Program-made: the position numbers and the translations under genes | Part shown: positions 1-31,886 of the stretch, piece by piece | How positions within the stretch are numbered: position 1 is the stretch's first letter | Layout: each line of letters starts with the position of its first letter | The notes under the pieces: model-generated | Told to the model about the DNA's origin: nothing | What the model saw: only the letters and a program-made list of their open reading frames with translations | Database searches by the model: none | IMG/VR virus record: IMGVR_UViG_3300042691_029898 | Coordinates: 1-31,886 of that record | Length of the DNA: 31,886 nt | Reading direction: 5' to 3' (one strand) | DNA from: a virus

Positions 1-2
1 AA

Positions 3-2030
3 ACACAGACAACACCATCTGATATAGTAACAAGTTTGATAATTCAATATTATGGGTCAACAACAACAGATGCAACACAACCACAGTTTATTGTTCAGTC
101 GTTGAGTTTTCTACCACCACAAATAACTACCACAACAACACAAACCCCAATAGAAAAGCTATTCAATCAACCAACATCTAATAGTGGATTTGATAACGGA
201 ACAAATATGTCCAAGTTTTTTAACTTAATGAATGACTACATCACAAATGGTGAAAAATATTTGAACTTAATTTTGGACGATACTCTTATTAGGACACGAG
301 CAAAGTTAGGTAATGTCAATGTAACAACAGAAAACACAGGGGTTAAATATACAGAGTTCAACGGAGAACAAACAAGATTGGAAATATGGGAATCTTTGAA
401 ATCAATAAATGATAAATGGATTTCTGGTGGTGACTTAAAAACAAAAACATTATTTGAAGATGTAATGTTAATGGATAGAGCAAGTAGAGACATAGGACAA
501 AAAATATTTGTTGATATATTCAAATTAAAAGACTTAATTGAATATATGGATTATAATAATTTTATGTTAGGTGTAATACAAACAATTTTTACCGATAATA
601 GATTCACACCATTTGTCCTTCCATCGTATGCCAATTTTTACAACGTTCAAGATGTTAGTAAGAATGCATCCCCTAGACCAGAAGGGACACTACAATTTGC
701 AAATAATTTATTTGGAACGTTTTTGGACGTTGATTATAGAGATACCTCATCAAAATATATTGCAATTTATGCTTATGTACCAAGCACACATTTGGCAATG
801 AATGAAAATGTCGATTACAGATATAGAGATGACGCATTTGACTTGAGAAGGGCATCAGACAATCCACTAATAGAAAGTCAAGATGGTAAAAACGATTGGG
901 ATAAATCAAATAAAGTGGTCGGTTTTAATGTCGATATCGGACCTCAAAACCAACAAATATTCAAACAGTTAGATATCGCACAAGATCCAGGAAAACCAAC
1001 TGCAGAATCGGAACAGATGCTAACTCAAATGGCAAATACATACAGGAACAGAGGTGGAACATCACAAAGTGTGTCACTTTATAATGTATATAAAAATAGA
1101 AGTTATAGATGTTCGATTGATATGTTAGGTAATGCCATGATACAACCTACAATGTATTTTAATTTAAGAAACGTTCCTTTATTTAGTGGTCCTTACATGA
1201 TAACAAATGTAAGTCATAGAATAAGTGAAAATGGTTTTGATACGACATTTGAAGGACAAAGACAACCATTCTATAGTATTCCTGCCATAGACACATTGTT
1301 ACAATCACTAACATCCAAAATATTGGAAACATTAAAAGAAAAACTTGAACAACAAGATAAAGAAATAAATGAACAAAACAACATATTAGCACAAAAGTCT
1401 GACATTATTAATCGTATAAATTCAGAAAAAAATGTGTTGACTACAAATCAAAATTGTCAATCTAACCTAAATTCGACTTTTGCAGAATTCACAAATACAA
1501 CACCAACTACAACATCAATTTCGTTCAAAGAGGCAAATGATGTGATAACCAAAAAAATTAATACACTTTCAATAGGTAATACCGCTAAAGGAAAATTGTG
1601 GCATTTCATCATTGGAACAATGTATGTAGAAACAGGAGAAGGTAATAAATATACATCAAAAGATAATAATTATGCTTCAGTAAATTTGAATATTAATCCA
1701 TGGGGAGGATCCTCAACATATTTTAATAAAAAGTATTTCTGTGTGAATAGAGGAAATAATCAAAATATACCATTAGCATCTTTTGATTCATTCGACATAT
1801 TCATTGATTTTTTCATCGCCAAGTTCAAAAGTAAAGTGAATGGAATAGGACAATATACTTTAGATGAACCAGAAAAATACAGAGTTGAATTAGCAAAAGC
1901 AAACACAATTTATTGGCCCGAGAATTTGGAAGAGTCTGTTTGGACTTCACTTAACGAACAAGAAAAGAAAAAATTGGAAAATAAAATTGCAATACCAATA
2001 GAATACATAATAGCGCAAAATGGAAGCTAA
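3..2030 (+). CDS. Baseplate hub protein with C-terminal glucosaminidase-like domain (5' end missing)
   Basis: The frame is open to the left edge: codons from base 3 run without a stop into the TTG at 36, so the true start lies outside the window. Residues below count from that TTG. About 350-415 (SYRCSIDMLGNAMIQP, then VPLFSGPYMITNVSHRI and a TTFEGQRQP ending) match the conserved core of gp27/gpD-type tail hub proteins, which form the central ring under the tail tube. A probable coiled coil follows at about 420-475. The C-terminal part has YVETGEG with Glu532, then an N-rich stretch, a WGGS and ASFDSFDIFIDFF. That order resembles GH73 glucosaminidases, with Glu532 the likely catalytic acid. 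I infer a hub fused to a cell-wall-cutting tip, in place of T4 gp5 lysozyme. Hub assignment is fairly sure; the enzyme call is weaker. Confidence 0.75.
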   Translation, partial: TQTTPSDIVTSLIIQYYGSTTTDATQPQFIVQSLSFLPPQITTTTTQTPIEKLFNQPTSNSGFDNGTNMSKFFNLMNDYITNGEKYLNLILDDTLIRTRAKLGNVNVTTENTGVKYTEFNGEQTRLEIWESLKSINDKWISGGDLKTKTLFEDVMLMDRASRDIGQKIFVDIFKLKDLIEYMDYNNFMLGVIQTIFTDNRFTPFVLPSYANFYNVQDVSKNASPRPEGTLQFANNLFGTFLDVDYRDTSSKYIAIYAYVPSTHLAMNENVDYRYRDDAFDLRRASDNPLIESQDGKNDWDKSNKVVGFNVDIGPQNQQIFKQLDIAQDPGKPTAESEQMLTQMANTYRNRGGTSQSVSLYNVYKNRSYRCSIDMLGNAMIQPTMYFNLRNVPLFSGPYMITNVSHRISENGFDTTFEGQRQPFYSIPAIDTLLQSLTSKILETLKEKLEQQDKEINEQNNILAQKSDIINRINSEKNVLTTNQNCQSNLNSTFAEFTNTTPTTTSISFKEANDVITKKINTLSIGNTAKGKLWHFIIGTMYVETGEGNKYTSKDNNYASVNLNINPWGGSSTYFNKKYFCVNRGNNQNIPLASFDSFDIFIDFFIAKFKSKVNGIGQYTLDEPEKYRVELAKANTIYWPENLEESVWTSLNEQEKKKLENKIAIPIEYIIAQNGS

Positions 2031-2292
2031 TTTTTCTACATTAGTAGATATTTATAAGAAAAAAGATATGAATACAAAATTAATATTAGATAATTACTTG
2101 GGAAAAAATACAAGAATGTCTGAAAAAGACGCTGGAAATGGATTCAAAGAAGTATGTGACTTGGATACAGGAGATTGTTATACAATCAGAATGAAAGACG
2201 GACTTATTGAAAGGGTAGATAACACTATGAACAGGTTCAAAAAAATTCAGGTTGAAACAAAATCAGGGATAAAAACATTATTAAACGGTTAA
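2020..2292 (+). CDS. Small hypothetical protein
   Basis: I do not recognise this 90-residue protein. It is lysine- and aspartate-rich, with two cysteines in CDLDTGDC near residues 47-54 that could form a disulfide or bind metal. Its second half (RMKDGLIERVDN, then IQVETKSGIKTLLNG) reads like a small beta-rich domain. The start used here overlaps the end of the hub gene by 11 bases. A second ATG at 2068 would give 74 residues and leave a 37-base gap. Just upstream of it is TATTTATA (2049-2056) and an A-rich leader, close to the motif seen before other units in this window, so the shorter form is a serious alternative. The next gene begins 3 bases after the stop. Its place after the hub suggests a late structural or assembly role. 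Confidence 0.6.
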   Translation: MEANFSTLVDIYKKKDMNTKLILDNYLGKNTRMSEKDAGNGFKEVCDLDTGDCYTIRMKDGLIERVDNTMNRFKKIQVETKSGIKTLLNG

Positions 2293-2295
2293 GAC

Positions 2296-2982
2296 ATGGC
2301 AATCGACAAAAAAATACTAGAAGAAATACAGAGATATAGAAGTATTAATCAATATATTAATGAACAAGCACCCCCACCACCAGGTGAGGAATTGCCACCC
2401 CCTCCAGGTGGAGAAGTGGGAGCATTACCTCCACCACCTGAACCAGGAGCAGAACCAGGAGCCGCACCCCCAACTGAACCAGGGGCAGAACCAGGAGGTG
2501 AAGCAGCTCCAACAGGAGCAACACCTGTTGATGTGGCAACTGATGCGGACGTAGAAGAAGTTTCAGGTGAAGACGAAGAGGGTGGTGAAGAAGAAATTGA
2601 TATCACCGATTTGATAGATTCACAAAAAACAATGGCTGATAAACAAGAAGAGTATTTTAATAATCTTTTCACACAATTATCAACATTAGAAACCAAGTTG
2701 GGGGAAATGGATCAGTTAATTAACAAAATAAATGATTTGGAAACAAAGTTCGATCAGTTTCGTCCAAAAACACCTGAAGAAAAATTAGAATTAAGAAGTT
2801 TGGATTCAGGACCGTTCAAACAAAAATTGTCAGATTTCTTTGAAGATAAGCAAGAAGAAATGAAACAATCAGGAAAAAATGAATATGTATTAACAACAGA
2901 TGAAGTGGAAGATTATTCACCAGAAGAAGTTAAGACATCGTTCCAAGATTATGAAGATGAGGAAAATAATGATATGATGTAA
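2296..2982 (+). CDS. Proline-rich, acidic, coiled-coil protein, probably virion-associated
   Basis: The protein has 228 residues in four visible parts. Residues 1-25 form a likely amphipathic helix ending in YINEQ. Residues 26-77 are a proline/glycine/glutamate linker with repeated PPPP and EPGAEPG units. Residues 84-107 are very acidic. Residues about 117-155 show heptad-like leucine/isoleucine spacing typical of a coiled coil, and the tail is again acidic. I recognise no enzyme motif. Low complexity, extended linker and coiled coil fit a scaffold, core or tail-associated structural protein, but this is inference from composition. The I-N-E/Q site at 21-24 resembles the (I/L)xE cleavage sites of T4-type prohead proteases. 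The gene lies 3 bases after the previous one, and its stop is followed by a hairpin terminator. Confidence 0.7.
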   Translation: MAIDKKILEEIQRYRSINQYINEQAPPPPGEELPPPPGGEVGALPPPPEPGAEPGAAPPTEPGAEPGGEAAPTGATPVDVATDADVEEVSGEDEEGGEEEIDITDLIDSQKTMADKQEEYFNNLFTQLSTLETKLGEMDQLINKINDLETKFDQFRPKTPEEKLELRSLDSGPFKQKLSDFFEDKQEEMKQSGKNEYVLTTDEVEDYSPEEVKTSFQDYEDEENNDMM

Positions 2983-2988
2983 TTATTA

Positions 2989-3022
2989 GAGAGGGACATA
3001 CGTGTCCTTCTCAAAAAATTTT
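2989..3022 (+). terminator. Hairpin terminator with UACG tetraloop
   Basis: GAGAGGGACA (2989-2998) pairs with TGTCCTTCTC (3003-3012) in a 10-bp stem with one G-T wobble around a TACG loop, a UNCG-type stable tetraloop. It is followed by six A and four T. The short T run makes it weaker than the other two, but its position right after a stop codon supports it. Confidence 0.65.
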
Positions 3023-3050
3023 AAGACGATATTGACTGCGACGATACTTT

Positions 3051-3058
3051 AATTTATA
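3051..3058 (+). promoter_or_regulatory. Possible promoter element before the ssDNA-binding protein gene
   Basis: The 69-base stretch between the terminator and the start at 3092 is AT-rich. It contains AATTTATA, a partial match to the TATTTAT(T/C) motif found in the other gaps, and TAACTTG at 3062-3068, a loose match to the Bacteroidota -7 element TAnnTTTG. A promoter is expected here because the gene is isolated between terminators, but neither match is strong. Confidence 0.25.
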
Positions 3059-3091
3059 TTTTAACTTGTAAACTTTTAATAACACAAATAT

Positions 3092-3955
3092 ATGGCGACA
3101 AACAATGTTCTAGATGCAGTTTTGGCACAGTATGAAAGCTCAAAACAAAGTGGTTCTTCTTCCACTTCAAAAATGTCACAAGAAGAAAGAATGAAAAAAT
3201 ATTTTGCGGCTATCCTCAAAGACAATGAAAAACAAGGACAGCGTAAAATAAGAATTTTACCTACAACAGATGGATCCTCTCCTTTTAAGGAAGTTTGGTT
3301 TCATGAAGTATTTGTTGATGGTAAATGGCAAAAGTTCTACGATCCAGGAAAAAATAACAATGAGCGTTCTCCACTTAATGAAGTGTATGAAGAACTCATG
3401 TCCACAGGTAGAGATTCTGATAAAGAACTTGCAAAACAATATAAACCACGAAAGTTTTATATCGTTAAAGTAATCGACCGTGACAACGAACAAGATGGAC
3501 CGAAGTTTTGGCGATTCAAACACAATTACAAACAAGAAGGAATCTTTGATAAAATTATTCCTATCTACAAAGCAAAGGGTGATGTTGCCGACGCTGATAA
3601 AGGACGAGATTTGATTCTTGAACTTACAAAAGCAAAAACTCCCAAAGGTGCTTTCTATACGGTAATTCAAACAGTTATGTATGATGATCCAGCTCCTGTT
3701 CATGAGGATGAAGATGTAATGGCAGATTGGATTGGTGATGAACTAACATGGGAAGATGTGTATTCAAAAAAACCAACCGAATATCTTGAAGCAATTGCAC
3801 GAGGTGAGACACCACGTTGGGATTCTGACAAAGCAGGTTATGTTTATTCTAACACTACTGAATCAGAAGTTTCTATGGGTGGAGCAAAAAAAGAAACAAA
3901 AAAAGTTGTCGATCCACAGGTTAACGATGACATAGACGAAGAGCTACCATTTTAA
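3092..3955 (+). CDS. gp32-like single-stranded DNA-binding protein
   Basis: This 287-residue protein looks like the ssDNA-binding protein of T4-type phages, which coats replication and recombination intermediates and coordinates recombinase, helicase and polymerase. The core includes QRKIRILPTTDG (about 50-61), WFHEVFVDGKWQKFYDPG (69-86), KFYIVKVIDRD (121-131) and KFWRFKHN (138-145), with the order and spacing of the gp32 OB-fold. It ends in the acidic DDIDEELPF tail that SSB proteins use to recruit partners. It contains no cysteine: where T4 gp32 has zinc-binding CPVC, this has SPLN (93-96), so the zinc site is absent. The gene stands alone between two terminators, which would allow separate, high-level expression. 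UvsX, helicase and nuclease genes downstream fit the role. Confidence 0.85.
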   Translation: MATNNVLDAVLAQYESSKQSGSSSTSKMSQEERMKKYFAAILKDNEKQGQRKIRILPTTDGSSPFKEVWFHEVFVDGKWQKFYDPGKNNNERSPLNEVYEELMSTGRDSDKELAKQYKPRKFYIVKVIDRDNEQDGPKFWRFKHNYKQEGIFDKIIPIYKAKGDVADADKGRDLILELTKAKTPKGAFYTVIQTVMYDDPAPVHEDEDVMADWIGDELTWEDVYSKKPTEYLEAIARGETPRWDSDKAGYVYSNTTESEVSMGGAKKETKKVVDPQVNDDIDEELPF

Positions 3956-3971
3956 TCACTATTCTTACAAC

Positions 3972-3997
3972 GGACACCCCAAGCGGGTGTCCTTTTT
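3972..3997 (+). terminator. Strong rho-independent terminator after the ssDNA-binding protein gene
   Basis: GGACACCC (3972-3979) pairs perfectly with GGGTGTCC (3985-3992) around a 5-base loop, followed by TTTTT (3993-3997). It begins 17 bases after the stop and ends 4 bases before the next ATG. Confidence 0.9.
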
Positions 3998-4001
3998 AGT
4001 T

Positions 4002-4682
4002 ATGATATCAGTATTAACATTGACATATCAACGACCCCATATATTGGAGGAGGCAATACATTCATTTTTGTTACAGAACAACAAAACTTCTGAAATGATA
4101 ATAATAAATGATAGTAAGCACAGCACATATTATATTGAACACCCACAAATAGTAGTATATAATCTTAAAGAAAGGTTTTCAAGTATATCAAAAAAGATAG
4201 AGTGGGGATATAAACAATGTAAAAACAATTACATTTATAGATTAGACGATGATGATTTGTTAGCACCAAACGGATTAAACAGGGCAGAAAAATTCATAAA
4301 AGAAAACGAAGGATACGATATATACCGCTCAAAAGAAGCTATTTTTTTTGTTGAAAACAAATATGAAAATAAAACCGCTAATACTAACACAGGAAATATC
4401 TACAAAAAAGAATATTTTGATAGAATAAAATTTCACGACAATAGTTTTGGTGAGGATTATGACATCACATTCAAAAGAAATGGAAAAATATATGAAGATG
4501 ATGGAGAACCAACTATGGTATATAGGTGGGGAATGAACACATATCATGTATCTGGTATGGGTAATATCAGAAATCAAGAAATGATGTCAAACGTGGATAA
4601 AATAACAAAAACAAGTATTGGAAAATATCATCTAAACCCCCACTTTAATGATGATTATTACAAAATGATTGATTATACTTAA
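4002..4682 (+). CDS. Family 2 glycosyltransferase (GT-A fold)
   Basis: The 226-residue protein starts with MISVLTLTYQRPHILEEAI, the usual nucleotide-sugar-binding opening of GT2 enzymes. It has MIIINDS at 32-38, the metal-binding acidic run RLDDDDLLAPNG (80-91) and a later GEDYD that may supply the catalytic base. It should transfer a sugar from a nucleotide-sugar donor; acceptor and sugar cannot be told from sequence. The ATG at 4002 is chosen over an in-frame GTG at 3987, because that GTG lies inside the stem of the preceding terminator and would add five residues before the conserved start. There is no Shine-Dalgarno sequence. Sitting between the ssDNA-binding and recombinase genes, it could modify DNA, a virion protein or a host glycan. 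Confidence 0.85.
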   Translation: MISVLTLTYQRPHILEEAIHSFLLQNNKTSEMIIINDSKHSTYYIEHPQIVVYNLKERFSSISKKIEWGYKQCKNNYIYRLDDDDLLAPNGLNRAEKFIKENEGYDIYRSKEAIFFVENKYENKTANTNTGNIYKKEYFDRIKFHDNSFGEDYDITFKRNGKIYEDDGEPTMVYRWGMNTYHVSGMGNIRNQEMMSNVDKITKTSIGKYHLNPHFNDDYYKMIDYT

Positions 4683-4693
4683 ATAAAAAAATT

Positions 4694-5698
4694 ATGGCAA
4701 TTAAAAAAAATGATTTCACTTCTCTAAAGAAGAAGTTTTCTACGTCAGCAAAATACAAACCACAACGTTTCTTTGATTTGGGTTCAGAGTTTTTAGATGC
4801 GGTGGGACTACCAGGTCCTGCAATTGGACACCTTAATATGTTATTGGGTCACTCTGATACGGGAAAAACTACGGCACTTGTTAAAACTGCGGTAGACGCT
4901 CAAAAGAAAGGTATTCTTCCAGTATTCATTATAACGGAACAAAAGTGGAGTTTTGAACACGCAAAACTTATGGGTTTTGAATGTGAAGAAGTAGTTGATG
5001 AAGAAACAGGAGAACTTGAATGGGACGGATTTTATATATTCAATAATAACTTTGATTATATCGAACAAATTACCGATTATATCAATAGTATGTTAGACGC
5101 ACAAGAAAAAGGAGAATTAGAATATGATTTGTGCTTCCTATGGGATTCAGTAGGTTCTGTTCCTTGTAAAATGACATATGAAGGTAAGGGTGGAAAACAA
5201 CATAATGCATCAACGTTGGCGGACAAGATTGGTATGGGAATTAACCAAAGAATTTCAGGTTCACGTAAGTCTGATTCTAAATACGAAAACACACTAATCA
5301 TTGTTAACCAACCTTGGGTTGAATTACCTGATAATCCTTTTGGGCAACCAAAAATTAAGGCAAAAGGTGGTGAGGCAATTTGGTTAAACTCTTCTTTGGT
5401 ATTTTTATTTGGTAATCAAAAAGGTGCTGGCACAACAAAGATTACTGCAACTAAAGATAAGAGAACTGTAAAATTTGCGTCAAGGACAAAAGTATCTGTT
5501 ATGAAAAACCATATCAACGGTTTGGGATTTGAAGACGGAAAGATTATCGTAACACCTCATGGTTTTATCGCAGGTAAAGACTCAAGTGAAGAAAAAACGT
5601 CAATTGAAAAATATAAAAAAGAACACGCAGACTATTGGAAAACAATAATTGGTGTTGATGGTGATTTTGATTTGAAAGAAGAAAAAAGTTATGAGTAA
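4694..5698 (+). CDS. uvsX: UvsX/RecA-like recombinase
   Basis: This 334-residue ATPase should form filaments on ssDNA and drive strand exchange for recombination-dependent replication and repair. Walker A is GHSDTGKTT (52-60), the likely catalytic glutamate is E82 in ITEQKW, and Walker B is LCFLWDS (146-152). A basic stretch, NQRISGSRKSDSKYENT (184-200), precedes LIIVNQPW. The KIKAKGGEAIWLNSSLVF segment (220-237) matches the RecA/UvsX L2-type region. Length is near that of T4 UvsX. The gene begins 11 bases after the glycosyltransferase stop, with an A-rich leader and no Shine-Dalgarno sequence. Its last 8 bases (ATGAGTAA) overlap the methyltransferase start, so the two are probably translationally coupled. 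It likely works with the ssDNA-binding protein encoded upstream. Confidence 0.9.
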   Translation: MAIKKNDFTSLKKKFSTSAKYKPQRFFDLGSEFLDAVGLPGPAIGHLNMLLGHSDTGKTTALVKTAVDAQKKGILPVFIITEQKWSFEHAKLMGFECEEVVDEETGELEWDGFYIFNNNFDYIEQITDYINSMLDAQEKGELEYDLCFLWDSVGSVPCKMTYEGKGGKQHNASTLADKIGMGINQRISGSRKSDSKYENTLIIVNQPWVELPDNPFGQPKIKAKGGEAIWLNSSLVFLFGNQKGAGTTKITATKDKRTVKFASRTKVSVMKNHINGLGFEDGKIIVTPHGFIAGKDSSEEKTSIEKYKKEHADYWKTIIGVDGDFDLKEEKSYE

Positions 5699-6707
5699 AA
5701 AATTGAAAGTTGTAAGCTTGTTTTCAGGCTATGGAACACAAGAACTTGCATTGAAATATATTGGGGTGGATTACGAAAATGTTGCAAATTGTGACAATTT
5801 CAAACCTGCTAATGAGTGTTATGATACTTTACACGAAACAACAATGGGTAATTTGGGTGATATAACAAAAATTGATGAATCAAATTTCCCACAATGTGAT
5901 TTATTAACCTATTCATTCCCTTGCCAAGACATTTCAATTTCAGGTGTCCAAAGAGGAATCAAAGAAGGAACAAGGAGTGGTTTGTTGTATGACGTTGAAA
6001 GAATATTATCAACAAATCGCCCCAAGTATCTTTTGATGGAGAATGTAAAAAACCTTGTTTCTAAAAACCACCGTGAAAATTTTAATAAACACATTTATTT
6101 TTTAAGAGGGCTTGGATATAGTTCATATTGGAGAGTTCTTAACGGTGCTGACTTTGGTTGTCCCCAAAATAGGGAAAGAGTTTTTATGATGTCAGTCCTT
6201 ACTGAAGAACCAACCGTTGTAAAGGAAAAAATGATGAATGTAAATAATCATAAAAAAGATAGAGTCAGTATGAATACTTTTATCGAAGATGATTATTCAG
6301 AGTCTCTTATTATTGAATGTGATTATACCAAACATACACCACAAAAAAAATCTATCTGTCAGTTAGTTGGGAGAAGAAATGATGTAAAATACGATCAAGC
6401 AAGAAGAATATACTCTATAGACGGATGTTCTCCATGTCTTACAACAAGTGGTTCTCCACAAATTATGTTAAAAGACGGAACTATAAGATATATCACTGCA
6501 AGAGAAGGTTATAGATTTATGGGTGTTAAAGAAGATGATATTGATATGCTATTAACCACATCATTGTCTAATAGTAATCACGTATCACTCGCAGGAAATT
6601 CTATCTGTGTTCCTGTAATGGAAGCTATATTCAGTGAATTTTTCCAAGAATATATTAAAGAAGAAAAAGTATTGTCAAACCATCTTAATGATAGTGTAAA
6701 TGACTAA
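5691..6707 (+). CDS. DNA (cytosine-5) methyltransferase
   Basis: All key C5-methyltransferase motifs are present in order in 338 residues: motif I VVSLFSGYGTQELAL (7-21, SAM binding), motif IV SFPCQDIS (75-82) with catalytic Cys78, motif VI MENV (116-119), motif VIII QNRERVF (159-165), and a motif X-like GNSICVPVMEAIF near the C-terminus. It should methylate cytosines in DNA using S-adenosylmethionine. The stretch of about 200-260 is the likely target-recognition region, so specificity cannot be stated. No restriction enzyme gene is adjacent, so it behaves as a stand-alone phage methyltransferase, plausibly protecting phage DNA. It overlaps the recombinase gene by 8 bases and the nuclease gene by 8 bases, so it belongs to this operon rather than being a loose insertion. 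Confidence 0.92.
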   Translation: MSKKLKVVSLFSGYGTQELALKYIGVDYENVANCDNFKPANECYDTLHETTMGNLGDITKIDESNFPQCDLLTYSFPCQDISISGVQRGIKEGTRSGLLYDVERILSTNRPKYLLMENVKNLVSKNHRENFNKHIYFLRGLGYSSYWRVLNGADFGCPQNRERVFMMSVLTEEPTVVKEKMMNVNNHKKDRVSMNTFIEDDYSESLIIECDYTKHTPQKKSICQLVGRRNDVKYDQARRIYSIDGCSPCLTTSGSPQIMLKDGTIRYITAREGYRFMGVKEDDIDMLLTTSLSNSNHVSLAGNSICVPVMEAIFSEFFQEYIKEEKVLSNHLNDSVND

Positions 6708-7716
6708 AACCCTTTTGGTTGATGGAAACAATCTATTAAAGATTGGTTTTCACGGAGTAAAAGACTTCTTCAACAAAGGAAATCATGTTGGTGGAATATG
6801 GCATTTTCTGAATACATTAAGAAAGTTTTTAGAGGAAACAAACTACAATAAAGTTGTTGTGTTTTGGGACGCAGAAACCTCATCATCACAAAGAAGATTG
6901 TTATACCCCAAATATAAACTTAACAGAAAAACAAAGAGTTCAGAAGATTTCAAGGAGGAATCTTTTGAAACCCAAAAACAAAGGGTAAAACAATACATGG
7001 AGGAAATGTTTGTAAGACAACTCCAAGTAGAAAATTCTGAAGCTGATGATTTGATAGCATATTATTGTCAAATATCTTTAGATGAAGACAAAACAATATT
7101 TTCATCAGATAGAGATTTAACACAATTGATTTCAGAGAATGTAACAATATATTCACCAATACAAAAAAAGTTTTACAAAAATGGTGATAAAATAAAGTTA
7201 TATGAAAGTGAAATACCACATTACAACATTAAAACGTATAAAATAATTACAGGTGACTCGTCAGATAATATTGATGGAATATATTATTTGGGTGAGAAAA
7301 CATTTATAAAAATGTTCCCTGAAATCCTTGAAACAGAAATTAAATATACCGATATTTTAACAAAGGCGGAGAAACTTTTAACAGAACAAAAAAGTAATGT
7401 TGCATTACAAAACCTATTAAGTGGTAAAACAAAAGAAGGTATTTTTGGTGACGAGTTTTTTACAATAAATGAAAAACTTGTCGATTTAGAAAACCCTTTG
7501 ATTTCAGATGAAGGTAAAGAGATTGTTAGACTGTATTATTCAGAGACACTCGACCCTGATGGAAGAGGACATAGAAACTTAATAAGAATGATGATGGAAG
7601 ATGGATTTTTTAAGTTCTTACCAAAAGGTGACGAAGCTTGGGTAAATTTTCTTAAACCTTTCTTAAAATTATCAAGAAAAGAAAAACATAAATTTAGAAA
7701 CAAAACAAAAAAGTGA
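6700..7716 (+). CDS. rnh: T4 RNase H/FEN-type 5'-3' nuclease
   Basis: The 338-residue protein has the metal-binding acidic residues of the PIN/FEN superfamily: D8 in LLVDGNNLL, D57 in VVFWDAE, E114/D116/D117 in NSEADDLIA, D137/D139 in FSSDRDL, and D186/D189 in ITGDSSDNIDG. The last set leads into the helix-3-turn-helix that binds DNA. YPKYKLNRK (69-77) is the usual FEN/exonuclease element. In T4 the homologue removes RNA primers from lagging-strand fragments together with gp32, which fits the neighbours here. The start lies within the ATGACTAA overlap with the methyltransferase stop. The C-terminal 100 residues are charged and resemble the gp32-interacting C-terminal domain of T4 RNase H only in general character. 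Confidence 0.88.
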   Translation: MTKTLLVDGNNLLKIGFHGVKDFFNKGNHVGGIWHFLNTLRKFLEETNYNKVVVFWDAETSSSQRRLLYPKYKLNRKTKSSEDFKEESFETQKQRVKQYMEEMFVRQLQVENSEADDLIAYYCQISLDEDKTIFSSDRDLTQLISENVTIYSPIQKKFYKNGDKIKLYESEIPHYNIKTYKIITGDSSDNIDGIYYLGEKTFIKMFPEILETEIKYTDILTKAEKLLTEQKSNVALQNLLSGKTKEGIFGDEFFTINEKLVDLENPLISDEGKEIVRLYYSETLDPDGRGHRNLIRMMMEDGFFKFLPKGDEAWVNFLKPFLKLSRKEKHKFRNKTKK

Positions 7717-7721
7717 GAACA

Positions 7722-8165
7722 ATGAGAGAACAAGAAGTAGTAAAAGTAGAATTTTTACTTATGTGTAACGACAACATCGTAGTGCAAAGATTTTTCAACG
7801 TAAAAGGATTTAACAAAAATGCACAGAAATCAGTTGAACTTCATGACTATTTGAAGTCATTTGCAGATAGACTACAGTATGATTTGAAAATGCGTTCAGT
7901 GGTTTATATGTTGGACAATCAGTATGAGATTTCTGAAAATCCAGAAGTATTAAACACGTCAATTACCGACGGTGATGAAAATTTTAACCTTTTCATTAAG
8001 ATTGAAGGTATGACAATTTGTCATAGAAGGTTTGACGCAAAAGTCTATCCCCCAAAGGTAAGATATACCGTGGACCTACGCCCAAAGCTGAAAGGTATAT
8101 TAAGTGACTTAACTGACATTTTTTCAGGTAAAAAATTTAATTTTTTTAATCCCAAATTTAATTGA
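7722..8165 (+). CDS. Hypothetical protein of the replication operon
   Basis: I do not recognise this protein (147 residues from ATG 7722). An in-frame GTG at 7713 forms a GTGA overlap with the nuclease stop and would add three residues. It looks like a compact alpha/beta domain: VVKVEFLLMCNDNIVVQRFF opens with beta strands, SVELHDYLKSFADRLQYDLK is a likely helix, and a second strand pair (NLFIKIEGMTICHRRFDA) follows. The C-terminus is basic and aromatic (SGKKFNFFNPKFN), which could contact nucleic acid or a partner protein. There is no signal peptide, membrane segment or enzyme motif. Its position between the nuclease and the helicase suggests a replication accessory role, but nothing in the sequence identifies it as a helicase loader or other known factor. 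Confidence 0.7.
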   Translation: MREQEVVKVEFLLMCNDNIVVQRFFNVKGFNKNAQKSVELHDYLKSFADRLQYDLKMRSVVYMLDNQYEISENPEVLNTSITDGDENFNLFIKIEGMTICHRRFDAKVYPPKVRYTVDLRPKLKGILSDLTDIFSGKKFNFFNPKFN

Positions 8166-8174
8166 AATTAGTAG

Positions 8175-8182
8175 TATTTATC
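8175..8182 (+). promoter_or_regulatory. Candidate phage promoter motif before the helicase gene
   Basis: TATTTATC in the 39-base gap after the 147-aa gene, its first base 30 bases before the helicase ATG. It belongs to a recurring set in the gaps of this window. Promoter function is inferred from position only. Confidence 0.4.
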
Positions 8183-8204
8183 ATTACTAACAGGACTTAT
8201 AACT

Positions 8205-9593
8205 ATGGCGACTAATAAAAATTTTGAGTATTTAGGAAACAATTTTCAGATTCAATTACTTAACCAAATTATTGTAGATAAAGACTTTTCACATTCAATT
8301 ATTGAAGTTATTGAAAACAATTATTTTGAAAACAAGTATTTCAAAATTATCATTCAGATGGTGAGAGAGTATTATAAAAAATATAATCATACTCCATCAT
8401 TTGAAACCCTTGAACAAGTGGCTAAATCAGAATTACAACAAGCAACTGCCGTAAAAGTAGTCCTTGATACAATTAAGAAAATCAAGGATTGTCCCATCGA
8501 CGGAGTTGATTTTGTCCAAGAGAAAGCACTTAAATTCTGTAAGCAACAAGAACTACAGAAAGTAATGAAACAAGCCCAAAAAATTATCGATGGTGGAGAG
8601 TTTGAGAACTACGACACATTAGAAGAAATGGTAAGAGAGGCTTTATTGGTTGGTTCAAAAGACACAAGTAATATGGATGTTTTTTCAAACCTAGACCAAG
8701 TGCTTGAAGACGATTATAGACACCCAATACCTATGGGAATACCTGGTATTGATAGGTTGTTGAAAGGGGGTTTAGCAAAGGGTGAAATAGGTGTTATTCT
8801 TGCACCCACTGGTGTAGGTAAATCTACAATACTTACAAAGATTTCAAATCACGCATTTAACCTTGGATTTAACGTCCTTCAAATATTCTTTGAGGATAAC
8901 CCAAAGGTAATACAAAGAAAACATTTCACACTTTGGACAAAAGTTCATCCTGACGAATTGTCAGAAAAAAAAGAAGAGGTAATGCAAAAAGTGAGAGAAA
9001 TTGAAAATGATATGCCGAATGAACTTATCTTAAAAAAATTACCATCAGATACAAAAACTATGATGCAAATCAAAAATGAAATTAGAAAAATGATTGCGGA
9101 TGGTATTAAAATTGATATGGTTGTTTTGGATTACATTGATTGTGTTGTACCAGACAAAAACCTTGGTGACGAATGGAAAAGTGAAGGTTCAGTAATGAGA
9201 GGATTTGAAGCTATGTGTCACGAGCTAAACATCGTAGGATGGACGGCAACACAAGGTAATCGTTCATCAATTTCATCAGAAGTTGTGACAACCGATCAAA
9301 TGGGCGGCTCTATTAAGAAAGCTCAAGTGGGACACGTAATCATATCCGTGGCAAAAACACTTCAACAAAAAGAAATGAAGTTAGCGACAATTGCAATTAC
9401 AAAATCACGTATTGGTGATGATGGCGTGGTTTTTGAGAACTGTAAATTTGACAACGCCATGATTGATATTGACACAGAATCTACAACAACATTTTTAGGT
9501 ATTGAAGAACAAAAAGAAGAACGTCAAAGACAAAGAGTTAAGGAACTGTTAGCGAAGAGACAACAAAGACAAGAGAATCAAAGTAATAATTAA
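8205..9593 (+). CDS. Replicative DNA helicase (DnaB/gp41 family)
   Basis: This 462-residue protein has the two-part layout of DnaB-type helicases: a helical N-terminal domain (about 1-150) and a RecA-like motor. Walker A is APTGVGKST (200-208), a glutamate follows beta-2 in LQIFFEDN (225-232), Walker B is VVLDYIDC (306-313), and WTATQGNRS (346-354) is the H3/sensor region. IGDDG near 405 and basic residues after it fit the loop and arginine-finger end. It should unwind the replication fork 5' to 3' as a hexameric ring. No primase gene is in the window, so its partner must be elsewhere in the genome or in the host. The last 30 residues are rich in glutamine and arginine. A candidate promoter motif lies upstream, so it may start a new transcript. 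Confidence 0.9.
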   Translation: MATNKNFEYLGNNFQIQLLNQIIVDKDFSHSIIEVIENNYFENKYFKIIIQMVREYYKKYNHTPSFETLEQVAKSELQQATAVKVVLDTIKKIKDCPIDGVDFVQEKALKFCKQQELQKVMKQAQKIIDGGEFENYDTLEEMVREALLVGSKDTSNMDVFSNLDQVLEDDYRHPIPMGIPGIDRLLKGGLAKGEIGVILAPTGVGKSTILTKISNHAFNLGFNVLQIFFEDNPKVIQRKHFTLWTKVHPDELSEKKEEVMQKVREIENDMPNELILKKLPSDTKTMMQIKNEIRKMIADGIKIDMVVLDYIDCVVPDKNLGDEWKSEGSVMRGFEAMCHELNIVGWTATQGNRSSISSEVVTTDQMGGSIKKAQVGHVIISVAKTLQQKEMKLATIAITKSRIGDDGVVFENCKFDNAMIDIDTESTTTFLGIEEQKEERQRQRVKELLAKRQQRQENQSNN

Positions 9594-9610
9594 ATTAAAT
9601 TTTAGGAAAA

Positions 9611-11470
9611 ATGGATATTTCACAAAAAATATTGAGTGATATTACGGTGTATATGAAATACGCTAAATTTATCCCTGAACTCAACAGAAGGGAAACTTGG
9701 GAAGAACTGGTAACTCGTAACAAAGAGATGCATCAGAAAAAATACCCACAAATTAAGGAACAAATTGAGGAAGTATATCAAATGGTATATGACAAGAAAA
9801 TACTTCCATCAATGAGATCTTTACAATTCGGTGGAAAACCAATTGAGATTTCACCAAACAGAGTTTATAACTGTGCTTATTTACCAATCGATCACACAGA
9901 CGCGTTTGCTGAAACTATGTTCTTATTGTTAGGCGGAACAGGTGTTGGATTTTCAGTTCAAAAACACCATGTAGAAAAGTTACCTGAAATTAAAAAACCA
10001 AATCCAAACAGAACAAGAAGATACCTCATCGGAGATTCAATCGAAGGATGGGCAGATGCAATCAAAGTTCTTATTGAATCATACTTAGGGACAAAGTCAT
10101 CAACACCAGTGTTTGACTTCTCTGATATTCGACAAAAAGGAGCATTACTTGTAACGTCAGGTGGAAAAGCACCAGGTCCTCAACCACTTAAAGATTGTAT
10201 TCACAACATTACAAGAGTCCTTGACAATAAAAGTGATGGTGAAAAACTTACACCAATTGAAACACACGACATCATTTGTTTTATTGCTGATGCGGTATTA
10301 GCAGGTGGTATTCGTAGAGCAGCACTTATCTCATTATTTAGTGCTGATGATGATGAAATGATTTCTTGTAAATCAGGTAGTTGGTGGGAGTCAAATCCAC
10401 AAAGAGGTAGAGCAAACAACTCAGCGGTTCTTCTTCGTCACAAAGTAACGCAAGAATACTTTATGGAACTTTGGAAACGAATTGAATTGTCAGGTGCAGG
10501 TGAACCAGGAATTTATTTGTCAAATGACAAAGATTGGGGAACAAATCCTTGTTGTGAGATTGGACTTCGTCCTTATCAATTCTGTAATCTATGTGAGGTA
10601 AATGCATCTGATATTGAATCTCAAGAGGACTTTGAGAAAAGAGTAAGAGGAGCTGCGTTCATCGGAACATTACAAGCAGGATATACTGACTTTCATTACC
10701 TACGTGATGTATGGAAAAGAACCACAGAGAAAGACGCACTTATCGGTGTTGGAATGACAGGTATTGGTTCAGGTGTTGTTTTAGGATATGATATGAAAGC
10801 GGCAGCACAAGCAGTTAAAGATGAGAATGAAAAAGTCGCTAAACTTATTGGAATTAATAAAGCGGCAAGAACAACAACTGTTAAACCATCAGGAACCTCA
10901 TCTTTGGTATTGGGAACATCATCAGGTATTCACGCTTGGCATAACGATTATTACTTGAGAAGAATTCGTGTTGGAAAGAATGAAGCGATTTATACTTATT
11001 TGTATATTAATCACCCTGAACTTGTTGAAGACGAATACTTCCGACCACATGACACAGCGGTAATTACTATTCCACAGATGTCACCTGAAGGCTCTATTTT
11101 ACGATACGAATCAGTATTCCAAATGTTGGAAAGAGTAAAGAAAGTATCACAAGAATGGGTAAGAAGTGGACACAGAGGAGGACAAAACAGTCATAACGTA
11201 TCTGCAACAGTTTCAATCAAAGAGGATGAGTGGGAACTTGTAGGTGATTGGATGTGGAAAAACAGAAAATACTACAATGGATTGTCTGTCCTGCCTTATA
11301 ACGGAGGTACTTACACACAGGCCCCATTTGAGGATTGTACCAAAGAAGATTTTGAAAGATTGGTTGCTACTTTGAAAGATGTAGATTTGACAAAAGTCAT
11401 TGAGTTACAAGACAATACTGACTTACGAGGTGAAGTTGCTTGTGCTGGCGGGGCGTGTGAAATTGTTTAA
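9611..11470 (+). CDS. nrdJ: Class II (adenosylcobalamin-dependent) ribonucleoside-triphosphate reductase
   Basis: This enzyme should reduce ribonucleoside triphosphates to deoxynucleotides using a B12-generated radical. Key residues match the monomeric Lactobacillus leichmannii enzyme: C88 in VYNCAYLPI (its C119), N312/C314/E316 in NPCCE (N406/C408/E410), C325 in QFCNLCE (C419, the same 11-residue spacing), and the C-terminal pair C611/C616 in CAGGACEIV (C731/C736, the same 5-residue spacing). KPSGTSS, LLGGTGVGFS and SVLPYNGGTYTQAPFEDC are further family signatures. At 619 residues it is about 120 shorter than the Lactobacillus protein. No NrdB radical subunit or NrdG activase is nearby, as expected for class II. 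TTAGGAAAAATGG at the start contains a rare Shine-Dalgarno-like AGGA. It needs cobalamin and a thioredoxin-like reductant, presumably from the host. Confidence 0.9.
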   Translation: MDISQKILSDITVYMKYAKFIPELNRRETWEELVTRNKEMHQKKYPQIKEQIEEVYQMVYDKKILPSMRSLQFGGKPIEISPNRVYNCAYLPIDHTDAFAETMFLLLGGTGVGFSVQKHHVEKLPEIKKPNPNRTRRYLIGDSIEGWADAIKVLIESYLGTKSSTPVFDFSDIRQKGALLVTSGGKAPGPQPLKDCIHNITRVLDNKSDGEKLTPIETHDIICFIADAVLAGGIRRAALISLFSADDDEMISCKSGSWWESNPQRGRANNSAVLLRHKVTQEYFMELWKRIELSGAGEPGIYLSNDKDWGTNPCCEIGLRPYQFCNLCEVNASDIESQEDFEKRVRGAAFIGTLQAGYTDFHYLRDVWKRTTEKDALIGVGMTGIGSGVVLGYDMKAAAQAVKDENEKVAKLIGINKAARTTTVKPSGTSSLVLGTSSGIHAWHNDYYLRRIRVGKNEAIYTYLYINHPELVEDEYFRPHDTAVITIPQMSPEGSILRYESVFQMLERVKKVSQEWVRSGHRGGQNSHNVSATVSIKEDEWELVGDWMWKNRKYYNGLSVLPYNGGTYTQAPFEDCTKEDFERLVATLKDVDLTKVIELQDNTDLRGEVACAGGACEIV

Positions 11471-11473
11471 GTT

Positions 11474-11704
11474 ATGAATGTAGGAGTTTCAAAAGATTGG
11501 GTTCAACAATTGTATGTCCAAGAAACAACAAGTAAAAAACCTGAACCTGATTTCTATAAAGACAAAAACGGGAACATTGTTATGACTGAATCGTTCCACA
11601 TCAAAAGAGGAAAGTGTTGCGGTTCTCACTGCAAACACTGTCCTTACGAACCACTCTATCAAAAGGGTATTACAACATTAAAAGAATCACTGCGAAAGCG
11701 GTGA
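11474..11704 (+). CDS. DUF5522 family cysteine-rich protein
   Basis: The 76-residue protein carries the signature of the DUF5522 family: HIKRGKCCGSHCKHCPYEP near residues 42-60, with four cysteines in a CCxxxCxxC arrangement plus histidines that probably bind a metal. Upstream, FYKDKNGNIVMTESF fits the usual preceding strand. The family's function is unknown to me. It starts 3 bases after the reductase stop, so the two are almost certainly co-transcribed; a link to deoxynucleotide synthesis or metal supply is possible but unproven. The last codons and the TGA stop lie inside the stem of a terminator hairpin, so termination and the C-terminus are encoded by the same bases. Confidence 0.82.
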   Translation: MNVGVSKDWVQQLYVQETTSKKPEPDFYKDKNGNIVMTESFHIKRGKCCGSHCKHCPYEPLYQKGITTLKESLRKR

Positions 11705-11710
11705 TTTTTT
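11685..11710 (+). terminator. Strong terminator embedded in the end of the DUF5522 gene
   Basis: AATCACTGC (11685-11693) pairs with GCGGTGATT (11698-11706) in a 9-bp stem with one T-G wobble around a GAAA tetraloop. A T run (11705-11710), then G and four more T, follows. The stop codon (11702-11704) lies in the 3' arm. Confidence 0.88.
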
Positions 11711-11722
11711 GTTTTATATTAC

Positions 11723-11730
11723 TATTTATT
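11723..11730 (+). promoter_or_regulatory. Candidate phage promoter motif
   Basis: TATTTATT followed by a run of eight A, 12 bases after the terminator T run and 19 bases before the next ATG. The terminator-then-motif arrangement marks a transcription-unit border. Confidence 0.45.
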
Positions 11731-11741
11731 AAAAAAAACAC

Positions 11742-12110
11742 ATGAAAAAAACAATCAGACTTACAGAATCAAAACTTATTTCTATAATTAAAAGAATAAT
11801 TAAAGAACAAGAGGACGTTCCAAAACTTATCGAATTGATGAAATCTATAGACGACACTAACCCATTAGCCTTTAATGCAAAAGTAACTTACGGAGGGAGA
11901 ACAAGATTTGCAACGGGAATGGCGACAGACAAAACATCCTATGGTAAGTGTCTTGAGTCATTTGGATGGCAAGGACCTGGCATATCAGGTGGGTTCGATC
12001 CAACTAAACCACAAGAGTTCAAATTAGTTGAAGGTTGCTCATTCATAATTACTATTGACGGAAAAGCATTCACTTGCACAAAAAATGGATGCGTCGCTAA
12101 AACAACCTAA
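11742..12110 (+). CDS. Hypothetical protein with amphipathic basic N-terminal helix
   Basis: I do not recognise this 122-residue protein. Residues 1-23 (KKTIRLTESKLISIIKRII, then KEQ) form a strongly amphipathic basic helix. It is not a signal peptide, because charges interrupt the hydrophobic positions. The rest is a small domain with four cysteines (YGKCLESFG, VEGCSFII, FTCTKNGCVA) and glycine-rich turns, which may form a disulfide- or metal-stabilised beta fold. I-K-E/Q at 20-23 resembles T4-type prohead protease sites, and a similar I-N-E/Q occurs near the N-terminus of the protein encoded at 2296-2982, so the helix could be a capsid-targeting segment. The gene stands alone between a terminator and a second promoter-like motif, which suggests separate regulation. 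Confidence 0.7.
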   Translation: MKKTIRLTESKLISIIKRIIKEQEDVPKLIELMKSIDDTNPLAFNAKVTYGGRTRFATGMATDKTSYGKCLESFGWQGPGISGGFDPTKPQEFKLVEGCSFIITIDGKAFTCTKNGCVAKTT

Positions 12111-12148
12111 TTAAGAAATTTCTATTCAAAAGAAAATACTATAACTTA

Positions 12149-12156
12149 TATTTATT
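12149..12156 (+). promoter_or_regulatory. Candidate phage promoter motif before the baseplate operon
   Basis: TATTTATT sits only 12 bases before the gp25 ATG. If it acts like a -10 element, the transcript would begin at or next to the start codon, giving an almost leaderless mRNA. The 50-base gap has no clear terminator, only a weak AGAAATTTCT palindrome at 12115-12124. Confidence 0.4.
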
Positions 12157-12160
12157 TTAT

Positions 12161-12622
12161 ATGGCAAATGGTATTTCTTATGGTATTGGGTTTCCCTTTT
12201 TTGATTCAATAGAAGGGAAATATTTATCTACCACAAAAACAACTAATGACGAAGTAAGAACTAATCTAACTCATCTTTTACTCACAAGAAAAGGAAGTAG
12301 ATATTTTCTACCCGATTTTGGGACAAGACTTTATGAGTATATCTTTGAACCTTTAGACGGTCCAACCTTCGCACAAATAGAATCAGAAATAAGAGAAAGT
12401 GTCGCATTATACCTACCAGGTATTTTAATTACAAATGTTGAAATAAAAGATGCAAGCACAATGTATAGTGACCCAGGTGCAACATACATAACACCAAATG
12501 GTTCAAGGGAATATAGAGTTCCTGGATTAGCAGAGAAAGAATATACCGCAAGAGTAAGAATTGATTACCGAATTACGGATTCAGCCTTTGGCTCAAGTGA
12601 TTTCTTAATACTTAATATTTAA
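12161..12622 (+). CDS. gp25-like baseplate wedge protein
   Basis: This 153-residue protein matches the GPW/gp25 family, the wedge component that joins the baseplate to the sheath in contractile tails. Diagnostic stretches are TTNDEVRTNLTHLLLTRKG (27-45) followed by SRYFLPDFGTRLYEYIFEPL (46-65), containing the conserved LLTxxGxR...PxFGxxLxxxxFEP pattern. VEIKDA then leads into the last beta strands, ending RVRIDYRI and LILNI. Length is typical of the family (T4 gp25 has about 130 residues). The gp6 gene starts 8 bases downstream, the pairing also found in most contractile tails. There is no lysozyme active site; the old gp25 lysozyme annotation should not be applied. Confidence 0.9.
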   Translation: MANGISYGIGFPFFDSIEGKYLSTTKTTNDEVRTNLTHLLLTRKGSRYFLPDFGTRLYEYIFEPLDGPTFAQIESEIRESVALYLPGILITNVEIKDASTMYSDPGATYITPNGSREYRVPGLAEKEYTARVRIDYRITDSAFGSSDFLILNI

Positions 12623-12630
12623 TATAAAAG

Positions 12631-14469
12631 ATGGCAGAGAAAAAAATATCATATACCGTCCGAGACTTCCAAGGAGTAAGAACTGAACTTATAAATTTTA
12701 CAAGACAGTATTATCCAGATTTAGTCCAAAACTTTAATGATGCGGGTATTTTTTCTGTCTTATTAGATATTAATGCCGCAGTAACTGACAACTTACAATT
12801 TCATATAGATAGAAGTATTCAAGAAACAGTATTACAGTATGCACAACAACGTTCATCTGTTTATAATATTGCAAGAACTTATGGACTTAAAATACCAGGA
12901 CAACGTCCATCAGTTGCATTGGTTGATTTCTCAATAAACGTTGATGCTTTTGGTGATAAAGAAGATTTAAGATATTGTGGAATATTAAGAAGGGGTGCTC
13001 AAGTCAATGGTGGAGGACAACCTTTCGAAACAGTATATGATATCGATTTTGCTTCAGCGGTAAATGCAGAAGGATTTCCAAACAGATTGAAAGTTCCAAA
13101 TTTTGACTCAACAGGGTCATTAATAGATTATACAATAACAAAAAGAGAAGTTGTTGTTAATGGAACAACAAAGGTGTTCAAAAGAGTTATAACAGCAAAT
13201 GATGTTCGTCCATTTTTTGAATTATTTTTACCTGAAAAAAATGTTTTGGGTGTTACAAGTGTTTTAATTAAAGAAGGAACACAATATACAACAATACCAC
13301 AACCACAAGAATTTCTTGGGTTGAGTAATCGATGGTATGAAGTAAAAGCTTTAATGGACGATAGAGTGTTTGTGGAAGACCCAACCAAAGTGTCTGACAA
13401 CCCTGGTATTAAAGTGGGTAAATACATATTAACTAACAGTAAATTCATTACTGAATACACACCAGAAGGTTTTTATAAGATGACGTTTGGTGGTGGAAAC
13501 ACATCGGCAGAAGATCAGTTAAGAGAATTTACAAGAGACGGTGTTGGATTTGACTTATCAAAATATTCTAATAATCTTGCATTGGGAAGCACACTTCGTC
13601 CGAACACAACAATGTTTGTTCAGTATAGAGTTGGTGGTGGACAATCAAGTAATTTAGGTATTGGTGTTATAAATCAAATTGGTGTTGTTTCATTTGCGGT
13701 AAATGGACCTTCAGATAGTAAAAATAGAAACGTAATAGATTCATTGAGATGTAACAACCTAACTGCCGCAATTGGTGGAGCAAACCCACCAACTTTAGAA
13801 GAAGTAAGACAAATGGTTTCATTTAATTTTTCAGCACAAAATAGAGCTGTTACAATTAATGATTACGAATCTATAATAAGAACTATGCCATCACAATTTG
13901 GAGCTCCCGCAAAAGTGACAATTACAGAAGAAAATAACAAAATAAAAATTAAGTTATTATCATACGACAATGACGGGAAACTTACCGAACTAACATCAAA
14001 TACCCTGAAACAAAACATAGCAAACTACTTATCCAACTACAGAATGATAAATGATTACATATCGGTAGAAAGTGCAAATGTAATCGACTTAGCAGTCACA
14101 CTTGACATAGTTTTAGATGCAAGTCAAAATCAAGGTGCATTAGTAACACAAGTGATTGATATAGTAACAAGGTATTTTTCTCCTACCAACAGACAAATGG
14201 GGGAAAACGTATATGTTTCAGATATTAGAAGACAAATACAAGCATTAGACGGTGTAATAAGCATATCAGACATTCTATTTTTTAACAAAGTAGGAGGACA
14301 GTATTCTTCCTCACAAACGTCTCAAAGATACATCGATTCAGAGACAAAACAAATTGAATTAATTGCTGATACAATCTTTGCAGAACCCACCCAAACCTAT
14401 CAAGTAAGATTCCCAAACAAGGATATTAATGTAAGAGTTCTTAATTTTACGGGTGTCAATTTCTCTTGA
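12631..14469 (+). CDS. gp6-like baseplate wedge protein
   Basis: At 612 residues this is close to T4 gp6 (about 660), the wedge protein whose dimers form the iris around the hub. The N-terminal stretch, SYTVRDFQGVRTELINF followed by YYPDLVQNFNDAGIFSVLLD, is the family opening. Further on, LQFHIDRSIQETVLQYAQQ and ARTYGLKIPGQRPS match the Baseplate_J/gp6 pattern. The C-terminal half has SAQNRAVTINDYESIIRTMP (about 401-420), a very conserved gp6 segment, then TRYFSPTNRQMGENVYVSDI before the final strands. It should interact with gp25, encoded just upstream, and with the giant wedge protein downstream. The start has an A-rich leader (AATATAAAAG). No membrane or enzyme motifs are seen. Confidence 0.9.
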   Translation: MAEKKISYTVRDFQGVRTELINFTRQYYPDLVQNFNDAGIFSVLLDINAAVTDNLQFHIDRSIQETVLQYAQQRSSVYNIARTYGLKIPGQRPSVALVDFSINVDAFGDKEDLRYCGILRRGAQVNGGGQPFETVYDIDFASAVNAEGFPNRLKVPNFDSTGSLIDYTITKREVVVNGTTKVFKRVITANDVRPFFELFLPEKNVLGVTSVLIKEGTQYTTIPQPQEFLGLSNRWYEVKALMDDRVFVEDPTKVSDNPGIKVGKYILTNSKFITEYTPEGFYKMTFGGGNTSAEDQLREFTRDGVGFDLSKYSNNLALGSTLRPNTTMFVQYRVGGGQSSNLGIGVINQIGVVSFAVNGPSDSKNRNVIDSLRCNNLTAAIGGANPPTLEEVRQMVSFNFSAQNRAVTINDYESIIRTMPSQFGAPAKVTITEENNKIKIKLLSYDNDGKLTELTSNTLKQNIANYLSNYRMINDYISVESANVIDLAVTLDIVLDASQNQGALVTQVIDIVTRYFSPTNRQMGENVYVSDIRRQIQALDGVISISDILFFNKVGGQYSSSQTSQRYIDSETKQIELIADTIFAEPTQTYQVRFPNKDINVRVLNFTGVNFS

Positions 14470-14519
14470 TAATTTATTTTTCCCATAAAAAGATTATTTT
14501 TTGAAAATAGGAAATAAAC

Positions 14520-14527
14520 TATTTATC
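14520..14527 (+). promoter_or_regulatory. Candidate phage promoter motif before the giant baseplate gene
   Basis: TATTTATC followed by six A, 25 bases before the ATG. The 75-base gap also holds an imperfect inverted repeat (TTTATTTTTCC at 14474-14484 with GGAAATAAA at 14510-14518), too AT-rich and open to call a terminator. Confidence 0.42.
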
Positions 14528-14544
14528 AAAAAAGAAAATTATTA

Positions 14545-17500
14545 ATGCCCAAATCATATAGAATCAGGACACAGGTTGGTGTTGATAAAGCCGTCAAAGT
14601 AAATTTAGAACAAGATTTTGAAAGTATCAACATACTCTCTCTTAAAATATTACAGAGTGACATCTACAATAGACAATGTTCTGATTATGGTGTTGTAGTG
14701 GGAAGAGTATTTGTGAATGGTGGGTTCGGATTACCAAACGCAAGAGTATCCGTTTTTATACCTTTAAGTGAAGAAGACTCATTGAATCCTGTCATAAGTG
14801 AGTTGTATCCTTACACGACAATTTCAGATGTTAGTGAGGATGGGTATAGGTATAATCTTTTACCAAAAGAACCATCATATGAAGGACACGCTGCCACGGG
14901 GACATTCCCAACAAAGGACGAAGTATTATTAGATCCAAGTTACATTGAAGTATATGACAAGTATTACAAATTCACAACAAGAACAAATGACAGTGGTGAT
15001 TATATGATATTTGGAGTTCCACTTGGAACACAAACATTTTTTTTAGATGTTGATTTATCTGATATTGGTTGTTTTTCTTTAGCACCACAAGATTTAATAC
15101 AAGCAGGTGTTGCAACCGAATCACAAGTAGATGGTGCTGGGTTCAAAACGTCTAATAGTTTAAGTGAATTACCACAAATAAAAACATTGAATAAAATTGT
15201 GGATATTGCACCATTATGGGGAGAACCTGAAATATGTCAGTTAGGTATTACAAGAGTAGATTTTGATTTGACATCTGAAGCAAATGTAAGGATTGAACCA
15301 AAGGCAATATTTATGGGTTCAATTGTTTCTACGACTGAAGACGATATGGTGAGAGCACGTTCTTGCAAACCAAAAAACAATACTGGAAATTTATGTGAGT
15401 TAGTTGCGGGACCTGGACAAATTTTATCAATTAGACAAACAATAAATACTGACAACGAGGGGTTTCCTATACTTGAACAACACAAACTAGAGGAAGATGG
15501 AAAATTAATTGATGGTGACGGTAGTTACTTGGTTAATCTTCCTATGAATTTGGACTATGTTTATACTAATGAATTCGGGGAACAAACCTTCTCGTCAGAC
15601 CCAACAGTTGGAATACCAACAAAAGGTAGATATAGATTCAAATTCAAATGGGAAAATGAAGGAGGATTACAAAACGAAGTCCAAAGAGCAAACTTTTTTG
15701 TCCCAAACATTAAAGAACATGGGTGGGAAACATCGGACTATGATGACGATCCATTAAAACAAGCACCCGTAACACAACCAACAATATCTTTTATAACCCA
15801 ACCTTTAATTCTAACAACATTTGCGAATATACCGTTTGCGGGCGACTTGATAAATCCAGTCCTTACAAACGTGGACAGCTTCCAAGTTTATATATCCCAA
15901 CAAGCGTTACCCACAAACTTCCAACCCTACTTAGGTGACGCTAACACGGCAATAACTGGTTTAACTGCAGGTAACATAGTTCAAATAGTCTTTACTCCGA
16001 CAGACCCAACATTGAACTCATCAATATTTTACACAGGAGCGAACGGGGCTCAAAATGAACTATTTCAAATAGTGGGACAACCTGTCGGTTCTACATACAC
16101 AACACCAAATAGTATTGGTTTAGTTTTCAGTGAAGTAATAAATACGAGTTCATACACCATTTTTATAAACGGAAATCAATATTTTGGTGATACTCAAGTT
16201 ATATCGTTAAACGCTGGTGATACAATAGAAGTTATACCAGTTTTCACAGATCCATTACAGCTTTCCACAATAATATATGACATATATGACGAGAATTACT
16301 TCAATCTATTGAAGTCATATTCATTCAGTTTAGATTGGGATGATTATGCTGACCCACAAGCGGCTATAGATTGTGAAGATAGTTTTTATGAATTTCATTA
16401 TAATAAAGTTTATACCACATCAATGTTTTTAGATAGGTATAAAAATGGTTTCGGTAGAGCAAGACATTTAGGAATAAAGGAAATAGACAATAGGACTTGT
16501 AAATCAACAACAAATACATTTCCTGTAAATGATGTTATAAGAAATTTTGATTTTTTATTTTTTGTATTTAACTTATTAATTAATATATTGAGCATTCCAT
16601 TATTGGTTATTCTTTTTGTTGCTCATTTAATTGCTTTTTTATGGCCCGTATTGAAATTGGTTTTAATTGTATTGGGAATATTTCTGATTAGAAATGCAAT
16701 TATAGAGTGTTATCAAAACATACAATCATCGATACAAATATTAAATGAAGCCGCAGGTACAGTAAGTAGTGGGGTAGGTTTTGTTGTTAATGTTACTAAT
16801 ATACTTGAGATAATAAGATTAACAGCTGTGATAGTCTTCCAAGCGTTACAATGTGCCTTCCAAGTAGCCTTAGCAGGGTTATTTACAGCAGGTGCAGCTA
16901 TTGCGGCATTAAGAGTAAATGATTTTCCAAGAATAGGACTACCAATGTTAGCGTATCCCGACTGCACAACCTGTGATTGTGATTGTGGTGTTGCAGAGTT
17001 AGGTGATAATTTTGATTCAGATAGTATATTACAACAAGTTGAAAGTGATGCTGCTAATAGTGAGGGACAGTTAGGTGGTGCACCTGTTTCTGCAAGTACA
17101 TCCACATCCTTTTTAGCCCCAATAAATAATGTTAATGTTTATGATATTATCCACCCGAATGCGGAACAACAAACACCAGAATCAGATCCGACAGAAGAGA
17201 ATGAAGGTAACTATTGGTGTAATAGTTCAAATCAATATCCATCATTTACTTGGGCATTAGGTGAAGGTTGTATAAAATCAAGTGTTCTAATATCCGCAAC
17301 ATTAGGGTATAATCGTTTGATTTCAGGGAGTGAGTCATTAGACATTGAAGACAATTATGGAGGAATTCCCGATAAGACAGGACTTCACGCCCCACAACCA
17401 TTCTTGTTTGCTGCCAGTTGCACTAACGGTACTAATGGTAATGGTAGTAGAAGATTTTTAGCATATCCTCAAACTGAAACATTTTCACAAAAACTTAATG

Positions 17501-20463
17501 AGTTTAATTATAGAGAAAAATATTTTGAAGGTGTAAATAGAGTGGGGGTAACTTTTAATTCACCACAAAACACAGGGGTTCATTTCGATCAACCATTAAT
17601 TATAATGGCAAAACCTGGAACTTTACAACAGTTAGGTATTGGTGAAGTTTTTTCTTTCCAAGATCCGAAACTATCAGATTGTAATCAAAACTTGACTGGT
17701 GTAACTTTTTATAACTCAATAACTGCGAACACTACAAATCAATTTGGTAATAATGCTGTTACAGGAACATCTTTTGCGACAACAAACATAACTGTCAATT
17801 ATGCAAACACAACAAATAAAAATACTAACTTGTCAGTTCAATACATTATTAACAATACGGGAAATACAGAAAACTTCTTACGTAATGTAATTGACATCGA
17901 ATACTTTCAAGTAATCACAGGTTTTACATATACAGAATTTGTAAATAACCCTCAATACACAACAAGTTTTTCTCAAAGATTCCCTAACAAATATTTGAAC
18001 CACTCAACAGTATTCATATACAAAAACGAGTGTGAAGCACTTACAAATAGTAATGCGGACATAGAGTTCTATCAAATACCGAATTCAATAACAACAATTT
18101 CGGGACATGAATCATATGAGATTTTAATATTGGCAAGAGGTGTTGATCCACACTCAGGAAAACACACAAATAAGTATGATTTATCAAGAATTTTTGGACA
18201 ATCATCAAATAATTTGGTTGTTGTTGAGGGACAATATTATTTGAATATACCAATACAAGGTTATACAAATGGAGATAAACCAAAAAGTCATAACTTTTCA
18301 AATAACACTACAGCACCAAACTTATATTTTCCCGCATATAATTTTACAATAAGTCCTAGTTATAATGTTGGGAGTGTAACATATAATCAATTTACACCAT
18401 TTACATCAAACTTACCTTATTATTATTTGTGTCCTGATGATACTACCGTTCCGAATATAGGAAACTATACACCAGGTTCAGGCTTCCCAACCATATCATC
18501 CCTTGGAACAACTGGTACATATGTTATGAATAGTGCAAATCCTTTGAGAAATAGATTTTTACCATTTACATCGCCATACGACACCCTACTACCTAATAAC
18601 TCTACAGACAATTATTATTTTGCAGGAGGTTCATTCACCGCATCACCCTTTAACCCGAACACAAGTAGTTTTGGGTTTTATAATGGATTTACTTTTAGTG
18701 ACAATGATTTCAGTAATTTTGATGAAATATATTGGCCCGTAGCAAGCGGACCGAGCCCATTGATAACTCCGTATGCTGTTTATTCACCAGCATATTATAG
18801 ATACAATTTATCACAAATACAATTCCCTAACCCAACATTGAACCCAACTCAATATTTGGTTATGAGAAGTGATAGAATACCAACTTCTACTAATGTAGAA
18901 AATGGGTTGGGAACAACTGGTTTTGGACTACATCAGAATAATAACTTTGCATATTACAGAGGTGGTGTATCATCAGTCCCTACCATTGGTTTTGCACCTG
19001 ACATTAACCAAGGACAAACAGTATTTGATGAAAGTGAATTTGTTCAAAATCTAACAAGCACGCTTAATTGTGATAACATGGTAGCTTTAGAGTGTTACAC
19101 AGGTAGTGGAACAAACATTGGTGTAGATAACAATTGTGTTATACCACCTAATAGAGTTAAAAGAGGTTGTTATTGTTTATTAAATTATAGAGAAAATGGT
19201 GGTATAATTGATAAATTATATCTTGTGGAATATGGGGCAGACGCAAGATTGTTCTTGGAATGGAAGGCAAGATTTACAATGACATTCGCAGCCTGTAGAG
19301 GTGTATTCGCACAAGTGTTTCAGAATAATTGGATTAATGGTGTTTTGTATATGTTTTCTTTTGGTAAAAATAATTTATATGAACTTGACGCACCTGATGA
19401 ACCAATTTATGAATATTGTAAAGATATTGTAGTTTATAATAAAATTACAAATGGATTTTACTATAGAAGTTCTCCATGGGACGGAACTGATTTTATTGGT
19501 GTAGAATCTCCACCAAAAAATTCTTCACTGATAAACAATTATCCTAAATATGGGTATAACGAAAAAAGAATACAATTCCCAACAACTGTAATGGATTTAG
19601 GTCCGAGAGACAAGTTCATAAATCAAATTTGTAATGATTCTGAATTTACTGGATATATTGCAGATCAGATACGTTCTACATCCTACAAAGATAATTCAGA
19701 TATAATACAAATGGGTTTTATTTCTAGATTATTAAACCAAAGGGTAATACAAAGACTTTTACCCGCATTTGACACTGGTGACGGAAGTACGGAAGGTAAA
19801 GGTATAATACAATTCTTTGATAGTACTAGGGAGGGAGAACGAATAGATGGTGATTTTGCACAAGCACTATCCATTAATTCTGAATGGAGAGTTACACCAT
19901 ATATTGAAGAAAACTACCCAAATAATTTCTTATATATTGGTAATGATGCAACACCCGATCAGAACCCTGTATTTGGTATTTTCTTTTCTTCATCAACAGA
20001 AGAGCTTCAGTATAGAAGAAGGATGACACCAGGTTCTGATACATATACAAACAATGGCTGCACAGTTATTGATTTTTATGGACACTCAACGGATCAGATT
20101 GTTCCTCATTATAAATGGCAAATAGCAAGTCCTGCGGCTTCTATTTTCGGAACTGAAAATAACAATTGGGTAACAACGTCCAATCAAAATGCCACAGGAA
20201 CAGGTTTCTATACACAGTATTATCAAAATCTGAATTTCAATAGAGTCAATGAATATTACTTGACATCTACAACCGATTACGGTTTTATAACTAATTTTGA
20301 TTTGAATGGAGATCCATTAATTTCTAATGCTAACACTATCAACGGTATTCCTGATGACAAACCAATTGTTGTTGGCGCACCATTTTTCTTTTATTTTGGT
20401 TTGAATAACGGAAAAACCGCGGTAGATAAGTTCATAAAACTATATGTGAGAACAGAAGAGTAA
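14545..20463 (+). CDS. Giant baseplate wedge-like protein with internal hydrophobic segments
   Basis: At 1972 residues this is the largest product here and about twice the size of T4 gp7, whose map position (after gp6) it occupies; the gp7 equivalence rests on order, not sequence. The N-terminal region (about 48-185) holds a carboxypeptidase-regulatory-like beta domain: DYGVVVGRVFVNGGFGLPNA, then VSVFIPL, closing with TNDSGDYMIFGVPLG. Two similar Ig-like units follow at about 445-496 and 535-578. Residues 670-716 and 757-789 are strongly hydrophobic, enough for about three membrane helices. A cysteine cluster (C807, C810, C812, C814) comes just after. The rest is Asn/Tyr/Thr-rich beta structure. 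Membrane-like helices are unexpected in a baseplate protein. The gene ends in a TAATG overlap with the next. Confidence 0.72.
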   Translation: MPKSYRIRTQVGVDKAVKVNLEQDFESINILSLKILQSDIYNRQCSDYGVVVGRVFVNGGFGLPNARVSVFIPLSEEDSLNPVISELYPYTTISDVSEDGYRYNLLPKEPSYEGHAATGTFPTKDEVLLDPSYIEVYDKYYKFTTRTNDSGDYMIFGVPLGTQTFFLDVDLSDIGCFSLAPQDLIQAGVATESQVDGAGFKTSNSLSELPQIKTLNKIVDIAPLWGEPEICQLGITRVDFDLTSEANVRIEPKAIFMGSIVSTTEDDMVRARSCKPKNNTGNLCELVAGPGQILSIRQTINTDNEGFPILEQHKLEEDGKLIDGDGSYLVNLPMNLDYVYTNEFGEQTFSSDPTVGIPTKGRYRFKFKWENEGGLQNEVQRANFFVPNIKEHGWETSDYDDDPLKQAPVTQPTISFITQPLILTTFANIPFAGDLINPVLTNVDSFQVYISQQALPTNFQPYLGDANTAITGLTAGNIVQIVFTPTDPTLNSSIFYTGANGAQNELFQIVGQPVGSTYTTPNSIGLVFSEVINTSSYTIFINGNQYFGDTQVISLNAGDTIEVIPVFTDPLQLSTIIYDIYDENYFNLLKSYSFSLDWDDYADPQAAIDCEDSFYEFHYNKVYTTSMFLDRYKNGFGRARHLGIKEIDNRTCKSTTNTFPVNDVIRNFDFLFFVFNLLINILSIPLLVILFVAHLIAFLWPVLKLVLIVLGIFLIRNAIIECYQNIQSSIQILNEAAGTVSSGVGFVVNVTNILEIIRLTAVIVFQALQCAFQVALAGLFTAGAAIAALRVNDFPRIGLPMLAYPDCTTCDCDCGVAELGDNFDSDSILQQVESDAANSEGQLGGAPVSASTSTSFLAPINNVNVYDIIHPNAEQQTPESDPTEENEGNYWCNSSNQYPSFTWALGEGCIKSSVLISATLGYNRLISGSESLDIEDNYGGIPDKTGLHAPQPFLFAASCTNGTNGNGSRRFLAYPQTETFSQKLNEFNYREKYFEGVNRVGVTFNSPQNTGVHFDQPLIIMAKPGTLQQLGIGEVFSFQDPKLSDCNQNLTGVTFYNSITANTTNQFGNNAVTGTSFATTNITVNYANTTNKNTNLSVQYIINNTGNTENFLRNVIDIEYFQVITGFTYTEFVNNPQYTTSFSQRFPNKYLNHSTVFIYKNECEALTNSNADIEFYQIPNSITTISGHESYEILILARGVDPHSGKHTNKYDLSRIFGQSSNNLVVVEGQYYLNIPIQGYTNGDKPKSHNFSNNTTAPNLYFPAYNFTISPSYNVGSVTYNQFTPFTSNLPYYYLCPDDTTVPNIGNYTPGSGFPTISSLGTTGTYVMNSANPLRNRFLPFTSPYDTLLPNNSTDNYYFAGGSFTASPFNPNTSSFGFYNGFTFSDNDFSNFDEIYWPVASGPSPLITPYAVYSPAYYRYNLSQIQFPNPTLNPTQYLVMRSDRIPTSTNVENGLGTTGFGLHQNNNFAYYRGGVSSVPTIGFAPDINQGQTVFDESEFVQNLTSTLNCDNMVALECYTGSGTNIGVDNNCVIPPNRVKRGCYCLLNYRENGGIIDKLYLVEYGADARLFLEWKARFTMTFAACRGVFAQVFQNNWINGVLYMFSFGKNNLYELDAPDEPIYEYCKDIVVYNKITNGFYYRSSPWDGTDFIGVESPPKNSSLINNYPKYGYNEKRIQFPTTVMDLGPRDKFINQICNDSEFTGYIADQIRSTSYKDNSDIIQMGFISRLLNQRVIQRLLPAFDTGDGSTEGKGIIQFFDSTREGERIDGDFAQALSINSEWRVTPYIEENYPNNFLYIGNDATPDQNPVFGIFFSSSTEELQYRRRMTPGSDTYTNNGCTVIDFYGHSTDQIVPHYKWQIASPAASIFGTENNNWVTTSNQNATGTGFYTQYYQNLNFNRVNEYYLTSTTDYGFITNFDLNGDPLISNANTINGIPDDKPIVVGAPFFFYFGLNNGKTAVDKFIKLYVRTEE
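16552..16911 (+). other. Hydrophobic, membrane-helix-like region inside the giant baseplate protein
   Basis: Residues 670-716 (FLFFVFNLLINILSIPLLV, then FVAHLIAFLWPVLKLVLIVL) are almost free of charge apart from H694 and K704, room for two helices. Residues 757-789 (IRLTAVIVFQALQCAFQVAL, then AGLFTAGAAIAAL) make a third. A polar linker of about 40 residues separates them. The frame is intact on both sides, so this is not a frameshift artefact. Confidence 0.75.
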
Positions 20464-22220
20464 TGGGTATTGATGATACAAATAAAATTATTTTAGGTAG
20501 CCAAAGGTTCCAAGGAGCAACTGACATAGATTTGTCAGAAAAGATTGTATTACAACAAACATCCAAAGAACAAGTAGAGTATGATAGATATATTGATGTG
20601 AATTTACTTACAGTGTTTGACAAAGAAAGACAAAATTCGAACACATTCAGACCCGTATCAAAGTATTCTGTGGTTTTCAAAAATGCATACCAAGGAGTAT
20701 CCTCGTATGAACCGTATTATAATTATCTTTTTTATACGAATATTATACAAAATACTCAAAATACTTTGTGTTACCCAAATGTTCAACAGGCATGGTCTGG
20801 TTTTCCACAATATACGGAGTTTGATTTTATCAGAACCGATAATGATAAACCAGGTTATACCATAGGACAAAGTAATCATCAACCATTTGTGTCTAAAAGT
20901 GCTACGACATATAATTGGAATCACTACATTAGTTATCCGTTTGATAATGATTATAACAAAGTTTTATACATGAATGACCCAGAATTTGTTATAACATGGT
21001 ATTGGGTTTCGGGTGATGGTATTCCATATTACATAAAAGAAATAAATAATAATATAATATCATTCAGATGTCCGATGAAACACGGTTTATCTGTTGGTGA
21101 ATACGTTAATCTTGGTATTACTTACAATAACATAAATAGTTTTATGGTAACATCTTTGGGTGATAATGGTTCAGGTAGTGATGAATACATTTTTAACATA
21201 GATAATGTAGGTTTTGTCGGTGGGACTTTTAGTCAAGGAGTTACGGGTAATCTCAAAAGAGTAATTAATCCTGACTATTCAGGTGAGACAACATCAGAAT
21301 ATTATGTAAGAAAACATAAGATTATTACAAACCCACAAGATGCGGTTGTTGTGAATAGTGGTTTTGAACAAAACATATTTAATTTGGTGACACAGTATGA
21401 GAAAGTATATTCAGGTGGGACACCATTACAATCATTATCACCATCTTCTTGCCCAAGAACCTCAATATTAGAAGGGAGTCAAAGTTACAATATTTCTTTT
21501 AGTCGTGATATTGTGTTAAATAATTTAATAGATAATCAAAAAAGACCCGTAACTGAAATATATTTCACAACTGTTTGGAAAGGATATTACGGATGGACTA
21601 ATAGACTAAAAGAAGGACATTTTTTCAACGCTTATTTAGATGGTAACACACCAAATGCTTGGTGGGATTCAAATAATACTTTGTCAGACAGCACAATACC
21701 ATTTGGAACATACTTCCCAAATAATATAAATGGAATTTATCCATGTTATTATACAGAAAATTTGTTAAGTGGTGATACTATTGACGGTGATTATTGTGAG
21801 TGGAATGATTATGAACAAAAAGAAAGAGTAATATCATCAAAACTACATAAATTCACGTTTAACCAAAATTATTTTACAACATTTGATGAAACACCAAATA
21901 CCAATAAATTTGGTTATTATTACTTTCCACTCAACCCAATGAAACTAAAAGTGTATTCTGAATATGTGGAGGAAGGAGAGGCTGAATTAGTTGAAGATAT
22001 ACCACCTTACGCTTTTTTCTCTAACTTGGCAAATGGGTTTAGATGGAGAGATATTTATCCCTATGGTTACGTTGATAGTGATGGTTTGGGTGTGGACTAC
22101 CCATTTACCAACGGAAAACACTACCCCTTCAAGAATACGATATTTAGAATATTTTCAGAAGGAATAGGAACACAAAACATAACAACAATACAAGACCCGA
22201 CAATAGATGGATGTGAGTAA
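20463..22220 (+). CDS. Baseplate or tail structural protein, unknown family
   Basis: I do not recognise this 585-residue protein by sequence. It is rich in Tyr, Asn, Phe and Gly, and looks wholly beta-structured with no signal peptide or membrane segment. Recognisable stretches are GIPYYIKEINNNIISFRCPM followed by KHGLSVGEYVNL (a beta-hairpin-rich domain near 195-225), TEIYFTTVWKGYYGWTNRLK near 365-384, and a C-terminal YPFTNGKHYPFKNTIFRIFS. It starts inside the stop of the giant wedge gene (TAATG), so it is co-translated with it. Position after gp6 and the wedge protein corresponds to T4 gp8/gp9, and size is nearer gp10, but I see no motif to choose. Wedge or fibre-connector function is inferred from context. 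Confidence 0.72.
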   Translation: MGIDDTNKIILGSQRFQGATDIDLSEKIVLQQTSKEQVEYDRYIDVNLLTVFDKERQNSNTFRPVSKYSVVFKNAYQGVSSYEPYYNYLFYTNIIQNTQNTLCYPNVQQAWSGFPQYTEFDFIRTDNDKPGYTIGQSNHQPFVSKSATTYNWNHYISYPFDNDYNKVLYMNDPEFVITWYWVSGDGIPYYIKEINNNIISFRCPMKHGLSVGEYVNLGITYNNINSFMVTSLGDNGSGSDEYIFNIDNVGFVGGTFSQGVTGNLKRVINPDYSGETTSEYYVRKHKIITNPQDAVVVNSGFEQNIFNLVTQYEKVYSGGTPLQSLSPSSCPRTSILEGSQSYNISFSRDIVLNNLIDNQKRPVTEIYFTTVWKGYYGWTNRLKEGHFFNAYLDGNTPNAWWDSNNTLSDSTIPFGTYFPNNINGIYPCYYTENLLSGDTIDGDYCEWNDYEQKERVISSKLHKFTFNQNYFTTFDETPNTNKFGYYYFPLNPMKLKVYSEYVEEGEAELVEDIPPYAFFSNLANGFRWRDIYPYGYVDSDGLGVDYPFTNGKHYPFKNTIFRIFSEGIGTQNITTIQDPTIDGCE

Positions 22221-23019
22221 ATATAAATTAAGATTGCCTTTGTTAGATCAACAAATCAATATTCCTATTGAAATCAAATGGGATTTTTCTGAACGTGATC
22301 AGGCAATTGATGTTTATCAAGAAGAAGTGGTTACAAATATAATTGGAGATCCGAGTGATTTTGAACTGACAAGATTCTCTCATGAACCATATCTTTCTGC
22401 AAATACAGGTGATTTTGTGACTAAAATATTTTATGAATTCAAGTTTTTCGATACAGGACAAACTTTGAGTAATGCGAGTTCTTGGGTGACATCGTATCAA
22501 TTTGCGGAGTTCAGCCCGAAAGAAATATATGAGTATGTAAAACCATTCACAAATTCCTTTTTCAAACTGGATTTTTACGATAATAGAAATAAAGGACAAC
22601 AAAAAAATTACTTTACAATCATTTTACCAGTACAGCAAGGATTTACAGAAACAGTTACTTTATCCACATTTTTACAAAATGTAAAAATAAAAATACCCAA
22701 AATGGGATTAGACTTTGTGGGTGATAAAGAAGGATTTTTCATCTATTGGTTAAAAAATAGAAATTATTTCAATTTGGACGAGTTTTATATGAGTGCCAAA
22801 TTTTTTGACGCAAAAAATGGTGTGTTCAGAAGAATGATGACACAACCACAATCAGTTTTTCCTGGTAATTATTTTAATTTCGATCCTGACGACTATTACT
22901 ACTATAGGGTAAAAATAGATTACAATAAACAAACATATGAGGTGTTTTCAACGCTAACAAACAACAGAGTTGGTGATGAAATAAATCCTGTAATGTGGTA
23001 TGAATTAGTAAGTGCATAA
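22207..23019 (+). CDS. Tail structural protein, unknown family
   Basis: The 270-residue product is not one I recognise. It is beta-rich and aromatic (YEFKFFDTGQTLSNASSW, FFKLDFYDNRNKGQQKNYF, DPDDYYYYRVKIDYN) and opens with KYKLRLPLLDQQINIPIEIK, where early strands follow a short polar lead. There are no cysteines, membrane helices or catalytic motifs. The ATG at 22207 overlaps the preceding gene by 14 bases; an in-frame GTG at 22213 is an alternative. It ends with a TAATG overlap into the next gene. The tight arrangement with its neighbours supports a baseplate or tail-fibre-attachment subunit, without indicating which. Confidence 0.7.
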   Translation: MDVSKYKLRLPLLDQQINIPIEIKWDFSERDQAIDVYQEEVVTNIIGDPSDFELTRFSHEPYLSANTGDFVTKIFYEFKFFDTGQTLSNASSWVTSYQFAEFSPKEIYEYVKPFTNSFFKLDFYDNRNKGQQKNYFTIILPVQQGFTETVTLSTFLQNVKIKIPKMGLDFVGDKEGFFIYWLKNRNYFNLDEFYMSAKFFDAKNGVFRRMMTQPQSVFPGNYFNFDPDDYYYYRVKIDYNKQTYEVFSTLTNNRVGDEINPVMWYELVSA

Positions 23020-24197
23020 TGCAAGAACAAAAGTATTACTATAGAATATCACCAGAAAATATTGTAGGGGACTTGATTACAGTTCCTTACACAGGTATTA
23101 CTGATATTACAGAATTAGTCGATCCGTGTTGTCCTGAATTAACAGGAAATACACTTTCTACAATTGTTGGTGAAACAGGATATTACCTCCCTATGTCATT
23201 AGTGTTATCAGGTGGAACAAATGGGGAATCACTCCTTACTTGTTTGACAATACCGATTCTTTTGACAGAAACAACAATAGATTTTGGTTATTACACACCC
23301 TTTGATGGGGCAGCAATACAAAAAGATGTAATTACTAATTTTTTATATTCAGGCGATGTAGTCAATCCATACCTCGTTACCTTTTTTAACACATCAGAAC
23401 AAGAGTATATAAAATTTCTAAAAATATGTACATTTGTGGTAGATTGGGGAGACGGTTCTCCTTTACAAACATTGACAAGTCCAAACCCTGTCTCACACAT
23501 TTATCCGTTTGCTACTACAGAATATGAGATTACACTCACTTGTTACTCACCATGGGGTATCTCAAACGTTACAAAACCAATAAGTATTCCCTATGATGAA
23601 ACTGTGAATATACCAAACCCACAGGGAACTGCTTTTTTTACCGCAACAGGTTGCACTTGGACAGCATCACCAGTGAGTTATGACTACATATTCACAGGGG
23701 ATTCTAATACCAATCTTATAGATTTTGATACAAGTAACTACACGACAACACCATTTTTGATAACAGGATATACACAAAGTTCCATAAATGACTTATCACA
23801 ATATGGCCCAAAAAGTAATTTATATGGAGGTAAATTCAAACTGAATATACCCGTGACAGGAACATCAGGTTCTGTGGGGACTGTATTCGGGCCTGACCCA
23901 AGTAATACTTATACCGCATATACAATAGATGATATTGTATATTGGGACTTGAAAGACGGAACAACTTTGTTCTTCGTCGAATCGAGTGGTATAACAGTAA
24001 ATGAATACACACTTTCAGCATTAACAAAAAATGAAGCATTACTAAATGTAATAGATGAACCCCAAATTATTACCACATTGTTTGTTGAAAGAGGAAAAAT
24101 ATCACCATTAGAATCTGTTCAAAGGTTAGGTGAGGTTGATAATTTGGGAGACATAAGTAAATACGGTTATGGGTATTTTAAGGTTAAAAAATATTAA
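23019..24197 (+). CDS. Tail protein with a PKD-like domain
   Basis: This 392-residue protein contains a PKD-type beta-sandwich at about 134-195: TFVVDWGDGSPLQTL has the classic WGDGS, followed by VSHIYPFATTEYEITLTCYS, which supplies the expected H-x-Y and Y-x-I-x-L-T strands. PKD domains are common in secreted and surface proteins and in phage virion proteins, where they act as spacers or carbohydrate/protein binding modules. The first 130 residues (with CCPELTG near 31-37) and the C-terminal part (YTIDDIVYWDLKDGTTLFFV) are beta-rich and unrecognised. Context points to an external baseplate or fibre component. It is translationally coupled to the preceding gene by TAATG, and its stop is followed by the only gap in this part of the block that carries a promoter-like motif. 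Confidence 0.75.
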   Translation: MQEQKYYYRISPENIVGDLITVPYTGITDITELVDPCCPELTGNTLSTIVGETGYYLPMSLVLSGGTNGESLLTCLTIPILLTETTIDFGYYTPFDGAAIQKDVITNFLYSGDVVNPYLVTFFNTSEQEYIKFLKICTFVVDWGDGSPLQTLTSPNPVSHIYPFATTEYEITLTCYSPWGISNVTKPISIPYDETVNIPNPQGTAFFTATGCTWTASPVSYDYIFTGDSNTNLIDFDTSNYTTTPFLITGYTQSSINDLSQYGPKSNLYGGKFKLNIPVTGTSGSVGTVFGPDPSNTYTAYTIDDIVYWDLKDGTTLFFVESSGITVNEYTLSALTKNEALLNVIDEPQIITTLFVERGKISPLESVQRLGEVDNLGDISKYGYGYFKVKKY

Positions 24198-24203
24198 ACT
24201 TTG

Positions 24204-24211
24204 TATTTATT
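24204..24211 (+). promoter_or_regulatory. Candidate phage promoter motif inside the tail block
   Basis: TATTTATT, followed by AAAAGATAAA, in a 43-base gap; its first base is 37 bases before the GTG start. No terminator precedes it, so it would boost distal tail genes rather than begin an isolated unit. Confidence 0.42.
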
Positions 24212-24240
24212 AAAAGATAAACATATATAAAATTTAAGTT

Positions 24241-25149
24241 GTGGCGACAGGTAATTACGGAACAATAAGGCCCGCAGACGTAAGTCCTGATGATGTAGAA
24301 ATTATATTAAATTACACACCATCAAGAGACGATACAGATAATTTTCTTCTAACAAAATTGGATGCAAGTAGTGTCCTTAAACCGTATTTCCATAATAATA
24401 ATACAGGTGGAAACGCGAATGTAGAAATACTTGGAGGATTATATAATTTGAAATTACCTGCGGACGTATTCAACAGATTAGGGATTTATACATTATATAT
24501 ACGTCCCGCAGAAATTAGAACTAAAATCACAGATTGTGGTGTTTTATCTGCATTACCAAACGTAAAAGGTTTAGTGATTGATATAAACAACGTCCCATCT
24601 GACTTTAGAAATAAATTTGTAAATCAAGGATTAGTTGGTTTCAGAGTGGAATATCTAAATGATAATGGAACAAAAATACCAAACTTTTTTAGAATTATTA
24701 CTTCTTCATTTTATTGCGAACCAGTCTATCAAAACTTAACAAACACCTCACAAAAACAAATTAGATATAGATATGTAGAGGGAACATCAAATTTAATTTT
24801 TTGCACGTTGTCCCCTTCGGCATCACCAACTAACAAACCTAACGCAACACCCTTCATCGGACAACCAAACCAAAATATTATTATAACAAATACATTCTTC
24901 AATCCGATTACAACAGAAATAGAAATTGTCGATCAAGACATTTCAACACTTGCAATTGCACTTTATGGTAATCAAACAAAATCTATGGATGATGGTATAT
25001 ACACAATCTATGACAATCAAAACAATATCTATAAACAATACAATCTATATGAAATAAGAGATCAGTTTAATCAATTATTATACGAAGTTAGAGAAGACAG
25101 AGGAACAAATATAGATTTCAGTAAATCATTCACTAACGTTACATCATAA
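24241..25149 (+). CDS. Tail structural protein, unknown family (GTG start)
   Basis: The 302-residue protein begins at GTG 24241 (M-ATGNYGTIRPADVSPDD). No nearby in-frame ATG gives the same N-terminus, and many gene starts here share an M-A opening. I do not recognise a family. Stretches such as VLKPYFHNNNTGGNANVEIL, FNRLGIYTLYIRPAEIRTKI and GLVGFRVEYLND suggest alternating beta strands. The last 60 residues (IYTIYDNQNNIYKQYNLYEI then RDQFNQLLYEVRED) look like a strand-turn repeat that may pair with partners. There are no membrane segments. It ends with a TAATG overlap into the 999-residue gene, so the two are likely made together in the distal baseplate or fibre-base complex. Confidence 0.72.
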   Translation: MATGNYGTIRPADVSPDDVEIILNYTPSRDDTDNFLLTKLDASSVLKPYFHNNNTGGNANVEILGGLYNLKLPADVFNRLGIYTLYIRPAEIRTKITDCGVLSALPNVKGLVIDINNVPSDFRNKFVNQGLVGFRVEYLNDNGTKIPNFFRIITSSFYCEPVYQNLTNTSQKQIRYRYVEGTSNLIFCTLSPSASPTNKPNATPFIGQPNQNIIITNTFFNPITTEIEIVDQDISTLAIALYGNQTKSMDDGIYTIYDNQNNIYKQYNLYEIRDQFNQLLYEVREDRGTNIDFSKSFTNVTS

Positions 25150-28148
25150 TGGCGATTACAAAATTTACTTGTCCACCCCAAGCATCAGCTCAAGGTTCAT
25201 TTTCTGATAATTTAGTTGGCTTTCAATTAGTTGACGGGGGAGGCTTTACACAAGGAAATTTTGATTTTACTTCTGTTATTTCTGAAAAACAAGATAGAAA
25301 TTTTGAAATAGGAAGTTTTTCAGAACCAATTTCATTAGAAAGTATGAACATTTCGGATGTCGAACAATCCAAAATGATTATAGCTAACAACTTTCAAGTA
25401 TACCCAAATTACGATTTATCCCAAATAACAAATTTTACGTTATATGGTTCATTAGTATTAAGAGTATCATCTGCAATTAGGAAAATTGTGAATTATTTTC
25501 CTGCGGCATTGGATGTAAGAACATTGAGATCCGATTATAGTACAGGTAATACATTTGTTAATATCTCCTATGATTCTGTAGAAAACGAAACTACTTTAGA
25601 AATACCATTAGAAGCAATAAGAAACCCTTTTGCAATTGATTATAGTACTAACGCAAACAGAAATACTGCTGTTTATGAATTTGCAACATCAGAGTTAAGA
25701 AACATGACTGCTAATTTTGGTAAATATGCTTTATTTTTGGGAAATAATCAATTTACAATCAATGATATTGTCCCTGTAGATTCAGGGAGCACAACCTTCA
25801 AACTCTACATAGAAGGAGAACCATTTCCTAATGTAACATTCTCTAACTTTAACGTATTAATCCGCCCAACGGATTTCTATGTTAATAAAGTATTTAATGA
25901 AAATTTTGATACAGTTGAAAATTTCTTACTTAATCGAGAAATCACACCTATATACACAGCATACTTCAAAGTCCCAAGGGAGAATGAGGATGGAACATAT
26001 ACAATAACATACGAGACGGCAAAATTTCCAGTAGAAGGTGTTTGGAACTTGGACATTGTTTCATCAACATTTCAAGACTACATAACTACACTAAATGACT
26101 TCGCAATAAATTTAGACGAATTCACCACAAACTTAATATCGCGTTTCTATACCACAAACGCACTTAAAGAATTTGATACTCCTGATAGGAAGTATGAAAA
26201 AATATTACAGATTTATGGTAGGAGTTTTGATCAAACAAAAAGTTTTATAGGTGCTTTAGCAAATATAAATTCTGTTAATTATAATGTTAAAAATGACATA
26301 CCATCACAACTCCTTAAAAATTTAGCTCAGACATTAGGATGGGCAACAAACATTTCGCCAATTACAGAAACTTCCTTTTTAGGTTCAGTATTCTCGTCAA
26401 GTAAAAGTCAATTTAGTGGTGTTCCTAAAGGACAAACACCAGATGAACTAAATTATCAATACTATAGAAATTTGATAATGAATTCTGCATACCTATTCAA
26501 GTCAAAAGGAACAAGAAAATCAATAGAGGTATTATTAAGGTTTATAGGTGCTCCAGATTTTTTAGTTGATTTTAATGAATATGTGTATTTAGCAGATCAA
26601 AGAATCAATCTTGATGAGTTTAATGAAAAATACGCATTAATTTCAGGAGGAACTTACATTGAAACAACGGCAGTTTTAGACCCAACTGACGTGTATTCTA
26701 TCATGGGCGTTCAATATACTGGAGTCACCGCAACAACAGTCACAAGAGATATTAGTGTTACAATAAATGATTACCCTATTGATAGTTTTGGTTGTCCTAG
26801 TACTCCCGTAGATAGTGAAAGTTACTTTTTCCAAATAGGAGGTGGATGGTTCGAATCTACACCACAACATAGAATGCCAGAGCAAGTGGATTTGACAACA
26901 AGTGTTTTTACAGGTAGTAACCCCAATTATCAAACTAAACTAAAACCCTTTAACTACGGAGAAGAATATTTAGACAGGTATAGGAATTTCCCATTTATGA
27001 GATTGGGATTCAATTTAAGAAGAACACCTGACAACAAAAAAAGTTGGTATGACAATGAAAGTATTTTAAGACAAAGTTTTGACGGGAACTTCAATGCTTA
27101 CTACCCCACATCGGAGGATTGTTTGGTATTGAATGTCAAAAACGTAGATATTATGTTAAACCCAAGTTTAGGTTTGGCATACGATGTATGGAGTATGTCA
27201 AGAAGGTTTAACTACCCAATACCAAACGAAGGACTTAATTATGTTGAACCAACATATTGTAATCCAAATCCGAATACGCCTTACCCCAAGAGAGGTGGTA
27301 TTGACTGGACTGAAATAATACCAAAACCGAAAGAAAAAACGTTTTTTGAATTTCTACAAACATTTTGGAAAAATACCATCAATGTTAGAAATAGACAATT
27401 TATTACAGATGGAAAAACAGGTGGCTACCCAACTTTACAGTCTATATATTGGAAATATTTAGAGTCAAGGGAATTAGCAGGATTACCTAATGACAATTTT
27501 ACATACCAACCACTTATTGATTATGTAAATGGTATGGGAACATATTGGATGAGGCTTATTGAACAGATGGTTCCTGCAACAACAATATGGAATACGGGAG
27601 TTAGGTTTGAAAATTCAATATTCCATAGACAAAAATTTGTGTGGAGAAGACAGTTTGGTTGTCAAATTGCACCAATACCATGCAATCCGTGCGAACTTAC
27701 AGCACCAATATTTGAATATGATTGTCCTATACAAAAAGTAGAATGTCCATTATATCCGTGGCTTGCAGATCCTAATGTTGTGTCTTTTGGAACTTTGTTA
27801 GGTAATGCCGTTAAAGACTATCTTACACCTAGTGGTTTGAGTTTGAGTCAAGATTGTATTGCAAACTCTATTGTTGCTGAATGGTATGTGGATATAAGAT
27901 ATAATGGTTCTCCATTAGTGGTGGAATTATTTGCAATCACATACGGCTACCAATCACAACCATTAAACCAACAATGGGTGAATGGTTTAGGAAATGCACT
28001 ATCACAACTCACAGAAGAAGGATACGAATATTATATAGATGAATTAAATGAAATAGTAACGGTTTACAACGTGAATTGTGTTCCTATTACTAATAATACA
28101 TTCGAAATAAATGTTGGAATAAACTTTACAATACTTTGTAATCAGTAA
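25149..28148 (+). CDS. Large gpI-like tail/baseplate protein
   Basis: Of 999 residues, the stretch of about 345-475 resembles phage P2 gpI-type tail proteins, which join wedge to tail fibre. DIPSQLLKNLAQTLGWATN is followed by YYRNLIMNSAYLFKSKGTRK and SIEVLLRFIGAP, the typical 'region before KGT, then helix and GAP' arrangement. The N-terminal 340 residues are beta-rich. After 480, further structural domains lead to YVNGMGTYWMRLIEQMVPA and TTIWNTGVRFENSIFHRQKF, then a cysteine-rich piece (GCQIAPIPCNPCE, about 836-848). The last 120 residues form a separate small domain. P2 gpI has fewer than 200 residues, so this would be a greatly extended version. It is coupled by TAATG at both ends. The gpI link is moderate; a structural role is near certain from context. 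Confidence 0.72.
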   Translation: MAITKFTCPPQASAQGSFSDNLVGFQLVDGGGFTQGNFDFTSVISEKQDRNFEIGSFSEPISLESMNISDVEQSKMIIANNFQVYPNYDLSQITNFTLYGSLVLRVSSAIRKIVNYFPAALDVRTLRSDYSTGNTFVNISYDSVENETTLEIPLEAIRNPFAIDYSTNANRNTAVYEFATSELRNMTANFGKYALFLGNNQFTINDIVPVDSGSTTFKLYIEGEPFPNVTFSNFNVLIRPTDFYVNKVFNENFDTVENFLLNREITPIYTAYFKVPRENEDGTYTITYETAKFPVEGVWNLDIVSSTFQDYITTLNDFAINLDEFTTNLISRFYTTNALKEFDTPDRKYEKILQIYGRSFDQTKSFIGALANINSVNYNVKNDIPSQLLKNLAQTLGWATNISPITETSFLGSVFSSSKSQFSGVPKGQTPDELNYQYYRNLIMNSAYLFKSKGTRKSIEVLLRFIGAPDFLVDFNEYVYLADQRINLDEFNEKYALISGGTYIETTAVLDPTDVYSIMGVQYTGVTATTVTRDISVTINDYPIDSFGCPSTPVDSESYFFQIGGGWFESTPQHRMPEQVDLTTSVFTGSNPNYQTKLKPFNYGEEYLDRYRNFPFMRLGFNLRRTPDNKKSWYDNESILRQSFDGNFNAYYPTSEDCLVLNVKNVDIMLNPSLGLAYDVWSMSRRFNYPIPNEGLNYVEPTYCNPNPNTPYPKRGGIDWTEIIPKPKEKTFFEFLQTFWKNTINVRNRQFITDGKTGGYPTLQSIYWKYLESRELAGLPNDNFTYQPLIDYVNGMGTYWMRLIEQMVPATTIWNTGVRFENSIFHRQKFVWRRQFGCQIAPIPCNPCELTAPIFEYDCPIQKVECPLYPWLADPNVVSFGTLLGNAVKDYLTPSGLSLSQDCIANSIVAEWYVDIRYNGSPLVVELFAITYGYQSQPLNQQWVNGLGNALSQLTEEGYEYYIDELNEIVTVYNVNCVPITNNTFEINVGINFTILCNQ

Positions 28149-30364
28149 TGGGTTATATAGATTTATTAACATTTACCTTTACGGGTGATTGTAGTGGTGG
28201 AAATAATGGTGCAATTTACTTTGAGGTTACAGGTAATTCCCCAAATTGGGTTGTAACAGAAGGACCACCATACACAGGATTATTACCAGGTGCTTTACTT
28301 ACACCTCTATCTAATTCATATTCTGCAACAGGACTTTCTGCGGGAACATACTCGTTTATTATAACCGAAACATCAGTTCCCCCATTAAACCCAACAGAAG
28401 AGATTAGAGTATTTCAAATATCGTCAGGAACGTCCGTTTCTGTCCTATCATCAGGAACAACTTGTAATATTGATAATGGTTCTATAACAGCCTCAACTCT
28501 TGTAAATTTAGGAGTTTCTACATTCGAATTATACGATATTTCTAACAATTATGTAACAAGTGGTGAAACATCTTTTGGTGAAGACTTTGTAATATTCAAT
28601 AACCTTTCGGCAAACACATATTATGTTGTTGCAAACGATGGTGGCGGTTGTACTGGTATGAGTGAGTCCTGTATCGTATATCCAAGTTCAATCTTTACCT
28701 ATGGTTATTATGTTGTTAATGACGGAAGTTGTGTTCAACAGGGGGGTGGTGGAAAGATATTCCTAACAGGTTTAACAATACCAACAAGTGCCTATACGAT
28801 TGATTGGATTACAGATGTTAATGGACAAACAGGGACAACTATAACAGGTTTGACAGGGGGACTCTATGAAGTTCAAGTAACAGATACAAATGGTTGCACA
28901 GTAACAGAATTTATACCTATAGACACTGTTTTACCGTTGGGTATTGGTGCGGTATTTCTAACTCAACCATCTTGTTTTAGTACCGATGGGGAAATCTCGG
29001 TAGTTGTTACAGGAGGAACTGCACCATTTTACTATACCTGTTCAAACGGAGATACGGCAGTTTCCTTTGACTCCACATATACATTTACAGGATTACCATC
29101 TGCGGTATATACTCTAACAGTCACAGACGGAGGACTTTGCACAACAAATACTCAAGTAACACTTGTAACACCTGGTTCTTTTGGAAACGTTAGTATTATA
29201 CCAGCAAACTCTAATTGTAGTTCAAATAATGGTGTTATAACAATATTGATTGATGATGGAATTGTACCAGGTAGTTACACATACACTTTATCTGGTGATA
29301 CAGGAGAACCTTCTGTAACACTCCAAGGTAGTCAAATACAGACATTTAACGATTTACAAACGGGTAATTATAATATTTTCATTGATAATGGAACGGGTTG
29401 TGTTTTTACAGGTAATACAACGATAGTTAATACAGATAAATTCACAATAACAGGAACACCAATATCAACAGTATGTGGATTGAACAATGGTATATTAAAT
29501 GTAAATGTATCAACAGGTGCAACTTTTCCTGTTACATATAATTTATTCGGACCTACAAGTAATCCACAAAATTTATCACAACCGACAGGAACTTTTATAA
29601 ATTTACAAGCAGGAACATATACACTCACCGTAATAGACTCAACACAATGTCAGCAATCAATACCTGTTTTCATAGGCTCATCAAACCCTGTTTATTTCGA
29701 CTTAATTGGGTATGACCCAGTGTTTGGAAACGACGGACAAATAAATGTTGTTATTACAAGTGGAGAACCAACATTCACATTTAATTGGAGTGCAAATGTA
29801 GGGGCTCAAACAGGAACACTGATTACAGGTTTAACATCGGGAGACTACACATTACAGTTGATAGACTTCAACGGTTGTTCTTTATCGAAAACAATAAAAT
29901 TAGGAGGAACTCAATTATTAGGTAATTACGTATTCACACCAATATGTGAACAAACATTTGAAAATACGGAAGAAATGGGCATCAGAAGTATCCAACAGAT
30001 GTTCAATGAAGGTTTTTATGATTTAACAACAGGAGACACAAACTGTATATTGAATGAGGCAACGTTTAAATTAGTTGTTGATGTGGATGGTGTAACATTA
30101 GAAAATGAATTTTATATATCTAATAGTTTGAATGATTTTCCTGATTTGATTCTTTGGTCGGAAACACTTCAGACAATGTTAGAAAGTTACACTGGTGTCG
30201 GAGAAGTAGTTATTGATTATGAAAATAATACAATAAAAATAACAAATGATTGTGAAGAGATATTCAAAAACTGTCAAACACAAACATATAATTTATTAGC
30301 AGATACAAGATTTATTGTGAATATGGTTATTTCCTATGATATATCCTGTGTCTCATGTACATAA
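28148..30364 (+). CDS. SprB-repeat adhesin-like tail protein
   Basis: The 738-residue protein is built from seven degenerate repeats of about 75-88 residues over residues 11-590, then a distinct C-terminal domain. Each repeat runs C-x(2-4)-N/D-G-x-I-x-V near its start, through G-x-x-x-F/Y, to a LxxGxYxxxVxDxxGC end. Examples are PSCFSTDGEISVVVTGGTAP and LPSAVYTLTVTDGGLC. This is the SprB repeat pattern of Bacteroidota surface adhesins. There is no signal peptide and no type IX secretion C-terminal domain, so it is not simply a captured host adhesin gene. In a phage tail operon it probably forms an Ig-like shaft or receptor-contact arm. The last 150 residues (MGIRSIQQMFNEGFYDLTTG and on) are an unrecognised alpha/beta domain that may mediate attachment. 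It is coupled by TAATG to the preceding gene. Confidence 0.82.
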   Translation: MGYIDLLTFTFTGDCSGGNNGAIYFEVTGNSPNWVVTEGPPYTGLLPGALLTPLSNSYSATGLSAGTYSFIITETSVPPLNPTEEIRVFQISSGTSVSVLSSGTTCNIDNGSITASTLVNLGVSTFELYDISNNYVTSGETSFGEDFVIFNNLSANTYYVVANDGGGCTGMSESCIVYPSSIFTYGYYVVNDGSCVQQGGGGKIFLTGLTIPTSAYTIDWITDVNGQTGTTITGLTGGLYEVQVTDTNGCTVTEFIPIDTVLPLGIGAVFLTQPSCFSTDGEISVVVTGGTAPFYYTCSNGDTAVSFDSTYTFTGLPSAVYTLTVTDGGLCTTNTQVTLVTPGSFGNVSIIPANSNCSSNNGVITILIDDGIVPGSYTYTLSGDTGEPSVTLQGSQIQTFNDLQTGNYNIFIDNGTGCVFTGNTTIVNTDKFTITGTPISTVCGLNNGILNVNVSTGATFPVTYNLFGPTSNPQNLSQPTGTFINLQAGTYTLTVIDSTQCQQSIPVFIGSSNPVYFDLIGYDPVFGNDGQINVVITSGEPTFTFNWSANVGAQTGTLITGLTSGDYTLQLIDFNGCSLSKTIKLGGTQLLGNYVFTPICEQTFENTEEMGIRSIQQMFNEGFYDLTTGDTNCILNEATFKLVVDVDGVTLENEFYISNSLNDFPDLILWSETLQTMLESYTGVGEVVIDYENNTIKITNDCEEIFKNCQTQTYNLLADTRFIVNMVISYDISCVSCT
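28178..29915 (+). repeat. Seven SprB-type protein repeats
   Basis: Approximate repeat starts are 28178, 28430, 28691, 28930, 29177, 29438 and 29684. They are clear at protein level (paired cysteines, internal NG or DG, terminal GxYxxxVxD) but weak at DNA level, meaning old duplication or assembly from diverged modules rather than recent copying. Repeat 7 lacks the first cysteine (FGNDGQINVVITSGE). Confidence 0.75.
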
Positions 30365-30370
30365 AAAAAT

Positions 30371-30664
30371 ATGACACAATTAATCATAAATTCAGTAACG
30401 GGTTTTGTTCCACCATTTAGTGGTTATGTTTGTGATTTTTATGGTAATCAGTGTGTTTATATTGGTATTATAAGTTCATTACCAACTACAATTACACTTC
30501 CAAGTCAATATGATAATGCACCCGTCATAACATTAAAATTAGTAGATAATAATTGTGAAAAATCCACTATCCTTTACTGTGCTGACTTACCACCAACAGA
30601 TAAACAATTCCAAGACGGTGAATTCTTCTTTTTCATGGATGGGGACAATTATGAGTTTCAATAA
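30371..30664 (+). CDS. Small tail-associated hypothetical protein
   Basis: This 97-residue protein is not recognised. Its pattern, INSVTGFVPPFSGYVCDFYG, then NQCVYIGI, LPSQYDNAPVITLKLVDNNC and an acidic aromatic end (GEFFFFMDGDNYEFQ), looks like a single Ig-like beta-sandwich with four cysteines. The C-terminal LVDNNC echoes the VTDxNGC end of the SprB repeats in the preceding gene, so it may be a stand-alone relative of them. It starts 6 bases after that gene with an A-rich leader (AAAAAAAT). A stop, a 33-base gap and a promoter-like motif separate it from the fibre gene. It may decorate or connect fibre parts, which is inference. Confidence 0.72.
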   Translation: MTQLIINSVTGFVPPFSGYVCDFYGNQCVYIGIISSLPTTITLPSQYDNAPVITLKLVDNNCEKSTILYCADLPPTDKQFQDGEFFFFMDGDNYEFQ

Positions 30665-30676
30665 TGAAATAAAAAG

Positions 30677-30684
30677 TATTTATT
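30677..30684 (+). promoter_or_regulatory. Candidate phage promoter motif before the fibre gene
   Basis: TATTTATT, followed by AATAAAAAT, in the 33-base gap; its first base is 21 bases before the ATG. Confidence 0.42.
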
Positions 30685-30697
30685 AATAAAAATATAA

Positions 30698-31867
30698 ATG
30701 GCGTTTCTTACAGATAGAACTTTAGCTACAGGTGTTACCGCACAAGACTTAATACATATTGTAAAACCTTATGATGCAACACAAAATCCTGCTGGATCAT
30801 CATATAAGGCAACAATACAACAAACCTTAGAAGCAATAACTGGTGCGACACAAGTTATGATACTGAGTTCAGGGATAGGTTCGGTAGAGAGATGTGGTAA
30901 TGGTAACGACGCTAATGGAGATTGCTCAACCGTTAGTGGTGGACAATCAAATACCACATTGGGACAACATTCGGTAATTGCAGGAGGAAGATGTAATACA
31001 ACTACATTATCAAATTCAAATGTTTCAGGTGGTTTTCGTAATACTGCTTCAAATTATTATAGTGTTATTGGTGGAGGATGTAGAAACACTACATTAGGTG
31101 CATCTAATACCATTGGTGGAGGTCAATTCAACACTACCTGCAGTACAAATAGTACAATTGGTGGGGGTTTATTTAATCAATCAAGATGTTCTTACTCAAC
31201 AATTGCAGGTGGTTGTCAGAATTATTCTATCGGTTGTTTTAGTGTAATAAGTGGGGGTGCAAATAATACAACGTCTGGAATTTATAGTAGTATTTTGGGT
31301 GGTATTTGTAATTGTAATACAGATTGTTACTCAACGATAGGTGGTGGTAATCTTAATACAACAAGAAATATATATAACTCTATAATTGGAGGTAGTGGAA
31401 ACACTGTCTCACACGATTTTTCATCAGCAGTTGGTTTTGCCATAAAGTCTGTATCTGCGTGTACATTTCACGTAAATTATCTTGCTTTGAACAACACACC
31501 AATCAATGATCAAACACTCACCGAATATTTGGTTAGAGATTCATCAACTGGTGTTGTAAAATACAAAACAACACAACCAACTTATATATCAACAACGGAT
31601 GTTACAGTTGCAAATTACACCGCAAATACATCATTTGCATATTATGGTGTTACATTCAGTGGTAATACAAATATTGAAATTCCATTACCAACAGGGATTG
31701 ATGGATTCAGTTTCAAAATAAAAGATGAAAGAGGAACCGCGTCTTCATATCCTATTACAGTTACAACACCTGTTGGTTTAATAGATGGGAGTGGTTCTGT
31801 TGTAATGAACATAAACTATATGTCACTTCTATTTGTGGCAAGAAATAATAATTGGTGGATAGTATGA
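30698..31867 (+). CDS. Tail fibre with YadA-like beta-roll repeats
   Basis: The 389-residue protein opens with a 77-residue attachment region (MAFLTDRTLATGVTAQDLIH and on). It then has eleven consecutive 15-residue repeats at 78-242 with consensus (T/V/S)I-x-GG-x-x-N-T-T-x-x-x-x-S, as in TIGGGQFNTTCSTNS. Such repeats build a left-handed trimeric beta-roll, known from YadA-type adhesin heads and many phage fibres. A transition follows (FHVNYLALNNTP, EYLVRDSSTGVVKYKT). The C-terminal 110 residues form a beta-rich tip ending ARNNNWWIV, a common ending for fibre tips, and likely the receptor-binding part. There are many cysteines in the roll (for example GGICNCNTDCYS), unusual for a fibre assembled in the cytoplasm. 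The stop TGA overlaps a following ATG. Confidence 0.82.
   Translation: MAFLTDRTLATGVTAQDLIHIVKPYDATQNPAGSSYKATIQQTLEAITGATQVMILSSGIGSVERCGNGNDANGDCSTVSGGQSNTTLGQHSVIAGGRCNTTTLSNSNVSGGFRNTASNYYSVIGGGCRNTTLGASNTIGGGQFNTTCSTNSTIGGGLFNQSRCSYSTIAGGCQNYSIGCFSVISGGANNTTSGIYSSILGGICNCNTDCYSTIGGGNLNTTRNIYNSIIGGSGNTVSHDFSSAVGFAIKSVSACTFHVNYLALNNTPINDQTLTEYLVRDSSTGVVKYKTTQPTYISTTDVTVANYTANTSFAYYGVTFSGNTNIEIPLPTGIDGFSFKIKDERGTASSYPITVTTPVGLIDGSGSVVMNINYMSLLFVARNNNWWIV
30929..31423 (+). repeat. Eleven tandem 45-base in-frame repeats
   Basis: Exactly eleven units of 15 codons occur without any length change (30929 + 11 x 45). Constant positions are GG at residues 4-5 and N at residue 8 of each unit; NTT or a variant and a final S or N are frequent. 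DNA identity between units is low outside the GGTGG and AATAC cores, so selection is on the protein roll. Confidence 0.88.
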
Positions 31868-31886
31868 GTTTTATTTTTAATAATCA
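31864..31886 (+). CDS. Start of a following gene (cut by the window edge)
   Basis: ATGA at 31864-31867 overlaps the fibre stop codon, and the frame stays open to the edge (M-S-F-I-F-N-N). The same overlap style links other genes here. Only seven codons are visible, so nothing can be said about function; genes placed here in other phages often encode fibre chaperones or further fibre parts. Confidence 0.4.

Follow-up and report, generated by a model that had tools for sequence, protein, structure and literature searches.

Why does a giant protein encoded among viral baseplate genes carry a stretch hydrophobic enough to form membrane helices? We addressed this question in a virus contig (IMG/VR record IMGVR_UViG_3300042691_029898), the whole 31,886-nucleotide stretch of which (the window) was analysed. 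The window encodes SSB, UvsX, an exonuclease, DnaB, ribonucleotide reductase, gp25 and gp6, and the protein in question, here called GIANT, lies in the tail/baseplate operon. The hydrophobic block proved to be a conserved module at a fixed place in a large family of proteins from uncultured giant phages, which suggests that a part of the injection machine inserts into or holds on to a membrane, although a buried soluble role is also possible.

Genomic context and architecture of GIANT

The genes that bear on this question are as follows.

12161–12622, + strand: gp25-like baseplate wedge gene
12631–14469, + strand: gp6-like baseplate wedge gene (Baseplate_J)
14545–20463, + strand: GIANT, 1972 aa, tail/baseplate operon, carrier of the hydrophobic block
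20463–22220, + strand: G585, partner gene of GIANT, directly 3′ of it in nearly all contigs examined

The close relatives examined keep the gene order gp25-gp6-GIANT-G585-H270-I392-J302-K999-M738, and in nearly all contigs examined GIANT lies between gp6 and G585 and directly adjoins both. The gp6–GIANT and GIANT–G585 junctions of the window contain no ORF of at least 100 aa. The G585 family is as widespread as GIANT (190 matches among the loci searched, almost always directly after GIANT), and a PDB profile search with G585 gave chance-level matches only and no solved relative. Elsewhere in the window, the genes at 28148–30364, 25149–28148 and 30698–31867 encode cysteine-rich proteins (20, 12 and 12 cysteines, respectively).

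The architecture of GIANT, drawn from its homologues and from AlphaFold2 (AF2) models, comprises the following parts.

14545–15714, + strand: N-terminal domain (residues 1–390), common to the whole superfamily, including members lacking the block
15772–16314, + strand: beta-sandwich region (410–590), AF2 pLDDT mostly 73–88
16312–16548, + strand: pre-block motif YNKVYT...GIKEI...NTFPVND (590–668), pairwise identity 0.79, superfamily match
16549–16704, + strand: first hydrophobic run (669–720), within predicted helices 670–698 and 700–739
16705–16776, + strand: variable linker (721–744), pairwise identity 0.21, length dependent on clade
16777–16917, + strand: second hydrophobic run (745–791), predicted helix 750–790
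16954–16986, + strand: cysteine motif YPDCTTCDCDC (804–814), with C807, C810 and C812 invariant
17071–18954, + strand: domain 843–1470, largely well predicted, pLDDT often 80–97
19069–19176, + strand: second conserved cysteine group (1509–1544), with C1509, C1517, C1531 and C1542 invariant
19315–19356, + strand: VFQNNWINGVLYMF motif (1591–1604)

Outside the block, the predicted make-up of GIANT is beta-rich, and the N-terminus (MPKSYRIRTQ) contains no obvious signal sequence. The beta-sandwich region includes an insert at approximately residues 413–514 (window 15781–16086) that most homologues lack, as judged from column gaps. No Pfam or PHROGs family was found for GIANT, and its relatives gave only sub-threshold matches to CarboxypepD_reg, a weak carboxypeptidase-regulatory/transthyretin-like signal in the N-terminal domain. 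A tblastn search of an annotated phage collection with GIANT and three relatives gave no match, and Foldseek searches of PDB and BFVD with domain 843–1470 found no convincing fold match; this domain is possibly an undescribed fold, to judge from the models. The best Foldseek match of model A, a Bacteroides beta-galactosidase (E 8e-4), was rejected, as its TM-scores were 0.08–0.11 and the model is of low confidence.

Conservation of the hydrophobic block and its cysteine motif

The sequence-only reading had placed about three membrane-helix-like segments and a cysteine cluster at 16552–16986, which corresponds exactly to residues 670–814 of the ORF at 14545–20463. Hydropathy, apparent insertion free energies (dG-app) and AF2 support two to three such segments. 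Kyte-Doolittle means over 19 residues (KD19) exceeded 1.6 only in windows starting at residues 664–706 and 746–771, which cover 664–724 and 746–789, with a peak of 2.78, the highest mean elsewhere in GIANT being 1.29. Values of dG-app, calculated by position with approximate Hessa-type parameters, were −2.5 kcal/mol for residues 677–699, −1.4 for 700–720 and +0.5 for 770–791; with the same approximate parameters, no other protein of the window fell below +1.3 kcal/mol. The block also includes a stretch of 34 uncharged residues. AF2, run with 59 sequences, predicted helices at 670–698, 700–739 and 750–790 (pLDDT mostly 66–81, with dips at the turns), flanked on both sides by regions of pLDDT below 50 (610–668 and 795–825). 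By these measures (KD19 up to 2.78, dG-app of −2.5 and −1.4, predicted helices of 29–41 residues), the block has the predicted properties of a membrane span. The AlphaFold prediction that had been proposed as a check, carried out on the monomer, yielded no confident soluble core or packing for the block helices.

Comparison of homologues, also proposed earlier, showed how general the block is. Viral contigs with a close relative of GIANT number at least 593, and scans with distant members found further relatives, including some on contigs of up to 412 kb. Every scan covered the best 80 relatives of its query, and the sampling is biased accordingly. The N-terminal domain is common to all members studied. 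The block was present in 39 of 39 close-family representatives. Of the 115 superfamily members from uncultured phage contigs that were both complete and non-redundant, 113 have it, downstream of the N-terminal domain. GIANT itself has both of the elements that define the superfamily (N-terminal domain 1–390 and block), and block carriers range from about 1150 to 3000 aa. Block length falls by clade at about 106, 121 or 133 residues, and the number of helices varies from 1 to 3 across the family. In all 113 carriers the block is the most hydrophobic point of its protein (mean KD19 maximum of 2.48, compared with 1.24 elsewhere), and its dG-app is below 0 in 91 of them, again with the approximate parameters. 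A chance hydrophobic stretch was therefore rejected, given this family-wide conservation. Residue shuffling gave a mean shuffled maximum of 1.76 versus the observed 2.48, and 56 of the 113 members beat all 50 shuffles; since shuffling is the weaker test, the case rests on positional conservation rather than on the score of any single sequence.

The pattern of conservation within the block differs from that of its surroundings. Among close-family members, pairwise identity was 0.72 in the N-terminal domain and 0.79 in the pre-block motif, compared with 0.53 in the first hydrophobic run and 0.33 in the second. Despite this drift, to which the invariant positions H694, W700 and K704 are exceptions, hydrophobic columns of the block, whose own identity is down to 0.37–0.50, stayed hydrophobic in 92–93% of cells, whereas in the soluble domain of GIANT (850–1480), at similar identity, 79% of hydrophobic columns were kept hydrophobic. 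Because hydrophobicity is kept while identity falls, selection appears to act on hydrophobicity and not on specific packing, a pattern that favours lipid-facing or loosely packed surfaces. The flanks are asymmetric, with a net charge of +2.0 in the 30 residues before the block and −3.3, together with 3.7 cysteines, in the 60 residues after it, which is compatible with a membrane-spanning segment.

The cysteines behind the block (C807, C810, C812 and C814) are all present where the sequence-only reading had placed them, and the cluster is conserved and linked to the block. It may bind metal, as that reading proposed. C807, C810 and C812, which form a CxxCxC motif, are invariant in 59 homologues and C814 is found in 49 of the 59. 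The two cysteines within the block, C722 and C770, show no such conservation. At least two cysteines occur within 60 residues after the block in 97 of the 113 carriers, and 17 cysteines of GIANT are invariant in 39 representatives, with which the 59-sequence set agrees. C814 and C1544 are both present in 49 of 59 homologues and both absent in the other 10, which suggests that they pair or share a site. However, on a tree with further relatives the C814/C1544 state changes only once, so the linkage is suggestive only. Such a link would tie the post-block region to the C-terminal conserved region, via a disulfide or a shared metal.

Relationship to gp7 and relatives lacking the block

GIANT had been taken for a gp7-type wedge protein, an identity that we did not recover. 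An hhalign comparison of GIANT with a six-member T4 gp7 profile gave a probability of 0.1%, PDB profile searches of both halves of GIANT returned no gp7 chain and only chance-level matches, and gp7 was not among the Foldseek matches of the two AF2 models, although these models, with mean pLDDT of only 59 and 63, are too weak for fold searches to settle the relation to gp7. A position directly downstream of gp6 holds in the window and in nearly all relatives but not on contig G009, where the gene next to gp6 on the downstream side is a G585 homologue and the GIANT homologue (L166), truncated by the end of the contig, is displaced to a site about 14 kb downstream of gp6. Thus, the protein is not bound to the gp7 position.

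The accompanying premise, that wedge proteins are soluble and a hydrophobic block in one is unexpected, was too strong. T4 gp7 is indeed solved in several PDB entries as part of the baseplate, but it has a conserved hydrophobic segment of its own at residues 879–900 (KD 2.07, dG-app about −0.2 with the approximate parameters), and a predicted C-terminal integral membrane domain is recorded in its GenBank entry. The T4 gp7 gene (L324, 8061–11159) encodes the strictly conserved hydrophobic stretch RFVHP[VI]GFGF..[IV]TL[LI]T. This precedent is the main argument for a possible, if doubtful, explanation in which the block is a buried hydrophobic bundle, a permanent soluble oligomerisation core formed between GIANT copies or with G585 or gp6 that never meets a membrane. 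Contractile baseplates have helical core bundles of gp6/gp7-like proteins (PMC8894135), and GIANT adjoins gp6. However, the block is larger and more hydrophobic than the gp7 segment, as the dG-app values of −2.5 and −1.4 and the 34 uncharged residues attest; its sequence drifts with hydrophobicity kept, unlike the other conserved hydrophobic positions of GIANT; the AF2 monomer shows no packed core; and the block is absent in lineages that retain baseplate genes.

Three relatives represent such block-less members (L145, L166 and L147). In L145 (747 aa, with a G585 homologue as the next gene) and in L166, a polar linker occupies the site of the block, and L147 (728 aa) has the N-terminal domain in common with GIANT and no hydrophobic block. 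The VFQNNWINGVLYMF motif is recognisable in many superfamily members, L145 and L166 among them. The L166 contig, G009, retains gp25, gp6, G585, J302 and K999; its gene arrangement is seen at loci L330 (12790–15195) and L331. A block that is universal and essential for the baseplate was therefore rejected, and its absence from L145 and L166, with baseplate genes kept on the L166 contig, indicates a removable module. The sequence-only reading had held that homologues in which the block is absent or polar, with baseplate function kept, would refute it, and this is partly the case: both L145 and L166 are polar at the site, and for L166 gp25 and gp6 are on the same contig. The contig of L147, which is in a Bacteroidota MAG with two gp6-like loci, carries sheath and gpV-like genes, and a viral scan with L147 as query gave no matches.

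The displacement of the gene on G009 also bears on whether GIANT belongs to the particle. We consider it very improbable that GIANT acts as a phage-encoded membrane protein in the infected cell, absent from the virion and merely located in the tail operon. Its gene is movable and not recognisably gp7, and the acidic, cysteine-rich stretch after the block could be extracytoplasmic, but this explanation sits poorly with the place of GIANT, which gp6 and G585 flank immediately in nearly all contigs examined, with the predicted beta-rich make-up outside the block and with the lack of an obvious signal peptide.

The relatives also bear on the hosts of these phages. In one of them, G002 (290 kb), the TerL, portal and major capsid genes share a single region with a bS21 gene on the reverse strand, an arrangement like that of the bS21-encoding freshwater Bacteroidetes myophages described in PMC9723584. 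The bS21 gene of G002 (L149, G002:9466–9615, minus strand) lies between the portal and major capsid genes, and the contig has 22 tRNA genes (L162). Shine-Dalgarno sites were found in 3% of upstream regions, compared with 59% for T4 and 0% for a Flavobacterium phage. From the G002 arrangement and this lack of Shine-Dalgarno sites we infer that the hosts are probably Bacteroidota. Neither a giant protein nor a hydrophobic block is mentioned in the passages of PMC9723584 concerned, and "transmembrane" does not appear anywhere in the text of that paper.

A possible membrane-inserting module and its parallels

The conservation pattern, the predicted helices, the operon context and the precedents below favour a reading to which we give slightly less than an even chance: the block is a membrane-inserting module that the particle keeps packed until infection releases it. 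The block (about residues 669–791) would be a helical module of two to three hydrophobic helices. If GIANT is a virion component, the block would be packed against other baseplate-region parts in the finished particle, and host engagement and tail contraction would release it to insert into a bacterial membrane, where it might anchor the tail tip or line the DNA entry path. The C807/C810/C812 motif, with C814 linked to C1544, could attach the module at its C-terminal end to the remainder of GIANT by a disulfide or a metal. This reading is weakened by T4 gp7, a solved baseplate protein with a conserved TM-like segment, by the polar replacement in L145 and L166, by the lack of a chaperone-like gene between gp6 and GIANT to keep the block from the inner membrane during synthesis, and by the ambiguous helix count of 1 to 3 across the family.

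A different membrane role, which we regard as quite unlikely, is that, while virions are being assembled, the block crosses the host inner membrane and baseplates are built or held there. The charge asymmetry, positive before the block and negative after it, fits co-translational insertion, but the MPKSYRIRTQ start is without an obvious signal sequence, and phage particles must exit the cell, so an integral anchor would need release. A parallel is offered by the thylakoid-anchored contractile injection system (tCIS), whose baseplate is held by a TM helix in the fibre-like Cis13 and by an extension of Cis12; deletion of the Cis13 TM helix frees many particles (PMC8894136).

Insertion at infection would touch on a wider problem. 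Other phages are thought to build a membrane anchor or channel from tape-measure or ejection proteins, and to our knowledge DNA passage through the inner membrane after sheath contraction is not settled for most contractile-tailed phages. A family-wide membrane-like module among baseplate genes, together with natural block-less controls, makes this question directly testable, and in a phage group that is abundant in aquatic and gut samples and has no match among the phage records searched. A giant protein without a Pfam or PHROGs match thereby also gains a recognisable architecture. In its broadest form, which we think somewhat unlikely, the proposal would be that a widespread, undescribed jumbo-myophage superfamily has its own device for membrane penetration in a giant baseplate-associated protein that is no relative of gp7 and whose cysteine-clasped helical module inserts on contraction and forms an anchor or channel.

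Several known systems resemble the proposed membrane-inserting module in part. T4 gp7 is likewise a large protein encoded directly after gp6 with one conserved TM-like segment, but it has only one hydrophobic run, which is weaker and lies close to the C-terminus, and the GIANT gene can sit away from gp6. T7 gp14 and gp16 are virion proteins, as GIANT would be, with predicted TM regions; those of gp16 are folded as soluble, globular parts in the virion and refold on ejection, and gp16 purifies as a soluble monomer (PMC8954989). These are, however, capsid-internal ejection proteins of a podophage, and their genes are not among baseplate genes. The prePAAR effectors of the T6SS, with their Eag chaperones (PMC7773334), differ in having an N-terminal TM region on a spike-borne toxin and a dedicated chaperone, whereas GIANT has no chaperone-like neighbour, but they too carry a hydrophobic TM region on a contractile machine, shielded until delivery. 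Finally, in the tCIS (PMC8894136) parts of a contractile machine, a baseplate extension and a fibre-like protein, likewise touch or cross a membrane, but the TM helix of Cis13 is C-terminal and belongs to a fibre-like trimer from a cellular injection system, whereas the GIANT module is internal and phage-encoded.
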